Origin: Actinoallomurus purpureus
Lineage (GTDB): Bacteria; Actinomycetota; Actinomycetes; Streptosporangiales; Streptosporangiaceae
DNA: 64,000 nt
Assembly: GCF_024055795.1 (NCBI RefSeq)
Contig: NZ_JAMXMY010000012.1
Span: 124,001 to 188,000, forward strand
Direction: 5' to 3'
Under the pieces are notes generated by a model. It was not told where the DNA came from. It searched no databases and saw only the letters and a list, made by a program, of their open reading frames with translations. The position numbers and the translations under genes were made by a program. The first letter of the stretch is position 1, and each line of letters begins with the position of its first letter. Shown in pieces: positions 1 through 64,000 of the stretch.

Positions 1-79
1 AGGTGCAACGCAGGTTGCAGCGGTCGGTGAGGGACACGCGAAGATCGGTCGCCACCCGGCCGAAGCCGTCCACCAGCAA
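1..79 (-). CDS. moaA: GTP 3',8-cyclase MoaA, N-terminal fragment (cut by window edge)
   Basis: Only the first 26 codons lie in the window; the gene continues to the left. Read on the minus strand from a TTG at 79, the peptide runs through [19 protein letters not shown] and then NLRC. This is the usual MoaA start and the beginning of the radical-SAM CxxxCxxC cluster motif. A GAGGGGG ribosome binding site sits about 7 bases before the TTG; a GTG two codons later is the alternative start. MoaA makes the first intermediate of molybdenum cofactor, which the formate dehydrogenase encoded at 22-25 kb needs. The family call rests on this short but characteristic stretch; nothing can be said about the rest of the protein. 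Confidence 0.8.
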
Positions 80-298
80 GGACGAACCCCCTCTATCGAT
101 GCGGACACTTCAGCCTATGTCGCCGGACCGACGATTCGTGCTACCACCGGGATTCCATAACGTCTGGTGATCTTTAAACATTTCTCCCGAAAACAGAGAA
201 CCTTCCGCGACATCAAGTGGTCATAGTGACCGGACGGGGTGCCCGTCCCTCCCGCGCCCAGCGGGAGCCGTCTCAAACGGAGAGTGAGAGTCACCCAG

Positions 299-790
299 GT
301 GAAGCTCAGCACCACCCTCGCGGTCGCCGGGGTCGCCGGCGCCATCGCCGCCGCCGGTCTCGCGTCCGCGGCGCAGGCCGCCGTCTCCCCGACGACCAAG
401 CCGGGCGCCTGCTCGGTCGTCAAGGACCGACTGGTCCTCGCGTTCGCCCACGGCTACGTCGTGGGCAAGAAGGTCGACCAGCCGCTGTCGATCAGCACGA
501 AGGGCAAGAAGACCTGCCTTCTCAGCGGCCGGCCTGAGGTCGAAGTGCTCGACAAGCATTTCAAGGTCATCGGCGATTTCGTGGGCGCCCCGGGCAAGGC
601 GCTGGTCGGGCCGAAGAACGAGGCGGTGTTCCACCTGACCTACACGACCAGGGGCAAGCACACCGTCCGTCCGGCGTACGTCCTGGTCAAGATCCCGCAC
701 CACGGCGGGAAGTTCGCGCCGGTTCGGTGGCATGCCGAGAACCCGAGCTCGAGGCTCAAGGTCGGCGGTTTCAAGCCCTTCCTGGACTGA
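299..790 (+). CDS. Secreted DUF4232-like protein
   Basis: A 163-residue protein of unknown function. It starts with a classical Sec signal peptide (MKLSTTLAVAGVAGAIAAAG, cleavage probably after AQA near residue 27). The mature part has two cysteines (in GACSVV and KTCLLSG) and the pattern of small beta-rich actinobacterial DUF4232 proteins, ending in GGFKPFLD. I chose the GTG at 299 because it gives a compact signal peptide; an in-frame GTG at 284 is possible, but GGAGA touches it directly. Two strong hairpins follow the gene. The DUF4232 assignment is by pattern, not by search. Confidence 0.7.
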   Translation: MKLSTTLAVAGVAGAIAAAGLASAAQAAVSPTTKPGACSVVKDRLVLAFAHGYVVGKKVDQPLSISTKGKKTCLLSGRPEVEVLDKHFKVIGDFVGAPGKALVGPKNEAVFHLTYTTRGKHTVRPAYVLVKIPHHGGKFAPVRWHAENPSSRLKVGGFKPFLD

Positions 791-938
791 GACCAGCGGG
801 ATGCGAGCGGCGAGCCGCCGAGCGAGCGAGAGGCTCGGAACGGCCTCCCGATAGGGGGCCGGCCGGCGATACGCGGCCGGTGAGTAACGAGCCGACCGCG
901 ACGCCGGCGACGAGGCGGACACCGCCGTGAGCACGCCG

Positions 939-971
939 GAGCCGTCCCCACCTCCACGGCGGGGACGGCTC
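939..971 (+). terminator. Hairpin downstream of the DUF4232 gene
   Basis: A perfect 11-base stem, GAGCCGTCCCC pairing with GGGGACGGCTC around an 11-base loop, lies about 150 bases after the stop of the DUF4232 gene. There is no T-run, so it is either a G+C-rich actinomycete-type terminator or a stabilising 3' hairpin. The stretch 791-1029 holds this, the next hairpin and no gene I can support. Confidence 0.5.
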
Positions 972-993
972 AACGGCTCCTGGTGAGCCTGAG

Positions 994-1025
994 ACGCCCG
1001 CCGGGCCATGCGGCCCGGCGGGCGT
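994..1025. terminator. Bidirectional terminator hairpin between DUF4232 gene and rtcB
   Basis: A perfect 14-base stem (ACGCCCGCCGGGCC with GGCCCGGCGGGCGT, 4-base loop) ends five bases before the rtcB stop codon. The neighbouring genes converge here, so it can serve both. Confidence 0.6.
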
Positions 1026-1029
1026 TCCG

Positions 1030-2220
1030 TCAGCCCTTCACGCAGATCAGCTGGCGCAGGTGGGCGACGACCTCCACGAGGTCGGACTGCGCCTCGATCA
1101 CCGACTCGATGTCCTTGTACGCCCCCGGGATCTCGTCGATCACGCCGGGGTCCTTCCGGCACTCGACGCCCCTGGTCTGCTCGATCAGGTCGTCGACGGT
1201 GAACGACCGCTTCGCCTGGTTGCGGCTCATCCTCCGGCCCGCGCCGTGCGACGCGGAGTTGAAGGCATTCTCGTTCCCCAGGCCGCGCACGATGTACGTG
1301 CCGGTCGCCATCGAACCCGGGATGATCCCGAGGTCACCGTCGCCCGCGCGGATCGCGCCCTTGCGGGTGACGAGCAGCTCGACGCCGTCGTAGACCTCCT
1401 CGGCCACGTAGTTGTGGTGGCAGGAGATGACGTCGTCCCAGCGGACCCGCTTCCCGGCGAAGAACCTCGTGACGACGTTCTGCGTCAGGGCCATCATCAC
1501 GGCACGGTTGCGCCGGGCGTAGTCCTGCGCCCAGAACAGGTCCCGGCGATACTCCTCCATCTTGCGCGTGCCGTTGATGAAGACCGCCAGGTCGCGGTCG
1601 GGCAGGTCCTGGTTGTGCGGCAGGCGCATCGCGGCCTCGATGTGGTGCTCCGCCAGCTCCTTGCCGATGTTGCGCGAGCCGGAGTGCAGCACGATCCAGA
1701 CCGAGCCCTCGTCGTCGGCGCAGACCTCCAGGAAGTGGTTGCCCGAGCCGAGCGTGCCCAGCTGCGAGGTCGCCTTCCCCCGGCGGGACCGCGCGACCGG
1801 CGCCAGCTCGTCGTAACGCTTCCAGAACTCGTACCAGCCGCGTTCCTTCAGCCCGGGAACGGCCGACGGGTCGACGGGATCCTTGTGCGCCCCGCGCCCG
1901 ACCGGCACCGCCTTCTCGATCTTCGCCCGCAGACGGCTGAGGTCGTCCGGCAGGTCCGCCACGGTGAGGCTGGACTTGACCGCGGTCATCCCGCAGCCGA
2001 TATCCACGCCGACCGCGGCCGGGGCCACGGCGTCCCGCATCGCGATCACCGAGCCGACCGTCGCGCCCTTCCCGTAGTGGACGTCGGGCATGACCGCGAC
2101 GCCGTGCACCCACGGCAGGCTCGACACGTTGCGCAGCTGGTCGAGCGCGACCGACTCGACGTCCGCGGGGTCGGTCCACATCCGGATCGGAACGTGGCCG
2201 CCCTTCATCGTGTACGGCAT
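1030..2220 (-). CDS. rtcB: RtcB family RNA ligase
   Basis: Encodes 396 residues of the RtcB family, which joins RNA 2',3'-cyclic phosphate or 3'-phosphate ends to 5'-OH ends using GTP and Mn2+. Visible family motifs are VMPDVHYGKGATVGSVIA near residue 45, VGVDIGCGMTAV near 75 (metal-binding Asp and Cys), LGSGNHFLEV near 157 and LHSGSRNIG. The length matches bacterial short RtcB proteins. An ATG six bases upstream (2226) touches the GAGAGGAG ribosome binding site, so the ATG at 2220, spaced six bases from it, is the better start. It stands alone; no rtcA, archease or regulator is beside it, so its RNA substrate is unknown. Confidence 0.9.
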   Translation of the reverse strand: MPYTMKGGHVPIRMWTDPADVESVALDQLRNVSSLPWVHGVAVMPDVHYGKGATVGSVIAMRDAVAPAAVGVDIGCGMTAVKSSLTVADLPDDLSRLRAKIEKAVPVGRGAHKDPVDPSAVPGLKERGWYEFWKRYDELAPVARSRRGKATSQLGTLGSGNHFLEVCADDEGSVWIVLHSGSRNIGKELAEHHIEAAMRLPHNQDLPDRDLAVFINGTRKMEEYRRDLFWAQDYARRNRAVMMALTQNVVTRFFAGKRVRWDDVISCHHNYVAEEVYDGVELLVTRKGAIRAGDGDLGIIPGSMATGTYIVRGLGNENAFNSASHGAGRRMSRNQAKRSFTVDDLIEQTRGVECRKDPGVIDEIPGAYKDIESVIEAQSDLVEVVAHLRQLICVKG

Positions 2221-2320
2221 CACCATCTCCTCTCCAGATCGTCGGTGAGCCGGGTCTATGACGCCAGACAGGGCGTGCCCGGTTCAACCCATTTAATGTT
2301 CGGTGACGGGTGTGCGCCGC

Positions 2321-4051
2321 TCAGCGGACGCGGCGGCGATCCCCGCTGCGTTCGGTGAGGCCACGTCGGTCGAGGTGCTCCAGCAGCGGGATCGCCACGC
2401 GCCGGCTGGTGCCCAGCGCGCGGCGCGCCTCGCTCGCGGTGAACGGCTGCGGCAGCCCGGCCAGCACACGGACGGCCTCGTCGTCCGCGCCAGGCAGCAG
2501 GACGACGCCGTCGGCGATCTTCAGGAGCAGGCCCGCGCGCACCGCCGCGGCCAGGGCGCGGCCCGTAAGACCCAGCTCCGCGAGCCGGTCCGCCTCCGGG
2601 GCGTGGAACCGATCCTTCTTCAGCTCCTCGCGCAGCCGTCGCAGCGCGTCGGCCACCGGTGCCGGCAGGCCGGCCGAGGCCGGTCCCCGGACCCTGCCGG
2701 CCTCCAACCGCAGCGTGGGGTGGGCGAGCGCGTCGACCAGCCGCCGGTCGGGCAGCTCCAGCAGGGCCCGCGCCGCCTCCACAGGAAGCCCCGCGTCGAG
2801 TGGTTCGGCGGCGTCGTGAGACCGCACCTCCTCGGCCAGCCGGTGGCGCAGCGCCGCCCAGTGCTCCGGGTCAGCGAGCCAGTCCCCGGCGACCGGCTCG
2901 GCGTCGGCGGTGATGCCCATGGCGAACAGCTCGCGCGCCCGGATGAGCCCGTACCGGCGGAGCAGCGCCCCGGCATCGGGGGTTCCGGCCGCCAGTTCGC
3001 GGGCGCGGTCGGCGGCGGCTCCCCGCCGCCGCAGCGCCGGGGGCCGTACGTCGAGCACGGTGACCCCCGCGACGCGGCGGGCGCCGGGGTCGCGCAGCAG
3101 CGCGCGGTCGCCGATGTGCAGGGGCAGTGGCCGGGTGAGCACGAGCCGCGCGGTGTCCTCCCCCAGGGGACGCAGGCGTACGGAAACGGCGGCGGAGCCG
3201 ATGTGCAGCACCGGCTCCCGTGGCAGCGTCCGGGCCTCCACCCCGTGGACGCGCGCGTCGACGACATCGGTGACCGTCCACTCGTCGCTCGTCAGCGCCA
3301 TGCCGCGGGCGACCTCGTCTCGGCCGACACCGCGCAGGTTGATCGCGACGCGGGCGACGGCGGACACGGTGTCGGCGGCCTCCTTGAGCGTCTGCAGGGC
3401 CCGGACCCGCACCGGGCGGCCGTCGAGACCGAGTTCGGCGCCGACGCGGATCGTCCCGGCGGGCAGGGTGCCGGTGACCACCGTGCCGCTGCCCTTGATC
3501 GTGAACGCCCGGTCGACCCAGACCCGCACGGGCGCCGTGGCATCGGGCGGGGGCAGCCGTGCCACCAGCCGATCGAGGGCCTCGCGCAGGGCGGGCAGGC
3601 CCGCGCCGGTGGTGCCGCTCACGGTGACCGCCTCGACCCGTCCCAGGCCGGTGCGGGCGATCTCCGCCGCCGCCTGGTCGCGGGCGGCGCCGGGGTCGGC
3701 GAGGTCGGCGCGGGTGACGACGAGCAGGCCGTGGCGGACGCCGAGGGCGTCGATCGCCGCGAGATGCTCGGCGGACTGGGGCATCCAGCCCTCGTCGGCG
3801 GCGACCACGAACATCACGGCGGGCGCCGGCCCGACGCCGGCGAGCATCGTGGTGACGAACCGCTCGTGGCCGGGCACGTCGACGAACGCGATCCGCTCTC
3901 CCGACGGGAGCGTCGTCCAGGCGTAGCCGAGTCCGATGGTCATGCCGCGGCGGCGCTCCTCGGCCCAGCGGTCGGGCTCCATCCCGGTCAGCGCCCGTAC
4001 GAGCGTCGACTTGCCGTGGTCGACGTGGCCGGCGGTGGCGATCACCTGCAC
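2321..4051 (-). CDS. selB: Selenocysteine-specific elongation factor SelB
   Basis: A 576-residue translation GTPase that carries Sec-tRNA(Sec) to UGA codons followed by a SECIS hairpin. G1 (GHVDHGKST, residues 8-16) and G3 (DVPGHERF) are plain, and the NKxD position reads TRAD. EF-Tu-like beta-barrel domains follow. The last ~200 residues form the winged-helix region, ending in SEARRALGTSRRVAIPLLEH, which binds the SECIS RNA. It is slightly shorter than E. coli SelB (614). The GTG start at 4051 has GGAGGGG six bases upstream and overlaps the selA stop by 10 bases, so the two are translationally coupled. The expected client is the TGA-containing formate dehydrogenase gene at 22-25 kb. Confidence 0.94.
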   Translation of the reverse strand: MQVIATAGHVDHGKSTLVRALTGMEPDRWAEERRRGMTIGLGYAWTTLPSGERIAFVDVPGHERFVTTMLAGVGPAPAVMFVVAADEGWMPQSAEHLAAIDALGVRHGLLVVTRADLADPGAARDQAAAEIARTGLGRVEAVTVSGTTGAGLPALREALDRLVARLPPPDATAPVRVWVDRAFTIKGSGTVVTGTLPAGTIRVGAELGLDGRPVRVRALQTLKEAADTVSAVARVAINLRGVGRDEVARGMALTSDEWTVTDVVDARVHGVEARTLPREPVLHIGSAAVSVRLRPLGEDTARLVLTRPLPLHIGDRALLRDPGARRVAGVTVLDVRPPALRRRGAAADRARELAAGTPDAGALLRRYGLIRARELFAMGITADAEPVAGDWLADPEHWAALRHRLAEEVRSHDAAEPLDAGLPVEAARALLELPDRRLVDALAHPTLRLEAGRVRGPASAGLPAPVADALRRLREELKKDRFHAPEADRLAELGLTGRALAAAVRAGLLLKIADGVVLLPGADDEAVRVLAGLPQPFTASEARRALGTSRRVAIPLLEHLDRRGLTERSGDRRRVR

Positions 4052-5346
4052 AGGTGCCCCTCCCCCGCCGCGACCGCCCGCTCGATCCGCCGGGCCAGCT
4101 CGGCGTCGTCGAGGTCGGACGGAAGGGTGCGCAGGTCGACGAGCAGGCGGCCGGACTCCAGCCGGCCGACGATCCCGGCGCGCCGGAGCGGATCGGCGTA
4201 CGACGCGGGGAGGCCGACGGCCGCGCTCGGCAGCTCGACACCGGGTGCGCCGCCGCCGCCGACCCGGGCGGTCGATCCGACGGCGAGGGCGTCGTGTTCG
4301 GCGAGCCGCTCGGCGAGGCGCTCGGCCCGCTGCCGCAGGAGGCGGGGGTCGGCGTGCAGGGCGTGCGCGGTGGGCGTCCGCGGGCCGCGGACGGTGGCCT
4401 CCAGCGCCGCGAGCGTGAGCTTGTCGACGCGCAGGGCGCGGGCCAGAGGATGGCGCCGCAGGCGTTCGATCAGGTCGGCCCGGCCCAGCATCAGGCCGGC
4501 CTGCGGACCGCCGAGCAGCTTGTCGCCGCTGGCGGTGACGAGGTCGGCGCCCTCCCTCAGGACCGTGGCGGCGTCGGGTTCCTCGGGCAGGACGGGCTCG
4601 GGGGCGAGCAGGCCGGAGCCGATGTCGACGACGACCGGGACGCCGAGCCGGGCGAGCTCGCGGACCGGCGCCTGGGCGGTGAACCCCTCGATGCGGAAGT
4701 TGGAGGGATGGACCTTGAGCACGAAACCGGTGTCCGGGCCGAGCGCGGCCTCGTAGTCGGCGGCGGTCGTGCGGTTGGTGGTGCCGACCTCGCGCAGCCG
4801 CGCGCCGGTGGAGACGAGCAGGTCGGGGAGGCGGAAGCCGTCCCCGATCTCCACCATCTCGCCGCGGCTGATCACGATCTCCCGGTCGCGTGCGAGGGCG
4901 GTGGCGGCCAGCACGAGGGCTGCGGCATTGTTGTTCACGATGTGGACCGCCTCGGCCGCCGGGCACGCCTCCGCCAGGGCGGCGAGGGTGCCGCCGCCGC
5001 GCCGGCTCCGGTGCCCGGTGAGCAGGTCGTACTCGACGTCGGTGCAGCCGGCGGCGGCGAGCACCGCCTCCCGGGCGGCCGCCGACAGCGGGGCACGGCC
5101 CAGATTCGTGTGCAGGAGGACGCCCGTCGCGTTGATCACGGGTCGCAGCGTCGTGGCGTGCGGCGGCAGCGACGCCACGGCCGCGTCGGCGACACCCTCG
5201 GCGGCGATCTCACCGCGACGCGCACGCTCCTGCGCCGCCGCGACGGCGGACTTCACGATGCCGCGCCCCAGCCGGAGGGTCGCCTCCGTGAGGCGCGGGT
5301 CGGCGAGCACGGCGTCCGTACGCGGCACCCGGCGTCGAGAGTCCAT
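4042..5346 (-). CDS. selA: L-seryl-tRNA(Sec) selenium transferase SelA
   Basis: A 434-residue PLP enzyme that converts Ser-tRNA(Sec) to Sec-tRNA(Sec) using selenophosphate. The N-terminal tRNA-binding helices (PRTDAVLADPRL) lead into the fold-type I domain. The PLP lysine lies in SGDKLLGGPQAG near residue 275, and the helper motifs ATGVLLHTNLGRAPLS and VDIGSGL are present. The length fits bacterial SelA (about 430-470). It is the upstream gene of a two-gene selA-selB operon, and its stop codon lies inside the start of selB. A divergent-type gap of about 50 bases separates it from the MarR gene downstream on the map. Confidence 0.94.
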   Translation of the reverse strand: MDSRRRVPRTDAVLADPRLTEATLRLGRGIVKSAVAAAQERARRGEIAAEGVADAAVASLPPHATTLRPVINATGVLLHTNLGRAPLSAAAREAVLAAAGCTDVEYDLLTGHRSRRGGGTLAALAEACPAAEAVHIVNNNAAALVLAATALARDREIVISRGEMVEIGDGFRLPDLLVSTGARLREVGTTNRTTAADYEAALGPDTGFVLKVHPSNFRIEGFTAQAPVRELARLGVPVVVDIGSGLLAPEPVLPEEPDAATVLREGADLVTASGDKLLGGPQAGLMLGRADLIERLRRHPLARALRVDKLTLAALEATVRGPRTPTAHALHADPRLLRQRAERLAERLAEHDALAVGSTARVGGGGAPGVELPSAAVGLPASYADPLRRAGIVGRLESGRLLVDLRTLPSDLDDAELARRIERAVAAGEGHLCR

Positions 5347-5400
5347 GTCAGAAACCTACGACCGGGCGTCCCCGGGTGCCATGTCCCCCGTCCTGGTGAT

Positions 5401-5889
5401 TCACACCGGGCGCGCCCTGCCGGACTCCCGGCGTTCGGCCTCGGAGCGCTCGAAGTCGTCGACCATCCGATGGCAGAGCGCGGCCAGGCTGTGACGGTCC
5501 TCGTCGGACCACTCGGTGAGCGCCTCGGACATCCAGCGCCGCCCCACCGCGCGGATGCACTCGACCGCGTCGGCGCCCCGGGCGGTGATCCGCACGCGCT
5601 GGGCCCGACGGTCGTCCGGATCCGGCACGCGTTCGACGAAGCCGGTGCGCTCCAGCCGCTGGACCTGGCGTGTCACGTGCGGCGCCTCCACCGCGAGGCG
5701 TTCGGCCAGCTCCCCCAGCCGCAGCGGCCCGGACGCGTCGGCCAGGGCGCGCAGCAAGGGCGCGCTCGCGCGGTCGACGGCGACACCGGCCTCCTCGACG
5801 GTGCGGTCGTGCTGCTTGGCGCGCGTGAGCATGTGGGAGATCCGGGTGAGGGCCCGTTCGAGTTCGGCCATGTCGTCCGGTCGAGGCAT
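5401..5889 (-). CDS. MarR family transcriptional repressor
   Basis: A 162-residue winged-helix regulator. The recognition region reads ERLAVEAPHVTRQVQRLERT, followed by the wing GFVERVPDPDDRRAQRVRIT, both typical of MarR. It is divergent from the MFS transporter at 5967, and an AT-rich palindrome lies in the 77-base gap, so it very likely represses that pump and itself until a ligand binds. The ATG at 5889 has no clear ribosome binding site; the ATG at 5871 is the alternative start. Confidence 0.85.
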   Translation of the reverse strand: MPRPDDMAELERALTRISHMLTRAKQHDRTVEEAGVAVDRASAPLLRALADASGPLRLGELAERLAVEAPHVTRQVQRLERTGFVERVPDPDDRRAQRVRITARGADAVECIRAVGRRWMSEALTEWSDEDRHSLAALCHRMVDDFERSEAERRESGRARPV

Positions 5890-5917
5890 GGCATCCAGAA
5901 TACCGATTGATTGCTTA

Positions 5918-5925
5918 ACTTAAGT
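5918..5925. promoter_or_regulatory. Probable MarR operator
   Basis: The palindrome ACTTAAGT sits in an AT-rich stretch (CTTAACTTAAGTAAGTAAG, 5914-5932) that contrasts sharply with the surrounding high-GC DNA. It lies between the divergent MarR and MFS genes and 42 bases before the MFS start. The position and symmetry suit a repressor site. Confidence 0.5.
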
Positions 5926-5966
5926 AAGTAAGATCCTCCGACGGATACCAACCGAAGGAGAACCCG

Positions 5967-7415
5967 ATGGTCGACGTCGCCGGGCCGCCACGCGACAGTG
6001 GGACGAGGACGCACACCGGCTTGACGCTCTTGGCCCTCGCCACCGCCGGCATGGTCGCGTCGGTGCAGCAGACGCTGGTGATCCCCCTACTGCCCGCGCT
6101 GATGCGCCACTTTCACGCGTCCGTGACCTCGGTGACCTGGGTATTCACCGCCTCACTGCTGGCCGGCGCGGTGGCCACTCCCCTGCTGTCGCGCCTGGGC
6201 GACATGTACGGGAAGAAGAACATGATCTTGATCACGATGGGGCTACTGGTGGTCGGCTCCGCGATCTGCGCGCTGTCGAACTCGCTGGCCGTGCTGGTCG
6301 CCGGGCGCGCGCTGCAGGGCACCTCGTCCGCCCTGATCCCGCTGGCCATCGGCATGATCCGGGACACCTTTCCCCGCGAGAAGGTCACCTCGGGCATCGG
6401 GATCGTCAGCGCGACCATGGGCGTCGGCGGCAGCATCGGCATGATCGTCACTGGACTGATCGCCGACCGGACCACGAGCTATCGCCCGGAGTTCTGGATC
6501 GCCACCGCCCTGGCCGCCGTCGGACTCGTCCTCGTGTCGCTGAGCGCGCGCGACGTCGGGGTACGCACCGGGGGCCGCCCCGACCTCCTCGGCGCGGTGT
6601 TCCTGGCCGGTCTGCTCGTCTGCCTGCTCCTGGCGATCAGTGAGGGCAACGACTGGGGCTGGACCTCGACCGGCGTGCTCGGCCTGTTCGGCGCGACGGT
6701 GGTGCTGTCGGCGATCTGGGTCCTCATCGAGCTTCGCGTCGCCCAGCCGCTGGTCCGGCTGAACCTCCTGGTCGGCCGTCAGTCGCTGTCGGCGAACACC
6801 GCCTCGCTTCTGCTGGGCTTCGCGATGTTCGCGGCGTTCACCCTCATCGCGAACTTCGTGCAGACCCCCAAGGCGATCGGCTACGGCCTCGGCGGCTCCG
6901 TACTGGACGTGGGCCTGTACATGCTGCCCAGCACGTTCACCATGTTCGTCTTCTCGGCGCTGTCCGGGCGGATCGCGGCGCGGATCGGCGCGGCGTACGC
7001 CCTGGCCGTCGGATCGGCGTTCGCCGGGCTGAGCTACCTCTGGCTGGCCCTCTCGCACGGCCACGTGTTCGACCTCCTGGGCTTCAGCGCCGTTCAGGGG
7101 ATCGGCTTCGGCGTCGCGTACGCGGCCCTGGGCACCCTCGCGGTGCAGCACGTGCCGATGGACCAGAGCGGCATCGCCAGCGGGATCAACTCGCTCGTCC
7201 GGACGGCGGGCGGCAGCATCTCCGGCGCGGTGACCGCCGCCGTGCTGACGGGTCAGACGATCCCGCGATCGCCGGGAGTCCCGACCGAGCACGCGTACGT
7301 CCTGTGCTTCGTGATCGTGACGATCGGCGCGGGTCTCGCGGCGGCGGTCGCGGTCCTGCACGGCGTCCGGCACAGGCCGGTCGCGCACTCGATCGAGGCA
7401 CTGCAGACGTCCTGA
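5967..7415 (+). CDS. MFS drug/proton antiporter (DHA2-like)
   Basis: A 482-residue membrane protein with about 14 hydrophobic segments. Motif A reads LSRLGDMYGKK between TM2 and TM3. A motif-C-like region follows (TMGVGGSIGMIVTGLI). This is the DHA2 drug-efflux layout. The ATG has GAAGGAGA seven bases upstream. It is paired with a divergent MarR repressor and followed by a strong hairpin, so it forms a single-gene, ligand-induced efflux unit. The substrate cannot be read from the sequence. Confidence 0.88.
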   Translation: MVDVAGPPRDSGTRTHTGLTLLALATAGMVASVQQTLVIPLLPALMRHFHASVTSVTWVFTASLLAGAVATPLLSRLGDMYGKKNMILITMGLLVVGSAICALSNSLAVLVAGRALQGTSSALIPLAIGMIRDTFPREKVTSGIGIVSATMGVGGSIGMIVTGLIADRTTSYRPEFWIATALAAVGLVLVSLSARDVGVRTGGRPDLLGAVFLAGLLVCLLLAISEGNDWGWTSTGVLGLFGATVVLSAIWVLIELRVAQPLVRLNLLVGRQSLSANTASLLLGFAMFAAFTLIANFVQTPKAIGYGLGGSVLDVGLYMLPSTFTMFVFSALSGRIAARIGAAYALAVGSAFAGLSYLWLALSHGHVFDLLGFSAVQGIGFGVAYAALGTLAVQHVPMDQSGIASGINSLVRTAGGSISGAVTAAVLTGQTIPRSPGVPTEHAYVLCFVIVTIGAGLAAAVAVLHGVRHRPVAHSIEALQTS

Positions 7416-7429
7416 GCCGTTACCGAAGA

Positions 7430-7465
7430 GTCCACTTCCTCCGCGGCATCGCGAAGGAAGTGGAC
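7430..7465. terminator. Terminator between MFS gene and DUF397 gene
   Basis: An 11-base stem (GTCCACTTCCT with AGGAAGTGGAC) is topped by a further CGCG/CGCG stem. It begins 15 bases after the MFS stop. The DUF397 gene converges on it from the other side. A second inverted repeat, CACAATA-N5-TATTGTG at 7488-7506, may end the minus-strand transcript. Confidence 0.65.
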
Positions 7466-7543
7466 CGCTATTTCACGCACAATCGCCCACAATATCTGCT
7501 ATTGTGAGCGATTCGACTTATTCATCGTTCTTCAGTTGTGGCA

Positions 7544-7678
7544 TCACTCCGCCGTACGGATCGAGCCGTCTTCCGGCATGGTCGACGGCACCGCCGCGAC
7601 CTCGACGCACGCGCCATTGGCCATGCTCCGAGATCCTTTGCGCCAGATGACGCCGGGATGCTGGATTACTTCCTCCAT
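7544..7678 (-). CDS. Short DUF397 protein
   Basis: A 44-residue open frame starting MEEVIQHPGVIWRKGSRS and continuing NGACVEVAAVPSTM. This is the N-terminal half of the DUF397 domain (W-R-K-S-S ... C-V-E-V-A). Typical members are 60-75 residues and end with a VRDSKDP...W..F block that is missing here; the frame stops at TAE. A strong GGAGGT ribosome binding site precedes the ATG, which is 18 bases after the XRE stop, so the two are one transcript. DUF397 proteins usually pair with XRE/DUF5753 regulators, as here. It may be a shortened working partner or a frameshift-damaged one. Confidence 0.7.
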   Translation of the reverse strand: MEEVIQHPGVIWRKGSRSMANGACVEVAAVPSTMPEDGSIRTAE

Positions 7679-7696
7679 CAGTCTCACCTCCTCTCG

Positions 7697-8572
7697 TCAT
7701 GAAATCCACGCATCCCGGGCGATCCTGGAGATCAGCTCCATGGATTCCGCAGGCCCGAGCGCCTCTGCACTGAGTCGTTCGAAACTGAGCCTATGCCGGT
7801 AGGTTTCGGTCTCTTCTTCGAGATACGAACACCCGTTTAGGTGTTCTATATAGATGACATCGTGGAATTTAATTCCGCCGACTTGCGGAAACTGCAGAAG
7901 CGTGAAGGACCCCGTAGCGGTCGGATGGGGACCATCAAGTGGAAGCACTTGGAGGGTGATGTTCGGCAGCTCGGCGAGCTCGAGAAGGCGCTCCAGCTGC
8001 GCGCGCATGACGTTCACGTCGCCGTACCGGCGCAGCAGGGTGGACTCGTCGAGGACGATGGACAGCCGCAGCGGCGCTTCGCGGGTGAGCACGGACTGGC
8101 GCGTCAGCCGCGTCTCCACGCGCGCGTCGACCCGGCTCGGCGGGGTCATCTCGAACGAACGCGACCACTGCTCGACGGCCGAGGCGTACGCCTCCGTCTG
8201 CAGCAGGCCGGGCACGACCTCGGTCTCCCACTGGCGGATCTCCTCCGCCTCCATCTCCAGGCCGATATACGATGCATAGAGCTCGGGAAGTGCGTCGGAG
8301 TACGCCTCCCACCACCCTTTGCGGACGGCGTCCCGCGCGAGCTGGAGAAGCTGTTCGCGGTAGGAGCCATCGACACCGTAGAGGTCCAGCAAGCTCCTCA
8401 CGTCTCCCAGACGGGGGGCTTGACGGGCGTTCTCGATACGGCTGACCTTGGACGCCGACCATCCAAGACGGTCGGCCACGTCATCGCCGGTCAGTTCGGC
8501 TCTCTCGCGGAGGCGGCGCAGCTCCGTGGCCAGTCTGCGGTTACGAACCGTGCCACTTACGGGCCCGGGCAC
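7697..8572 (-). CDS. XRE family regulator with DUF5753 sensor domain
   Basis: A 291-residue protein. The N-terminal helix-turn-helix spans residues ~12-70 (LRERAELTGDDVADRLGWSA, then SKVSRIENAR). The C-terminal ~190 residues match the Scr1/DUF5753 type, including EEIRQWETEVVPGLLQTEAY and the block LPLDGPHPTATGSFTLLQF. The GTG start at 8572 has GGGGAGG seven bases upstream. It is followed by a DUF397 gene, the standard partner in actinomycetes, where such pairs regulate development or act like toxin-antitoxin modules. The role here is inferred from the pair. Confidence 0.88.
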   Translation of the reverse strand: MPGPVSGTVRNRRLATELRRLRERAELTGDDVADRLGWSASKVSRIENARQAPRLGDVRSLLDLYGVDGSYREQLLQLARDAVRKGWWEAYSDALPELYASYIGLEMEAEEIRQWETEVVPGLLQTEAYASAVEQWSRSFEMTPPSRVDARVETRLTRQSVLTREAPLRLSIVLDESTLLRRYGDVNVMRAQLERLLELAELPNITLQVLPLDGPHPTATGSFTLLQFPQVGGIKFHDVIYIEHLNGCSYLEEETETYRHRLSFERLSAEALGPAESMELISRIARDAWIS

Positions 8573-8630
8573 CTTGATCCTCCCCAGCCGGGCCGACGAA
8601 CTTTCCCCGGCCCAGCGCTACTACCTTGGC

Positions 8631-8641
8631 ATAACCGTTAT
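8631..8641. promoter_or_regulatory. Inverted repeat upstream of the XRE gene
   Basis: ATAAC-C-GTTAT lies 59 bases upstream of the XRE start in a locally AT-rich region and may be an autoregulatory site. The remainder of 8573-8889 holds no gene I can support. Confidence 0.3.
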
Positions 8642-8889
8642 AGAGGTCGGCCGTAATGGTGTCAAGAAATCGTCGTCACACCGTTTAGTGAAACTTGCGA
8701 CGCAATATACCTTAGCGGACGGACCGCCGGGGCGCCCCGGTTCCTGGTTTCCCCACCTCCCACTTCCGCGCACACCGGACCCTCCGCATACATAGCAGCT
8801 GACAATCGGACCGACGGGGAGTCCCGGGCCCTTGTGACACTGACCACATTCTCCGGTAAGGAGGTCCAGATCGAAGGCCGTTCCGCGCG

Positions 8890-8923
8890 GCGCGGCCCCC
8901 GGCTTCCGCGCCGGGGGCCGCGC
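8890..8923. terminator. Terminator after the DJ-1-like gene
   Basis: A perfect 14-base stem (GCGCGGCCCCCGGC with GCCGGGGGCCGCGC, 6-base loop) starts 9 bases past the end of the minus-strand DJ-1-like gene. Confidence 0.6.
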
Positions 8924-8932
8924 TCGGGCCGG

Positions 8933-9532
8933 TCAGGCGCCGGCCGGCTCATCGGCGAGGTACGGCGGGGCGGGTTCGTACTGGATGTACCTGCGAACGG
9001 ACCGGGCGTGCTCCCTGCCGTGGAGGCGGCCGACGAGCCACAGAGCCATGTCGATGCCGGCCGAGACGCCCTGACTGGTGACGAGGTTCCCGTCGACGAC
9101 GTAGCGCGCGTCGCGCACGACCGTGACGTCACCGCGCGCCTCCAGCGTGTCCTCGAAGGCGTGATGCGTCGCCACCCTACGGCCACGAGCGTGTCCCGCC
9201 TCGTGGAGGAGCAGCGCCCCCGTGCACACGCTCGTGATCCAGGAGGCGTCGGACCGCCTGATCCAGTCGATCAGAATCGGGTTGGACACCTCGCGCCGGG
9301 TGCCCTGACCGCCCGGCACCAGCAGGACGTCGAGGGGCGGGTGGTCGCCGAAGGAGTGGTCGGCCAGTACGCGGAGCCCCTTGTTGCAGCGCACCGGCCC
9401 GGCCCTCTCGGCGATGGTCACCGCCGTGTCGGCACCCTCACGGAGCATGGAGGAGGCGGTGAAGACCTCCCATGGCCCGACGAAGTCCAGTTCCTCCGCA
9501 CCGTCGAACACCAGCAGTCCATAGGTGGTCAC
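8933..9532 (-). CDS. DJ-1/PfpI family protein
   Basis: A 199-residue stand-alone DJ-1/PfpI (glutamine-amidotransferase-like) domain. It begins MTTYGLLVFDGAEELDFVGP, carries LLVPGGQGTRR, and has the nucleophile-elbow cysteine in SVCTGALLLHEAG near residue 104. Relatives include isocyanide hydratases and transcription-linked GlxA-type proteins. The GTG start forms a GTGA overlap with the stop of the upstream GlxA-type regulator, whose own sensor domain is of the same family. This suggests a coupled pair in which the enzyme and its regulator recognise related molecules (inference). Confidence 0.8.
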   Translation of the reverse strand: MTTYGLLVFDGAEELDFVGPWEVFTASSMLREGADTAVTIAERAGPVRCNKGLRVLADHSFGDHPPLDVLLVPGGQGTRREVSNPILIDWIRRSDASWITSVCTGALLLHEAGHARGRRVATHHAFEDTLEARGDVTVVRDARYVVDGNLVTSQGVSAGIDMALWLVGRLHGREHARSVRRYIQYEPAPPYLADEPAGA

Positions 9533-10485
9533 GCGTACTCCTTCGTTGATCGGAAACGGTCCCGGTAGTCGGACGGCGGAACGCCGACGTGCCGGTGGAA
9601 GGCCCGGCGCAGCGTCTCGGCGGTGCCGAAGCCGCACGTCCGGGCGATGGCCTCGACCGGATCGTCGCCCTCGGCCAGCGCGCGACGCGCCGCCTCGACG
9701 CGGACCCGTTCGACGTACGCCGCCGGCGGCACACCGAGTTCCGCGGTGAACCGGCGTTGCAGGTGACGGGGGCTCAGACCGGCCCTCGCCGCCAGATCCT
9801 CGATGCCGTGGCGTGCGCCGGGGACCGCGTGGACCGCGTCCACGACGATGCGGATCGGATCACTCGACGGCCGCGCCGACCACAGCGGAACGCTGAACTG
9901 CGACTGGCTTCCGGGTCTTCGCAGGAACATGACCAGTTCGCGGGCCACCTCGTGGGCGATGTCCCGGCCGAGGTCCTCCTCCACCAGCGCGAGCGCCAGA
10001 TCCATGCCGGCGGTCACCCCCGCGGACGTCCAGAACCTGCCGTCGCGGATGAAGATCGGATCGCAGTCGACGGTCAGTTCCGGGTGCTCGGCGGCGAGCT
10101 GATCGCGGCGTTTCCAGTGCGTCGTCACCCGCCGCCCGCGCAGCAGGCCCGCCGCCGCCAGCAGGAACACGCCGCTGCAGACGGAGGTGACCCGGCGGGC
10201 GGCGGCCCCGGCCGCGGCGATCCAGCCGACCAGAGCCTCGTCCCGTCGCGCCTCGTCGACGCCCGCGCCGCCCACCACGACGAGCGTGTCGACGCCGGCG
10301 GGATCGACGTCGTCCACGCCGTACTCCGCATGGACGGGAAGGGCGCTCCGCGAGCGTACGAGACCGGCCCGCGGGGCGATGATCCGGGATCGATATCCGG
10401 CGTTGCCGAACACCTCATGCGGCCCGACGAGGTCCAACGGCTGGAAGCCGTCGAAGACGACGAAGCCGATCTGGGGGGTGTCCAT
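9529..10485 (-). CDS. GlxA-type AraC family regulator with DJ-1/PfpI domain
   Basis: A 318-residue regulator. Residues 1-~185 form a DJ-1/PfpI domain (IGFVVFDGFQPLDLVGPHEV, VVVGGAGVDEA, SVCSGVFLLAAAG with the elbow Cys). The last ~110 residues form an AraC double helix-turn-helix (GIEDLAARAGLSPRHLQRRF and CGFGTAETLRRAFHRHVGVP). The ATG at 10485 is preferred over an upstream ATG because homology begins at DTPQIGF and GGGGAC precedes it. It is translationally coupled to the DJ-1-like gene downstream. It probably activates this small operon in response to a small amide-, nitrile- or aldehyde-type ligand; the ligand is unknown. Confidence 0.87.
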   Translation of the reverse strand: MDTPQIGFVVFDGFQPLDLVGPHEVFGNAGYRSRIIAPRAGLVRSRSALPVHAEYGVDDVDPAGVDTLVVVGGAGVDEARRDEALVGWIAAAGAAARRVTSVCSGVFLLAAAGLLRGRRVTTHWKRRDQLAAEHPELTVDCDPIFIRDGRFWTSAGVTAGMDLALALVEEDLGRDIAHEVARELVMFLRRPGSQSQFSVPLWSARPSSDPIRIVVDAVHAVPGARHGIEDLAARAGLSPRHLQRRFTAELGVPPAAYVERVRVEAARRALAEGDDPVEAIARTCGFGTAETLRRAFHRHVGVPPSDYRDRFRSTKEYA

Positions 10486-10577
10486 GTCCCCAGGCTCGCC
10501 GGTGCCGCCCGATGGCGTCAACGACATGCATCCCACGGATCACGCCATGCGCGGCCGGGGCGCCTGCTCCGCGCGAC

Positions 10578-10844
10578 GACGGGCCCGACGGCCGGTGGCA
10601 CGTCGCCGACGGCGAGACCGTCGAGGACGTCACGGCGTTCTTCCTCGATCAGTGCCGGCGGTCGCGGCGGATCGTCGCGGCGGCGCGGCTGACCGATGTG
10701 GCGTCCGGCGGCGGCCGGTTCCCGCCACCGGCGGTCCGCCCGGCGCTGAGCCGCATCCTGTTCCACCTCCTGCAGGAGTGCGCGCGGCACGTCGGGCAAC
10801 TCGACGTCGTCCGCGAGCTGATCGACGGAGCGGTCGGCGAGTGA
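10578..10844 (+). pseudogene. C-terminal remnant of a DUF664 (mycothiol-type DinB) gene
   Basis: The frame reads DGRWHVADGETVEDVTAFFL, then RRSRRIVAAARL, and ends HLLQECARHVGQLDVVRELI before DGAVGE. These are the central and C-terminal parts of actinobacterial DUF664/DinB-like proteins. The first half, including the usual start region with its metal-binding histidine near residue 50, is absent, and the upstream DNA is not recognisably coding. The stop abuts the stop of the convergent gene at 10845. It could still be translated from a start near 10512, but only as a fragment. Confidence 0.55.
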
Positions 10845-11828
10845 TCAGTCCGCCGTGATCCGTCCGGCCGTGAGCTCCGGCTGGTCCAGCACCCGGCCCT
10901 CCTGCCGCCACAGGCGGCGTACGCCGTCGCGCAGGCGGGGGTCGGAGCGGGTACGGGCGACGAACTCCTCCGGGGTACGGGCGCCGATCAGCCGGGCCAG
11001 GCCAGGGGACGCCGCGAGCAGGCCGGCCAGCAACTCGCGCTGCCCGGCCGGGCGGACCGGGACGCCGCCGGCGTCGATCAGGCATCCGTGGCGCCCGGCG
11101 TACAGGTGACAGCGCAGCGCACCCAGGCCGGGAAGTGAGACGGTCACCGACGCGGGCAGCTCCGCCCGGTGATAGTTCGGCTCCGTTCGGTCCACGGCGG
11201 CCAGCTGCTCGCCGTCGAGCCACAGGACCACGAGCTCGGCGCTCGCGCCCGGGTCGAGCACGGGGACCGCCGGGACGTATCCCGGCCCGCTGACGTGCGC
11301 GGAGGCACCGGCGGTCACCCCGGTGACGCGGGCGTATGTCATCGGGACGACCGTGCGCACCCGCCCCGCGAGCTTCCTGACGATCTGGGCCGGTGAGGCG
11401 TTCGACCCGACGGCCAGCACCGGCCTGCGGTCGGCCATGACCGGGCGTCCGCAGGTTCTCAGTGCCTCGTCGAGCGGGACCGCCGGCCCGCCGAACACGT
11501 GGGGTGGCACCGCCGACGCGTCCAGGATCCAGCGCCCCGGGGGCGTGCGCGCGGCCGGCGGAGTCGCGGCTCCGGGGGCGGGGCCGGCGGAGCGGTCCGC
11601 AGCGCCGCGCGGCCGAGTCGCCGGCTCGGGAACGGGCGGAGGGGGAACCGCGCGCAGGATCAGGAAGCATCCGTCGACCAGGAGGCCGGACCCGGGTGCC
11701 CGGCGCCCGGGGTAGGTCAGCGGCCGGGCGATCGGGTCGTCGGCGAAGCCGAGGGCGTGGAGCTCACGTCCGGGAGCGGTGACGTGTGGCTGCGGGGAAG
11801 GCGCGGGGTGGCGGGGTCCGTCGTGCAC
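10845..11828 (-). CDS. Conserved hypothetical protein
   Basis: A 327-residue protein I cannot assign. The N-terminal third is Pro/Ala/Arg-rich and probably disordered (residues ~60-95). The C-terminal two thirds contain VLAVGSNASPAQIVRKL and YVPAVPVLDPGASAE, then LWLDGEQLAAVDRTEPNYHR. The GSN-xSP element near a predicted beta strand recalls gamma-glutamylcyclotransferase-like folds (YGSNLSP), but the resemblance is short. The GTG start has AGGAGAG a few bases upstream. It converges with the DUF664 remnant and is separated from the MarR gene by 96 bases. Confidence 0.65.
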   Translation of the reverse strand: MHDGPRHPAPSPQPHVTAPGRELHALGFADDPIARPLTYPGRRAPGSGLLVDGCFLILRAVPPPPVPEPATRPRGAADRSAGPAPGAATPPAARTPPGRWILDASAVPPHVFGGPAVPLDEALRTCGRPVMADRRPVLAVGSNASPAQIVRKLAGRVRTVVPMTYARVTGVTAGASAHVSGPGYVPAVPVLDPGASAELVVLWLDGEQLAAVDRTEPNYHRAELPASVTVSLPGLGALRCHLYAGRHGCLIDAGGVPVRPAGQRELLAGLLAASPGLARLIGARTPEEFVARTRSDPRLRDGVRRLWRQEGRVLDQPELTAGRITAD

Positions 11829-11924
11829 GGCTCTCCTGCCGTCGCCCCTGTGGTCGCGGGGCGCGGCGCGGGGGTGATGGGAGGATGGTCCTCCCGATGC
11901 TACGCCCGCGCGGATCGGGGGGTG

Positions 11925-12320
11925 TCAGACCCGGGCCGGCTCCGCCGAGAAGTGCTCGCCGAGGACGCTGCGCTGCGTCGTGCGGGCCCGCGCGTGGCGC
12001 TCGCGCCCGGCGGCGGTGAGCCTCACGAAGCAGGCGCGCCGATCGTCGGCGCACATGCTGCGCTCGACCAGGCCGTCCCGGTCGAGACGGGCCACCGTGC
12101 GCGAGAGCGCGCTCTGGCTGAGGTACATGGTGTCGCCGAGATCGTGCATCCGGATCTGATCGGCCGAGGCGTCGACCAGCCGATCGAGCACCTCGAACTC
12201 GCTCATGCCGATGCCGTGGGCCTCCTGCAGAGCGCGATCGAGTGCGCAGGAGACCGTGCTGTAGCAGGCCAGGAGGTCACGCCAGCGTCGTACGAGCTCC
12301 GTCTCGCCCGTCTCCGTCAT
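11925..12320 (-). CDS. MarR family transcriptional repressor
   Basis: A 131-residue winged-helix protein starting MTETGETELVRRWRDLLACY. The recognition helix region is LSQSALSRTVARLDRDGLVE and the wing is RSMCADDRRACFVRLT. In-frame ATG codons further upstream would put the start inside the palindromic operators, so the ATG at 12320 is chosen; no clear ribosome binding site is seen. Divergent from an MFS pump with twin palindromes in between, it is the likely repressor of that pump. Confidence 0.85.
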   Translation of the reverse strand: MTETGETELVRRWRDLLACYSTVSCALDRALQEAHGIGMSEFEVLDRLVDASADQIRMHDLGDTMYLSQSALSRTVARLDRDGLVERSMCADDRRACFVRLTAAGRERHARARTTQRSVLGEHFSAEPARV

Positions 12321-12350
12321 GCCGCGGACCATAACATGCTCGCACAGAAG

Positions 12351-12392
12351 ATGCAACTGCATTTAATGCTTGGACATCTGATGCACGTGCAT
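12351..12392. promoter_or_regulatory. Twin palindromic MarR operators
   Basis: Two copies of ATGCA-N2-TGCAT occur at 12351-12362 (ATGCAACTGCAT) and 12381-12392 (ATGCACGTGCAT, a perfect palindrome). Their starts are 30 bases apart, close to three helical turns, so bound dimers would lie on the same DNA face. They occupy the whole gap between the divergent MarR and MFS genes, and the second ends 14 bases before the MFS GTG. Transcription of the pump is therefore probably leaderless or has a very short leader. Confidence 0.65.
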
Positions 12393-12406
12393 GTAACTTC
12401 TGTCCG

Positions 12407-13867
12407 GTGACCACGACAGCACTCCCAGACTCACGCACGCTTCCCGGCGCCCCGGCCGATCCGCACCGGTGGTCCGCCCGGCTGTGGGGCATCCTCGCCG
12501 TTCTCTCCCTCGTCCTCTTCCTCGACGGGCTCGACGTGTCGATGGTCGGTGTGGCGCTCCCGTCCATCGGCTCGGCCCTGAGCCTGAGCACCTCCAGCCT
12601 CCAGTGGATCGTCAGCGGATACGTCCTGGGCTACGGCGGGCTGCTCCTGCTCGGCGGCCGCACCGCCGACCTGCTCGGACGGCGGCGGGTCTTCCTGATC
12701 GCCCTCGCCGTGTTCGCCGTCGCCTCGCTGCTCGGCGGCCTGGTCGACTCGGGCCCCCTCCTGATCGCCACCCGTTTCATCAAGGGGGTCAGCGCCGCCT
12801 TCACGGCGCCCACCGGGCTGTCGATCATCACGACGACGTTCGCCGAAGGCAGGGCGCGTAACAAGGCGCTGTCCATCTACACCGTCTTCGGCGCCAGCGG
12901 CTACTCCTCGGGCCTGATCTTCGGTGGCCTCATGACCGGGATCGGCTGGCGCTGGACCTTCCTGATGCCCGTCCCGGTCGCGATCATCGCGCTCGTCGCC
13001 GGCCTCTCCCTGATCCCCCGCGACCGCGCGGCCTCCGAAGGCGGCCACGACATTCTGGGCGCGCTCACGTCCACCTCGGCGATGCTGCTGATGGTGTACG
13101 ACCTGGTGTCCGCCCCGGCCCGCGGCTGGACCGCCCCGCTGACGCTCGCGCTGTTCGGCGCCGTCGTCGTCCTGCTCGGCGCGTTCGTCCTGGTCGAGCG
13201 CCGTGTCGCGCACCCCCTGGTCCGGCTGGGCATCCTGCGCAAGGGCACGCTGGTCCGCGCCAACCTCGCGATCGTCGCGCTGTTCGGCTCCTACACGGCG
13301 TTCCAGTTCATCGTCACGCTCTACCTGCAGTCCGTCCTCGGCTGGACGCCGCTGACGATGGCCCTGGCCCTGCTGCCCACCGGGCTCCTGGTGGCACTCA
13401 GCGCCCCGTTCGCCGGCACGATGATCGACCGGTTCGGCACGGCCTGGTTCATCGTCGGCGGAATGGCCGCGATGTCGGTCGGCTACCTGCTCTTCCTGCG
13501 CGTCGACACGCACCCGGTGTACGTCCTGGCGATCCTGCCGACGGCCCTCCTGCTCGGTGCCGGCTTCGCCCTCGGCTTCCCGTCCATCAACGTTCAGGCC
13601 ACGGCGGGCGTCGAGAACGACGAGCAGGGGCTGGCGGCCGGGCTCGTACAGACGGCCGGCCAGGTCGGCGCCGCACTGATCCTGGCCGTCACCACCGCCA
13701 TCATCACCGGCGACGACGCACGGCCCGCCGGCCACTCACCGGCGGCCATGCTCGCGCAGTACCGGCCCGGCCTGACCTTCGTCACGGCCGTGGCGCTCGT
13801 CGGGCTGGTCATCACCCTGCTCCCGCTGCTGCGCCGCCGGGCGGCGCGGCAGGGCGCGATGAACTGA
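12407..13867 (+). CDS. MFS multidrug transporter (DHA2 family)
   Basis: A 486-residue, roughly 14-segment membrane protein. The start region carries DGLDVSMVGVALPSIGSAL, a typical DHA2 TM1 (usually LD-x-TIVNVALP). Motif A is GGRTADLLGRRR, and PTGLSIITTTFAEGRARNKA follows TM4. The GTG at 12407 is the only start compatible with the operator layout. The gene is divergent from a MarR repressor and is followed by a perfect 13-base hairpin. The exported compound is unknown. Confidence 0.88.
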   Translation: MTTTALPDSRTLPGAPADPHRWSARLWGILAVLSLVLFLDGLDVSMVGVALPSIGSALSLSTSSLQWIVSGYVLGYGGLLLLGGRTADLLGRRRVFLIALAVFAVASLLGGLVDSGPLLIATRFIKGVSAAFTAPTGLSIITTTFAEGRARNKALSIYTVFGASGYSSGLIFGGLMTGIGWRWTFLMPVPVAIIALVAGLSLIPRDRAASEGGHDILGALTSTSAMLLMVYDLVSAPARGWTAPLTLALFGAVVVLLGAFVLVERRVAHPLVRLGILRKGTLVRANLAIVALFGSYTAFQFIVTLYLQSVLGWTPLTMALALLPTGLLVALSAPFAGTMIDRFGTAWFIVGGMAAMSVGYLLFLRVDTHPVYVLAILPTALLLGAGFALGFPSINVQATAGVENDEQGLAAGLVQTAGQVGAALILAVTTAIITGDDARPAGHSPAAMLAQYRPGLTFVTAVALVGLVITLLPLLRRRAARQGAMN

Positions 13868-13890
13868 GCCACCGCTCTCACCACTCTCAC

Positions 13891-13922
13891 CGATCGCCCG
13901 GGGATGCCTCCCCGGGCGATCG
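13891..13922 (+). terminator. Terminator of the MFS gene
   Basis: A perfect 13-base stem, CGATCGCCCGGGG with CCCCGGGCGATCG and a 6-base loop, lies 24 bases after the MFS stop. The remaining DNA to 14036 shows nothing else. Confidence 0.7.
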
Positions 13923-14036
13923 GGCGTCTGGCGTGTCCGACAACAGATCCCGTTCGCAGCGGCCAAACAGCGGACATGTCCAGACACGCCCTGGCCGGCT
14001 CCGACGCCGGAACGCGCCGGCGATGGACGATCCGGC

Positions 14037-14792
14037 TCAGGCCGCCCGGGTCGCGAGCAGCGCCGTCGCGTCGTCGTGCGGTTTCGCGCCCGGTATCGGC
14101 GAGTCCCGCTCCGCCCGCCGTACGAGGCCGATGACGTGCGCCGGACCACCGGTCCGCAGCGTCTCGAACAGGCGCGGCCAGTCGTATCCGTAGTGCTCGA
14201 CCAACCGGGTGACCCCGTCGGTGAACATCGCCACCTCGTCCACCTCCCGCTCCGGGAAGGTCGCCGTCACCGCCTGGTGGGCGGCCTCCGGCACGTTGCT
14301 CGCGACCCAGAATCCGCCCTGCCGGTTGCGGTGCGTCCGCACCTGTTCCAGCGTGTACGGGCGCCCGCCCGGAAGGTGCGCGACGCGGTCGTCCTCGACC
14401 ACGTGCAGCGAACCGTCACGGCCGCGCACCACGACCGGCGAGTCGGCCAGGAGGAGACACTCGACCTCGCCGTCGCGCCGGCGCGTCACCGCGACGGTCG
14501 ACGACGGACTGTCCGGGTTGGCCAGATCGCACGTCCCCGCGTGCGACGCGCAGACCTGTTCGATCGATTCCGCCAGGAGGTCGGTGAGGGGGCCGTCGGC
14601 GCCGGCCGCCAGGCGAGCGCCCAGCGCTCCCGCGAGCCGGCGCACCAGCCACGCGACGTCATGGACGCATCCACTGTCGACGCCGGCCGGCGCGGTCGCA
14701 CCATCCAGCACGATCGCCCAGTCCGGACCGGCGACCACGCAATCCTCGTTGACTCCCCCAGGCGCCGCCTGGGTCGCATAGGTGATCTGCAC
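14037..14792 (-). CDS. PP2C-like Ser/Thr phosphatase family protein
   Basis: A 251-residue protein with a reduced PP2C/PPM fold. GGVNEDCVVAGPDWAIVLDG near residue 10 corresponds to the N-terminal metal-binding (R-x-x-N-E-D, DG) motifs. SPSSTVAVTRRR and LLADSPVVVRGRDGS match the core strands, and EVDEVAMFTDGVTRLVEHYG matches the late SDG metal motif, here TDG. C-terminal PHDDATALLA fits the final D-D motif. The GTG start at 14792 is preceded by GGAGGAC about 9 bases away. The acidic metal ligands are kept, so it may be an active phosphatase. Its substrate is unknown; no kinase gene is beside it. Confidence 0.75.
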   Translation of the reverse strand: MQITYATQAAPGGVNEDCVVAGPDWAIVLDGATAPAGVDSGCVHDVAWLVRRLAGALGARLAAGADGPLTDLLAESIEQVCASHAGTCDLANPDSPSSTVAVTRRRDGEVECLLLADSPVVVRGRDGSLHVVEDDRVAHLPGGRPYTLEQVRTHRNRQGGFWVASNVPEAAHQAVTATFPEREVDEVAMFTDGVTRLVEHYGYDWPRLFETLRTGGPAHVIGLVRRAERDSPIPGAKPHDDATALLATRAA

Positions 14793-15020
14793 TGACCGCT
14801 CGTCCTCCAGCCGACGACCCTCCGGAAGGCCGCCTTCGCCTCCCGACCACACGGCGATGGTAGTTCCGCGGCGGCCGGACCCGGCCGTCCCCCTCGCGGT
14901 CCGCGGCCGGTCGCGCACACATCGGGACCGCGACCTCGCGCCGGTGACATCGGACGGCGGCGCTCCGCGCCACTCAGCTCCAGGATGCGATTCCTCCCGG
15001 GCCTGAACTGAAGGCCCGGA

Positions 15021-15248
15021 GTTCCTCGCAAGAAACGGGCTGAAGATCTCCCCGCCCTCCTCGAGCAATCGAGCGCCGGGGACCGCCGGCAGGCGGCGAA
15101 TGTGCAGGATCAGCGCGGCCAGCAGGTGCCGCAGCAGTTCGGGATCGGCGTCCGGCGCGGCAGGCTCCTCCGCGAGTTGTTCGATGATGGGCAGCAGGCG
15201 GCCCCGCGCGGCTTCGTCCAGCTGGTAGCGCACCGCCGCGAAGGGGTC
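15021..15248 (-). pseudogene. Probable remnant of an AraC-type regulator
   Basis: In the 614-base gap 14793-15406 a frame reads [20 protein letters not shown], then DPELLRHLLAALILHIRRL and GEIFSPFLARN. This resembles the linker region of AraC regulators just before their DNA-binding domain. Neither the cupin start nor the helix-turn-helix is present. It lies divergent to the aldo/keto reductase at 15407, the usual position of such a regulator, so it is probably a decayed regulator. The rest of the gap shows nothing recognisable. Confidence 0.4.
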
Positions 15249-15406
15249 GCGCGCCGGCCCGTGCCCGCCGAGACCGTGAGGGGCCCTGTCACACCCCGGA
15301 ACAGCCCGGCCTGTCACCGGGCGGACTCGCAGGGCAATGTGGACATCAGCGGACCGCCGGGCGAGTGATCCCCGCACATCCCTCCGCAGCGAAACGGAGA
15401 ATGATC

Positions 15407-16378
15407 ATGAAGCATGTCAAGCTGGGCGACCTGGACGTCGCCCGTATCGGGCTGGGCACGATGGGCATGAACTTCGCCTACACCGGCGCGGGCAGCGACG
15501 ACGCCGAGTCGATCCGCACCATCCACCGGGCCCTCGACCTCGGCGTCACCCTGATCGACACCGCCGAGGTCTACGGCCCCTACACCAACGAGGAGCTCGT
15601 GGGACGCGCCCTCAAGGGACGCCGCGACCAGGCCGTGCTCGCCACCAAGTTCGGGATGGTCTCCCACACCGGCCGAACCGGGCTCGACAGCAGCCCGGCC
15701 AACGTGCGCACCGCCGTCGAAGGGTCGCTGCGCCGCCTGGGCACCGACTACATCGACCTGTACTACCAGCACCGCGTCGACCCCGAGACTCCCGTCGAGG
15801 ACACCGTCGGCGCCCTGGCCGACCTGGTGGTCGAAGGCAAGATCCGCCACATCGGGCTCTCGGAGGCCGGCCCGGCGACCATCCGCCGCGCGCACGTCGT
15901 CCACCCCATCACCGCGCTCCAGTCGGAGTACTCCCTGTGGACCCGCGACCCCGAATCAGGGGTACTGCCGCTCCTGCGCGAACTCGGCATCGGCTTCGTG
16001 GGCTACTCACCGCTGGGACGCGGCTTCCTCACCGGCACGATCAGTTCCACCGACCAGTTCGGCGCCGATGACTTCCGCCGAGACAACCCGCGCTTCACCG
16101 GCGAGAACTTCCAGCACAACCTCCGCCTCGCCGACGAGGTCAAGGCCATCGCCGTCCAAGTCGGCGCGACGCCCGCCCAGGTCGCCCTGGCATGGCTGCT
16201 CACCCGGGGTGACGATATCGTTCCCATCCCCGGCACCAAGCGCGCCTCCCGGCTGGAGGAGAACGTCGCCGCCGACACGGTCGAACTCACCGCCGAGCAG
16301 ATCGCCCTCCTGGATGGCCTCGCCCCCGCCGCGGGCGACCACCACAACGAGGCCCAGATGCGCATGATCGGCCGGTGA
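15407..16378 (+). CDS. Aldo/keto reductase
   Basis: A 323-residue NADPH-dependent (beta/alpha)8 oxidoreductase. The catalytic tetrad can be read: Asp and Tyr in [15 protein letters not shown], Lys in VLATKFGM, His in DLYYQHRVD. The C-terminal cofactor signature is [15 protein letters not shown]. The ATG at 15407 has GGAGA six bases upstream; the ATG at 15401 touches it. It belongs to the AKR11/13-like group of general aldehyde reductases. It stands alone, with a possible regulator remnant divergent to it. Confidence 0.92.
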
Positions 16379-16403
16379 CGGCCTGCGGGGCGCGCGCCCA
16401 CTG

Positions 16404-16417
16404 CGGCGTTTTCGCCG
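16404..16417 (-). terminator. Small hairpin 3' of tRNA-Sec
   Basis: CGGCG-TTTT-CGCCG (AAAA loop on the minus strand) lies 22 bases past the encoded CCA of tRNA-Sec. It is the only candidate end signal for that transcript. The stem is short. Confidence 0.3.
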
Positions 16418-16439
16418 GTCAGCGCGGCGTCAGGGGTGA

Positions 16440-16535
16440 TGGCGGAGGCGTACGGGAATCGAACCCGCCGACGGCGCCGAGCGCCGTCCAAAGGTTTTGA
16501 AGACCTTGAGGGCCACCAGGCACCCTCCCGCCTCC
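16440..16535 (-). tRNA. selC: tRNA-Sec (anticodon UCA)
   Basis: On the minus strand the RNA begins GGAGGCGG and ends CGCCTCC-G-CCA, with CCA encoded at 16440-16442. The 7-base anticodon loop is CTTCAAA (anticodon TCA) on an AAGGT/ACCTT stem. The D arm has the long Sec-type stem (GAGGG/CCCTC plus a T-G pair). The long variable arm has the 7-base stem GACGGCG/CGCCGTC, and the T arm is GCGGG-TTCGATT-CCCGT. The total of 96 bases with CCA and the layout (extended acceptor, long variable arm) fit bacterial tRNA-Sec. Odd point: the eighth acceptor pair is G-A rather than a Watson-Crick pair. The yidC-like stop codon lies 14 bases upstream on the same strand. Confidence 0.95.
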
Positions 16536-16549
16536 GCCGCAGAGCCTAC

Positions 16550-17254
16550 TCAGTCCGCGATGGCACCGCGCCCGAGGACGGCGCGTTCGGCGGCGCTCCA
16601 CGCGGTCGAGGTCAGCAGGTACAGGCCGGCCGCGAGGGGAACGTACGCCGCGACCGCGACGGTGCCGAACGGCAGCAGGCGCAGCACCGTGCCGAGCGGT
16701 CCCGCCGGGGGCGTCTGGCCCGCGTACATCCGGCGTGACGTCCACCAGGCCACCAGGGCGAGCAGCGCGAACAGGCCGAGGAAGACCAGGCCGTGCGGGC
16801 CGGACGCGCCCGCCGACAGGAGCCAACGCCTCCCCAGCGGCACACCGAACAGGGTGTGGGCGAGCAGCAGGTTGACGTGGCCGCCGACGGCCGGGGACAG
16901 GAACAGCCGGTAGACGACGGTGAACACGGGCAGTTGCAGCAGCGCCGGGCCGATGCCGGCGAACATCGAGGTGCCCTCGGCCCGGTAGAGCGCGGTCGTC
17001 TCCTGGTGGGCGCGCAACGGGTCGTCGCGATGGCGCTCGCGGAGTTTTTCGACCTGAGGGGCGAGGCGGAGGCGGGCCCGTCCCGCGGCGGCCTGGCGGC
17101 GGCTGAGCGGCAGCAGGGCGAGGCGGACCCCGGCGGTGAAGACGACGATCGCGAGGGCGGCACCGAGGCCGCCGGTGAGCGGATGGAGGGCGGACGTGAG
17201 GCCGGTGACGAGGTCGTACGCGACGCGGACGGCGCCGTCGAGAACAGCGAACAT
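16550..17254 (-). CDS. YidC/Oxa1-like membrane insertase paralogue
   Basis: A 234-residue, five-segment membrane protein. TM2 carries the conserved Arg of the insertase groove (FTAGVRLALLPLSRRQ near residue 45). It is followed by a charged cytosolic hairpin (APQVEKLRERHRDDPLRA) and FAGIGPALLQLPVFTVVYRL. It is short compared with housekeeping YidC (usually above 300 residues) and lacks a large periplasmic domain, so it is probably a secondary paralogue. It lies between a DUF6412 gene and tRNA-Sec on the same strand, divergent to selD. A functional link to selenium is only suggested by position. Confidence 0.82.
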   Translation of the reverse strand: MFAVLDGAVRVAYDLVTGLTSALHPLTGGLGAALAIVVFTAGVRLALLPLSRRQAAAGRARLRLAPQVEKLRERHRDDPLRAHQETTALYRAEGTSMFAGIGPALLQLPVFTVVYRLFLSPAVGGHVNLLLAHTLFGVPLGRRWLLSAGASGPHGLVFLGLFALLALVAWWTSRRMYAGQTPPAGPLGTVLRLLPFGTVAVAAYVPLAAGLYLLTSTAWSAAERAVLGRGAIAD

Positions 17255-17311
17255 GTGAGATGAGGACCCTTCGGCAAGTCATCCAGTGGGGACGGGCGAA
17301 CGGCCCGTCCC

Positions 17312-17578
17312 TTACGGCGCTCGCACTCGGGGGCGGCCGGGGGCGTCGGGGTCGCGGAGGCGTACGAGCGCGGAGCGGCCCGCGCGGTCGCGGAGGGCCG
17401 CGGCGCGGACGGGCCGGCCTGCGGCGACGGCCACCGGGGCACGGCATGCGACGAGGGTGATCAGCCCGGCGACGGCCAGGGTCGCCGCCGCGAGAAGGAC
17501 GGCGGACGGGGTGATCGCGGCGGCGAGATCCCACCACGCGATCATCGCCGCGATGGCGGCGGTGAGTACCCGGACCAT
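17312..17578 (-). CDS. DUF6412-type small membrane protein
   Basis: An 88-residue protein with two hydrophobic segments (residues ~4-22 and ~25-45, in AVLLAAATLAVAGLITLVAC) and a basic tail ending LVRLRDPDAPGRPRVRAP. The arrangement beside a short YidC-like gene matches actinobacterial DUF6412 proteins. The ATG at 17578 lies 73 bases from the divergent selD start, so both promoters share this gap. Function unknown. Confidence 0.65.
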   Translation of the reverse strand: MVRVLTAAIAAMIAWWDLAAAITPSAVLLAAATLAVAGLITLVACRAPVAVAAGRPVRAAALRDRAGRSALVRLRDPDAPGRPRVRAP

Positions 17579-17650
17579 GCCCTACAGACGCGCCCGATCC
17601 GCGCCGGGTTCCCCTCCGGTCGCGCGCGATCGGCGCGATAGGTTCGCGGT

Positions 17651-18658
17651 ATGGGCAGCAGCGGAGCGCTTGGGACGACGTACCGCCTGACGCAGTACGC
17701 GCACGGCGGCGGGTGCGCCTGCAAGATCCCGCCCGGGGAGCTCGAAGAGGTCGTGGCCGGGCTCATCGACACCGATCGCCCGGACGACCTGCTGATCGGG
17801 CTGGACGACGGTGACGACGCCGCGGTCGTGCGGATCGAGGGTGACCGGGCGGTGGTGGCCACCGCCGACTTCTTCACTCCCGTCGTCGACGACCCGTACG
17901 ACTGGGGGCGGATCGCGGCGGCGAACGCGCTGTCGGACGTCTACGCCGTCGGCGGCGCTCCCGTCGTCGCGGTGAACCTCCTCGGCTGGCCCCGGGACAC
18001 GCTGCCGATGGACCTCGCACGCGAGGTGCTGCGCGGGGGACTCGACGTGGCGCGCGCGGCCGGGTGTCACGTCGCGGGAGGGCACAGCGTGGACGATCCC
18101 GAGCCGAAGTACGGGATGGCCGTCACGGGGCTGGCGCACCCCGAGCGGCTGCTGCGCCTGGACGCCGGGCGGCCCGGCACTCCCCTGTCCCTCACCAAGC
18201 CGCTCGGCGTCGGAGTGCTGAACACGCGGCACAAGGCGACGGGCGAGGTCTTCCCGCAGGCCGTCGCGGCGATGACCACACTGAACGCCGCTGCGTCACG
18301 GGCCGCGCTGGAGCGCGGCCACCGCTGCGCGACCGATGTCACCGGGTTCGGGCTTCTGGGGCACCTGTACAAGATGGCGCGGGCGAGCGGCGTCACCGCG
18401 GTGGTCGACTCCGCGGCCGTTCCCTACCTGGAGGGGGCACGCGACGCGGTGCGGGAGGGGTACGTCTCGGGAGGCACCCGACGCAATCTCGCCTGGGTGG
18501 CGCCGCACACGGACCTCGGCCGCGTGCCGGAGGAGGAGCGGCTGCTGCTGGCCGACGCCCAGACGTCCGGCGGCCTGCTCGTCGCCGGTGAGGTGCCGGG
18601 TGCGCCGGTGGTCGGCGAGCTCGTCGCCCGGCGTGACCATGCTCTGGTCGTCCGTTAG
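17651..18658 (+). CDS. selD: Selenide, water dikinase SelD (selenophosphate synthase)
   Basis: A 335-residue enzyme that makes selenophosphate from selenide and ATP, the selenium donor for SelA. The N-terminal active site reads HGGGCACKIPP. Cys22 takes the position that is Sec in some organisms, and Lys25 is the catalytic lysine, so this SelD is not itself a selenoprotein. ATP/metal motifs follow (DDAAVVRIEGD, VDDPYDWGRIAAANALSDVY, GGHSVDDPEPKYGMAVTG) and the C-terminal AIRS-like domain contains CATDVTGFGLLGHL. The ATG at 17651 has no obvious ribosome binding site. The gene is divergent from the DUF6412-yidC-tRNA-Sec group. Confidence 0.94.
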   Translation: MGSSGALGTTYRLTQYAHGGGCACKIPPGELEEVVAGLIDTDRPDDLLIGLDDGDDAAVVRIEGDRAVVATADFFTPVVDDPYDWGRIAAANALSDVYAVGGAPVVAVNLLGWPRDTLPMDLAREVLRGGLDVARAAGCHVAGGHSVDDPEPKYGMAVTGLAHPERLLRLDAGRPGTPLSLTKPLGVGVLNTRHKATGEVFPQAVAAMTTLNAAASRAALERGHRCATDVTGFGLLGHLYKMARASGVTAVVDSAAVPYLEGARDAVREGYVSGGTRRNLAWVAPHTDLGRVPEEERLLLADAQTSGGLLVAGEVPGAPVVGELVARRDHALVVR

Positions 18659-18690
18659 CACCCCCGTACGTCACGGACCCACCACCCCCC

Positions 18691-18714
18691 GTGCCCGGCC
18701 GAGTGTCCGGGCAC
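18691..18714 (+). terminator. Hairpin after selD
   Basis: A perfect 8-base stem, GTGCCCGG with CCGGGCAC, lies 32 bases after the selD stop and just before the TRIC start. It is a likely selD terminator or a leader structure of the next gene. Confidence 0.45.
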
Positions 18715-18720
18715 GGCATC

Positions 18721-19371
18721 ATGCCGCCTGTGAGCTCCGTGCACGGCACCGACGTGGAGTACGTCGCCGACCTCGCCGGGATCTTCGTGTTCGCGGTCAC
18801 CGGCGCGCTGGTGGCCGTCCGTAAACGCTTCGACGTCGTCGGGATGGCGGTGCTCGCAGAGATCACCGCGCTGGGCGGCGGGGTGCTGCGCGACCTCGTC
18901 ATCGGGGCCGTGCCCCCGGCGGCGTTCCGGGATCTGGGCTACACGGCCGTCCCGCTGGTGGCGACGGCGCTGACCGTCGTCTGGCATCCGCACCTGGAGC
19001 GCATCCGCCGGACGGTGCTGGTGCTCGACGCCGCCGGACTGGGGCTGTTCAGCGTGGTGGGCGCGATGAAGGCACTGACGTACGGGCTGGGGGCTCCGGC
19101 GGCGACGGCGCTGGGCGTGACGACGGCGATCGGCGGCGGCATCCTGCGCGACGTCCTGGCGCGGGAGGTGCCGAGCGTCCTGCACGATCGGCAGCTGTAC
19201 ATCGTCCCCGCCCTCCTGGGCGCGACGACCGCCACGATCGCGTACGGGCTGGGGGCGCGCGGTTATCTCGTGACTCTCGTCACCGCCGCGCTGGCGTTCG
19301 GGGTCCGGCTGCTGGCGATCCGGCTGCGGTGGCGCATGCCGCGGGCGCGCGGCCTCGAGGACCGCACGTGA
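18721..19371 (+). CDS. TRIC-type channel / UPF0126 membrane protein
   Basis: A 216-residue protein with seven hydrophobic segments made of two homologous repeats. Each repeat carries the family glycine motif: TALGGGVLRDLVIGAVPP near residue 52 and TAIGGGILRDVLAREVPS near 138. Bacterial TRIC proteins conduct monovalent cations, and some YicG-type relatives have been linked to glycine transport. The ATG at 18721 was chosen because homology begins at VEYVADLAGIFVFAVTGALV; a GTG at 18730 is equally possible. No regulatory partner is visible. Confidence 0.85.
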   Translation: MPPVSSVHGTDVEYVADLAGIFVFAVTGALVAVRKRFDVVGMAVLAEITALGGGVLRDLVIGAVPPAAFRDLGYTAVPLVATALTVVWHPHLERIRRTVLVLDAAGLGLFSVVGAMKALTYGLGAPAATALGVTTAIGGGILRDVLAREVPSVLHDRQLYIVPALLGATTATIAYGLGARGYLVTLVTAALAFGVRLLAIRLRWRMPRARGLEDRT

Positions 19372-19426
19372 TCCGTTCCTGTCCGGCTTCGGTCAGACAC
19401 GGATTAGTGGGATCCGGGAGCCGAAA

Positions 19427-19483
19427 CCTAACGTCTTAGGTAAAGGCCGGTTTGCACAGCGGGCCGCAGACTAGTTGGCTAGT
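19427..19483. promoter_or_regulatory. Two inverted repeats upstream of the Pro-rich membrane protein gene
   Basis: CCTAA-N4-TTAGG (19427-19440) and ACTAG-N4-CTAGT (19470-19483) lie 30 bases apart in the 150-base gap before the GTG at 19522. Both are AT-richer than their surroundings and may be binding sites for a dimeric regulator. No factor is suggested by position. Confidence 0.35.
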
Positions 19484-19521
19484 ACATCTTTGTGGGGTTA
19501 TGCGACGAGGGGCGGTTGTCC

Positions 19522-20289
19522 GTGCACGAATCACCTGAGGGCTACGGCCAGGGGCCGTACTCCAATCAACCGCCGGGTCAGGGCGGTTACCCTCCCCAGC
19601 AGCCGCCGTATCCCGGCCAGGGGTATCCGGGGCAGGGCCAGCAGCCCTATCCGGGTCAGGGGGGCTATCCCGGCGAGAGCCAGTCGCCGTACTACCCGAA
19701 CGACCCGCAGCAGCCCTACGGCGGTGGCCAGCAGCCCCCGCCCGGCGGCCCGTGGGGTGGGGGCGGCGGCGGTTACGGCCCGTCGGAGCCGCCTGGTCCG
19801 GGAGGATGGGGCCCGCCGCCGGGGGCGCCGCGGAAGAACAACGGCCCGATCATCGTGGTGGCGATCGTGGCGGCGCTGGTCGTCCTCGGTGGCGGCATCG
19901 CGACCGTTGCGGCGCTGAGCAGCGACGACAAGCCGACGCGGCCGATCGCGAGCAGCACGTCGCCGCTGCCGACCGACTCGCCGACGGGGGGCTATCCCAC
20001 GATCTCCCCGAGTCCGACCGACAGCAGCCCCTCGATCCCCTCCTCCTCGCCGTCGCTCGACGCGGCGGCGACGGCTCAGCCGGGCGACTGCGTCAGGAAC
20101 ACCGGTACGCAGTCGACTCCGCACCTGGTGGACGCGTCGTGTCACTCGGGCGCCTACAAGGTGCTCAAGCGGTACAGCGGCACGTCCGACTGGGACAAGT
20201 GCAAGGGTGTGACGGGCTACACGACGGCGTACCGCCGGCGCAACACGTACACCTTCCTGAGCTTCGTGCTCTGCATGAAGAGGCTCTGA
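19522..20289 (+). CDS. Pro/Gly-rich membrane-anchored protein with C-terminal LppU-like domain
   Basis: A 255-residue protein. Residues ~1-105 are cytosolic low-complexity sequence built from PGQGGYP/QQPYPGQ repeats. One transmembrane helix follows (GPIIVVAIVAALVVLGGGIA), then a Ser/Thr/Pro linker. An extracellular domain of ~75 residues starts GDCVRNTGTQ and has four cysteines (GDC, ASCHS, DKC, VLC). This resembles the C-terminal domain of actinobacterial LppU-type proteins. GAGGGGCGG lies about 8 bases before the GTG start. Function unknown; the four-Cys domain suggests two disulfides outside the cell. Confidence 0.75.
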   Translation: MHESPEGYGQGPYSNQPPGQGGYPPQQPPYPGQGYPGQGQQPYPGQGGYPGESQSPYYPNDPQQPYGGGQQPPPGGPWGGGGGGYGPSEPPGPGGWGPPPGAPRKNNGPIIVVAIVAALVVLGGGIATVAALSSDDKPTRPIASSTSPLPTDSPTGGYPTISPSPTDSSPSIPSSSPSLDAAATAQPGDCVRNTGTQSTPHLVDASCHSGAYKVLKRYSGTSDWDKCKGVTGYTTAYRRRNTYTFLSFVLCMKRL

Positions 20290-20311
20290 GGCGCATTCGC
20301 GGCGGGGCGGC

Positions 20312-21268
20312 TCACGGCGTGGTGAGGCGTTCGCGCTGGGGCACGACCGTGTACTTCGGGTCCTCCGCCGAGGCGTGCCCGGCGTAGAGGACCGCGAAGC
20401 GCGTGCACAGCGCGCCTCCGGTGAGGGCCAGGCCGGCAACGACGCCGGCCACACGGCTCCGGCCCGCCGCGACGGCGCCGGCCGCCCCCGCGACGGTCAG
20501 CGCCCGCCCGGACCGCAGGAAGACGCCTGCGCGTCCGGCGCGGTACGGCTCGGAGACGAGGTCCGGCCGTTCCCGCAGGCCGACACCGCGTTCGAGGGCG
20601 CCGGCGGCGGCCAGTTCGAGGCCGGCGCCGATCAACGCCATCCGGCGCGCGGGTCCCGCGTCGCCGCGCGGCGTGGCGATCATGCCGATCGCGCCGCCGC
20701 TCGCCAGTGAGCTGCCGGTGAACAGCAGCGGCAGGTGACGGTAGGCCTCGTGCCAGGCGGGCACGGCCGTGTCGGCCAGCACGACGCCCGTGTAGGTGGC
20801 GACGAAGGGGCCGGTCACCGCGGCGGCCGCGCCCGCCGCACGGCCCAGCCCGGGAGCGATCCCGGTGACGGCGGAGGCCGCCGCCGCCATGGTGAACCCG
20901 CCCTGCCCGGCGAGGATCCACGAACCGACGCTCATCGGCGACGTCGGTTTGAACACGCGCAGCATGTTGAGGACGCGCTTTGGGCGGCCGAGCTCCGCGA
21001 TGAGCAGCCCGGCGCCTCCCGCGACCGCCGCGGCGGCCGTGAGCCTGCCGGTCAGGGCCAGCCGGGGCCGTCCGGTGGCGTCGGCCAGCGCGGCCATCGT
21101 CGAACTGGCGCCCGACAGCCCGCCGAGGTAGAGGTAGCCGGGCATGTGCGGGGCCTTCCAGCGCGGCTTCTTCAGCACCGGGCGGCCGTAGTAGGAGCGG
21201 AACTCCGCGCGCGGGACCATGCGCTCCTCGCGTCCCGCGCCGCGTCCGCCGTCACGGCCCGGCCGCAT
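20312..21268 (-). CDS. NrfD-like membrane subunit of formate dehydrogenase
   Basis: A 318-residue membrane protein with about eight segments (for example PGYLYLGGLSGASSTMAALA near residue 40 and SPMSVGSWILAGQGGFTMAA near 105). It belongs to the NrfD/PsrC family, which anchors Fe-S/molybdopterin enzymes and passes electrons to quinone. The ATG shares its A with the stop of the Fe-S subunit gene (TGATG), so translation is coupled. It replaces the cytochrome-b gamma subunit found in FdoGHI-type enzymes. It is the last gene of the formate dehydrogenase operon. Confidence 0.85.
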   Translation of the reverse strand: MRPGRDGGRGAGREERMVPRAEFRSYYGRPVLKKPRWKAPHMPGYLYLGGLSGASSTMAALADATGRPRLALTGRLTAAAAVAGGAGLLIAELGRPKRVLNMLRVFKPTSPMSVGSWILAGQGGFTMAAAASAVTGIAPGLGRAAGAAAAVTGPFVATYTGVVLADTAVPAWHEAYRHLPLLFTGSSLASGGAIGMIATPRGDAGPARRMALIGAGLELAAAGALERGVGLRERPDLVSEPYRAGRAGVFLRSGRALTVAGAAGAVAAGRSRVAGVVAGLALTGGALCTRFAVLYAGHASAEDPKYTVVPQRERLTTP

Positions 21269-22104
21269 CAGCGCCTCCCGAGGAACGACAGGGCCACTCC
21301 CCCGGCCAGGGCCAGGGCCGCGCCGCCGGCCCATCGCCACATCGCGGGCAGGTCGCGGGTGGTGACGACCGGGTCCGGCGGCAGACCGTACACCTCCGGC
21401 TCGTCGAGGAGCAGGAAGAACGCGCCCGCGCCGCCGACGCCGTCGCTGTCGTCCTCGCCGTACAGGCGCGCCTCCGTCACGCCCTCCTCGTGAAGCGTGT
21501 TCAGCCGGGCGGAGGCGCGTTCTCGCAGCTCGTCGAGGGGGCCGTACTGGATGGAGTCGGTCGGGCAGGCCTTGGCGCAGGCGGGTTCGAGTCCGTCGCC
21601 GATCCGGTCGTAGCACAGGGTGCACTTCCAGGCCCGGCCGTCGTCCTCGCGGCGGTCGATGACGCCGTACGGGCAGGCGGACACGCAGTAGGCACAGCCG
21701 TTACAGATGTCCTCCTGAACGACGACCGTGCCGAACTCGGTCCGGATCAGCGCGCCAGTGGGACAGACGTCGAGGCAGGCGGCGTGGGTGCAGTGCTTGC
21801 ACACGTCCGAGGCCATGAGCCAGCGCGTGTCGACGCCGTCGCCGACCTGGTGCGGCCGGGTCTGCTCGACGAACGCGACGTGCCGCCAGGTGCTCGCGCC
21901 GAGCGCGCCGGTGTTGTCGTACGACATCCCGGTGAGCGCGAACCCGTCGTCGGGGACGGCGTTCCATTCCTTGCAGGCGACCTCGCACGCCTTGCACCCG
22001 ATGCAGACCGAGGTGTCGGTGAAGAACCCCCGGCGCTCGGGCGGCTCGGTGTAGCCGGCGTCCTCGGCGACGTCCGGGAGCGGTCCGTACAGGCTGTTGC
22101 TCAT
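21268..22104 (-). CDS. Formate dehydrogenase Fe-S (beta) subunit
   Basis: A 278-residue ferredoxin-like electron-transfer subunit. Four clusters of cysteines are visible: CIGCKACEVACKEWN (residue ~33), CKHCTHAACLDVCPTG, CNGCAYCVSACPYGV, and CTLCYDRIGDGLEPACAKAC. This is the usual four-[4Fe-4S] arrangement. A single C-terminal helix (GGAALALAGGVALSFLGRR) anchors it to the membrane. GGAGG precedes the ATG, which starts 2 bases after the catalytic-subunit stop. It passes electrons from the catalytic subunit to the NrfD-like subunit. Confidence 0.93.
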   Translation of the reverse strand: MSNSLYGPLPDVAEDAGYTEPPERRGFFTDTSVCIGCKACEVACKEWNAVPDDGFALTGMSYDNTGALGASTWRHVAFVEQTRPHQVGDGVDTRWLMASDVCKHCTHAACLDVCPTGALIRTEFGTVVVQEDICNGCAYCVSACPYGVIDRREDDGRAWKCTLCYDRIGDGLEPACAKACPTDSIQYGPLDELRERASARLNTLHEEGVTEARLYGEDDSDGVGGAGAFFLLLDEPEVYGLPPDPVVTTRDLPAMWRWAGGAALALAGGVALSFLGRR

Positions 22105-22106
22105 GG

Positions 22107-25100
22107 TCAGTCCTCCGGGATCCCTGCCATGCGGCGGTAGCGGCGCACGAGGGCGCGCAGGGCCGGGCCCTGCGGGCGGCGTCCGGGCTGGACGTCGCAG
22201 GTGGCGACCTTGCTCTCCTGGATGTGGGTGTTGGCGTCCAGGACGATCGGCAGCAGGTCGTTGGCCGAGTCGCCGCGGACGATGCCGGCCGACCCCCAGT
22301 GGTACGGCAGCCCGATCTGGTGGATCACGCGACCCTGGATCCGCAGGGGCCTGACACGGTCGGTGACGAGGACGCGGGCCTCGATGGCGCTACGCGCGGA
22401 GATGATCGTCGCCCAGTCGCCGTGGACGAGGCCGCGCTCGGCGGCCAGCTCCGGCGACACCTCGCAGAACATCTCCGGTTGCAGCTCGGACAGGTACGGC
22501 AGGAAGCGGCTCATGCCGCCCGCCGTGTGCTGCTCGGTCAGCCGGTAGGTCGTGAAGACGTACGGGTAGACGTCGCCGCCGACGGGGTTGTAGCGGTTCC
22601 CCGGGCGCGGGTAGACCTGCCGGACGGGGTTGGCCTGCTGCCCGTACAGCAAGTTGGACACCGGCGACTCGTGCGGCTCGTAGTGCGCGGGCAGCGGCCC
22701 GTCGACCAGGCCGCGCGGCACGAACAGCCAGCCCTTGCCGTCGGTCTGCATGATGAACGGATCGGCTCCGCCGAGGGCGGCCTCGGCCGTGGCGTCCGGC
22801 GGAGGCTCGTACGACGGCGGCTTGGTCTTCTCGAAGTCGGGGACGTCGTGGCCGGTCCACTGCTCGCCGTCCCACCAGATGTAGGCCTTGCGCTCGCTCC
22901 ACGGGCGGCCCTGCGGGTCGGCGGAGGCGCGGTTGTAGAGGATGCGGCGGTTGGACGGCCAGGCCCAGCCCCACTCGGGCGCCACCCAGGACTGTTCCGC
23001 GCCGGGCTTGCGGCGGGCGGTCTGGTTGACGCCGTCGGCGTAGCAGCCGGAGTAGATCCAGCAGCCGCAGGACGTCGAGCCGTCGTCCCTCAGTGCGGTG
23101 AACCCGGTCAGGGTCTCGCCGTCGGCGTCGTAGCCGTTGATCTCGCGCAGCACCGCCTCCGCGGACGGGTCGCGGTACGGCCCCTCCTCGGGGTAGTCCC
23201 ACGTCAGGTCGAGGACGGGCCGGTCGACGGGATCGGTCGAACCGGCCAGCCGCTCGCGGATCCGCAGCCCGAGGTGGTACATGAACCACAGGTCGCTGCG
23301 GGCGTCGTCCGGCGGGTCGAGCGCCTTGTGGTGCCACTGCAGCAGCCGCTGGGTGTTGGTGAACGTCCCGTCCTTCTCCACGTGGGAGGCGGCGGGCAGG
23401 AAGAACACCTCGGTGCCGATCTCCTCGGCCGTCCGCTCGCCGGACTCGATCTCGGGGGACTCCTTCCAGAACATCGCGCTCTCGATGAGCTGCAGGTCCC
23501 GCACGACGAGCCAGTCGAGGGAGGCCAGCCCGAGTCGCTGCAACCGGCCGGCCGCCGAGCCCACGGCGGGGTTCTCCCCGAGGAGGAGGTAGCCCTTGAC
23601 CTTGCCGTCGATCTGGTCGAGGACCGTCTGGTACGTGCCGTGGTCGCCGGTGAGGCGCGGCAGGTAGTCGAAGCAGAAGTCGTTCTCCGCGTGGGCGGCG
23701 TCGCCCCACCACGCCTTCAGAAGGCTGATCATGTAGGCGCGCTTGTGCCCCCAGAAGCCGGTGTCGCCGGCGGCCCGCTCGAGGTAGGAGTCGAGGTCCT
23801 CGTGGTGGTGGGCGTACGGCATCGGCAGATAGCCCGGCAGCAGGTTGAAGAGCGTCGGTATGTCGGTGGAGCCCTGGATGCTCGCGTGCCCGCGCAGCAC
23901 GAGGATGCCGCCGCCGGGGCGCCCGATGTTGCCGAGCAGGAGCTGCAGAATCGCGGCGGTGCGGATGTACTGCACGCCGACGGTGTGCTGGGTCCAGCCC
24001 ACGCTGTAGACCCAGGCGGTGGTGCGGTCGGGCCCGGAGTTCGCGACGACCGCGTCGGCCAGCTCGGCGAAGTCGTTCGGCGCGATGCCGCACACCTGCT
24101 CGACCATCTCCGGGGTGTAGCGCGCGAAGTGCCGCTTCAGCACCTGGTAGACGCAGCGGGGGTGGCTCAGGGTCTCGTCGCGGTGCTCGGCGGCGTACGC
24201 CCACGTCTCCGGGTCGTAGGACGAGGTCTCGGCGTCGAACCCGGAGAAGAGCCCGTCGAGGTCCTCGGTGTCCCGGAAGTTCTCGTTGAGGATCACCGAC
24301 GCGTTGGTGTAGTGCAGGACGTACTCGCGGAAGTCGTGCCCGCCGCTCAGCATGTGGTTGATCAGCGCGCCGAGCAGGACGATGTCGCTGCCCGCGCGGA
24401 TCGGCAGGTGGCGGTGGGCCATCGCGCTCGTGCGGGTGAACCTCGGGTCGACGTGGAAGATCCGCGCTCCGCGCGCCTTCGCCTCCATCACCCACTGGAA
24501 CCCGACCGGATGGCACTCGGCCATGTTCGCGCCCTGAATGACGATGCAGTCGGAGTTCGCGAGGTCCTGCTGGAACGTCGTGGCGCCGCCGCGCCCGAAA
24601 CTGGTCCCCAGACCGGGGACGGTGGCGGAGTGTCAAATACGCGCCTGGTTCTCGATCTGGATCGCCCCCAGCGCGGTCCAGAGCTTCTTGATGAGGTAGT
24701 TCTCCTCGTTGTCGAGCGTGGCGCCCCCGAGGCTGGCGAAGCCCATCGTGCGGCGCACCGGCTTGTCCTCGAAGGCGTCCTGCCAGCCGGCGCGGCGGGC
24801 CGCGATGACCCGGTCGGCGATCATGTCCATCGCCTCGTCGAGGCCGAGCGGTTCCCACTCGGTGGCGTACGGGCGGCGGTACAGGACCGTGGTCTGCCGA
24901 GTCGGCGAGGTGACGAGCTGCTTGCTGGCCGAACCCTTGGGGCAGAGCCGGCCGCGGGAGATCGGGGAGTTCGGGTCACCCTCGATCTGGACGACCTTCT
25001 CGTCCTTCACGTAGACCTTCTGCCCGCAGCCGACGGCACAGTAGGGGCAGACGGAGTCGGCGACCCGGTCGGCCGTCCGGGTGCGCGGCACCAGGGCGTC

Positions 25101-25187
25101 CGTGCGCCCGGAGCGGGCGGCCCGGCCGCGTCCCAGCGGGTCGGTGCCGGTGAGCTGGCGGATCACCGGCCAGGACTCGATGCCCAC
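22107..25187 (-). CDS. Formate dehydrogenase catalytic subunit, selenoprotein (Sec185 encoded by TGA)
   Basis: A 1026-residue molybdopterin (bis-MGD) enzyme oxidising formate to CO2. The frame is split by TGA at 24633-24635, exactly where the family has the active-site Sec or Cys: QIENQARI[19 protein letters not shown]. Downstream reading stays in frame. A hairpin with loop GGTCT follows 12 bases later, and selA, selB, selD and tRNA-Sec are all in this window. The TGA is therefore read as selenocysteine. The N-terminal [4Fe-4S] site is CPYCAVGCG (residues 47-55) with the fourth Cys in GRLCPKG. Further motifs are [12 protein letters not shown] and the C-terminal Mo-dinucleotide domain. The GTG at 25187 is the family's usual start. 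No Tat signal is seen, so the enzyme faces the cytoplasm. Confidence 0.95.
24604..24620 (-). promoter_or_regulatory. SECIS element of the formate dehydrogenase gene
   Basis: On the minus strand GTCCCC-GGTCT-GGGGAC forms a perfect 6-base stem with loop GGTCT. It starts 12 bases after the TGA, and the loop begins 18 bases after it. The distance and the GGUC-containing loop match the SelB-binding hairpin of E. coli fdhF (loop AGGUCU). Confidence 0.88.
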
Positions 25188-25333
25188 GTCTGCTGGTCAG
25201 CCTTCCCCCATCGAACGGCGTCCCGTGCCCACCCCTTTCCCCTTTCCCGGATTCTGAAGCCTCATGGGCCGCGACTTTCTCGCGGACGCGGACGCCGCCC
25301 GTGATCCGGTTCGGCACGCGGTACCGTCGGATC

Positions 25334-26143
25334 ATGGGCCGAGTGACCGTGCGACGGCGGATCGCGCACATCGACGAACGCGGACGGCGGGCCATGCCCG
25401 ACACGTTGGTCGTGGAGGAACCCCTCGAGATCCGCCTGGGAGGGCGTCCGCTGTCGGTCACCATGCGGACGCCGGGGAACGACTTCGATCTGATCACCGG
25501 GTTCCTGTACGCCGAGGGCGTCATCCGCGCGCCGGACGACGTCGCCGCGATGCGTTACTGCGCCGACACCGACACCTTCAACGTCGTCGACGTCACGCTG
25601 GCCGCGGAGGTGCGCCCGCCGGAGGTCTCGGTGGAGCGCTCCTTCTACACGACCAGCGCGTGCGGGGTGTGCGGCAAGACGAGCATCGACGCGATCCGGC
25701 AGCGGGCGTCGTACGACGTCCGGTCCGACGCGACCGTCCTCGACCCGGAGGTCCTGACCGCCCTGCCGGACACGCTGCGCCGGGCGCAACGGGTGTTCGA
25801 ACGGACCGGCGGGCTGCACGCCGCCGGACTGTTCGACGCGAACGGGGCGCTCCTCACCCTCCGCGAGGACGTCGGGCGGCACAACGCGGTCGACAAGGTG
25901 ATCGGCTGGGCGCTGAAGGACGGGCGGCTTCCGCTGACCGGTCATGTCCTCCTGGTCAGCGGCCGCGCGTCGTTCGAGCTGACCCAGAAGGCCCTGCTGG
26001 CCGGGATACCGGCGCTGGCGGCCGTGTCGGCGCCGTCCTCGCTCGCCGCCGAGCTGGCCGAGGAGGCCGGCATGACGCTCATCGGGTTCCTTCGCGGACG
26101 CTCGATGAACGTCTACGCGGGGGCCGATCGGATCAAGGACTGA
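25334..26143 (+). CDS. fdhD: Formate dehydrogenase accessory sulfurtransferase FdhD
   Basis: A 269-residue protein that passes sulfur from a cysteine desulfurase to the molybdenum cofactor of formate dehydrogenase. The swapping cysteines are in [10 protein letters not shown] near residue 111. Family motifs include [18 protein letters not shown] and [18 protein letters not shown], and [10 protein letters not shown] ends the protein. The ATG at 25334 matches the usual actinobacterial start (MGRVTVRRR). No ribosome binding site precedes it, so the mRNA may be leaderless. It is divergent from the formate dehydrogenase operon across 146 bases, and the hydrolase at 26166 follows after 22 bases. Confidence 0.93.
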
Positions 26144-26165
26144 GCGCAGGCCTACCGTGGACGCC

Positions 26166-27059
26166 ATGCCCGACGACACGCGAACACGCCGGATCCGCGG
26201 CGACGGCGTCGACCTCGCCGTGTACGAACGCGGATCCGGGCCGACGGTGCTGCTCGTGCACGGCTACCCGGACACCCACGCGGTGTGGGACGGGGTCGCC
26301 GAGCGGCTGGCGGACCGCTTCCACGTCGTGGCGTACGACGTGCGGGGTGCGGGCGCCTCGTCGCGCCCCTCGCGGCGGGAGGCGTACGGGTTCGAGCACC
26401 TCCTCGCCGACATGAGCGCCGTGCTCGACGCCGTCTCCCCCGAGGCGCCGGTGCACCTGGTCGGCCACGACTGGGGTTCGATCCAGTCGTGGGAGGCCGT
26501 CCGCGCGATGCCCGGGCGGTTCGCCTCCTTCACCTCCATCTCCGGGCCCTGCCTGGACCACGCGTCGCACTGGTTCCGGACGCGCCTGCGGCGGCCCTCC
26601 GGCGTGCCGGCCGCCGTGCGGCAGCTGCTGCGGTCCTGGTACATCGCGGCCTTCCAGGTGCCGGTGGTTCCCGAGCTGGTGTGGAATCACCGGCTGGCCG
26701 GCCGCTGGGGCCGGCGCCTGGAGCGGGTGGAGGGTGTGCCGGCCGGCGGTGGTCACCCCGCTCCGACGCTGCGGCGGGACGCCGTCGCCGGGCTGAACCT
26801 CTACCGGGCGAACATGCTCGGCCGCGGCGGCACCGCGCGGCGGGCCGGCGTCTCTCCGGCGGTCACCGTGCCGACGCAGGTCATCGTGCCCACCCGGGAC
26901 GCGTACGCGACCCCGGCGCTGGCGGCGGAGGCGCCTCGCCCGTTCACCGAGCACCTGCGCGTACGGCCGGTCGCCACGTCGCACTGGGGGCTCCTCGCCC
27001 GGCCGGACGAGATCGCGCGACTCATCGCCGACCACATCGATCAGACCTCCGCGCCCTGA
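26166..27059 (+). CDS. Alpha/beta hydrolase (epoxide hydrolase / haloalkane dehalogenase-like)
   Basis: A 297-residue alpha/beta hydrolase. It has the oxyanion motif VHGYPDTHAVWDG (HGxP type) and the nucleophile elbow HLVGHDWGSIQSW with Asp, as in epoxide hydrolases and dehalogenases. The final His is in ATSHWGLLARPDE. An Arg-rich cap region lies at residues ~130-215. A partial decayed relative of residues ~165-225 is found at 29537-29713. A GTG nine bases upstream is an alternative start. It closely follows fdhD on the same strand; no metabolic link to formate is apparent. Confidence 0.82.
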   Translation: MPDDTRTRRIRGDGVDLAVYERGSGPTVLLVHGYPDTHAVWDGVAERLADRFHVVAYDVRGAGASSRPSRREAYGFEHLLADMSAVLDAVSPEAPVHLVGHDWGSIQSWEAVRAMPGRFASFTSISGPCLDHASHWFRTRLRRPSGVPAAVRQLLRSWYIAAFQVPVVPELVWNHRLAGRWGRRLERVEGVPAGGGHPAPTLRRDAVAGLNLYRANMLGRGGTARRAGVSPAVTVPTQVIVPTRDAYATPALAAEAPRPFTEHLRVRPVATSHWGLLARPDEIARLIADHIDQTSAP

Positions 27060-27165
27060 CGCACCCACGTCCGCACGAACGCGGGCGGACTCCCGCGCAC
27101 GCCGACGCGCCCGCGACCCGCAGGACTTCGGGCCCAAGCCGCGCGTCTCGACGCGTCCCGAACCC

Positions 27166-27309
27166 GCGCCCAGGCCACCGCGTACGCCGGCGCGTCCCGG
27201 CCCACACGCAACGCACGCCCAGGCCACCGCGCACCCGGACGCCTCCCCGGCAGGCCCACACGAACGCATGTCCGGGCCGCCGCGCGTCCGGGCCCGGGCC
27301 TACACGAAC
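27166..27309. repeat. Degenerate tandem repeat, three units of 44-53 bases
   Basis: Three imperfect units occur at 27166-27212, 27213-27265 and 27266-27309. Each runs from a CCAGGCCACCGCG- or CCGGGCCGCCGCG-type start to a CCCACACG(A)AAC-type end. The last unit covers the stop and final codons of the YczR-type gene. An even more degenerate copy may lie at 27060-27165. The 240-base gap 27060-27299 holds no gene. The array may be decayed 3'-end sequence or a transcription-end structure. Confidence 0.45.
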
Positions 27310-28718
27310 ACGGGCCGAGGCTGGTGGGCGCCGGCCGCCTCCCGGCAGGCCTCGGCGAGCCGGCGGGCGGCGTCCCGGAGCATCTCCGGCGGAAGCACGT
27401 AAGGCACGCGCACATGGTCGTCGAGGACGCCGTCGACGCCGAAGGCCGTCCCCGGCACGACGTGCAGGCCGTACCGGGCCGCCGTCGTCGCCAGCGCGGT
27501 GCTCGACGTCCCCGGCAGCCGCGCCCACAGCGACAGGCCGCCCGGCGGGACGGTGAACTCCCAGTCGGGACACTCGCGGCGCAGCGCGTCGACGAGGGCC
27601 GCGCGGTGCTCCCGCAGCGTGGCGCGCCGCTCGCCGGCCACCGCGTCCATGCGGCCGAGCAGCTCGGTGACGATCAGCTGCTCCAGCACCGGGCTGGCCT
27701 GGTCGACGGTCTCGCGCGCCTCTGCCAGTCGGCGGACGAGGGCCTGCGTCGCCCGGATCCACCCGATGCGCAGACCGCCCCACAGCACCTTCGACGCCGA
27801 CCCGATGCTGATCACCCGCCCGTCGGTGTCGTGGGCGGCGAGCGGGCGCGGCCGGGCGACGTCGTCGACGGCCAGCTCGGTGAAGGTCTCGTCGGTGACG
27901 ACGTACGCTCCGGTGGCCCGCGCCGCCGCGACCAAGGTGGCGCGGACGTCATCGCTCATGAGCAGGCCGGTGGGGTTCTGGAACTCGGGGATGAGATACG
28001 CCAGCCGGGCGGCGGACTGCCGCAGGGCGCTCGTGATGAGTTCGGCGTCCCAGCCGGCGTTGACGCCCGCGGGCACGAGGCGTGCTCCCGCGCGGCGCAG
28101 CGCGTTGAGGGCGTGCGGGTAGGCCGGCGACTCGACGAGCACCGGGTCGGCGGGACGGACGAACGCCTGGAACACGAGGCACAGGCCGTGTTGGGCCCCG
28201 GTCGTCACCAGGATCTGCTCCGGCAACGTTGGGACGCCCCGCGCGGTGTAGCGCGCGGCGACGGCCTCACGGAGCACTGGCAGCCCGAGCGGCTCGTAGC
28301 CGGGCCCGCGGGCGTAGCGCGGGAGCTCCGCCACGGCGGCGGCGACGTCGTCCTCGAAACCCCGCGGGGCGGGCGGCGAGACGCAGGCGAGGTCGATGAG
28401 CGTCCGGTCCTCGGCGAGACCGTGGCGCGCCGCCCCCGGGCTGCCGGCGGGCAGCGCCGTCCAGCTGCCCGCTCCCTGGCGGCTCTCGACGTATCCCTCG
28501 GCGCGCAGCGCGTCGTACGCGGAGGTCACCGTGGTGCGGCTCAGCCCCAGGGCGGCGGCGAGGTCGCGCTCGGCGGGCAACCGCGTGCGCAGCGGGAGAC
28601 GACCGTCGAGCACGAGGCCTCGCAGGCTCCGGGCCAGCATCGCGTACAGGGGCCGGCCTTCCGGTGTGCCGCCGAGCAGGCGGGCGAGCCCGGTGGCATT
28701 GATCGCCCGAGATGTCAT
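27300..28718 (-). CDS. MocR/GntR family regulator with aminotransferase domain (YczR-like)
   Basis: A 472-residue MocR-type regulator. Residues ~1-80 form a GntR winged helix (RLPAERDLAAALGLSRTTVT, then SAYDALRAEGYVESRQGAG). The rest is a fold-type I aminotransferase domain with the PLP lysine in ISIGSASKVLWGGLRIG near residue 315, and LIPEFQNPTGLLMSD upstream of it. Divergent transcription with a YczE-like membrane protein gene matches the YczR/YczE pairing known from Bacillus and many actinobacteria. It probably controls that gene in response to a PLP-related ligand. The last codons overlap a repeat. Confidence 0.88.
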   Translation of the reverse strand: MTSRAINATGLARLLGGTPEGRPLYAMLARSLRGLVLDGRLPLRTRLPAERDLAAALGLSRTTVTSAYDALRAEGYVESRQGAGSWTALPAGSPGAARHGLAEDRTLIDLACVSPPAPRGFEDDVAAAVAELPRYARGPGYEPLGLPVLREAVAARYTARGVPTLPEQILVTTGAQHGLCLVFQAFVRPADPVLVESPAYPHALNALRRAGARLVPAGVNAGWDAELITSALRQSAARLAYLIPEFQNPTGLLMSDDVRATLVAAARATGAYVVTDETFTELAVDDVARPRPLAAHDTDGRVISIGSASKVLWGGLRIGWIRATQALVRRLAEARETVDQASPVLEQLIVTELLGRMDAVAGERRATLREHRAALVDALRRECPDWEFTVPPGGLSLWARLPGTSSTALATTAARYGLHVVPGTAFGVDGVLDDHVRVPYVLPPEMLRDAARRLAEACREAAGAHQPRPVFV

Positions 28719-28720
28719 AC

Positions 28721-28750
28721 GGCCACTTTTCCCGATTGGCCATTAATCGG
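28721..28750. promoter_or_regulatory. Probable YczR-type operator
   Basis: Directly upstream of the regulator start lie two GGCCA direct repeats (28721 and 28738) and the inverted repeat CCGATT-N7-AATCGG (28732-28750). MocR regulators generally bind direct or inverted repeats between the divergent genes, so this is the best candidate in the 142-base gap. Confidence 0.45.
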
Positions 28751-28860
28751 CAAGCCACCTCCATGAGTGAATGGGCGACAGCCCGGGAGCGACGCCCCTG
28801 CATGGACGTTCGCCCCTGATCACGACGTTCGACGTCACGTACCTGATTCAGAGGAGACCC

Positions 28861-29505
28861 GTGATCGCCCGCCGATTGGCCCAGCTGTACGTCGGATTGG
28901 CCCTCTACGGTCTCGGGATCGCCCTTCAGGTGGTCTCAGGGCTCGGCAACGACCCCTGGGACGCCCTCCACCAGGGGCTCGCCCGCCAGACCGGCCTGTC
29001 GATCGGCACCTGGATCATCATCGCCGGCGTCGTCGTCATGGCCCTGTGGATCCCGCTCCGTCAACGGCCCGGCATCGGCACGATCAGCAACGCCGTCCTC
29101 GTCGGTGTGTTCGCCGACTTCTTCATCTGGGCGCTCCCCCACCCCGGCACCCTGGCCCTCCGCTGGGTCTACCTCGTCGCGGCGATCGTCGTCGGCGGCT
29201 TCGCCACCGGGTGCTACATCGGGGCGGGACTGGGGGCGGGGCCCCGCGACGGCCTGACCACCGGCCTGGCCGCGCGCGGCCACTCCATCCGCGTCGTGCG
29301 CACCGGCATCGAGCTGACGGTGCTCGTCGCCGGCTGGCTGCTGGGCGGCACCGTGGGCATCGGCACGCTCCTGTACGCGGTGACGATCGGCCCGCTCTCG
29401 CACGTCTTCATCCCCATGCTGGAGATCAGGCGGTCGCCGGAGCCGACGCCCGCGCCCAGTGCCCCCGCCGTCCCGGTCCCGGCCGAGGGCGGGAACACGC
29501 CCTGA
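28861..29505 (+). CDS. YczE/YitT-like integral membrane protein
   Basis: A 214-residue protein with five to six hydrophobic segments and short loops. It carries the family features LGNDPWDALHQGLARQTG near residue 24 and GAGLGAGPRDGLTTGLA near 125, two similar motifs that suggest an internal duplication. The GTG start has GAGGAGA six bases upstream. It is divergent from the MocR-type regulator. Function of the family is not established; a transport role has been proposed. The Pro/Ala-rich tail (last ~25 residues) is cytosolic or disordered. Confidence 0.85.
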   Translation: MIARRLAQLYVGLALYGLGIALQVVSGLGNDPWDALHQGLARQTGLSIGTWIIIAGVVVMALWIPLRQRPGIGTISNAVLVGVFADFFIWALPHPGTLALRWVYLVAAIVVGGFATGCYIGAGLGAGPRDGLTTGLAARGHSIRVVRTGIELTVLVAGWLLGGTVGIGTLLYAVTIGPLSHVFIPMLEIRRSPEPTPAPSAPAVPVPAEGGNTP

Positions 29506-29536
29506 GGCCGCCGTCCCGCTCCCCCGGGGACACGTG

Positions 29537-29713
29537 GTTCCGGTGCTGCCCGAAACAATCTGGCGGCACCGGCCGGCCGACCGCTGGCCAGGCCTCCAGC
29601 GGGCCGAAGGCGTACGGCCGGGCGACGGCCATCCCGCCCCCACGCTGCTCCGGGACGCCCACGCGAGCCTGTACCTGTACCGGGCGTACATGCTCGGCCG
29701 GGCCGGCCAGGGC
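29537..29713 (+). pseudogene. Decayed fragment of an alpha/beta hydrolase paralogue
   Basis: The frame here reads VPVLPETIWRHRPADRWPGL, then RAEGVRPGDGHPAPTLLRDA and SLYLYRAYMLGRAGQG. This matches residues ~165-225 of the hydrolase at 26166 (VPVVPELVWNHRLAGRWGRR, GHPAPTLRRDAVAGLNLYRA, NMLGRGG). The catalytic Asp and His regions are absent on both sides. Only an internal fragment of a related gene remains, in the 325-base gap between the YczE-like and DUF3500 genes. Confidence 0.7.
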
Positions 29714-29736
29714 ACGGCTTTTCGGACGGAAATGTG

Positions 29737-29752
29737 ATTCTTATTTAAGAAT
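29737..29752. promoter_or_regulatory. AT-rich palindrome upstream of the DUF3500/metal-exporter operon
   Basis: ATTCTTA-TT-TAAGAAT is a perfect 7-base inverted repeat in very GC-rich surroundings, 78 bases before the DUF3500 start. The overlapping CTTATT...AATAAG symmetry extends it. Its AT-richness and size resemble Fur-family metal-regulator boxes, which would fit the transporter downstream. Confidence 0.45.
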
Positions 29753-29830
29753 AAGCAGCACGACGGCCCGGGTGAGCGGATCGATCGGTATGTTCTCGGC
29801 GACCGAGTCGATCGCTCATTAAGGAGTACC

Positions 29831-31060
29831 GTGTTCTGGTATTCGAGTGACCCGGAGCCCGCCCGTCAACAGCCACGGCCGCCGCACTCTCGCCGTGTAG
29901 CCGGCGCGGTCGGAGCCGCTACCGCCCTCCTCGTCGTCACCTCGTGCTCATCGGGTACCGCCGTTTCCACCGGCTCGGACTCGTTCGCCCAGGCCATTTC
30001 TGCCAATGCGTCGGCGGTCCACGGCGCGCCGATCAAGAAGACCACCGCCGCGGCGAAAGCGTTCCTGGCGACCCTGGACGCCGAGCAGAAGAACACCGTG
30101 CTGTTCGACTGGACGGACCAGGAACAGAAGCAGCGCTGGTCCAACTTCCCCTATGGGGTGTTCCCCCGTGCCGGCCTGAAGTGGGGCGACCTGAGCACGA
30201 CGCAGCAGAACGCCTGGCTGGCGATCATGAAGGCGTCGCTGAGTCACGAGGGCTACAAGCGCGTCCTCGCCGAGTGGAACGCCGATGACGCGAACGCCAC
30301 CGAGACGGGCCAGTCGAACCTGTTCGGCAAGAAGTACTACTACATCGCCCTGATCGGGAACCCGTCGACGACCGGCCCGTGGATGTGGCAGTTCGGCGGC
30401 CACCACGTGACCGTGAACGCCGCCGTCACCGGCGGCCGGATCTCACTGACCCCGAGCTTCATCGGTGACCAGCCGGCGAGCTACACCGACGCCGGCGGCA
30501 AGACGGTGCGCCCCCTCGGGGACATCGAGGACCAGGCCTTCGCACTGGTCGGCTCCCTGGACACTGCCCAGAAGGAGAAGGCGGTCCTCGGCGACACGCC
30601 GATCGACCTGGTGCTCGGACCCGGCGAGGACGGCAAGACGATCGCGCCGGAGGGCCTGCGGCTCTCCGAGATGACCGCCCACCAGCGGGCGGCCGCGTTG
30701 AAGGTGATCCGCCACTACACCGGGCTGGTGGACGACGCCGACGCGGCGGCCCGGATGCGCGAGGTCAAGTCGGCCCTCCGCCGGACGTACTTCGCCTGGT
30801 ACGGGCCGACCACCCCGGGCAGCGCGGCCTACTTCCGCTTCACCGGCCCGACGCTCGTGATCGAGTACTCACCGCAGGGCGCCGGTAGGCCCGGTGGCGG
30901 TGGGCCCGGTGGTGGTACGCCGAGCCCCACGCCGAGCGGTACCCCGAGTAGTCCCCCGCAGGATCAGGCCGGCACCCCCATCAACAACGCGACCACCGAT
31001 CACATCCACGGCATCTACCGTGATCCCACCAACGAGTACGGGGACAAGTACGCCTCGTGA
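29831..31060 (+). CDS. DUF3500 lipoprotein-like exported protein
   Basis: A 409-residue exported protein. A hydrophobic signal (GAVGAATALLVVTSCSSG) carries a possible lipobox with Cys near residue 39. The DUF3500 domain spans ~65-355 and includes WSNFPYGVFPRAGLKWGDL, GPWMWQFGGHHVTVNAAVTG and FIGDQPASY. A Gly/Pro-rich linker and a conserved-looking tail (DHIHGIYRDPTNEYGDKY) follow. The several His residues (GGHH, DHIHG) could bind metal. AAGGAGT lies 5 bases before the GTG. It overlaps the following exporter gene by GTGA if that gene's first start is used. The biochemical role of DUF3500 is not known. Confidence 0.8.
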   Translation: MFWYSSDPEPARQQPRPPHSRRVAGAVGAATALLVVTSCSSGTAVSTGSDSFAQAISANASAVHGAPIKKTTAAAKAFLATLDAEQKNTVLFDWTDQEQKQRWSNFPYGVFPRAGLKWGDLSTTQQNAWLAIMKASLSHEGYKRVLAEWNADDANATETGQSNLFGKKYYYIALIGNPSTTGPWMWQFGGHHVTVNAAVTGGRISLTPSFIGDQPASYTDAGGKTVRPLGDIEDQAFALVGSLDTAQKEKAVLGDTPIDLVLGPGEDGKTIAPEGLRLSEMTAHQRAAALKVIRHYTGLVDDADAAARMREVKSALRRTYFAWYGPTTPGSAAYFRFTGPTLVIEYSPQGAGRPGGGGPGGGTPSPTPSGTPSSPPQDQAGTPINNATTDHIHGIYRDPTNEYGDKYAS

Positions 31061-31176
31061 GGTTCGGTACGACGAGAGAGTGGCCCGCCCCCGCCGGGGC
31101 GGGTCCTCTCGCCCCGGCGTGGACCGGGACCACCGTTCGGTACGGCGATCGGCGCGGAGCGGGCGGAGCTCGTGTC

Positions 31177-32529
31177 GTGGACACGTGGCGACGGTGGGGC
31201 CTGTGGGCCTTCACCGCGCTGCTGGCCGCCATGGTGCCCGTCCTGCTCGCCACCCCGGCGGAGGCACATCCGACCGACGAGGTCGTGCAGCAGATCTATC
31301 TGACCCCGGCGCGGTCGGGGCTGACCGTGCAACTCGACCTCACGCCGGGGGTGCTGGTCGCACGGCAGTTCGTCCACGCGTTCGACACCGACGGGGACGG
31401 CACGCTGAGCCCAGCCGAGGTCGATGCGCATGTGGCAGCGGTGCGGTCCGCGATGACGGTCCGGGTCGACGGCAGGGACGTCGACCTGTCGATGACCGAA
31501 CACCGCTACCCGTCCGCCGACGTGCTCGCCGCCGCTGGTGGCACGATCACCCTCGTGTGGACGGCCGACCTGCCCGCGGACGCGCACCAGGTGGCCGTCG
31601 GCGACCGCTACGCGCCCGTCGGCCGGGCAGCGGTGCAGATGGCCGTTCTCCTGGCTCGGGAGAAGGCGGTCACGCTCGGCCCTATCCGCCACGCCGATGG
31701 CGGTCGCACGATGACCGTCGCTCTGAACCCGGGCACCACCGCCGGGACGCCGGACACCTCTGCCTCCCCCGCCCCCACATCGGCTGGTTCATCGATGCTC
31801 GATGCCCTGCGTCGTCCGTTGACCTCGGTCTGGGCGCTGCTCGCACTGATCGGCGTGTGCGCCGCGCTCGGCGGACTCCACGCGTTGACGCCCGGCCACG
31901 GCAAGGCGCTGCTCGCCGCCTACCTCGTCGGCGACCGAGGCACACCGAGGCAGGCCGTCGCTCTCGGCACCATGATCACCTTCACCCACACCGCCACGGT
32001 CGTCGCCCTGGGGGGCGTGGTCCTCGCCGCCGGGCGGTACATCGTCCCCGGTGTCATCGTGCCGGTGCTGACAAGCGTGGCCGGCGCCGTGGTGCTCGTG
32101 CTCGGAATCCGCCTGGTGCGCCGGCGCTGGAGGAGCACCGGCGCCCACGACCACAGCCACGACCATCACCACGATCACGACCATCACCACGGCCCGGTCA
32201 CGCGGCCGACCGGCCTGCGCGGCCTTGCGGCCATGGCGCTCTCGGCCGGGCTGATCCCGTGTCCCGAGGCGCTGAGCGTCCTGCTTCTCGCGATCGGACT
32301 CAACCGGACGGCGCTGGGCATGGTGATGATCGTCGCCTTCAGCGTCGGGCTGGCGACGGTACTTGTCGGACTGGGACTCCTTTTCGTCACCGCGGCGCCG
32401 GTCCTGTCACACTTCAGCGGTCGAGCTCCCGGGTGGCTCACCACACGTGTCCCGCTGTTCTCGGCCGTCGTGGTGGCGATCCTCGGCTGCGCGATGACCG
32501 CGACCGGACTCAGCGGCCTTCTCGCCTGA
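31177..32529 (+). CDS. RcnA/NiCoT-like metal exporter with extracellular EF-hand-containing domain
   Basis: A 450-residue protein. A signal peptide (LLAAMVPVLLATPAEA) releases a mature end starting HPTDEVVQQ. The following ~150-residue outer domain has an EF-hand-like DTDGDGTLSPAE. Six segments follow, with the nickel/cobalt transporter motif LHALTPGHGKALLAAYLVG and a cytosolic His/Asp loop (HDHSHDHHHDHDHHH) between TM3 and TM4. This is the RcnA-type efflux layout; related sulfur/urease-metal (HupE-like) transporters are the alternative. A GTG at 31057 overlaps the DUF3500 stop, but the GTG at 31177 gives a proper signal peptide and has GGAG upstream. It is co-transcribed with DUF3500. Confidence 0.82.
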   Translation: MDTWRRWGLWAFTALLAAMVPVLLATPAEAHPTDEVVQQIYLTPARSGLTVQLDLTPGVLVARQFVHAFDTDGDGTLSPAEVDAHVAAVRSAMTVRVDGRDVDLSMTEHRYPSADVLAAAGGTITLVWTADLPADAHQVAVGDRYAPVGRAAVQMAVLLAREKAVTLGPIRHADGGRTMTVALNPGTTAGTPDTSASPAPTSAGSSMLDALRRPLTSVWALLALIGVCAALGGLHALTPGHGKALLAAYLVGDRGTPRQAVALGTMITFTHTATVVALGGVVLAAGRYIVPGVIVPVLTSVAGAVVLVLGIRLVRRRWRSTGAHDHSHDHHHDHDHHHGPVTRPTGLRGLAAMALSAGLIPCPEALSVLLLAIGLNRTALGMVMIVAFSVGLATVLVGLGLLFVTAAPVLSHFSGRAPGWLTTRVPLFSAVVVAILGCAMTATGLSGLLA

Positions 32530-32702
32530 GGTGACACGTTCCTCGTCCTTCGTCCGGTCCACGCACCGTTGCGAGGGGCAGAGGAGACGTAGCCGACCTA
32601 AGTTAACGGTAAACAACCTTCTAAACGGGCATGTCTTGACGGTTGCGCCGTGACGCTGCCGCGCTACCGTACGACGGGGATCCGAGATACGAGGGGGTCG
32701 TG

Positions 32703-34502
32703 GTGCCCGGACGCATCGAGGACTACGCGCTCATCGGCGACCTGTTCAGCTGTGCCCTGGTGGGAAGGGACGGCTCCATCGACTGGCTGTGTCTGCCCCG
32801 GTTCGACTCCCCCGCGTGTTTCGCCGGGCTGCTCGGCACGCCCGACAACGGCCGGTGGCAGATCGCGCCGGTCTCCGGCGGCCGGGCGACGCGGCGACGC
32901 TACCGCGGCGACACGCTGATCCTGGAGACCGAGTGGGACACGCCCGACGGCACCGTCCGGGTGGTCGACTTCATGCCGGAACGCGGCGAGGCGGCCGACG
33001 TCGTCCGCATCATCGAGGGCGTGTCGGGCCGGGTGCCCATGCGCCTCGAGCTGAAGCTCCGGTTCGACTACGGGCGGGTCATCCCCTGGATGCGCCGCAT
33101 CGGCGACCACCTCACCGGCACCGCCGGGCCCGACTCGGTGTGGCTGCGCAGTCCGATCGAGCTGGAGGGCCGCGACTTCGCCCACCGCGCGACGTTCGTG
33201 GTCTGTGAGGGCGACTCGCTGCCGTTCGTGTGCACCTGGCACCCCTCGCACCTGCCCGCGCCGCGCGACGTCGACCCGTACGAGGCCCTCGACGGCACCG
33301 AGCGCTTCTGGACCGGCTGGGCGCGGCAGTGCACCTACGACGGCCGGTACCGCGACGCGGTCGTGCGCTCGCTGGCCACGCTCAAGGCGCTCACCTACGA
33401 GCCCACCGGCGGGATGGTCGCGGCGGCGACCACCTCCCTGCCCGAGGACATCGGCGGCGTGCGCAACTGGGACTACCGCTTCTGCTGGCTACGCGACGCG
33501 ACCATGACCCTCGAGGCCCTGCTGCGCAGCGGCTACCGCGACGAGGCGAAGGCCTGGCGGGCCTGGCTGATGCGCGCAGTGGCGGGCACCCCCGAGGATC
33601 TGCAGATCATGTACGGCGTGGCCGGCGAACGCCGGCTGGAGGAGTACGAGCTCGGCTGGCTGCCGGGGTACGAGGACTCCCGGCCGGTCCGCGTCGGCAA
33701 CTCCGCGTCCAAGCAGCTGCAGCTCGACGTCTTCGGCGAGGTCGCCGACGCGCTGTTCCTGGCGCTGAACAGCGGAATCCAGCCCGAGCGGCACGCCTGG
33801 TCCCTGCAGCGCGCGCTGACGGGCTTCCTGGAGGAGCACTGGAGCGACCCGGATGAGGGGCTGTGGGAGGTCCGCGGGCCACGGCGGCAGTTCGTCCACT
33901 CGAAGGTCATGACGTGGGTCGCGGTCGACCGCGCCGTACGGATGATCGAGATGTTCGACCGCGAGGGACCGCTGGACAAGTGGCGGGCGCTGCGCGACGA
34001 CATCCACCGCGAGGTGTGCGCGAAGGGGTTCGACTCCGACCGGGGCACGTTCACCCAGTCCTACGGGTCCAAGGAGCTGGACGCCGCCCTGCTGCTGATC
34101 CCCCGCGTCGGCTTCCTGCCCCCCGACGACCCGCGCGTCGTCGGCACGGTCGAGGCGATCCAGCGGGAGCTCACCGTCGACGGCTTCGTCCAGCGGTACC
34201 AGACCGGCGACGAGCAGCACGAGGTCGACGGCCTGCCGGGCCGCGAGGGCGCGTTCCTCGCCTGCAGCTTCTGGCTCGCTCACGCGCTGCGGCAGATCGG
34301 CCGGGCCGATGAGGCCCGCGAGCTGTTCGAACGCCTGCTGAGCCTGCGCAACGACGTGGGCCTGCTCGCCGAGGAGTACGACCCGCGCCTGCGCCGCCAG
34401 GTCGGCAACTTCCCGCAGGCGTTCAGCCACGTGCCCCTCGTCCTCACCGCCTACGACCTCGACGGCCACGACGGCCTCCGCAGCAGGCGCGCGACCTCCT
34501 GA
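32703..34502 (+). CDS. Glycoside hydrolase family 15 protein (trehalase/glucoamylase-like)
   Basis: A 599-residue GH15 protein with an N-terminal beta-sandwich and a C-terminal (alpha/alpha)6 barrel. Motifs: IEDYALIGDLFSCALVGRDG, then SIDWLCLPRFDSPACFAGLL at the start; GGVRNWDYRFCWLRDATMT near residue 260; and GNSASKQLQLDVFGEVADAL near 330. In mycobacteria, proteins of this type hydrolyse trehalose; others act on maltose or starch ends. The GTG at 32703 lies six bases after GAGGGG and gives the family's normal start; GTG 32700 is the alternative. No signal peptide is present, so it is cytosolic. Confidence 0.9.
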   Translation: MPGRIEDYALIGDLFSCALVGRDGSIDWLCLPRFDSPACFAGLLGTPDNGRWQIAPVSGGRATRRRYRGDTLILETEWDTPDGTVRVVDFMPERGEAADVVRIIEGVSGRVPMRLELKLRFDYGRVIPWMRRIGDHLTGTAGPDSVWLRSPIELEGRDFAHRATFVVCEGDSLPFVCTWHPSHLPAPRDVDPYEALDGTERFWTGWARQCTYDGRYRDAVVRSLATLKALTYEPTGGMVAAATTSLPEDIGGVRNWDYRFCWLRDATMTLEALLRSGYRDEAKAWRAWLMRAVAGTPEDLQIMYGVAGERRLEEYELGWLPGYEDSRPVRVGNSASKQLQLDVFGEVADALFLALNSGIQPERHAWSLQRALTGFLEEHWSDPDEGLWEVRGPRRQFVHSKVMTWVAVDRAVRMIEMFDREGPLDKWRALRDDIHREVCAKGFDSDRGTFTQSYGSKELDAALLLIPRVGFLPPDDPRVVGTVEAIQRELTVDGFVQRYQTGDEQHEVDGLPGREGAFLACSFWLAHALRQIGRADEARELFERLLSLRNDVGLLAEEYDPRLRRQVGNFPQAFSHVPLVLTAYDLDGHDGLRSRRATS

Positions 34503-34586
34503 CCAACGCTCGCGGAGGACGGGATCGCCGAGGGTTCTCGTCGTTCCAGCGACCAACACTCTCGACGATCACGGCAGTGGGCTCTG

Positions 34587-35450
34587 TTAGGGAAGGCTGT
34601 CGAGGAAGCGGAGGAAGTCGGCGGGCAGGGCGAGACGGCCGCCCATGGTGCGGGTCTCCAGCAGGGTCAGGGTGCCGTTCCTACTCCAGAACAACTCGGG
34701 CGTGAGCGAGCCGGGCCCCTCGTCGTAGGCGTTGTGCGCGAAGGCGTGCAGTCGCTCCGCGGTGATCAGCGCGGTGTTCTTGCGGATCGCGCAGGCGGCG
34801 ATCGCGCTCCTGGTGGGGGCGACGGCGAGGGCGCCGTACGGCCCGGGGTCGAGGTAGGCGTCCAGCCAGAGCAGGTGCGTGGCGGCGTAGAACGTCTGCC
34901 CCTCCAGCACCCGGATGCCGGTGTCGTCGATGACGTCGCACTCCAGCGGGCCGTCGGCGCGCACGCCCTCCCGCCCGACGGCGAACAGTTCGTCGGCCGT
35001 GACCGGCCACGTCATGGCGTCGTCGGTGACGATCGTGCGCACGGTCGTGGGGGTGTCGGCGACGATCGCCTCGATGAGCCCGGGCGCGAACGGCCGGCAG
35101 ATGAGGCGGCCGGTGCGGGCCTCGGCCGGGTAGACACGAGCCCGCAGCAGCCCCCGCACCAGCGGGAAGTCGCGCAGGTCGAGCGGCTCCTCGATGGCGG
35201 TGATGATGGTGCCGACGTGGTCGGCCACCAGCGCGGGCCAGTCGTCGCGGGGCACCTGCCTGGCCAGTTGGCGCAGGTTGCGCATGCCGATGTGGAGGCG
35301 CTGCGGGCCGTCCAGGAGCATCGCGTCGTTCTGGACGGGGCGGCAGCCGTAGCCGTGGCTCTCGGCGACCAGCACGACGAGCGAGTCGAGTGCCTGGTCG
35401 TCTCCGCCGGCCGGTGCGGGCCGGTGGTCGCGGCGTTCGAAGGTCGTCAT
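34587..35450 (-). CDS. Conserved hypothetical protein
   Basis: A 287-residue soluble protein I do not recognise. It has no signal peptide or membrane segment. The N-terminal third is Leu/Arg-rich (RLHIGMRNLRQLARQVPRDD). A central part includes GLIEAIVADTPTTVRTIVTD, and the C-terminal part includes TFYAATHLLWLDAYLDPGPY and IRKNTALITAERLHAFAHNA. The ATG overlaps the stop of the upstream S66 peptidase gene by ATGA, so it is coupled to it; GGGGGGG precedes it. Context suggests a cell-wall or peptide link, but this is only positional. Confidence 0.75.
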   Translation of the reverse strand: MTTFERRDHRPAPAGGDDQALDSLVVLVAESHGYGCRPVQNDAMLLDGPQRLHIGMRNLRQLARQVPRDDWPALVADHVGTIITAIEEPLDLRDFPLVRGLLRARVYPAEARTGRLICRPFAPGLIEAIVADTPTTVRTIVTDDAMTWPVTADELFAVGREGVRADGPLECDVIDDTGIRVLEGQTFYAATHLLWLDAYLDPGPYGALAVAPTRSAIAACAIRKNTALITAERLHAFAHNAYDEGPGSLTPELFWSRNGTLTLLETRTMGGRLALPADFLRFLDSLP

Positions 35451-36403
35451 GGTGTCCCCCCCGCGAAGGCGCCCGGAGGTCCGGTGCGCCGCCCCCGGGC
35501 GTCCGGCGCACCCGGATGAAGTACGAGCGCGTCCGCGTCGAGCAGGACCGGAACGCCCAGCCGGATGGTGAGCTGCCGTGGGCCGTGCCCGACCGGTACG
35601 CCCGCGAGGATCGGCACGCCGAGCGGGCCGAGCCGGTCGGCGAACACCGCGTCGAGGTCGCCGCATCCGGTCCAGGTGCCGAGGACGACGCCCGTGACGC
35701 CGTCGAACCAGCCGGCCTGGCGGAGCTGAGTGAGCATGCGGTCGACGCGGTAGGGCGCCTCACGGACGTCCTCGAGGAAGGCGATGCGGCCGGCGGCCGG
35801 CTCCGGGGCGTACGGCGTGGCGAGCAGGGAGGTCAGCAGGGAGAGGTTCCCGCCGGTCAGGGCGCCGGTGGCGCGGCCGCCGCGCAGCGCGTGCGTGCCG
35901 GAGACGGGCGCTCCCCGGTCGAAGAGGCCCGCCCGCAGGTGGGCGACCGCCTCCGGCTCGCCGTCGGCGATCAGTGAGGCGACCATCGGGCCGAACGAGG
36001 TGGCCACTCCGAGCCGCCGTCCGAACGCGACGTGCAGGGCCGTGATGTCGCTGGATCCGTGCAGGAGCTTGGGGGTCGCGCGGCCGAGCGCGGTCCAGTC
36101 GAGATGGTCGAGGACCCGCGCGGCGCCGTACCCGCCGCGGGCGCACAGGACCGCCGCGATCCGCGGATCGCACCATGCCCGCTGCAGGTCGGCCGCGCGG
36201 TCGGCGTCGGCGCCGGCGAGATAGGGCAGGCCCGGAGCACTGTCCAGCGCGTGCTCGCCGAAGGTGACCTCGAGGCCGAGACCCCGCAGCACCTTGGCAC
36301 CGCGCTCGAGGCGGTCGGGGTCGACCGGACCGCTGGGGGCGACGACGGCGACCCGATCCCCGGCATGAAGGGACGATGGCTGACCGCCCCCGGGGTCGCG
36401 CAT
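35447..36403 (-). CDS. S66 family LD-carboxypeptidase-like protein
   Basis: A 318-residue serine peptidase of family S66 (LdcA/MccF). The protein starts with AGDRVAVVAPSGPVDPDRL and continues to AVLCARGGYGAARVLDHLDW. The nucleophile Ser is in LLHGSSDITALH near residue 108, the catalytic Glu in FLEDVREAPYRVDRML, and His in VPVGHGPRQLTIRLG. Members either trim the last D-Ala from peptidoglycan tetrapeptides in recycling or cleave modified peptide antibiotics; these cannot be told apart here. AAGGAGGGG precedes the ATG. It is coupled to the hypothetical gene downstream. Confidence 0.9.
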   Translation of the reverse strand: MRDPGGGQPSSLHAGDRVAVVAPSGPVDPDRLERGAKVLRGLGLEVTFGEHALDSAPGLPYLAGADADRAADLQRAWCDPRIAAVLCARGGYGAARVLDHLDWTALGRATPKLLHGSSDITALHVAFGRRLGVATSFGPMVASLIADGEPEAVAHLRAGLFDRGAPVSGTHALRGGRATGALTGGNLSLLTSLLATPYAPEPAAGRIAFLEDVREAPYRVDRMLTQLRQAGWFDGVTGVVLGTWTGCGDLDAVFADRLGPLGVPILAGVPVGHGPRQLTIRLGVPVLLDADALVLHPGAPDARGRRTGPPGAFAGGTP

Positions 36404-36625
36404 CCGCCCCTCCTTGTTATGTGCTGCGTCAGAGCATGGCACCAACAACCCCCGCAGCGGAAGAGGTCAGGTGTCGCGCGCCCGAGCCTTCGACGTCGAC
36501 TCGCTCCTGACACCGTGCGGTCAGAACCTCCCCGATCGGCTCGCGGATCACGCGGTCGGCCAGATGATCATACGGCGTCTCCCGCCTCCGCACGATCGCG
36601 AATCCGCCTCACGTCCGGCCGCCGG
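36404..36625. other. Gap without recognisable gene
   Basis: Between the S66 peptidase start and the MarR fragment I see no convincing coding frame, RNA or repeat. It probably contains the S66 operon promoter and decayed DNA. Confidence 0.4.
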
Positions 36626-36841
36626 TCACTCCCCGGCCGCACCTTCCGGAAGGCCGGCGGTCCCGCCCTCGATCAGCCCGTCGAGGAGCTTGCGCAGCAG
36701 TTCGGTGAGCTGGTCGCGCTCGGCCGGACTCAGGTGTCCGATCAGGTCGTCCTCGTGCCGGAGCAGCCGTTCGACGCTGCCCTCGATCAGCCCGTGCCCG
36801 GCGTCGGTGAGTTCGACGCGGAGCGTACGGCCTCCGGGGCT
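36626..36841 (-). pseudogene. C-terminal fragment of a MarR family regulator
   Basis: The frame GGRTLRVELTDAGHGLIEGS, then ERLLRHEDDLIGHLSPAERD and LTELLRKLLDGL, is the wing and dimerisation helix of a MarR protein. The helix-turn-helix and N-terminus are missing. The homology stops at about 36841, and within 20 bases the opposite strand begins to encode an SDR C-terminus. The fragment is best explained by a deletion junction. Confidence 0.6.
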
Positions 36842-36857
36842 GCGGACCGCGCGGACG

Positions 36858-36917
36858 GCCGGGCATGTCACCGGCCAGGTGATCCACGTCAACGGCGGCG
36901 CGCTCCTGGGCCGCTGA
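36858..36917 (+). pseudogene. C-terminal fragment of a short-chain dehydrogenase
   Basis: The last 19 codons before TGA read AGHVTGQVIHVNGGALLGR, the characteristic SDR C-terminus (usually s-x-x-v-T-G-q-x-i-x-V-d-G-G). No SDR sequence precedes it; the MarR fragment on the other strand lies immediately upstream. It is a remnant, 43 bases before the intact SDR gene at 36961, whose own C-terminus is a different sequence (ISGATLPVDGGLLAG). Confidence 0.65.
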
Positions 36918-36960
36918 CCGCGCCGTCGGCCGCCGGAGGGCCGTCATGCATGATCGGGGG

Positions 36961-37716
36961 ATGCGATTCTCAGGACGTGTGGTGGTCGTGACCGGCGCGG
37001 GAGCGGGGATCGGGCAGGCGATCGCCCTGCGGTTCGGCGCGGAGGGCGCCCAGGTCGTCGTCGCCGACCTGGACGCCGCGAGCGCCGAGCGCACGGCCCG
37101 TGACATTCCCGGCGCCCGGGCGGTCGCCGTCGACGTGACCGACCGCGCGAGCGTCCGGGCCGCCCTGGCGGACACCCCCGTGGACGTCCTCGTCAACAAC
37201 GCCGGAGGCGCGACCGACGCCTCGTTCGAGGAACTCTCCGACGAGTTCTGGGACCGGGACGTCGACCTGTGCCTGAAGGGCACGTTCCTGTGCACGCAGG
37301 CCGTCCTGCCGACGATGCTGCGGCGGGGTGGGGGCGCCATCGTCAACGTCGCCTCGGTCAACGGCATCGTCCACGTCGGCAACGAGGCCTACAGCGCGGC
37401 GAAGGCGGGCGTCCTCAGCCTCACCCGCAGCGTCGCGGTGCGCTACGGCCCGGCCGGGATCCGCTGCAACGCGGTCGCGCCCGGAACCATCCGCACCGGC
37501 AGCTGGGACGAGCGCGAACGGCGCAGCCCGGGCGTCCTCGACCGGGTCGCCGGCTGGTATCCCCTGCGCCGGGTCGGCGCCCCGGACGACGTCGCCGCCG
37601 CCGTCCTGTTCCTGGCCTCGGACGAGGCCGCCTGGATCAGCGGGGCGACGCTGCCCGTGGACGGCGGCCTGCTGGCGGGCAACCAGCGCATGACCGACGA
37701 CATCATGGGCGACTGA
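36961..37716 (+). CDS. Short-chain dehydrogenase/reductase
   Basis: A 251-residue classical SDR. The cofactor motif is VVTGAGAGIGQAIALRFG (TGxxxGxG) and the acidic residue in VVVADLDA favours NAD. The sequence then has LVNNAGGATD, catalytic Ser in IVNVASVNG, and the Y-x3-K pair in EAYSAAKAG. The C-terminal substrate loop ends WISGATLPVDGG. The ATG lies about 40 bases after the SDR remnant. The substrate is unknown; a glycoside hydrolase gene follows on the same strand after 170 bases. Confidence 0.92.
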   Translation: MRFSGRVVVVTGAGAGIGQAIALRFGAEGAQVVVADLDAASAERTARDIPGARAVAVDVTDRASVRAALADTPVDVLVNNAGGATDASFEELSDEFWDRDVDLCLKGTFLCTQAVLPTMLRRGGGAIVNVASVNGIVHVGNEAYSAAKAGVLSLTRSVAVRYGPAGIRCNAVAPGTIRTGSWDERERRSPGVLDRVAGWYPLRRVGAPDDVAAAVLFLASDEAAWISGATLPVDGGLLAGNQRMTDDIMGD

Positions 37717-37885
37717 GCTCCGGCTGCCACCGGGTTCGTCCGGGAGCGCCGCCGACGCCCCGGCCCGGGACCTGGCAGGGCGCTGTTCCACAATCGGAGG
37801 AGGAGCTCGCAGCCGCCCGCCGAGGCGGGCCTCAGCACGGGGAGGAGGCGCGCCCCCGCGCCGCGAGCGGGGCGCGCGGAGGGCC

Positions 37886-39007
37886 ATGAAGCACTCGAGC
37901 AGACCGATCACCCGGCGGGACGCGATCCGCGCCGGCCTCACCGTCGCGGCGTTCGGACCGGCGTGCGCCGCCGTCGCCGGGACGCGAACGCCGTCCCCGA
38001 ACCTGACGCCGGAGCAACAGGCCGGGCAACGCGTGATCTTCTCCTACTCGGGCCTGGCCGTGCCGGCCGCGCTGCTCGAGCAGATCCAGGCCGGCACGGC
38101 GGCGGGCGTCATCTTCTTCGCCGACAACGTGTCCGGCCTGGACCAGATCACCTCGGTCACCCGACGACTGCAGGCCGCGCGGCGGGCGGGCCCGGCACCG
38201 GCTCCGCTCCTGCTGATGACCGACCAGGAAGGCGGCAGGATACGGCGGTTGCCGGGCGGTCCCGTCGTCTCGCAGAAGGAGGTCGGCCTGGCGTCCGACC
38301 CCGCCGCGGCAGCGGCCCGAGCCGGTGAGGACGCCGGTCGGCTGCTCGCGGGCGTCGGCATGAACGTCAATCTCGCTCCGGTCCTGGACGTCCACCGCGC
38401 GGAGGGCGACTTCGCCGACCGGCTGGGGCGTTCGTACAGCACGGATCCGGCCGTCTGCGGGCGTCTGGGCGCCGCCTTCGTCACAGCACAGCAGCGGGCC
38501 GGGGTCGCGGCCACCGTCAAGCACTTCCCCGGGCTGGGCGCGGCCGGCGCGAGCGAGAACACCGACCTGAGGACCGTCACGCTCGATGTCCCCCAAGCCG
38601 TGTTGCGCAGCGTCGACGAACCGCCCTACGCTCCGGCCATCGCGGCGGGCGTCAGGCTCGTCATGCCGTCCTGGGCCGTCTACCCGGCGCTCGACCCGGC
38701 CCGGCCCGCCGGCCTGTCCCCGGCCGTCCTTGCCGAGGAGCTCCGTGGCCGGCTCGGATTCCGGGGCGTCACCGTGAGCGACGCCATCAACGCCGGGGCG
38801 CTGCGGGCGTTCGGCTCGTATCCGCAGCGGGCGGTCGCCGCGGCGCGGGCCGGCATGGACCTCATCCTCGTCTGTTCCCAGCGGGTCGCGGACGGGCAGG
38901 CGGTCGTCTCCGGCCTCGCCGAGGCCCTCCGCGGCGGACGGCTGGACCAGGGTGGGTTCGACGCCGCGCGGACCCGGGTCACGAACCTGCGCAACGGGTC
39001 CGGGTGA
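37886..39007 (+). CDS. Glycoside hydrolase family 3 protein (NagZ-like), Tat-exported
   Basis: A 373-residue GH3 N-terminal-domain enzyme. The N-terminus SSRPITRRDAIRAGLTVAAF is a twin-arginine signal. Family motifs: LLMTDQEGGRIRRLPGG near residue 110, NLAPVLDVHR, VKHFPGLGAAGASENTD (the usual KHFPGHG...D loop, with Leu replacing the His at this spot), and the nucleophile Asp in VTVSDAINAGAL near residue 297. NagZ enzymes remove N-acetylglucosamine from peptidoglycan fragments using a loop His-Asp pair; the substituted loop His may change or reduce activity. It is a single-domain, exported enzyme. Confidence 0.88.
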   Translation: MKHSSRPITRRDAIRAGLTVAAFGPACAAVAGTRTPSPNLTPEQQAGQRVIFSYSGLAVPAALLEQIQAGTAAGVIFFADNVSGLDQITSVTRRLQAARRAGPAPAPLLLMTDQEGGRIRRLPGGPVVSQKEVGLASDPAAAAARAGEDAGRLLAGVGMNVNLAPVLDVHRAEGDFADRLGRSYSTDPAVCGRLGAAFVTAQQRAGVAATVKHFPGLGAAGASENTDLRTVTLDVPQAVLRSVDEPPYAPAIAAGVRLVMPSWAVYPALDPARPAGLSPAVLAEELRGRLGFRGVTVSDAINAGALRAFGSYPQRAVAAARAGMDLILVCSQRVADGQAVVSGLAEALRGGRLDQGGFDAARTRVTNLRNGSG

Positions 39008-39176
39008 GTGCGCGCGGCGCGCGGCATTTGGATCATGTGCTTGCAGCAAAATCCATGTTCCTGGCACTACCATCCGATGTGTCCGTCAACCGGTCGTGGG
39101 CACGGCCGACGCATCCGGAGAGAGGCCCCATGAGTGGCGATCAGGGCGATGGCGACCTGACCGGGATGGCAGACTT

Positions 39177-40088
39177 ATGGGACCCATGCGCACGACGTCC
39201 CCCCACATCCTGGTGGTCAACGGCACGAAGGTCCGTCGCCCGGTCTTCATCCTGGGCGCACCCCACTCGGGCACGGACCTCCTCGCGCGTGCCCTCAGGC
39301 GCTCCACCGCCTTCCACCTGACGATGGGACGCCCCGGTGTCGTCCGCACGGTGTACGCCTTCGCCCGGCGCCCCTCGATCGCCAGTGAACAAGGGCAGGG
39401 TGCGGCGCGGGTGCTCCGCGACGCGTACGCGCACACCTGGCAGGTCACCCGGGAGGGCTGTGGCGAGTGCCCGGCCGACTGCCGGGAGCTCGGCCGGGTG
39501 GGAGCCGACGGCACCTGCGCCGACCTGCGGGGCGTCCAGCGCTTCGCCGACGCCACCCCGGACCTGATCTACAGCACGGACGTGCTCCTGGACGCCTTCC
39601 CCGACGCGCAGCTGATCCAGATCATCCGGGACGGCCGGGACGCCGTCGCCGGGATGCTCACCGACGAACGCTGCCTGGCCTGGTTCCGGCCCGGTTTCGC
39701 CAACCTCGACGAGGTGTTCCCGAACCCCTTCTTCGGCGTGGAGGACGTCACCGAGCGCGTCCGCTGGCCGCGCGCCGGGGTGGCGGTCAAGTGCGCGCTG
39801 CGCTGGCGGGGGTCGATCCGGCTCAGCGCCCGGCTCCGGGCCCAGACTCCCGAGGAGCAGTTGCTCACGGTCCGCTACGAGGAGCTGGTGGCCCGGCCCC
39901 GGGAGGTCGTCTCCGCCGTGTCCGACTACCTCGGTCAGCGGATCTCCCGCACCGCGCTGTACGGCATCCACGACGGGGGCGTGGGCCGGTGGCAGGAGGA
40001 GCTGACGCCAAAGCAGGTCACCCAGGTGGAGAAGATCGCCGGGGCGGAGCTCAACCGTCTCGGATACCGGCTCAGCGACCGGTCATAG
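39177..40088 (+). CDS. Sulfotransferase family protein
   Basis: A 303-residue PAPS-dependent sulfotransferase-like protein. The 5'-phosphosulfate loop is FILGAPHSGTDLLARAL near residue 22. The 3'-phosphate motif is LIQIIRDGRDAVAGML near 145. Near the C-terminus are LLTVRYEELVARPREVVSAV and YLGQRISRTALYG. An unusual Cys-rich insert (EGCGECPADCRELG) sits at residues ~97-110 and could bind a metal or form disulfides. The ATG at 39177 is chosen for its GGGATGG upstream; ATG 39186 is also possible. The acceptor substrate is unknown. Confidence 0.82.
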   Translation: MGPMRTTSPHILVVNGTKVRRPVFILGAPHSGTDLLARALRRSTAFHLTMGRPGVVRTVYAFARRPSIASEQGQGAARVLRDAYAHTWQVTREGCGECPADCRELGRVGADGTCADLRGVQRFADATPDLIYSTDVLLDAFPDAQLIQIIRDGRDAVAGMLTDERCLAWFRPGFANLDEVFPNPFFGVEDVTERVRWPRAGVAVKCALRWRGSIRLSARLRAQTPEEQLLTVRYEELVARPREVVSAVSDYLGQRISRTALYGIHDGGVGRWQEELTPKQVTQVEKIAGAELNRLGYRLSDRS

Positions 40089-40197
40089 CCGTCGTCGCGC
40101 GCCCGCGTTCGGCGTACCGCCAGCCGATCGCCAGTCCGGCCGCGCCGCACCCGACGACGAGAGCGGTCATCCGCCTGACTCCGCGCCTGTTCTTCAC
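40072..40197 (-). CDS. Small single-span membrane protein
   Basis: A 41-residue frame: a basic start (MKNRRGVRRMT), one hydrophobic helix (ALVVGCGAAGLAIGWRYAE) and a short polar tail. The GTG at 40197 has GGAGGA seven bases upstream, part of the palindrome TCCTCCGGAGGA. The 3' end overlaps the sulfotransferase 3' end by 17 bases on the opposite strand. Positive-inside topology and a good ribosome binding site support a real small gene. Function unknown. Confidence 0.5.
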   Translation of the reverse strand: MKNRRGVRRMTALVVGCGAAGLAIGWRYAERGRATTAMTGR

Positions 40198-40215
40198 CTA
40201 GTCCTCCGGAGGATG

Positions 40216-40296
40216 CCCCGGCCTTCAGGCCGGGGAGGAATCCGGACTCCGTCAGGAGCGGCCCGGCGTAGCCGGGACGGCCTGAGAACAGAGTCC
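40216..40296. other. Nested hairpins, candidate structured RNA or IS200/IS605-type end
   Basis: First, CCCCGGCC-TTCA-GGCCGGGG (40216-40235) is a perfect 8-base stem followed by AGGAATCC. Second, 40244-40296 folds as three stacked stems: GGACTC/GAGTCC outside, TCAGG/CCTGA in the middle, CCCGGC-GTA-GCCGGG inside. The first hairpin with its TTCA loop and the AGGA that follows resembles the right end / omega-RNA region of IS200/IS605 (TnpB) elements, but no tnpA or tnpB frame is present. On the minus strand it would be the 5' leader of the small membrane protein gene. Confidence 0.5.
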
Positions 40297-40382
40297 GCCG
40301 ACAATGACGATTCGCCGCCTGGTCCACACTCTCCCGAACGCGCGAAGGCGGCGTGGCCATGAGGATGCGCTCAGGTGAAGCC

Positions 40383-40414
40383 CCGCGGACGCACGTCCGC
40401 GGCCTCGGGAGGCC
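40383..40414 (-). terminator. Double hairpin after the lipoprotein gene
   Basis: CCGCGGAC-N4-GTCCGCGG (40383-40402) is followed by GGCCTC-GG-GAGGCC (40401-40414). Both lie 50-80 bases past the stop of the minus-strand lipoprotein gene, with no other gene between. Confidence 0.5.
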
Positions 40415-40464
40415 GCAGGTCCGGCCTCGGTGCGCCGGCGTCCCGGGCGTGCGGCGTGGGAAGG

Positions 40465-40887
40465 TCAGTCCCCGTCGGGGATGTCGCGCAGGACGTCGCC
40501 GCCCGAGCGTTCGATACCGTCACCGGACCTCAGGACGTTGTCGCCCGACCGGTCGATGTCGTCGCCGGACCGCTGGACACAGCGCACCGAGACGCCGTGG
40601 CCGGGCTCGTGGAGGGTGGCGCATCCGCTCTCGGGCCGCGCCGGTGGCCGCCGCGGGAGCGCCGGGACGTCGCGGGCGACCTTGTCCCTGACCCCCGGCG
40701 GCCCCGGCCGAGGCTCCCGGCCCGCGCGGCGGCCCGGCCCGGGGCTCACGTGGCGGGCGTCTGCCTGGGCGGTCCGGGGATGGGAGAGGTTCACGTCGTG
40801 ATCCGCCGGCCCGGTGCCCTGGCGGCATCCGGCAAGCCCCAGCGCGGCTCCCAACACCGCGCCCGCCATGGCGAGCGAACGTCTCAT
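40465..40887 (-). CDS. Small lipoprotein with C-terminal heptad repeats
   Basis: A 140-residue protein. The signal peptide ends in the lipobox LGLAGC (Cys20), so it is a lipid-anchored surface protein. The middle is Pro/Arg-rich. The tail has four tandem 7-residue units of the form RSGDxxx: RSGDDID, RSGDNVL, RSGDGIE, RSGGDVL, then RDIPDGD. With alternating acidic and basic residues and hydrophobics spaced by seven, these could form a small coiled coil or bind metal. GGGGGG lies upstream of the ATG. It follows the hypothetical gene at 40913 after 25 bases, so they are probably co-transcribed. I do not recognise the family. Confidence 0.65.
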   Translation of the reverse strand: MRRSLAMAGAVLGAALGLAGCRQGTGPADHDVNLSHPRTAQADARHVSPGPGRRAGREPRPGPPGVRDKVARDVPALPRRPPARPESGCATLHEPGHGVSVRCVQRSGDDIDRSGDNVLRSGDGIERSGGDVLRDIPDGD

Positions 40888-40912
40888 CTCGTCCCCCCGA
40901 TCCGCGTCCCGC

Positions 40913-41440
40913 TCAGGGACTGAAGTAGTGCTGCATCCGGGTGATCCGGCCCCGGCCGTCGAACCACAGCTCGAACATGTGCGAGCGGTCCAGGAGCGGG
41001 TGGAGCCGCTCCTGCAGCTTCACGAGCAGGGTGTGGAACTCCTCCGGAGTGAGCCGGATGCCGTGTACCCAGTCGGTGACGCCCTCGTTGGCGATCGGGG
41101 CCGACGCTCGGATCGCCGCGCCGGGCGCCAGCCGCAGCGCGAGGTAGTGCCCCACGTCCGCCGGATGGACCGTCTCCGGACCTCCGGGCTGCACCTTGCG
41201 GGCCAGCGCGAACAGCACGGTGTCCGCCGTCTGGCCCGCCTCGACCAGACCGAAGACGCGGGACCGGCCGGAGTACGCCTCGCCCGGGGCGACGCTCTCC
41301 GGAGACGCCGACGGGACGTCCGGTCCGGGCGGGCCGGTCCGCTCGCCGGCCCGCGCGCCGGTCAGCAGCAGGCCCCCGGCGCAGGCGATCGCCGCGATGA
41401 CCGTCACCCAGTGTGCCCGTCTGGCATACGCAACGCTCAC
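40913..41440 (-). CDS. Exported or membrane-anchored hypothetical protein
   Basis: A 175-residue protein with an N-terminal signal or anchor (WVTVIAAIACAGGLLLTGAR, residues ~11-30) and a ~115-residue outer domain. The outer domain includes AYSGRSRVFGLVEAGQTADT, DVGHYLALRLAPGAAIRASA and HMFELWFDGRGRITRMQHYF. The last part, a strand-turn-strand with WFDGRGRI, resembles the close of NTF2-like or DUF4440 folds but is too short to assign. The GTG start has only weak upstream GAGG. It is upstream of, and likely co-transcribed with, the lipoprotein gene. Confidence 0.65.
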   Translation of the reverse strand: MSVAYARRAHWVTVIAAIACAGGLLLTGARAGERTGPPGPDVPSASPESVAPGEAYSGRSRVFGLVEAGQTADTVLFALARKVQPGGPETVHPADVGHYLALRLAPGAAIRASAPIANEGVTDWVHGIRLTPEEFHTLLVKLQERLHPLLDRSHMFELWFDGRGRITRMQHYFSP

Positions 41441-41595
41441 GTCGAGGATCTACCCTCGCCGCCATCGACTCATTCCTCCGCACTGACGGAGGGTCGGCGA
41501 ATCATCACAATCGGTAAAGGCGGCGTGCCCTCGGCAGAGCATCGACGGTGACGGCGTCCGGAGGAGGAACCGATCACCTGCGGGGCCGCGGTGGG

Positions 41596-41775
41596 TCAGC
41601 GCTCGCGGCGTTCCCGGTCACCGGCGTTCTCGACGTCACGCGACGGAGTCTCGAGGACGGGACGTTCGAGTTCTTCGGCGACGAGCCGGCCGACCTGCCG
41701 GACCAGCTCGCTGATCGGCCAGATCTCGCGCGGCGGCGGGATGTGGGTGCGGACGCGCTCACCCGGCGTCGCCAT
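41596..41775 (-). CDS. Small hypothetical protein (59 residues)
   Basis: A short frame, MATPGERVRTHIPPPREIWP, then ISELVRQVGRLVAEELERPV and a charged tail ending ERRER. AAGGGAAC lies 6 bases upstream of the ATG. The middle is a likely amphipathic helix. Third-position GC is high, as in real genes here. It lies upstream of the exported-protein pair and downstream of the ABC exporter, all on the minus strand. No family recognised. Confidence 0.6.
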   Translation of the reverse strand: MATPGERVRTHIPPPREIWPISELVRQVGRLVAEELERPVLETPSRDVENAGDRERRER

Positions 41776-41910
41776 GACCGTTCCCTTCGCTCGTGGACGG
41801 CTGCTCGATGAATCCGTCTACCCGGGAACGGCGGTTGTACGCCGGTGCACCCGCTCCCATACCGGTGCGGCCCGCCACTCGCGGGCCTGCCGGCCGTGCC
41901 GGAGAGCGTC

Positions 41911-43875
41911 TCAGTGCACCGCGTCGGGAACGTCCTGCCGGGCGAACTGGGTGTGGTAGAGCTCGCTGTACAGGCCGCCCTCGGCGAGCAGCTCGTCGTG
42001 CCGGCCCCGCTCGACGACGCGGCCGTCGTCGATCACGAGGATCTGGTCGGCCTCGCGGATCGTCGACAGCCGGTGCGCGATGACGATCGAGGTGCGTCCC
42101 GCCAGAGCGGTGCGCAGGGCACGCTGCACCGCCGCCTCGGACTCGGAGTCCAGATGGGCGGTGGCCTCGTCGAGCACCACGACCGAGGGGGCCTTCAGCA
42201 GCAGCCGGGCGAGGGCCAGGCGCTGTTTCTCCCCGCCGGACAGCCGGTAGCCCCGGTCTCCGACGACGGTGTCGAGGCCCTCGGGCATGCTGTCGACGAG
42301 ATCCCAGATCTGCGCGGCACGCAGAGCCTCGGCGAGTCCCTCGTCGGTGGCCGTGGGCCGGGCGTACGCGAGGTTGGCGCGGATCGTGTCGTGGAACAGG
42401 TGCGCGTCCTGGGTGACCACGCCGACGGTGTCCCGCAGCGAATCGAGGGTCGTGTCCCGTACGTCCTGACCGCCGATGCGGACGACGCCGTCCGTCACGT
42501 CGTAGAGCCGGGACACGAGCTGGGTGATCGTCGTCTTGCCGGCCCCGGAGGGCCCGACGAGGGCGGTCATCGTCCCGGGCTCGACCCGGAAGTCCACCCC
42601 GTGCAGCACCTCGCGGCTCGGCGCGGTGTCGGTCCGGGCGATCGACTCCAGGGAGGCGAGCGAGACCTCCGCCGCGGCCGGGTAGCGGAAGGTCACGTCG
42701 TCGAACTCGATCGCCGGCGCGTCTCCGTCGGTCAGCGGATCGAGGTCCATCGGCAGGGAGGAGCCTGAAGGCAGGTCCGGACCGGTCGACGGGGCGGCGG
42801 TCGCGGGCAAAGGCCGCGCGCCCGGCCTCTCGTCGATCATGGGCTTGAGGTCGAGCACCTCGAAGACGCGGTCGAAGCTCACCAGCGCGGTCATCACGTC
42901 GACGTGCACGTTGGACAGCGCGGTCAGCGGGCCGTACATCCGGGTCAGCAGCGTGGCGAGCGCCACGAGGGTGCCCAGCTGGAAGCTGCCGTCCACGACG
43001 AGGGAGCCGCCGACGCCGTACACCATGGCGGTCGCCAGCGAGGCGACCAGCGTCAGGGCGGTGAAGAAGACCCGCCCGTACATGGCGGAGGTGATGCCGA
43101 TGTCGCGCACCCGCCGCGCCCGGTCGGCGAAGCTCTCCGACTCCTCCTCGGGGCGGCCGTACAGCTTGGCGAGCATGGCACCGGCGACGTTGAACCGCTC
43201 GGTCATCAGCGAGCTCATCTCCGCGTCGAGCTGCATCTGCTCCCGGCTGATCTTCTGCAGCCGCCGCCCCACCCACTTGGCCGGGAAGATGAAGATCGGC
43301 AGCAGCACCAGGGCGACCAGCGTGACCTGCCACGACAGCACGAACATCGTGACCAGGACGAGGATCAGGCTGATCACGTTGGAGACGACCGAGGACAGGG
43401 TGGTGGTCAGGGCGCGCTGGGCGCCGATGACGTCGCTGTTGAGGCGGCTGACCAGTGAGCCGGTCTGGGCGCGCATGAAGAACGCGACCGGCATGCGCTG
43501 GACGTGGTCGAAGACCTGGGTGCGCAGGTCGTAGATGAGGCCCTCGCCGATGCGCGCGGAGTACCACCGCTGGCCGAGGCCGATCAGCGCCTCGACCAGG
43601 GCCAGCCCCGCGACGGCGGCGGCCAGCGTGACCACGATCCCGCTCCGGTGCGGCACGATCCCCCGGTCGATGATCGTCTTCAGCAGCAGGGGGTTGGCCA
43701 CGACGATGACGGCGGCGACGGCGTTCAGTGCCAGGAAGAGCACGAGCTCCCGGATGTACGGGCGCGCGTAGCCGGCGATACGGCGAACCGTCCCGGCCGT
43801 GAGCCTCTCCTTGACCACCGACCTGTCGCGGCGGAACGACGCCATCATCATCCAGCCGTTGTCCGGCATGCCCAC
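41911..43875 (-). CDS. ABC transporter, fused membrane and ATPase domains (ABCB/MsbA-type exporter)
   Basis: A 654-residue half-transporter. Residues ~40-345 hold six membrane segments (LFLALNAVAAVIVVANPLLL and others). A ~50-residue acidic/Pro-rich linker follows (APSTGPDLPSGSSLPMDLDP). The nucleotide-binding domain has Walker A GPSGAGKTT, Q-loop VTQDAHLFHDT, signature LSGGEKQRLALARLL, Walker B VVVLDEATAHLD and H-loop IVIAHRLST. It forms a homodimer or pairs with another half. GGGAGGG precedes the GTG start. The substrate (drug, lipid or peptide) is not evident; no regulator is adjacent. Confidence 0.9.
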   Translation of the reverse strand: MGMPDNGWMMMASFRRDRSVVKERLTAGTVRRIAGYARPYIRELVLFLALNAVAAVIVVANPLLLKTIIDRGIVPHRSGIVVTLAAAVAGLALVEALIGLGQRWYSARIGEGLIYDLRTQVFDHVQRMPVAFFMRAQTGSLVSRLNSDVIGAQRALTTTLSSVVSNVISLILVLVTMFVLSWQVTLVALVLLPIFIFPAKWVGRRLQKISREQMQLDAEMSSLMTERFNVAGAMLAKLYGRPEEESESFADRARRVRDIGITSAMYGRVFFTALTLVASLATAMVYGVGGSLVVDGSFQLGTLVALATLLTRMYGPLTALSNVHVDVMTALVSFDRVFEVLDLKPMIDERPGARPLPATAAPSTGPDLPSGSSLPMDLDPLTDGDAPAIEFDDVTFRYPAAAEVSLASLESIARTDTAPSREVLHGVDFRVEPGTMTALVGPSGAGKTTITQLVSRLYDVTDGVVRIGGQDVRDTTLDSLRDTVGVVTQDAHLFHDTIRANLAYARPTATDEGLAEALRAAQIWDLVDSMPEGLDTVVGDRGYRLSGGEKQRLALARLLLKAPSVVVLDEATAHLDSESEAAVQRALRTALAGRTSIVIAHRLSTIREADQILVIDDGRVVERGRHDELLAEGGLYSELYHTQFARQDVPDAVH

Positions 43876-44237
43876 GGCGGCCCTCCCGACGGATTCAGGA
43901 CGTAATCATGTAAGCGCTTCGGCGACAACGTACCGGACCGGCGGTTGATTCCCGCCATCCGAGAACGCCGACCGCGGCCCTCACGAACAGCCTGCGTCAT
44001 TCGTGGGGGCCGCGCCATCGGCCCTGCGCCCGAACCCGTCCCCGTCTCGGGACCTACGCCCGGGCACGGGCGCCGGCCTCGGTCCCGCGCCGGGGCGGGT
44101 GGGTCCTCCGAAGGCCCGGAGCGATCGTCGGGACGATGGTCACGAAGGAGAGTCCTTCCCTTGTGTCTTCACGGTGAGGACCCCGACCGGAACGCGCCTC
44201 CGGCCGGGGCCGGTTCGACCGCCGATGGGGCGGACCA
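43876..44237. other. Intergenic region without recognisable gene
   Basis: These 362 bases lie between the end of bioB and the start of the ABC exporter. Apart from a small GAAGGA-GAG-TCCTTC hairpin at 44144-44158, a possible weak end signal, I see no gene, repeat or RNA. The frames on both strands look like shadows. Confidence 0.5.
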
Positions 44238-45296
44238 TCACGTATTGCCCTCTTTGTCGGTCCCGATGCCTCGGTCCCGGATGACGACGAGATCGTGCCG
44301 GGGGTCCGGTCCGGGGCGCTCTCCGGCGCCTTCGACGACGAAGCCCGCGTCGGCGATCATCCGGAGGTCGTCGTCGCCGGCCTGGCCCTCGCTGGTGAGG
44401 TAGTCGCCGAGGAAGATCGAGTTGACGACGTGCAGCGCGAGCGGCTGCAGGCTCCGCAGGTGGATCTCCCGCCCGCCGGCCAGCCGCACCTCGACGTCCG
44501 GGAAGACCAGCCGGAACAGCGCCAGGATGCGCAGGCAGCGGAGCGGCGTCAGCTCCCACCTCCGGGCCAGCGGCGTGCCCTCGAACGGGATGAGGAAGTT
44601 CACCGGCACCGAGTCCGGATTCAGCTCGCGCAGCGCGAACGCGACGTCGATGACGTCGTCGTCACCCTCCCCCATGCCGAAGATCGCCCCCGAGCACGGC
44701 GACAACCCGGCGGCCGCCGCCTCGTTGACCGTGTCGACCCGGTCCTGGAAGCCGTGCGTGGTGCAGATGTCGCCGTAGCGTTCGGCGCTCGTGTTGAGGT
44801 TGTGGTTGTAGGCGAACGCGCCGGCCTCGCGCAGCTGTTCGGCTTGGCCGGGCTTGAGCAGTCCGAGGCACACGCAGACCTCGACATCGCGGGAGGCGAT
44901 CTCCCGGACCGCCTCGCCGACCCGGTCGATGTCCCGCTGGGCCGGGCCCCGGCCGCTGGCCACCAGGCACACCCGGCGGGCACCGCGCGCCACGGCCTTG
45001 TCCGCCGCGCGGACCATCTCCTCGGTGTCCTGCCAGGAGTACTTGAGGACGTCGGCGTCGGACCCCTTGCGCTGCGAGCAGTAGAAGCAGTCCTCCGGGC
45101 ACAGGCCGCTCTTCATGTTGACCAGGTAGTTGAGCTTCACCCGGTCGCCGAAGAACGTCCGCCGCACCCGTCCGACGGCCGCGGTCAGTTCGAGCGTGCC
45201 CGCGTCGGAGACGGCGAGCACCGTACGGGCCTCATCCCGGGTGAGCGCCTCCCGGCGCATCGCCTTGGCCACGATCGGATCCACGAGAGCGTCCAT
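44238..45296 (-). CDS. bioB: Biotin synthase BioB
   Basis: A 352-residue radical-SAM enzyme inserting sulfur into dethiobiotin. The SAM [4Fe-4S] motif is [14 protein letters not shown] near residue 56. The [2Fe-2S] ligands fit [20 protein letters not shown] and the C-terminal Arg region ([12 protein letters not shown]). [14 protein letters not shown] and [18 protein letters not shown] are family hallmarks. The ATG at 45296 gives the usual start ([13 protein letters not shown]). It stands alone, with no other bio genes in the window. Its clusters would be supplied by the suf system at 55-61 kb. Confidence 0.93.
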
Positions 45297-45398
45297 AGGG
45301 CGAGTCTGCCGTGTCCTCGTCCAGGGGCGGAGGAGCCACCGGTACAACAGGGCGGACCGTGGCTTGTAGGCGCGGTCTACTTGACGCGGCGGCGTGCC

Positions 45399-46184
45399 TC
45401 AGGAACCCGTGGACGCGGCGGTGAGCTCGGCGAGCAGGGCCACCTGTTCGCGGCGCTCGGCCGCGGCCTGCTCCTCGAGGGTGTTGTGCGGAGCCTGCCG
45501 CAGGAGGCGTTTGGTCGCGGCCGCGGTGGCCGGACGGACCTGGAGGATGGCCGCGACGAGGTCGGCGACCGCGGAGTCGAGCTCGGCGGCGGGCACGACC
45601 AGTTCGGCCAGCCCCAGCCGGGCGGCCTCCTCCGCGTAGATGGTGCGCGTCGTCAGGCAGATCTCCAGGGCGCGCGGCACGCCGACGATGTCGACGAGCG
45701 GCTTGGTGCCCGTGAGGTCCGGCACGATGCCGAGGGCGGGCTCCTTCATGGCGAACTTCACGTCGTCGGCGACCACGCGCAGGTCGCACGCGAGCGCCAG
45801 TTGGAAGCCGCCTCCGATGGCATGCCCGTGGACCGCGGCGACGGAGACGATGTCGGGGCGGCGCAGCCAGAGGTAGCCGGCCTGCAGGCCGGCGATGAAC
45901 TCCTCGTCACGGGGGCCGGCGGTGTCCTCGCCGGGGACGCCCTCGGGACTGAACAGGCGCAGGTCGATGCCGGCGGAGAAGGACGGGCCGTCGCCGCGTA
46001 CGACGACGACGCGGACGCCGGCGGGCAGCGTCTCGCCGATGCGGGCGAGCGTGCGCCAGGTGCTGAAGGTCAGGGCGTTGCGCCGCTCGGGCCGGGCGAG
46101 GCTGATCGTCGCCACGGCGCCGTCGACGTCGAGGCGCAGGCCGGCTCGTTCGAGCTCGGCCGGGTCGAGCGGTGAGTCCGCCAT
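45399..46184 (-). CDS. Enoyl-CoA hydratase/isomerase family protein
   Basis: A 261-residue crotonase-fold protein. The oxyanion-hole strands are PSFSAGIDLRLFS near residue 70 and AVHGHAIGGGFQLALACDLR near 117. The acid/base region EPALGIVPDLTGTKPLVDIV contains a Pro-Asp where classical hydratases have Glu, a pattern seen in crotonases with isomerase or other activity. GGAAGGAG is 4-5 bases before the ATG. It may act in fatty-acid or aromatic degradation; no pathway neighbours indicate which. Confidence 0.87.
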   Translation of the reverse strand: MADSPLDPAELERAGLRLDVDGAVATISLARPERRNALTFSTWRTLARIGETLPAGVRVVVVRGDGPSFSAGIDLRLFSPEGVPGEDTAGPRDEEFIAGLQAGYLWLRRPDIVSVAAVHGHAIGGGFQLALACDLRVVADDVKFAMKEPALGIVPDLTGTKPLVDIVGVPRALEICLTTRTIYAEEAARLGLAELVVPAAELDSAVADLVAAILQVRPATAAATKRLLRQAPHNTLEEQAAAERREQVALLAELTAASTGS

Positions 46185-46221
46185 GACGCTCCTTCCGGCG
46201 TGCGTCGTGGCGGTTGGGCCC

Positions 46222-46259
46222 GCCACCGTGCCCGACCCTAGCGGGTCGGGCACGGTGGC
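46222..46259 (-). terminator. Long perfect hairpin between HTH gene and enoyl-CoA hydratase gene
   Basis: A perfect 17-base stem (GCCACCGTGCCCGACCC with GGGTCGGGCACGGTGGC, 4-base loop) lies 46 bases past the stop of the HTH gene and 38 bases before the hydratase start. It is the most stable hairpin in the window and probably ends the HTH transcript. Confidence 0.65.
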
Positions 46260-46304
46260 CTCTCATGCGGTCCGGCGCCGAGAGCGGGGGGAGCTAGAAG
46301 TCCG

Positions 46305-46517
46305 TCAGGACTTCTTACCGCGGGTGGCCCCGCCGCGTCCGCGCAGATTCACGCCGGACTCGGTGAGGATGCGGTGGATGAAGCCGTACGACCGTCCGGT
46401 TGCTGCAGCCAGGGCACGGATGCTCTCGCCGGAGTCGTAACGCTTCTTCAACTGCTCCGCCAACTTATCTCGCTCGGCACCGGTCACGCGGGTGCCCTTC
46501 TTTAGGGTCTCGGCCAC
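46305..46517 (-). CDS. Small helix-turn-helix protein
   Basis: A 70-residue basic protein: MAETLKKGTRVTGAERDKLA, then a helix-turn-helix (GESIRALAAATGRSYGFIHR, followed by ILTESGV) and a Gly/Arg/Lys tail (LRGRGGATRGKKS) resembling an AT-hook or nucleoid-protein end. Nearly identical proteins occur across actinobacteria and are thought to bind DNA. GGGAGGT precedes the GTG at 46517 by about 5 bases; a longer upstream frame is not needed. It is a single-gene unit closed by a 17-base hairpin. Confidence 0.85.
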   Translation of the reverse strand: MAETLKKGTRVTGAERDKLAEQLKKRYDSGESIRALAAATGRSYGFIHRILTESGVNLRGRGGATRGKKS

Positions 46518-46643
46518 GAGTACCTCCCGTAGTGATGCGGTGACCGCTGCGTTATCCCCAGCCATGATCAGACATTCGCGCGCGATCGGCTACCCACTAC
46601 GCCAGAAAAGATCTGCTTCCTTGGGTCAAGGTTGCGCTGCAGG

Positions 46644-48242
<1,599 letters not shown>

Positions 48243-48290
48243 AGTGAGAACGCTCCTGGGGGGCGGGCTGGGCGAGGCGGGGACGACGAA

Positions 48291-48330
48291 AAGGGCGCCG
48301 CCCGGAACCCCGTGTCCCGGCCGCGCCCTT
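48291..48330 (-). promoter_or_regulatory. Attenuator (intrinsic terminator) in the ABC-F leader
   Basis: On the minus strand AAGGGCGCGGCCGGG and CCGGGCGGCGCCCTT pair at 13 of 15 positions around a 10-base loop and are followed by TTC, giving a short T-run. It ends 48 bases before the ABC-F start. The nearest upstream gene (48522) is on the other strand, so this hairpin cannot be the terminator of an upstream gene and must act within the ABC-F leader. Confidence 0.65.
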
Positions 48331-48341
48331 GGAACGCCTGA

Positions 48342-48356
48342 TCAGCTCGCAAGCAT
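48342..48356 (-). CDS. Four-codon leader peptide MLAS, probably leaderless
   Basis: ATG-CTT-GCG-AGC-TGA lies 11 bases before the attenuator stem. A -10-like TACACT (48363-48368, minus strand) ends seven bases before the ATG, and GTCAAG (48387-48392) is an 18-base-spaced -35 candidate. Transcription could therefore start at the A of the ATG. A ribosome paused here would cover the foot of the hairpin. The evidence is positional. Confidence 0.45.
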   Translation of the reverse strand: MLAS

Positions 48357-48521
48357 GCCTTCAGTGTACGGGACGGCATCCGGGGGCTTGACATCGTCGC
48401 CGCCCGGCACGACCGATCCCGGTGACCCTCCAGGTGTGGCGGCCGCGATCAGGGGAAGCGTGTACGGCGAATCGATCCGCCGTCCCGGCGGACGCATCCG
48501 ACCAGGAGAGGAAGGCCCGGG

Positions 48522-48761
48522 ATGGCCGACGATCGGTCGAAGGAGGACCTGGAGGAGGAGCTCCGGGTGGTGGAGGAGGACATCGCGTCCGTGCGCCCGG
48601 CACTGGAGGACCTGCGCGCGCGGATCGGCGACCGGTCGGACGATCCGACCGACGTCGAGGAGCGGGCCGCCATGATCACGACCGCGGAGGAACAGGAGGC
48701 GCTCGTCGAACGGCTCGAGGAGAGACGCTTCGAACTCCTGCGGCGGCTGGGCCGGGCGTGA
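48522..48761 (+). CDS. Small coiled-coil protein
   Basis: A 79-residue highly charged helical protein: KEDLEEELRVVEEDIASVRP, then ALEDLRARIGDR, a short acidic turn (SDDPTDVEERAAMI), and a second helix (EEQEALVERLEERRFELLRR). Heptad spacing in both helices suggests an antiparallel coiled-coil hairpin. GGAAGG lies 8 bases before the ATG. It is divergent from the ABC-F gene. No family function is known to me. Confidence 0.75.
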   Translation: MADDRSKEDLEEELRVVEEDIASVRPALEDLRARIGDRSDDPTDVEERAAMITTAEEQEALVERLEERRFELLRRLGRA

Positions 48762-48901
48762 CGCGTGACCCCCGCCCGGCCGCCCGGGCGCCGGATCGAT
48801 TCAGGTACCCATACGGGGAGTCCTCCCGTGGTGGCGCACCGTCCCGGCGACGAGAGTGGATGTCGACCGTTCCGCCCCCTGTCCTCCGAGAGGTCTTCCC
48901 G

Positions 48902-48997
48902 ATGCGTCGTATCCGGATCAAGGTCAAGAGCCCGCGCCCGGCCCCGGCCGCCGAACTCGACCTGCGCACCCCCTCCGGCCGCCCGCTTCCGTACTGA
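48902..48997 (+). CDS. Possible short basic peptide (31 residues)
   Basis: ATG at 48902 opens MRRIRIKVKSPRPAPAAELD, then LRTPSGRPLPY and a stop. GAGAGG is about 8 bases upstream. An in-frame ATG at 48860 would add 14 residues (MSTVPPPVLREVFP). Alternating Arg/Ile/Val/Lys gives a short amphipathic strand. It could be a peptide precursor or a chance frame; no modifying enzyme is nearby. Confidence 0.3.
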   Translation: MRRIRIKVKSPRPAPAAELDLRTPSGRPLPY

Positions 48998-49146
48998 ACC
49001 CTCACCCGGGGGAGGACGGAGGGCACGTCCGCCTGCTGCGACCGACCCGACCTCACGCGCCCGGATCGCGGCGTGGGCGGTTCAGTGAGTCCGGATCGTG
49101 ATCCGCGGCCCGCAACCGTGGTGCCGCACCCGGCGTCTGAGCCCGC

Positions 49147-50196
49147 ATGCGTGGAAGACCGCTCGCCCGGATCCTGGTTCCGCTCGTCGTGGCGGCTGCC
49201 GCACTGGGGGTCGTCCGGCCGTCCTGGGCGTGCGGCTGCGGTGCGCTGATCACCTCGACCGCCTCCGGGGTCGACGTGGCCGAGGAGACCTCCATCGTCC
49301 GCTACGACGGATCGGCGGAGGAGATCGTCATGCGGCTGTCCGTGCGTTCGCGGGCCCGTGACGCCGCCTGGCTCATGCCGACCCCGGCCCGCGCCGCGGT
49401 GACGCTCGGCGAGCGCGGCTGGTTCGACCAGCTCGACCGCCTCACCGAGCCCAGGGTGGTGCGGCGGAGGCACTGGCTCCCGCGTCTCGGCGACGACCGC
49501 AGTGCGGGCGCGCCCGCGCCGGGTAGGGGCGGGCGGGTCGGCGTGCTCGCGCGGCAGCGGCTCGGCCCCTTCGAGGTGACGACGCTGTCTGCGGCCGACC
49601 CGCACGCCCTGGCGGCCTGGCTGACGGCGCACGGCTACCACCTGAAGGAACGCCTCGCCCAGGCTCTCGCCCCGTACGTGGCGCGGCGCTGGACGTACAC
49701 GGCGATCAGGCTCGCCCCCGAGAGCGGCCCGCTCACCGGTGAGCTCGACCCGCTGCGCATCAGGTTCGCCGCGGACGCGCCGGTCTACCCGATACGGCTG
49801 TCCCGGCTCGCGAGCACGCCCCAGGCCGTGCACCTGTACGTCCTCGCGCCGCACCGGGTCACCGTCCGCGGCCTCGGCCTGTTCACCGTGTACGCGGGCC
49901 GGGTGAGCCCCGCGCAGGTCTCCTCTCCCGGGCTGCGCGGGCTGCTGGGCGGCGGAGCGTTCCTGACCGAACTGGTGCGCCAGGGGATCCCGCCGGCCGA
50001 CTTCACCGACGACCTGGGCTTCGGCTACACCGCCGACACGCCGTACCGGCAGGTGGAGTACGAGGAAGGCGGGCTGGTGGCGTTCCTGGGCCTGCCGGCC
50101 GTCCTGTGGGTCCTCGCGGTGCCCGTGGTGGTGCTCGCGGCCCTGGCGTCGGTCGTGGCGGCCCGGCGGTCCAGGCGCAGGCGCGCAGCCGCCTGA
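49147..50196 (+). CDS. DUF2330 exported, membrane-anchored protein
   Basis: A 349-residue protein of the DUF2330 family. A signal peptide (ILVPLVVAAAALGVVRPSWA) is followed at once by CGCGALI, the family's N-terminal Cys pair. The domain has a repeated strand pattern, including AAWLMPTPARAAVTLGERGW and AYVARRWTYTAIRLAP-type segments. The C-terminal helix (LWVLAVPVVVLAALASVVAA) and a basic tail anchor it, leaving the domain outside. Function unknown. A small membrane-protein gene follows after 64 bases on the same strand. Confidence 0.85.
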   Translation: MRGRPLARILVPLVVAAAALGVVRPSWACGCGALITSTASGVDVAEETSIVRYDGSAEEIVMRLSVRSRARDAAWLMPTPARAAVTLGERGWFDQLDRLTEPRVVRRRHWLPRLGDDRSAGAPAPGRGGRVGVLARQRLGPFEVTTLSAADPHALAAWLTAHGYHLKERLAQALAPYVARRWTYTAIRLAPESGPLTGELDPLRIRFAADAPVYPIRLSRLASTPQAVHLYVLAPHRVTVRGLGLFTVYAGRVSPAQVSSPGLRGLLGGGAFLTELVRQGIPPADFTDDLGFGYTADTPYRQVEYEEGGLVAFLGLPAVLWVLAVPVVVLAALASVVAARRSRRRRAAA

Positions 50197-50260
50197 CCGT
50201 TGATCGGCATTTCCGTAACCCTCGGTTTGGGAAGGGCGACCCGGTGGGAGGATGTCGGGC

Positions 50261-50656
50261 ATGTGGATCGCTCCCGAACGCCGGCGTGCGGGCCGGTGGG
50301 TCGCACCGGCGCTCGCCGTCGCCGCGGGCGTGGCGATCGGGGTCACCGAGACGGCGCGCGGGCACATGACGACGGGCCTCGTGGGCTTGGCGGTTCTCCT
50401 CGGCTACGGCGCGCTGCTGGCCTATCGCCGGGGCGAGTCGGTCCTCACCACGCATGAGGCGTTCGGGGTCGGCCGGCGCTCCGGGATCCACCTGCGCGCC
50501 GCCGCGATGACCGGTGACGTGCTCGTCGGCGTGATCGTGGCGGCCCTGCTGGTCCAGGCCCTGCGCGGTGCCGAGATCGGCCTGCTCGCCGGCCTCGCGG
50601 CCGTCGCGGGCGTGACCTACTTCCTGTCGATCCTGATGCTGAACCGCAGCTACTGA
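50261..50656 (+). CDS. Small integral membrane protein
   Basis: A 131-residue protein with about four hydrophobic segments (WVAPALAVAAGVAIGVTETA, TTGLVGLAVLLGYGALLAYR, DVLVGVIVAALLVQALRGAE, GLLAGLAAVAGVTYFLSILM). No charged catalytic residues are evident. GGGAGG touches an ATG at 50252, so the ATG nine bases later (50261) is the likelier start. It probably shares a transcript with the DUF2330 gene. Family not recognised. Confidence 0.7.
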   Translation: MWIAPERRRAGRWVAPALAVAAGVAIGVTETARGHMTTGLVGLAVLLGYGALLAYRRGESVLTTHEAFGVGRRSGIHLRAAAMTGDVLVGVIVAALLVQALRGAEIGLLAGLAAVAGVTYFLSILMLNRSY

Positions 50657-50841
50657 GCCCGGCGCGGCACCGGCGGGCCGCGCGCGTCGTCGGCGTGGAT
50701 CCGGGGGCCGGGCGCATTACGGAAGACCACCGACGGCGACCCGGACCGCCACATATCCCCTCGGCGGCAAGCGATGAAATTCCCGATGAATAGTGATGCC
50801 CGCGGCCTCCTGCGCGGGCGAAAAGGTCGCAGAATCGTTCC

Positions 50842-51981
50842 GTGACCGCTTTCGCCGCAGCACCCGGCGGCCCGGAGTCCGCGTTCGCGGGGCGTTCGGC
50901 CGCCCCGCCTCCGGCGCACGTCACGTTCCAGCCCATCGTCGACCTCGACGCGGGAACGGTCGTGGCCGTGGCCCCCTCCGTGCCCGGTCCCCCGATCCTC
51001 GATCCGGACCTAGACGTCGACCGCGCGATCCTCGCGGCCCGTACCCTCTCCCGCTGGGAGACGATGCTCCCCGTCCAGCTGGCGCTGCGGATGAGCACCC
51101 TCGCCTATGCCCGGCCGATGGAGCGGCTCCACCAGACGCTGGTGAGCCTGGGCCGCCGACCCGGCGGCGTCATCGTCTCGGTGGCGGGCGACCTCGCCGG
51201 GATGCCGCTGGACGAGGCCGCAGCACGGCTCGGTGGGCTCCGCTCGGCCGGATACCTCCTCGCCCTGGAGGCGGGGAACCTGCCGACCCGGTTCGTCGCC
51301 GAGATCGCCCCGGCGGTGCTGACCCTCGACCCCGAGGTGACCCGGCGGGCCACGGCGGACCCCCGGCGCTCCGCGATCGCCGAGGCGTTCGTCGCGCTCG
51401 GCCGCCGGCTCGGGGGCCACGTGCTCGCTCCGGGCGTCATCTCCGACGACCAGCTGACGCACCTGCGAGGACGCGGCGTGCGGCTGGCGCAGGGGCCGCT
51501 CCTGGCGTCGCGGGAATGGCAGCCCGGCATGCCGGTGAACGTGCCGGTCGGATCCCGCGACCTCGAGCGCGACCGGCTCGGCCCGCGCGTCACGGAGTTC
51601 ATGATGCCGGCGACGGTGATGCCCGACACGGCCACCGCCGAAGAGGTGCTCTCGGTGTTCAACGCGGAGCCGGGCACCAGCAGCGTCGTCCTCGTCGACC
51701 AGACCGAGCGCCCCCGTCACACGGTCGACCGCACCCGTTTCCTGCTCCGGCTGGCAGGCGCGTACGGTCACGCCCTGCACGCGCACAAGCCGGCCGCCAG
51801 GCTGGCGGATCCGCCCCGGCCGGTCCCCCGGACCGTGCCCGCGATCGCGGCCCTGCGCGCGGCGGGCGACGACGCCGAACGCGTCTACGACGACCTGGTG
51901 GTGATCGACGAGATCGGGCGCTGTCTCGGCGTCGCACGGGTCGGCGACCTGATCCGCAGCTTGTCCGCGCTCGATCACTGA
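50842..51981 (+). CDS. Degenerate EAL-domain protein with C-terminal CBS pair
   Basis: A 379-residue protein. Residues ~25-235 follow the EAL (c-di-GMP phosphodiesterase) fold, from FQPIVDLDAGTVVAVA to GVISDDQLTHLRGRGVRLAQ followed by GPLLA. The defining E-A/V-L motif is replaced by APS in VVAVAPSVPG, and the DD-type metal motif reads ALEAGNLPTR, so it should not hydrolyse c-di-GMP. Residues ~250-379 are two CBS motifs (TVMPDTATAEEVLSVFNAEP; DDLVVIDEIGRCLGVARVGD) that commonly bind adenine nucleotides. It may be a nucleotide-responsive signalling protein. Its stop overlaps the convergent hydrolase stop by seven bases. Confidence 0.8.
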   Translation: MTAFAAAPGGPESAFAGRSAAPPPAHVTFQPIVDLDAGTVVAVAPSVPGPPILDPDLDVDRAILAARTLSRWETMLPVQLALRMSTLAYARPMERLHQTLVSLGRRPGGVIVSVAGDLAGMPLDEAAARLGGLRSAGYLLALEAGNLPTRFVAEIAPAVLTLDPEVTRRATADPRRSAIAEAFVALGRRLGGHVLAPGVISDDQLTHLRGRGVRLAQGPLLASREWQPGMPVNVPVGSRDLERDRLGPRVTEFMMPATVMPDTATAEEVLSVFNAEPGTSSVVLVDQTERPRHTVDRTRFLLRLAGAYGHALHAHKPAARLADPPRPVPRTVPAIAALRAAGDDAERVYDDLVVIDEIGRCLGVARVGDLIRSLSALDH

Positions 51982-53198
51982 TCCCCTGGCCGGTCGGTCG
52001 CCGGGTGCCCGGCCCGGCGTACCGAGGTCAGGACGCGCTCGACGCCCTCGATGACACGGGCGGTGCGGTAGGACGGGAAGACGTCGAAGGCGTGCTGGGC
52101 GCCCTTCATCTCGGCGTACAGCACCGGCGCGGCCGACACCTCCCTGAGCCGTGCCGCGAAGGAGCGCGCCTGCGCCACCGGCACCAGCGTGTCCAGACTC
52201 CCGTGGACCACGAGGAACGGCGGCGCGTCCGCGTTGATCCAGTGTGCCGGGGACGCCTTGTCGTACGCCTCGGGGTCCTCCACCCGGCTCACGCCCATGA
52301 CATGGCGTTCGATGGCCGACACGAAGATCTTCGAGCCGCCGTCCAGCAGAGCGCCGAGGTCGTAGACGCCGTAGAACGTCACGGCCGCCCGTACGGTCGT
52401 GTCGGCGTCCTCGAAGCCCGGCTGGTACTCCGGCGCGTTCGGTGTGAGCGCGAGGAGAGCGGCGAGATGGCCGCCCGCCGACCCGCCGGTGACGCACAAG
52501 AAGTCGGGGTCGGCCCCGTGCTCCTCGGCGTGGTCGCGGTACCACCGGATCGCCCGCTTGAGGTCGATCAGGTGGTCGGGGAACTTCACGCGCGGGCTGA
52601 GCCGGTAGTCCACGTTGACGCCCACCCAGCCGTTGGCGGCGAGATGGTTCAGCAGCGGGATCCCCTGCTCCCGCTTGCTGCCGATCATCCACGCCCCGCC
52701 GTGCACCTCCATGACCCCCGGCCGCCGCTCGCCCGGCTCCGTCGGCCGGTACACGTCGAGCCGCATCCCCGGCTCGTCCCCGTAGGCGATGTCGCGGGTC
52801 CGCGTCACCCCGGCGCGCCGGGTCATGAGGAACGGGAGGACGACGTGGGACCGGGGAAAGGCCGGTGCCCGTTCGCCCGGATCGAGCTCCAGTCCGGCGC
52901 TCCACTCCCGCACGGTGACGGTCGTCCGCCGGGCCCGCACCATGACGACCGCGAGTCCGGCCCAGCCCACGGCGGTCGCGACGAGGCCCGCCCATCCGGC
53001 CCCACCGTGGAAACCCCCCGCGCCGACGATCGGCGCCGTGACCGCCGCCTCGGTCACGAGGACCCACGGGGCGAGCTCAATGGTGAGCCACGCGGCGAAG
53101 AAGCCCGGGATCAGCAGCAGGAGGTCCTTGCGGGGCGCCAGGGCGTTGACCGTCGTCAGCAGCGCGAGGGCCCCCGAGGCGAGGAGAACGTACGACAT
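51975..53198 (-). CDS. Membrane-anchored alpha/beta hydrolase (HSL/esterase-type)
   Basis: A 407-residue protein. Residues 1-~95 hold three to four membrane segments (YVLLASGALALLTTVNALAP and GLVATAVGWAGLAVVMVRAR). The rest is a cytosolic or extracellular esterase domain: oxyanion motif VMEVHGGAWMIGSKREQG near residue 170, nucleophile elbow VTGGSAGGHLAALLAL (GxSxG) near 245, and likely Asp in VVHGSLDTLVPVAQA and His in MKGAQHAFDVFPS. GGAGG is four bases before the ATG. Related mycobacterial proteins are lipid or acyl esterases. It converges with the EAL-CBS gene. Confidence 0.88.
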   Translation of the reverse strand: MSYVLLASGALALLTTVNALAPRKDLLLLIPGFFAAWLTIELAPWVLVTEAAVTAPIVGAGGFHGGAGWAGLVATAVGWAGLAVVMVRARRTTVTVREWSAGLELDPGERAPAFPRSHVVLPFLMTRRAGVTRTRDIAYGDEPGMRLDVYRPTEPGERRPGVMEVHGGAWMIGSKREQGIPLLNHLAANGWVGVNVDYRLSPRVKFPDHLIDLKRAIRWYRDHAEEHGADPDFLCVTGGSAGGHLAALLALTPNAPEYQPGFEDADTTVRAAVTFYGVYDLGALLDGGSKIFVSAIERHVMGVSRVEDPEAYDKASPAHWINADAPPFLVVHGSLDTLVPVAQARSFAARLREVSAAPVLYAEMKGAQHAFDVFPSYRTARVIEGVERVLTSVRRAGHPATDRPGDQ

Positions 53199-53349
53199 CG
53201 TGCCTCCGAGGCGTGGACCGGCCGGTTTCACGATCCATCACGAAGCAGGCGCCGACAACGTGACCGCGACCACACGTCCGCTTGGTGGAATCCCCGAGGA
53301 GCGATGAGTCGAGGGCCGATGCCGGTCGCCTAGAGCTAGCGCCGTTCCG

Positions 53350-53832
53350 TCAGCGTTCCAGGGCCGCCTTGATTCGGCCGAGGGTGGTGCGCATGCCCTG
53401 CCGGTTGACCTCGGCGCGTCCCTCCGCGGGGACGCCGGTGAAGACCCTGCCGAGGAGGGAGACGAACGCCGCTGCCCGGCCGTCCCGCCGCAGGTCCTCC
53501 CAGTGCTCCGTCAGGCGTATCGAGCCGTCACCGGCCGGCTCGATCCGGTAGCCCCACACCGCCACCGGCGCCCCGAAGCTCGTCACCCGAAAGGCGAAGG
53601 CCTTCCCCGGCACCGCCTGGGTGACCCGGCAGTTGGTGAACCACACGCGCGGGCCGACCCGGTTGAACCCGACGAACGTCAGGCCGGGGACCACGCGGCG
53701 GCCGCGGACCCACACCGCGAAGACCTCCGGGCTCCACTCCCCCATCCGGCGCGGATCGGCGACCGCCTCGTACACGCGCTCCGGCGCCGCGTCGATGACG
53801 ACGCTCTCCTCGACCGTCCACTGGCGTTCCAT
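53350..53832 (-). CDS. SRPBCC family protein (polyketide cyclase/START-like)
   Basis: A 160-residue protein with the SRPBCC fold pattern: VEESVVIDAAPERVYEAVAD at the start, RRMGEWSPEVFAVWVRGR, then KAFAFRVTSFGAPVAVWGYR and the long C-terminal helix (NRQGMRTTLGRIKAALER). Such proteins form a hydrophobic pocket for lipids or aromatics, often as stand-alone binding proteins. The ATG at 53832 is preferred because homology begins at ERQWTVEESV. It is 32 bases from the HD hydrolase gene on the same strand. Ligand unknown. Confidence 0.85.
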   Translation of the reverse strand: MERQWTVEESVVIDAAPERVYEAVADPRRMGEWSPEVFAVWVRGRRVVPGLTFVGFNRVGPRVWFTNCRVTQAVPGKAFAFRVTSFGAPVAVWGYRIEPAGDGSIRLTEHWEDLRRDGRAAAFVSLLGRVFTGVPAEGRAEVNRQGMRTTLGRIKAALER

Positions 53833-53864
53833 GCCCGCGATCATCCCGCACGGCGGAGACACGG

Positions 53865-54449
53865 TCAGCGAAGGTGGGCGTAACGCTCCTGCCAGCCGGC
53901 GAACCAGGCGGCGAACCAGGGCTCGCCCGCGGCGAGCGGCATGATGTAGGTCACCGTCTCGGCGTGGTAGCGGCGCTGGAAGTCCGGCGGCATCAGGTCG
54001 AGCGTCTGGACGTTGCTGACCCGGTCGGCGAGCTTGACGAGAATCGCCTCACGGGGCGCGTCACGCAGTCGCCGCAGATAGGAGACCTTCGCGGCCCGCT
54101 TGGCGGCCTTCCCCTCCACGGGCGGCTTGGTCACCCAGTCCACCAGCTCCCCGACGACCGGGCCGAACCCGGCCTCGACGTCGGCGAGCGTGGCCGTGGT
54201 GTCCTCGACCACGTCGTGCAGCAGGGCCGTCACGAGCACGTCGGTCGTGGTGACGCCCGGCCCGCGGACCAGCACCTCCAGCGCCTCGAGAAGGTGCTCA
54301 CCATAGGGCGCGCCGGTGGGCCGCCGCTGCTCGCCGTGCCAGCGCAGCGCGGCCTCGGCGGCCCGATCGAGCGTGGCCAGATCGAGCGGCCGCGAGGCCA
54401 GGGCGGCATGAGCCTGGTCCCACGTGCGCCAGTTCGTGAAGATCTCCAC
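53865..54449 (-). CDS. HD-domain hydrolase (RelA/SpoT hydrolase-like, MESH1-type)
   Basis: A 194-residue single HD domain. Metal ligands fit HGEQRRPTGAPYGEHLLEAL (His) and VTALLHDVVEDTTATLADVE (HD plus ED). A further motif is LVKLADRVSNVQTLDLMP, as in the hydrolase half of Rel/Spo enzymes. There is no synthetase or TGS domain. MESH1-like enzymes degrade (p)ppGpp or NADPH, so this may be a small alarmone hydrolase. It is the upstream member of a likely two-gene unit with the SRPBCC gene, and is divergent to the hypothetical gene at 54548. Confidence 0.85.
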   Translation of the reverse strand: MEIFTNWRTWDQAHAALASRPLDLATLDRAAEAALRWHGEQRRPTGAPYGEHLLEALEVLVRGPGVTTTDVLVTALLHDVVEDTTATLADVEAGFGPVVGELVDWVTKPPVEGKAAKRAAKVSYLRRLRDAPREAILVKLADRVSNVQTLDLMPPDFQRRYHAETVTYIMPLAAGEPWFAAWFAGWQERYAHLR

Positions 54450-54547
54450 GGTGTGCCATCTCCTCCGGGTCGCCGGGCACCGTCACGAGGTCGTCTCGAT
54501 CGCCCGAGAGCGTGCGCGCGGCCGCATGGTCGCGGCATCATTGCACA

Positions 54548-55057
54548 GTGCGAAATCCGCCCGACGATCACGCTGTCGCGGTGTGGATGTGGCCCCGGGC
54601 GCTCCCGCTCGCCGAGATCTTCGGACGGGAGTGGGACGGCGCGGAGATCCGCGCCCGTTTCCTCACCCTCACCGGCCAGTGGCACGCCCGCCATCCGGCC
54701 CCGTCACCCGCGGGCGGGGAGGGCGGACCACAACCCGGCCAGTGGATGTGGCATCCGCCCGCCCACCGCATCTACGACTGCCACACCTACGAGGCCGGGG
54801 ACGACTGGCTCGAGGTGGCGATCAGGATGGAGACGGTCGACTTCTATCCCGGCCACTGCCGGCTCGGCGCGAGCCTGACCATCGCCTGCCGGTGCGAGAC
54901 CGCGCACCGGAGTCACACGATCGTCGAGACCTCGTGGCGCACCGGCGGGCCCGCCGGTGCGCTGGACGCGCTCACCGCGATCCTGCGCTACACCGACCAG
55001 TGGATCGCCAACTCCCAGCAGCCGGCGGGCTGGCGCCGGCATGCCGGGCTGGACTGA
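54548..55057 (+). CDS. Conserved hypothetical protein
   Basis: A 169-residue soluble protein rich in Trp, His and Arg: VWMWPRALPLAEIFGREWDG, WMWHPPAHRIYDCHTYEAGD, EVAIRMETVDFYPGHCRLGA, ACRCETAHRSHTIVETSW. No signal peptide or membrane span is seen. The GTG at 54548 is the likeliest start because no upstream sequence looks conserved; an ATG at 54512 is possible. It ends 9 bases before the convergent sufT gene. Family not recognised. Confidence 0.65.
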   Translation: MRNPPDDHAVAVWMWPRALPLAEIFGREWDGAEIRARFLTLTGQWHARHPAPSPAGGEGGPQPGQWMWHPPAHRIYDCHTYEAGDDWLEVAIRMETVDFYPGHCRLGASLTIACRCETAHRSHTIVETSWRTGGPAGALDALTAILRYTDQWIANSQQPAGWRRHAGLD

Positions 55058-55066
55058 CGAGGCGGC

Positions 55067-55387
55067 TCAGACGTTGAAGCCGAGGGCGCGCAGCTGCTCG
55101 CGCCCGTCCTCGGTGATCTTGTCCGGGCCCCACGGCGGCAGCCACACCCAGTTGATCGTGACCTTCTCGACCAGACCCTCCAGGGCGCTGGCCGTCTGGT
55201 CCTCGATCACGTCGGTGAGCGGGCAGGCGGCGCTCGTGAGCGTCATGTCGAGCGTGGCGACGTTGTCGGCGTCGATGGTGACGCCGTACACCAGACCGAG
55301 GTCGACCACGTTGATGCCGAGCTCGGGGTCGACGACGTCCCTCATCGCCTCGAGGACGTCATCCTCGGCGACCTTGGTATCGCTCAT
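55067..55387 (-). CDS. sufT: SufT-like metal-sulfur cluster assembly factor (MIP18/DUF59)
   Basis: A 106-residue MIP18-family protein: LEAMRDVVDPELGINVVDLG, then LVYGV near residue 15, the conserved Cys in LTSAACPLTDVIEDQ near 51, and VNW-type C-terminal VTINWVWLPPWGPDKIT. It helps Fe-S cluster maturation. The ATG overlaps the sufU stop by ATGA. It is the last gene of the suf operon, and a convergent gene ends 9 bases away. Confidence 0.92.
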   Translation of the reverse strand: MSDTKVAEDDVLEAMRDVVDPELGINVVDLGLVYGVTIDADNVATLDMTLTSAACPLTDVIEDQTASALEGLVEKVTINWVWLPPWGPDKITEDGREQLRALGFNV

Positions 55388-55830
55388 GAGTTGCTGCCTT
55401 CCATGGCTTTCGCGGTCGCGTCCTTCCACGCCATCCAGGCGAGCAGGGCGCACTTGATACGGGCGGGGTACTTCGACACTCCGGTGAAGGCGACGGCGTC
55501 CTCGAGCACGTCCTCGTCGGGTTCGAGCTGCCCGCGCGACTGCATCAGCTTGAGGAACTCGTCGCCGGTCACCATCGCATCCTTCACCGGCCTGCCGATG
55601 ATGAGATCGGTCATCACCGACGCGCTGGCCTGGCTGATCGAACAGCCGAGCGCGTCGTACGACACGTCGGCGACCTCGCCGCCGTCGAGCCGGACGCGCA
55701 ACGTCACCTCGTCACCGCAGGTCGGGTTCACATGGTGCACCTCGGCGTCGTACGGCTCCCGGAGACCCTTGTGATGAGGGTTCCGGTAGTGGTCCAGGAT
55801 GATCTCCTGGTACATCGACTCGAGCTGCAT
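55384..55830 (-). CDS. sufU: SufU Fe-S scaffold / sulfur-transfer protein
   Basis: A 148-residue zinc-dependent sulfurtransferase partner of SufS. MYQEIILDHYRNPHHKGLRE opens the protein. The three conserved cysteines are in NPTCGDEV, YDALGCSISQASASVM and RIKCALLAWMAWKD, with Asp in the first motif as the fourth ligand. AAGGGAC precedes the ATG, and the sufS stop lies 38 bases upstream. It relays sulfur from SufS to the SufBCD scaffold. Confidence 0.95.
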   Translation of the reverse strand: MQLESMYQEIILDHYRNPHHKGLREPYDAEVHHVNPTCGDEVTLRVRLDGGEVADVSYDALGCSISQASASVMTDLIIGRPVKDAMVTGDEFLKLMQSRGQLEPDEDVLEDAVAFTGVSKYPARIKCALLAWMAWKDATAKAMEGSNS

Positions 55831-55867
55831 CTGCGTCCCTTTCAGACGGCCGGTGGGAGGTGGAACG

Positions 55868-57144
55868 TCAGGTGGTGCCGAAGAATTTCTGGGTCTCGCG
55901 CAGCCCCTCGACGAGCGCGTCGACCTCGTCGGGGGTGTTGTAGAAGTACAGCGACGCGCGGGTGCTCGCGGTCACGCCGAAGCGCTTGTGCAGCGGGCGG
56001 GCGCAGTGATGACCGGCGCGGACGGCGATGCCGTGGGCGTCCAGCACCTGGCTCACGTCGTGCGGGTGGATCTCGCGGCCGTCCAGCCCCTCCAGGGTGA
56101 AGGAGATGGCGGTGCCGCGCTCCTCGGCGTCGACCGGCCCGATGATCCGCAGGCCGTCGATCGCGGTGAGCGACTTGAGCGCGTACGCGAGCAGCTCCTG
56201 CTGTTGCGCCTCGATCTGGTCCAGGCCCACCTCGGTGAGGTAGTCGATCGCCGCGCCGAGCCCGGCGGCCTCGGCGATCGGCATCGTGCCGGCCTCGAAC
56301 TTGTGCGGCGGCGGGGCGTACGTCGAGCCCTCCATCGCCACGGTCTCGATCATCTCGCCGCCGCCGAGGAACGGCGGGAGCGTCTCGAGGAGTTCGGCGC
56401 GGCCCCACAGCACCCCGATGCCGGTCGGGCCGCAGATCTTGTGCGCGGTGAAGCCGTAGAAGTCGACCCCGAGCGCCTGGACGTCCACCCGCATGTGCGG
56501 CACGGCCTGGGCACCGTCGGCGAGCACGAGCGCGCCGACCGCGTGGGCCTTGTCCGCGATGAGGCGCAGCGGGTTGATGGTGCCGAGGACGTTCGACTGG
56601 TGCGCGACCGCGACGATCTTCGTGCGCTCGTTGATGAGGTCGTCGATGTTCGTCAGGTCCAGGCGGCCGTCGTCGGTCACTCCGAACCAGCGGAGCGTCG
56701 CGCCGGTGCGCTGGGCGAGCAGCTGCCACGGCACGATGTTGGAGTGGTGCTCCATCTCCGTGATGACGATCTCGTCGCCGGGGCCGACGCGGAAGCGCTC
56801 GGCCTCCGGGCCGGCCGTGGCCGCGTTGCCCATCGCGTACGCGACGAGGTTGATGCCCTCGGAGATGTTCTTGGTGAACACCACCTCGGTTTCGCTGCCC
56901 GCGCCGATGAGGTTCGCGGCCTTGATCCGGGCACCTTCGTACGCCTCGGTCGCCTCCTCACCGAGCTGGTGCGTCGCCCGGTGGATGTTGGCGTTGTGCG
57001 CGGTGTAGTAGTCGTCGATGGCGTCGATCACCTGGCGGGGCTTCTGCGAGGTGTTCGCGCTGTCGAGGTACACCAGCGGCCGCCCGTCGCGGACGGTGCG
57101 GGTGAGGATCGGGAAGTCCGCCCGGATCCGTTCGACGTCGATGC

Positions 57145-57148
<4 letters not shown>
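55868..57148 (-). CDS. sufS: Cysteine desulfurase SufS
   Basis: A 426-residue PLP enzyme that releases sulfur from cysteine as a persulfide. The protein starts with YLDSANTSQKPRQVIDAIDD. The PLP site region is VLADGAQAVPHMRVDVQALG and FTAHKICGPTGIGVLWG, with Lys in AHK near residue 228. The catalytic Cys is in VRAGHHCARPLHKRFG near 369. The GTG start overlaps the sufC stop by GTGA. The same sulfur relay probably feeds FdhD and MoaA-dependent cofactor steps (inference). Confidence 0.95.
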
Positions 57149-57894
<746 letters not shown>

Positions 57895-57899
57895 GATCT

Positions 57900-58214
57900 T
57901 CAGGACTCCTTGAGCGACACGTACACGTCGTCGCCCTCGATCTTCACTGGGTACGTGGGGACCGGCTGCGTGGCCGGCGGGTTGGTGGGCTTGCCGGTGC
58001 GCAGGTCGAAGCACGAGCCGTGCAGCCAGCACTCGATGGTGTGGTTGTAGACCTCGCCCTCGCTGAGCGCGACCTCGGCGTGCGAGCAGACGTCGCGCAG
58101 GGCGTAGACGTCGTCCCCGGTGCGGACGACCGCCACCGGGGTGCCGTCGATCTCCACCGCGAGCGCACCCTCGGCGGGCAGCTCGGACAGCGAGCAGGCG
58201 CGCGTGAAGCTCAT
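57900..58214 (-). CDS. Rieske-type [2Fe-2S] ferredoxin in the suf operon
   Basis: A 104-residue Rieske domain: ligand pairs CSHAEVALSEG (C-x-H) near residue 43 and CWLHGSCFDLRTG (C-x2-H) near 62, the standard spacing for non-heme oxygenase ferredoxin components. It overlaps sufD by ATGA and lies between sufD and sufC, where actinobacterial suf operons often carry such a gene. It may supply electrons to cluster assembly; no oxygenase is encoded nearby. Confidence 0.92.
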   Translation of the reverse strand: MSFTRACSLSELPAEGALAVEIDGTPVAVVRTGDDVYALRDVCSHAEVALSEGEVYNHTIECWLHGSCFDLRTGKPTNPPATQPVPTYPVKIEGDDVYVSLKES

Positions 58215-59326
58215 CGGGCGATCTCCTCGTCGATCGCGGCCATGACGCGCTCCTGCAGATCCAGCACGTCGATCTTCTCGACGAGCTGGCCGAGGAAGCC
58301 GCGCACGACCATCCGCCTGGCGGTGTCGTACGGGATGCCCCGTGCCTGGAGGTAGAACAGGTGCTGGTCGTCGAGGCGACCGGACGCCGAGGCGTGGCCC
58401 GCGCCGGCGACCTCACCGGTCAGGATCTCGAGGTTCGGCACCGAGTCGACGCGCGTGCCGTCGGTGAGCACGAGGTTGCGGTTGAGCTCGTAGGTGTCGG
58501 TGCCCTCGGCCTCGGCCCGGATGATCACGTCGCCGATCCAGACGGCGTGGGCGTCCTCGTCCTGCAGCGCGCCGCGGTAGTCGACGCGGCTGCGGCAGTT
58601 CGGCTGGGTATGGTCGACGAGCAGCCGGTGCTCCAGGTGCTGGCCGCCGTCGGCGAAGTAGATGCCGTACAGCTCGGCGTCGCCGCCCGGCGCGTCGTAG
58701 GCCACCGAGGGGGCGATGCGCACGACGCCGCCGCCCAGGCTCACGGTGAAGCTCTTGAACCGCGCGTCACGGCCGAGCCTCGCGTGCTGGTGGGACAGGT
58801 GCACGGCATCGGAGGCCCAGTTCTGCAGGCTGAACACCGTGAGCGAGGCGCCGTCGCCGACCACGAACTCGACGTTGTCGGCGTAGGCGGCCGTGCCGGT
58901 GTGCTCCAGCACGACCGTGGCCTGCGCGAACGGCTCGAGGATGACGGTGGTGTGGCCGTAGGCGACGCCGCCCTCACCGCGCATCGTCAGGACGGTCGGC
59001 TCGGTCGCGACGACCTCCTTCCGCACGGTGACCACGGTCGCCTGGGCGAACGAGCCGTACGCCTGCGCGCTCACGCGATCGGCGGGGACGTACGCCCTGC
59101 CGATCCGCTCGTCGTCACGGGACACCGTCTCGACGGTGACCTCGGGCGCCGCGGCGACGTCGACGATCACCTTGCCGTCGCCGGCCGCGCCCTTGTGCAG
59201 GTCGCGCAGGCGGCGCAGCGGGGTGAAGCGCCACTCCTCCTCGCGCCCGGTGGGCACGACGAAGTCGTCGACGTCGTACGACGCGTGCTCGTGGAGGGTG
59301 GACAGTGGTTTGGTCTCCAGACCCAT
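58211..59326 (-). CDS. sufD: SufD scaffold subunit
   Basis: A 371-residue beta-helix protein forming the SufBC2D scaffold. Family features: HASYDVDDFVVPTGREEEWR and TPLRRLRDL near the N-terminus, HRLLVDHTQPNCRSRVDYRG near residue 235, and the C-terminal SASGRLDDQHLFYLQARGIP, then AVVRGFLGQLVEKID-type end (MVVRGFLGQLVEK here). The ATG is one base after the sufB stop (TGAC-ATG). Confidence 0.95.
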   Translation of the reverse strand: MGLETKPLSTLHEHASYDVDDFVVPTGREEEWRFTPLRRLRDLHKGAAGDGKVIVDVAAAPEVTVETVSRDDERIGRAYVPADRVSAQAYGSFAQATVVTVRKEVVATEPTVLTMRGEGGVAYGHTTVILEPFAQATVVLEHTGTAAYADNVEFVVGDGASLTVFSLQNWASDAVHLSHQHARLGRDARFKSFTVSLGGGVVRIAPSVAYDAPGGDAELYGIYFADGGQHLEHRLLVDHTQPNCRSRVDYRGALQDEDAHAVWIGDVIIRAEAEGTDTYELNRNLVLTDGTRVDSVPNLEILTGEVAGAGHASASGRLDDQHLFYLQARGIPYDTARRMVVRGFLGQLVEKIDVLDLQERVMAAIDEEIAR

Positions 59327-59327
59327 G

Positions 59328-60740
59328 TCAGCCCACCGCTCCTTCCATCTGCAGCTCGATCAGGCGGTTCAGCTCCAGGGCGTACTCCATGGGCAGCTCA
59401 CGCGCGATCGGCTCGACGAAGCCGCGCACGATCATCGCCATCGCCTCGTCCTCGGTGAGGCCGCGGCTCATGAGGTAGAACAGCTGGTTCTCCGAGACCT
59501 TCGAGACGGTCGCCTCGTGGCCCATCTCGACGTCGTCCTCACGGACGTCGACGTACGGGTAGGTGTCGGAGCGGCTGATCTGGTCGACCAGCAGCGCGTC
59601 GCACTTGACGGTCGACTTGGAGTGCTCGGCGCCCTCCTGGATCTGGACCAGGCCGCGGTAGCTCGTACGGCCACCGCCGCGCGCCACCGACTTGGAGATG
59701 ATGGTCGAGGAGGTGTTGGGCGCGGCGTGCACCATCTTCGAGCCGGCGTCCTGGTGCTGGCCCTCGCCGGCGAAGGCGATGGACAGCGTCTCGCCCTTGG
59801 CGTGCTCGCCCATGAGGTAGACGGCCGGGTACTTCATCGTGACCTTGGACCCGATGTTGCCGTCGATCCACTCCATCGTCGCGCCCTCGTAGGCGACGGC
59901 GCGCTTGGTGACGAGGTTGTAGACGTTGTTCGACCAGTTCTGGATGGTCGTGTAGCGGCAGCGGGCGTTCTTCTTCACGATGATCTCGACGACCGCGGAG
60001 TGCAGCGAGTCGGACTTGTAGATCGGCGCGGTGCAGCCCTCGACGTAGTGGACGTACGCGCCCTCGTCGACGATGATCAGCGTCCGCTCGAACTGGCCCA
60101 TGTTCTCGGTGTTGATCCGGAAGTAGGCCTGCAGCGGGATCTCGACCTGCACACCCGGCGGCACGTAGATGAACGACCCACCCGACCACACGGCGGAGTT
60201 CAGCGCGGCGAACTTGTTGTCGCCGACGGGGATCACCGAGCCGAAGTACTCCTGGAAGATCTCCGGGTGCTCCCGGAGACCCGTGTCGGTGTCGAGGAAG
60301 ATGACGCCCTGCTGCTCCAGGTCCTCACGGATCTGGTGGTAGACGACCTCCGACTCGTACTGAGCGGCCACACCGGCGACCAGGCGCTGCTTCTCCGCCT
60401 CGGGGATGCCGAGCTTGTCGTAGGTGTTCTTGATGTCGGCCGGCAACTCCTCCCACGAGGCTGCCTGCTTCTCCGTAGACCGGACGAAGTACTTGATGTT
60501 GTCGAAGTCGATGTCGGTAAGGTCGGCGCCCCACGTTGGCAGCGGCTTCTTGCCGAACAGGCGCAGGCCCTTCAGGCGAAGGTCGAGCATCCAGTCGGGC
60601 TCGTTCTTCTTCGCCGAGATGTCGCGGACGACCTCATCGGACAGCCCGCGACGGGCCGAGGCGCCGGCAACGTCAGAGTCGGCCCAGCCGAACTTGTAGT
60701 TTCCGAGCCCTTCGAGCTCGGGATGGGCTGTCGTAGTCAT
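59328..60740 (-). CDS. sufB: SufB scaffold subunit
   Basis: A 470-residue core scaffold protein on which Fe-S clusters are built. Family features: [20 protein letters not shown] near residue 130, [20 protein letters not shown], the Cys-containing [20 protein letters not shown] and [20 protein letters not shown], and [20 protein letters not shown]. It ends with [25 protein letters not shown] precedes the ATG, which overlaps the sufR stop by ATGA, so expression depends directly on sufR transcription. Confidence 0.97.
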
Positions 60741-61486
60741 ACGGAGGTGCCTCCGGAGTCCTGCTTGTCGTTCTTGTCGGTTTTTTCGGTCAGTTCACGT
60801 GACGTCACGTGAGTCGTGCATATTCCATCGCCATGGGCGATCGTGGCCAGCCGCTGCACCGGGACGCCGAGCAGTCGCCCGAACGCCGCCGTCTCCGCCT
60901 CGCACAGCTGCGGGAACCGGGCGGCGACGTGCGCGACCGGGCAGTGGTGCTGGCACAGCTGCTGCCCGCCCGCCGGAGCGGTGCTGGCCGAGGCGGCGTA
61001 GCCGTCCGCGGACAGCGCCTCCGCCAGCGCCCGCGCCCGCTGCTGCGGCGGCACGGCCCGGATCGACGCGCCATAACGCGCCTCCAGGTCGCTCACCTGG
61101 CGGAGCGCGAACTCCGCGACGGCCTCCTCGCCGAGCTTGTCGGCCAGGAAGCGCAGGGCGTTGGCCGCCAGGTCGTCGTAGGCGTGCACGAAGGCGCTGC
61201 GCCCGGCGTCGGTGATGACGAACATCTTGGCCGGACGCCCGCGCCCGCGCCTCGACTGCGGACGGCTCCGCCGCTCCTCGATCATCCCCTCGGCGAGGAG
61301 CGTCTCGAGGTGGCGGCGGACGGCCGCGGGCGTGAGCCCGAGCCGCTGTCCGAGCGCCGAGGCACTGATGGGACCATATTCAAGAATCAGCCGGGCCACC
61401 CGGGCGCGGGTGGTGCGCTCGGAGTGGTTGGGACCGAGCGCGGGCACGCCGGCGGTCGCCGGGTCGCTGCTCTTCGTCTCGGTCAC
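60737..61486 (-). CDS. sufR: SufR, [4Fe-4S]-sensing repressor of the suf operon
   Basis: A 249-residue winged-helix regulator. The helix-turn-helix is [20 protein letters not shown], then [16 protein letters not shown]. The C-terminal domain has three cysteines for a [4Fe-4S] cluster: CQHHC followed by CEAE, i.e. C-x3-C-x12-C around residue 205. It is the first gene of the suf operon. The GTG at 61486 is chosen; its GTGA overlaps the stop of a five-codon frame (MLWNT). A CCACA-N7-TGTGG palindrome lies six bases upstream, so SufR with cluster probably blocks its own promoter. Confidence 0.92.
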
Positions 61487-61491
61487 GTATT

Positions 61492-61508
61492 CCACAACAT
61501 CAGTGTGG
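61492..61508. promoter_or_regulatory. Probable SufR operator
   Basis: CCACA-N7-TGTGG, which contains CAAC-N6-GTGG on the plus strand. This is one base from the CAAC-N6-GTTG palindrome I recall being reported for Streptomyces SufR. It ends six bases before the sufR start and would block a short or leaderless transcript. Confidence 0.6.
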
Positions 61509-61555
61509 CCTAATTCCTTCCCCCGGCACAAACGGATCCCGGTAATCTGCCTCAC

Positions 61556-61574
61556 TTAGGCGAGCCTTGCCTCA
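61556..61574. promoter_or_regulatory. Possible IdeR/DmdR iron box upstream of sufR
   Basis: The 19 bases TTAGGCGAGCCTTGCCTCA match the iron-box consensus TTAGGTTAGGCTAACCTAA at 13 positions, keeping both outer half-sites. It lies about 70 bases upstream of the sufR start. Iron control of suf on top of SufR would make biological sense; the match is moderate. Confidence 0.4.
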
Positions 61575-61792
61575 CCTGCGCGAACGACCCCGTACGGCGA
61601 TCGCCACGACGAGGGCTCCGGTGAGGAACGCCGCGCCCGCGCCGGCCATCGGAGCCGCCAGTCGGCCTCCGGCTCCGAGCGCGCCGAGCAGGCCATGTTC
61701 CGATGCTCGCCCGGATTCGTTTCGACGGGCACCGAAGCGTCCTCGGCCCGCCGGTCACGCGGCGGGCGTACCGGCCTCCGTTGAGGTCCGGC
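61575..61792 (-). other. Gap with a possible membrane-segment remnant
   Basis: Between the epoxide hydrolase and the suf promoter, one minus-strand frame ending at 61575 reads HGLLGALGAGGRLAAPMAGA, then GAAFLTGALVVAIAVRGRSRR. It resembles the last two membrane helices of an MFS transporter but has no start codon or ribosome binding site. It may be a remnant; otherwise I see nothing in this stretch. Confidence 0.3.
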
Positions 61793-63049
61793 CTATCGGC
61801 GACCGCGGAACGTACGCCGCAGGTCGTCGACCCACTGGTCGGGGATCTCCCAGGGGATGAAGTGACCGCCGTGGTCGTGGGCGGTGAGGTTGACGTGGTC
61901 GTACCAGGCGGCGCGGTCGCTCTCGAGGAAGTGCCGTACCCGCCGGTCCGTGGAGACGCCGGGCGGGTTCTCGTAGCCGACGAAGGTGATGCCGGTGGGC
62001 GCCTCGACGGGCGGCTGCCGATCGTGGGAGGGAGTCCACGGGTAGCGGTTGTTGTTGGCGTACGTGCGGATCGAGGTGCCGATCGAGTTGGTCACCCAGA
62101 AGATCATGGCGTGGGTGAGCAGGTCGTCCTTGGTGAAGACGGTCTCGATGTCGCCGCCGTTGTCGCTCCAGGTCATCCAGCGTTCGAGGATCCAGGCGAG
62201 CATCCCGGCGGGCGAGTCGGACAGCCCGTAGGCGAGCGTGCTCGGGGCGAGCACGTGCGCGGCCAGGTGAACGGCGAAGCGCTTCTCGAAGGCGACGAGC
62301 CGGGCGTGGACGTCGGCGGGCAGGCCGTCCGGGATGGGCCGGCCGCCACTGAGGTCCCAGGCCCGGTCGCCGTTGAACAGGGTGAGCTTCAAACCGGAGC
62401 CGATGTGGATGCCGTGCAGCTCGTCGGCGTACTTGTGCCCGAGCTGGCCGGTGACCAGGGCTCCGACGTCGCACCCGCCGGCGGCGTACTTCTCGTGGCC
62501 GAGGATGCCGGTCATGAGGACGTGCCAGAGGTCGGCGACCTTCCAGAAGTTCATGTCCGGGTGGTCCGGCAACGGGCCGGAGAACCCGAACCCGGGGAAG
62601 GAGGGGACGATCACGTCGAACGCCTCGGCCGGGTCACCGCCGTACGCGCCGGGGTCCGCGAGGGGGTCGACGACCTTGGACCAGTGCCAGAACGTCCAGG
62701 GCCAGCCGTGGGTGAGGATCAGGGGCGTCGGGTCAGGGCCGACTCCGGGCCTGCGCATGAAGTGCACGGGCACGCCCTCCACCTCGACGCGGTAGTGCTC
62801 GTACGCGTTGATCGCGGCTTCGGCCTTACGCCAGTCGTAGTCGGTCCGCCAGTGGTCGACGAGCTCCTGCAGGGTGACGCGGTCGACGCCGTAGTACCGG
62901 TCCTCGTTGCCCGCGTCGACCGGCCAGCGCGTCAGCTCGAGGCGGTGCCGGAGGTCGGCCAGCACGTCGTCGGGCACGTGGATCGGCTCCGGCTCCAGCG
63001 GGAACGGCCGGACCTCGGAACCGTGCGACGGGGTGGTCTCGTGGCTCAT
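61793..63049 (-). CDS. Epoxide hydrolase family protein
   Basis: A 418-residue alpha/beta hydrolase with the N-terminal epoxide-hydrolase (EHN) domain: IHVPDDVLADLRHRLELTRW and VTLQELVDHWRTDYDWRKAE. The oxyanion motif is ILTHGWPWTFWHW (HGWP) and the nucleophile Asp lies in AAGGCDVGALVTGQLG near residue 192. The active-site His is in AHDHGGHFIPWEIPDQW near 395. The layout matches microsomal/juvenile-hormone-type epoxide hydrolases of actinobacteria. A TTG three codons upstream is an unlikely start. Substrate unknown; it could detoxify or act in secondary metabolism. Confidence 0.9.
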   Translation of the reverse strand: MSHETTPSHGSEVRPFPLEPEPIHVPDDVLADLRHRLELTRWPVDAGNEDRYYGVDRVTLQELVDHWRTDYDWRKAEAAINAYEHYRVEVEGVPVHFMRRPGVGPDPTPLILTHGWPWTFWHWSKVVDPLADPGAYGGDPAEAFDVIVPSFPGFGFSGPLPDHPDMNFWKVADLWHVLMTGILGHEKYAAGGCDVGALVTGQLGHKYADELHGIHIGSGLKLTLFNGDRAWDLSGGRPIPDGLPADVHARLVAFEKRFAVHLAAHVLAPSTLAYGLSDSPAGMLAWILERWMTWSDNGGDIETVFTKDDLLTHAMIFWVTNSIGTSIRTYANNNRYPWTPSHDRQPPVEAPTGITFVGYENPPGVSTDRRVRHFLESDRAAWYDHVNLTAHDHGGHFIPWEIPDQWVDDLRRTFRGRR

Positions 63050-63118
63050 GGCCGCCAAGGTACATCAGTAACTTATTTAAGTGTCCAATCTTTCTGACGC
63101 CCCGGTGCGCAGGCCTGT

Positions 63119-64000
63119 TCAGTCGGCGAGGGTCGCCACGAGGATGGCCTTGATGGTGTGCAGGCGGTTCTCGGCCTGGTCGAAGACGATGGAGGCCTCC
63201 GACTCGAAGACCTCGTCGGTGACCTCCAGCCCTTCCAGGCCGAACTGCGCGTAGATCTCCTCGCCGAGGGTCGTCTCCCGGTCGTGGAACGCCGGGAGGC
63301 AGTGCATGAACCGCACCGACGGGTTCCCCGTCGCGGCCAGCACCTCCTTGCCGACCTGGTACGGCTTGAGGAGCGCGATGCGCTCGGCCCAGACCTCCTT
63401 GGGCTCCCCCATCGAGACCCACACGTCGGTGTGCAGGAAGTCGGCGCCGCGCACGCCCTCCGCGACGTCGTCCGTCAGGGTGATCCGGGCGCCGCTGCGC
63501 CCGGCCAGGTCGCGGGCGGCGGCCTGGACTCCGGCGGACGGCAGCAGGCCGTCGGGCGCCACGATGCGCACGTCCATGCCGAGCAGGGCGCCCATGACGA
63601 GCAGAGAGTTGCCCATGTTGTTGCGCGCGTCACCGAGGTAGGCGAAGGAGATCTCGTCCAGGGGCCCGGCCGCGTGCTCGGCCATCGTGAACGCGTCGCA
63701 CAGGCTCTGGGTGGGATGCCACTCGTCGGTGAGGCCGTTCCAGACGGGGACGCCGGCGTGCGCGGCGAGGGCCTCGACGTCCGCCTGGCGGCTGCCGCGG
63801 TACTGAATGCCGTCGAACATCCGGCCCAGCACGCGCGCGGTGTCCTTCACCGACTCCTTGTGGCCGATCTGAGAACCCGATGGATCCAGGTACGTGACGT
63901 GCGCCCTCTGGTCGTGCGCCGCCACTTCGAACGCGCTGCGCGTGCGCGTGGAGGTCTTCTCGAAGACGAGCGCGATGTTGCGGCCGGTCAGGCGGGGCCG
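63119..64000 (-). CDS. argF: Ornithine carbamoyltransferase (N-terminus cut by window edge)
   Basis: 293 C-terminal residues are visible; roughly 40 N-terminal residues lie beyond the right edge. The carbamoyl-phosphate motif [19 protein letters not shown] starts at the edge. Then come [35 protein letters not shown] and the ornithine-binding loop [10 protein letters not shown], and the end is [13 protein letters not shown]. It forms citrulline from ornithine and carbamoyl phosphate. The HCLPAFHD form is shared with ArcB-type enzymes, so argF and arcB cannot be separated by sequence alone; no arc or arg neighbours are visible. Confidence 0.93.

Follow-up and report, generated by a model that had tools for sequence, protein, structure and literature searches.

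An in-frame TGA in the formate dehydrogenase gene of Actinoallomurus purpureus very probably encodes selenocysteine (Sec), a reading to which we give a probability of about 96%. Judged from sequence, the codon (positions 24635 to 24633 of the 64,000-nucleotide stretch of DNA analysed here, hereafter the window) would be read by tRNA-Sec(UCA) together with SelB by way of a downstream hairpin, yielding a full-length formate dehydrogenase (FDH) alpha subunit with Sec at residue 185. Sec insertion is supported because the codon lies at the active-site position, the hairpin fits the bSECIS model and shows compensatory changes, homologues with Cys at the site lack the hairpin, and selA, selB, selC, and selD co-occur with the gene. 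The original prediction had named this TGA a Sec codon with a SECIS hairpin, and the bSECIS fit, the covariation, the Sec/Cys contrast, and the co-occurrence with tRNA-Sec uphold it. The result resolves how this large respiratory enzyme, which a naive ORF caller breaks into two, should be annotated, and it gives actinomycetes a covariation-supported SECIS.

Table 1. Features of the formate dehydrogenase and selenocysteine genes in the window
Feature	Position	Strand	Evidence and remarks
selB, Sec-specific elongation factor	2321-4051	minus	TIGR00475 286.9 bits (cut-off 242), on longer ORF 2321-4966
selA, L-seryl-tRNA(Sec) selenium transferase	4042-5346	minus	PF03841 334.6 bits
selC, tRNA-Sec, anticodon UCA	16440-16535	minus	ARAGORN; Rfam RF01852 76.7 bits (gathering score 47)
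selD, selenide, water dikinase	17651-18658	plus	TIGR00476 390 bits (cut-off 125)
fdhC, NrfD-type membrane anchor	20312-21268	minus	PF03916 NrfD 43 bits (cut-off 25.8), on longer ORF 20312-21625
fdhB, iron-sulphur beta subunit	21268-22104	minus	Fer4 domains; best NCBIfam TIGR01582 185.1 bits, below cut-off 334.7
fdhA, formate dehydrogenase alpha subunit	22107-25187	minus	1026 residues, predicted Sec185, GTG start, TGA stop; read-through translation
Predicted SECIS hairpin	24604-24620	minus	6 bp stem, GGUCU loop; covariation, Sec/Cys contrast
Predicted UGA Sec codon at active-site Sec/Cys position	24633-24635	minus	Sequence; alignment to PDB 1kqf_A
ATT codon directly 5' of UGA	24636-24638	minus	Third base A/U in all class-level Sec contexts examined
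fdhD, formate dehydrogenase accessory sulfurtransferase	25301-26143	plus	NF001943 370 bits (cut-off 269); divergent from fdhA

One gene across the TGA

The two sides of the TGA belong to a single formate dehydrogenase frame, as originally predicted. The NCBIfam profile for actinobacterial formate dehydrogenase (NF041513, formate_DH_Act; cut-off 1400) gave 333 bits for the 184 residues before the TGA and 1566 bits for the 841 residues after it, each half matching at its proper place in the profile, and 1927.4 bits for the gene read through. The product carries three Pfam molybdopterin-enzyme domains and also scores above the cut-off of the FDH-N alpha profile (TIGR01553, 930.1 versus 814.2 bits). 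Its best solved relative is Escherichia coli FDH-N (1kqf_A, 730 bits), and the TGA aligns with the X at the Sec site of that protein, which confirms the predicted placement at the active-site Sec/Cys position. The A. purpureus genome contains one NF041513-type match.

A mechanical ORF caller breaks fdhA into pieces of 184 and 805 codons. Automatic annotation had been expected to split the gene in this way, but this does not always happen: the fdnG gene of a Tsukamurella plasmid is annotated as one CDS across its TGA, in a gene table that does not flag joined pieces. As a separate observation, the fdhA protein is apparently about 40 residues short near residue 333, where the NF041513 profile numbering jumps. 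Nearly all relatives, among the matches listed, align in two pieces in this region, and that of one genome (G109) aligns in one.

Neighbouring genes and selenocysteine machinery

All four genes of the bacterial Sec-decoding trait, selA, selB, selC, and selD, are present in the window. The original prediction placed them within 20 kb of the TGA, which holds for selD and tRNA-Sec (6–8 kb) but not strictly for selA, at 19.3–20.6 kb, or for selB, at 20.6–22.3 kb. The GTP_EFTU and SelB-wing_3 domains of selB lie on 2321-4045, and its GTG start overlaps the end of selA, just as the ATG of fdhC overlaps the stop of fdhB (both starts read from the sequence). We also note a gene for an RtcB-type RNA ligase adjoining selB (1030-2226, minus strand, 412.7 bits).

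Under the proposed mechanism, SelB, tethered by the hairpin at 24620-24604, would deliver tRNA-Sec(UCA) to the ribosome at the UGA. The product would be the complete alpha subunit of a molybdenum or tungsten formate dehydrogenase, with Sec185 acting as a metal ligand. It would oxidize formate, and its likely partners are the iron-sulphur subunit and the NrfD-type membrane anchor.

Across a draw of 150 genomes from the order, tRNA-Sec was found in all 50 genomes with a TGA copy and in 5 of the 50 whose copies all have Cys. We counted tRNA-Sec at 66 bits or more, a line set after a gap between 66.8 and 52.8 bits had been seen; the search gave some match in all 150 genomes and 76 above the gathering score. 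Among the five Cys-only genomes with tRNA-Sec, one (G050) carries, in addition, a distant TGA gene of the FDH-N type, and the tRNA of another (G136) has the anticodon ACA. Genomes with neither a TGA nor a Cys copy had tRNA-Sec in 14 of 50 cases (G004, G015, G029, G033, G039, G041, G042, G048, G063, G092, G093, G100, G102, and G112), and these 14, which have no close match to the formate dehydrogenase family, presumably make other selenoproteins. A search with the selB family could not inform on co-occurrence, since it also picks up elongation factor Tu and matched 149 of 150 genomes at E 1e-30.

The hairpin downstream of the TGA

The predicted hairpin is found exactly 12 nt past the TGA, with the segments GTCCCC (24620-24615), GGTCT (24614-24610), and GGGGAC (24609-24604); it is on the minus strand, which the prediction left unstated. 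The bSECIS model, as outlined in PMC13188914, describes an apical loop of 3–9 nt on an upper stem of 4–16 bp, at least one G within the first two loop positions, 16–37 nt from the UGA to the apical loop, and a minimum free energy of -7.5 kcal/mol or lower. Compared with that outline (PMC13188914), the fdhA hairpin lies within every range: the loop has 5 nt and the stem 6 bp, the loop reads GGUCU, the UGA-to-loop spacing is 18 nt, and the 23-nt hairpin has an energy of -11.4 kcal/mol.

Folding energy is weak evidence for this hairpin, and the comparative evidence is strong. The energy is no proof because shuffled sequences can match it and a 48-nt stretch folds otherwise. For the 23-nt hairpin, 18 of 200 shuffles folded equally well (z -1.41). 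The 41 nt from the UGA retained the hairpin at -14.1 kcal/mol, a value that 56 of 200 shuffles equalled (z -0.48), and the lowest-energy fold of the 48 nt from the UGA (-18.5 kcal/mol) was another one without the hairpin.

We also scanned the 9.25-Mb A. purpureus genome for a SECIS-like pattern (UGAC and, correctly spaced from it, an RGUYU loop with three strong bases to either side), which would overlook selenoproteins with a differently shaped SECIS. Among its 12 occurrences, only the FDH site formed all six stem pairs, and it alone joined a near-complete stem to a frame of more than 100 open codons on both sides. Of the other sites, two with five of six pairs had short frames, and one with a long frame formed four of six pairs.

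Covariation and Sec/Cys contrast

Alignment with other actinomycete FDHs, the check proposed with the original prediction, bears out the conservation of the hairpin. The class set comprised 166 rows covering the Sec site, which reduced to 141 distinct contexts: 101 with TGA, 1 with TAG, 37 with TGC, and 2 with TGT, that is, 102 stop-type contexts including that of the window and 39 Cys contexts. By our reading of the match list, all class-level close matches covering the site were retrieved by the end, the last 19 of them later, and order-level matches in part. With the U of the UGA numbered as position 1, the set of pairs 18-30, 19-29, 20-28, and 21-27 was complete in 100 of the 102 stop-type contexts and in none of the 39 Cys contexts, a contrast that counts as one comparison, not 39, because Sec and Cys changed only once on the tree. 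The two stop-type exceptions (L152 and L158) have G-G at 18-30. The third base U24, a silent position, was U in 102/102 stop-type and 3/39 Cys contexts. Among 20 TGA sites retrieved later, 15 of which were new contexts, the upper stem was kept in all 20.

Changes within the stem were compensatory. Pair 18-30 was C-G in 63 of the 102 stop-type contexts, U-A in 23, U-G in 9, G-U in 4, G-C in 1, and G-G in 2, and pair 16-32 was G-C in 99, A-U in 2, and G-U in 1; the inner pairs 19-29, 20-28, and 21-27 were C-G throughout. Watson-Crick pairing at 18-30 occurred in 87 contexts compared with a shuffled mean of 53.0, a level reached in none of 10,000 shuffles, uncorrected for kinship. On a quick DNA tree from which the Sec site was left out, position 18 changed at least 20 times and position 30 at least 14 times. 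In an independent-pairs test of 18-30, there were 6 supported pairs, of which on average 3.4 were concordant, 0 discordant, and 2.6 unchanged; this number is too small for significance.

The loop was GGUCU in 88 stop-type contexts, AGUCU in 11, and AGUUU in 3. The GGUC core that the original prediction compared with E. coli fdhF is thus present in the window but is not strict in relatives. Position 17 in the fdhA hairpin is U, with no bulge predicted, and the base opposite it in the 102 contexts was A in 76, G in 24, and U in 2. The conservation of U17 proves nothing, because it coincides with the middle position of a conserved Val/Ile codon.

In the wider phylum, 179 of 396 genomes had a match, and 108 loci were analysed (two of them, L307 and L319, from genomes already in the class set). 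These comprised 106 TGA sites and 2 Cys sites. The stem was looser here, with 18-30 formed in 88 of the 106, 19-29 in 83, 20-28 in 105, and 21-27 in 81. U24 was kept in 105/106 TGA sites and G23 in 99/106.

Alternative explanations

That the TGA is a nonsense mutation or sequencing error, and fdhA a pseudogene split in two, is very improbable. The two pieces returned by the ORF caller are what speaks for it, but 101 of the 102 distinct stop-type contexts carry TGA at this site, as do 49 other genomes of the order draw, compensatory changes preserve the hairpin, and the open frame extends 187 codons upstream of the TGA and at least 508 codons beyond it. Selenium-free reading of the UGA by a near-cognate tRNA, such as that for Trp or Cys, we consider more improbable still. 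Some UGA readthrough is common in bacteria; however, this UGA sits at the Sec/Cys site, stop-type copies retain the hairpin and U24, which most or all Cys copies lack, and every genome with a TGA copy in the draw has tRNA-Sec.

Equally far-fetched is the idea that the hairpin simply arises from GC-rich coding sequence and that SelB uses something else. Compensatory substitutions at 18-30 and 16-32 argue against this, as does a silent U24 that is invariant in stop-type contexts and rare in Cys contexts, even though shuffled sequences can fold as well as the 23-nt hairpin and the 48-nt stretch favours another fold.

The base before the stop codon

The codon before the stop showed a pattern of its own. 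It was ATT in 63 of the 102 stop-type class contexts, ATA in 32, and GTT in 7, so its third base (the -1 base) was A or U in all of them, compared with 94% GC at upstream third positions; ATC, GTC, and GTG never occurred. The codon before Cys was GTC in 21, GTG in 17, and CTG in 1 of the 39 Cys contexts, with an A or U ending in none. On the tree, the -1 base switched at least 23 times from U to A or back, with no C or G seen, and the 20 later-retrieved TGA sites all had A or U. In the phylum set, 92 of 106 sites had A or U, and the 14 exceptions were ATC (8), TTG (4), ATG (1), and GTC (1).

Outside Actinobacteria, the -1 base was C in 62 of 70 TGA sites, a sample drawn from the best 80 of 581 relatives (74 TGA rows minus three actinobacterial and one from Thermomicrobium) in which rows were not collapsed to distinct ones, many sites are closely related, and C is favoured by composition in the GC-rich ones. 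Sites in this sample with less than 50% GC at third positions had C in 10 of 10 cases. A few genes cross these lines. FDH-N-type genes in two actinobacteria (L188 and L189) have GTT before the TGA, and a gene nearer the actinobacterial type in the alphaproteobacterium Indioceanicola (L199, 51.5% identity to the window protein) has GTC. These cases are few but agree with an effect of the host on the -1 base. Two more FDH-N-like actinobacterial sites, from the phylum set, end otherwise (e.g. L377, with GTC), which speaks against a strict rule set by the host.

We tentatively suggest, at somewhat less than even odds, that the recoding signal has a lineage-specific 5' part, with selection favouring A or U at the -1 base in actinomycetes despite their GC-rich genes and C in proteobacteria even when AT-rich. 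Possibly the balance of Sec insertion against termination depends, via this base, on the codon-tRNA pair in the P site or on the host release factor 2. The -1 base is at present an unexplained observation with no demonstrated mechanism, and it may be new; the literature searched, judged by titles and abstract openings, yielded no upstream-codon rule. The recent predictor deep-Sep is described as using the 300 nt after the codon to model the Sec signal (PMC12013277). If functional, the -1 base would add a testable upstream element to that signal.

We also considered whether the TTGACA formed by ATT-TGA-CAC might be a promoter -35 box. This was rejected by eye, as no -10-like hexamer lies at the usual distance and the copies with ATA have no TTGACA.

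Unusual anticodons in related genomes

Six tRNAs beside selB that score as tRNA-Sec (Rfam 67–71 bits) carry the anticodon ACA, which would read the Cys codon UGU (L193, L194, L090, L092, L093, and L094, in genomes G050, G100, G136, G147, G092, and G029). Five of the six genomes have another tRNA-Sec match above 66 bits, with UCA seen in G050 and G100. The gene order at L193 is a selD-like gene, selA, selB, and the tRNA. Insertion of Sec at sense codons including UGU has already been reported (PMC10778597), and no convincing candidate emerged when we looked for UGU-type Sec genes around the loci with ACA anticodons.

Another genome (G500, loci L111 and L402) has TAG at the FDH Sec site and a tRNA-Sec-like gene (64 bits) with the anticodon CUA. 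This formate dehydrogenase, with UAG-coded Sec, is of a known kind, as described for FDH in Geodermatophilaceae (PMC5330540).

Comparison with known systems

The TGA site and the hairpin are common to the window gene and its class within the NF041513 family. E. coli FDH-N (fdnG, PDB 1kqf) has 41% identity to the window fdhA and the same Sec site. By eye, pairs 18-30 to 21-27 of the fdnG SECIS align without gaps with the window hairpin. The predicted fdnG fold leaves U17 bulged, whereas U17 of the window hairpin can pair with A31, and the codon before the UGA is GTC in fdnG but ATT in the window. In E. coli fdhF, the 18 nt from UGA to GGUC equal the spacing in the window; the fdhF hairpin has a bulged U17, which SelB contacts in SECIS elements of the E. 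coli type.

The enzymes differ further in their protein parts. Unlike E. coli FDH-N, the window fdhA has an N-terminus without a twin-arginine pair (by eye), and the window anchor is of the NrfD type in place of the FdnI-type cytochrome b that forms the gamma subunit of FDH-N. We filed the window system under NF041513 and not under the FDH-N complex because its beta subunit scores below the TIGR01582 cut-off and its anchor is NrfD-type.

The Tsukamurella plasmid carries fdnG, a 4Fe-4S subunit gene, nrfD, selD, selA, and selB, in this order, within 10 kb. Actinomycetospora chiangmaiensis is described as having Sec-FDHs, selenium-dependent formate removal, and FDH subunits in its proteome (PMC7176365). 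That species and Corynebacterium aurimucosum (PMC2830990) have Sec-FDHs with selA, selB, and selD, like the window, although the account of A. chiangmaiensis gives three Sec-FDH systems (PMC7176365) compared with one family match in A. purpureus. Since such actinobacterial Sec-FDHs (PMC7176365, PMC2830990) and UAG-coded Sec (PMC5330540) are in print, the system in the window is of a known kind.
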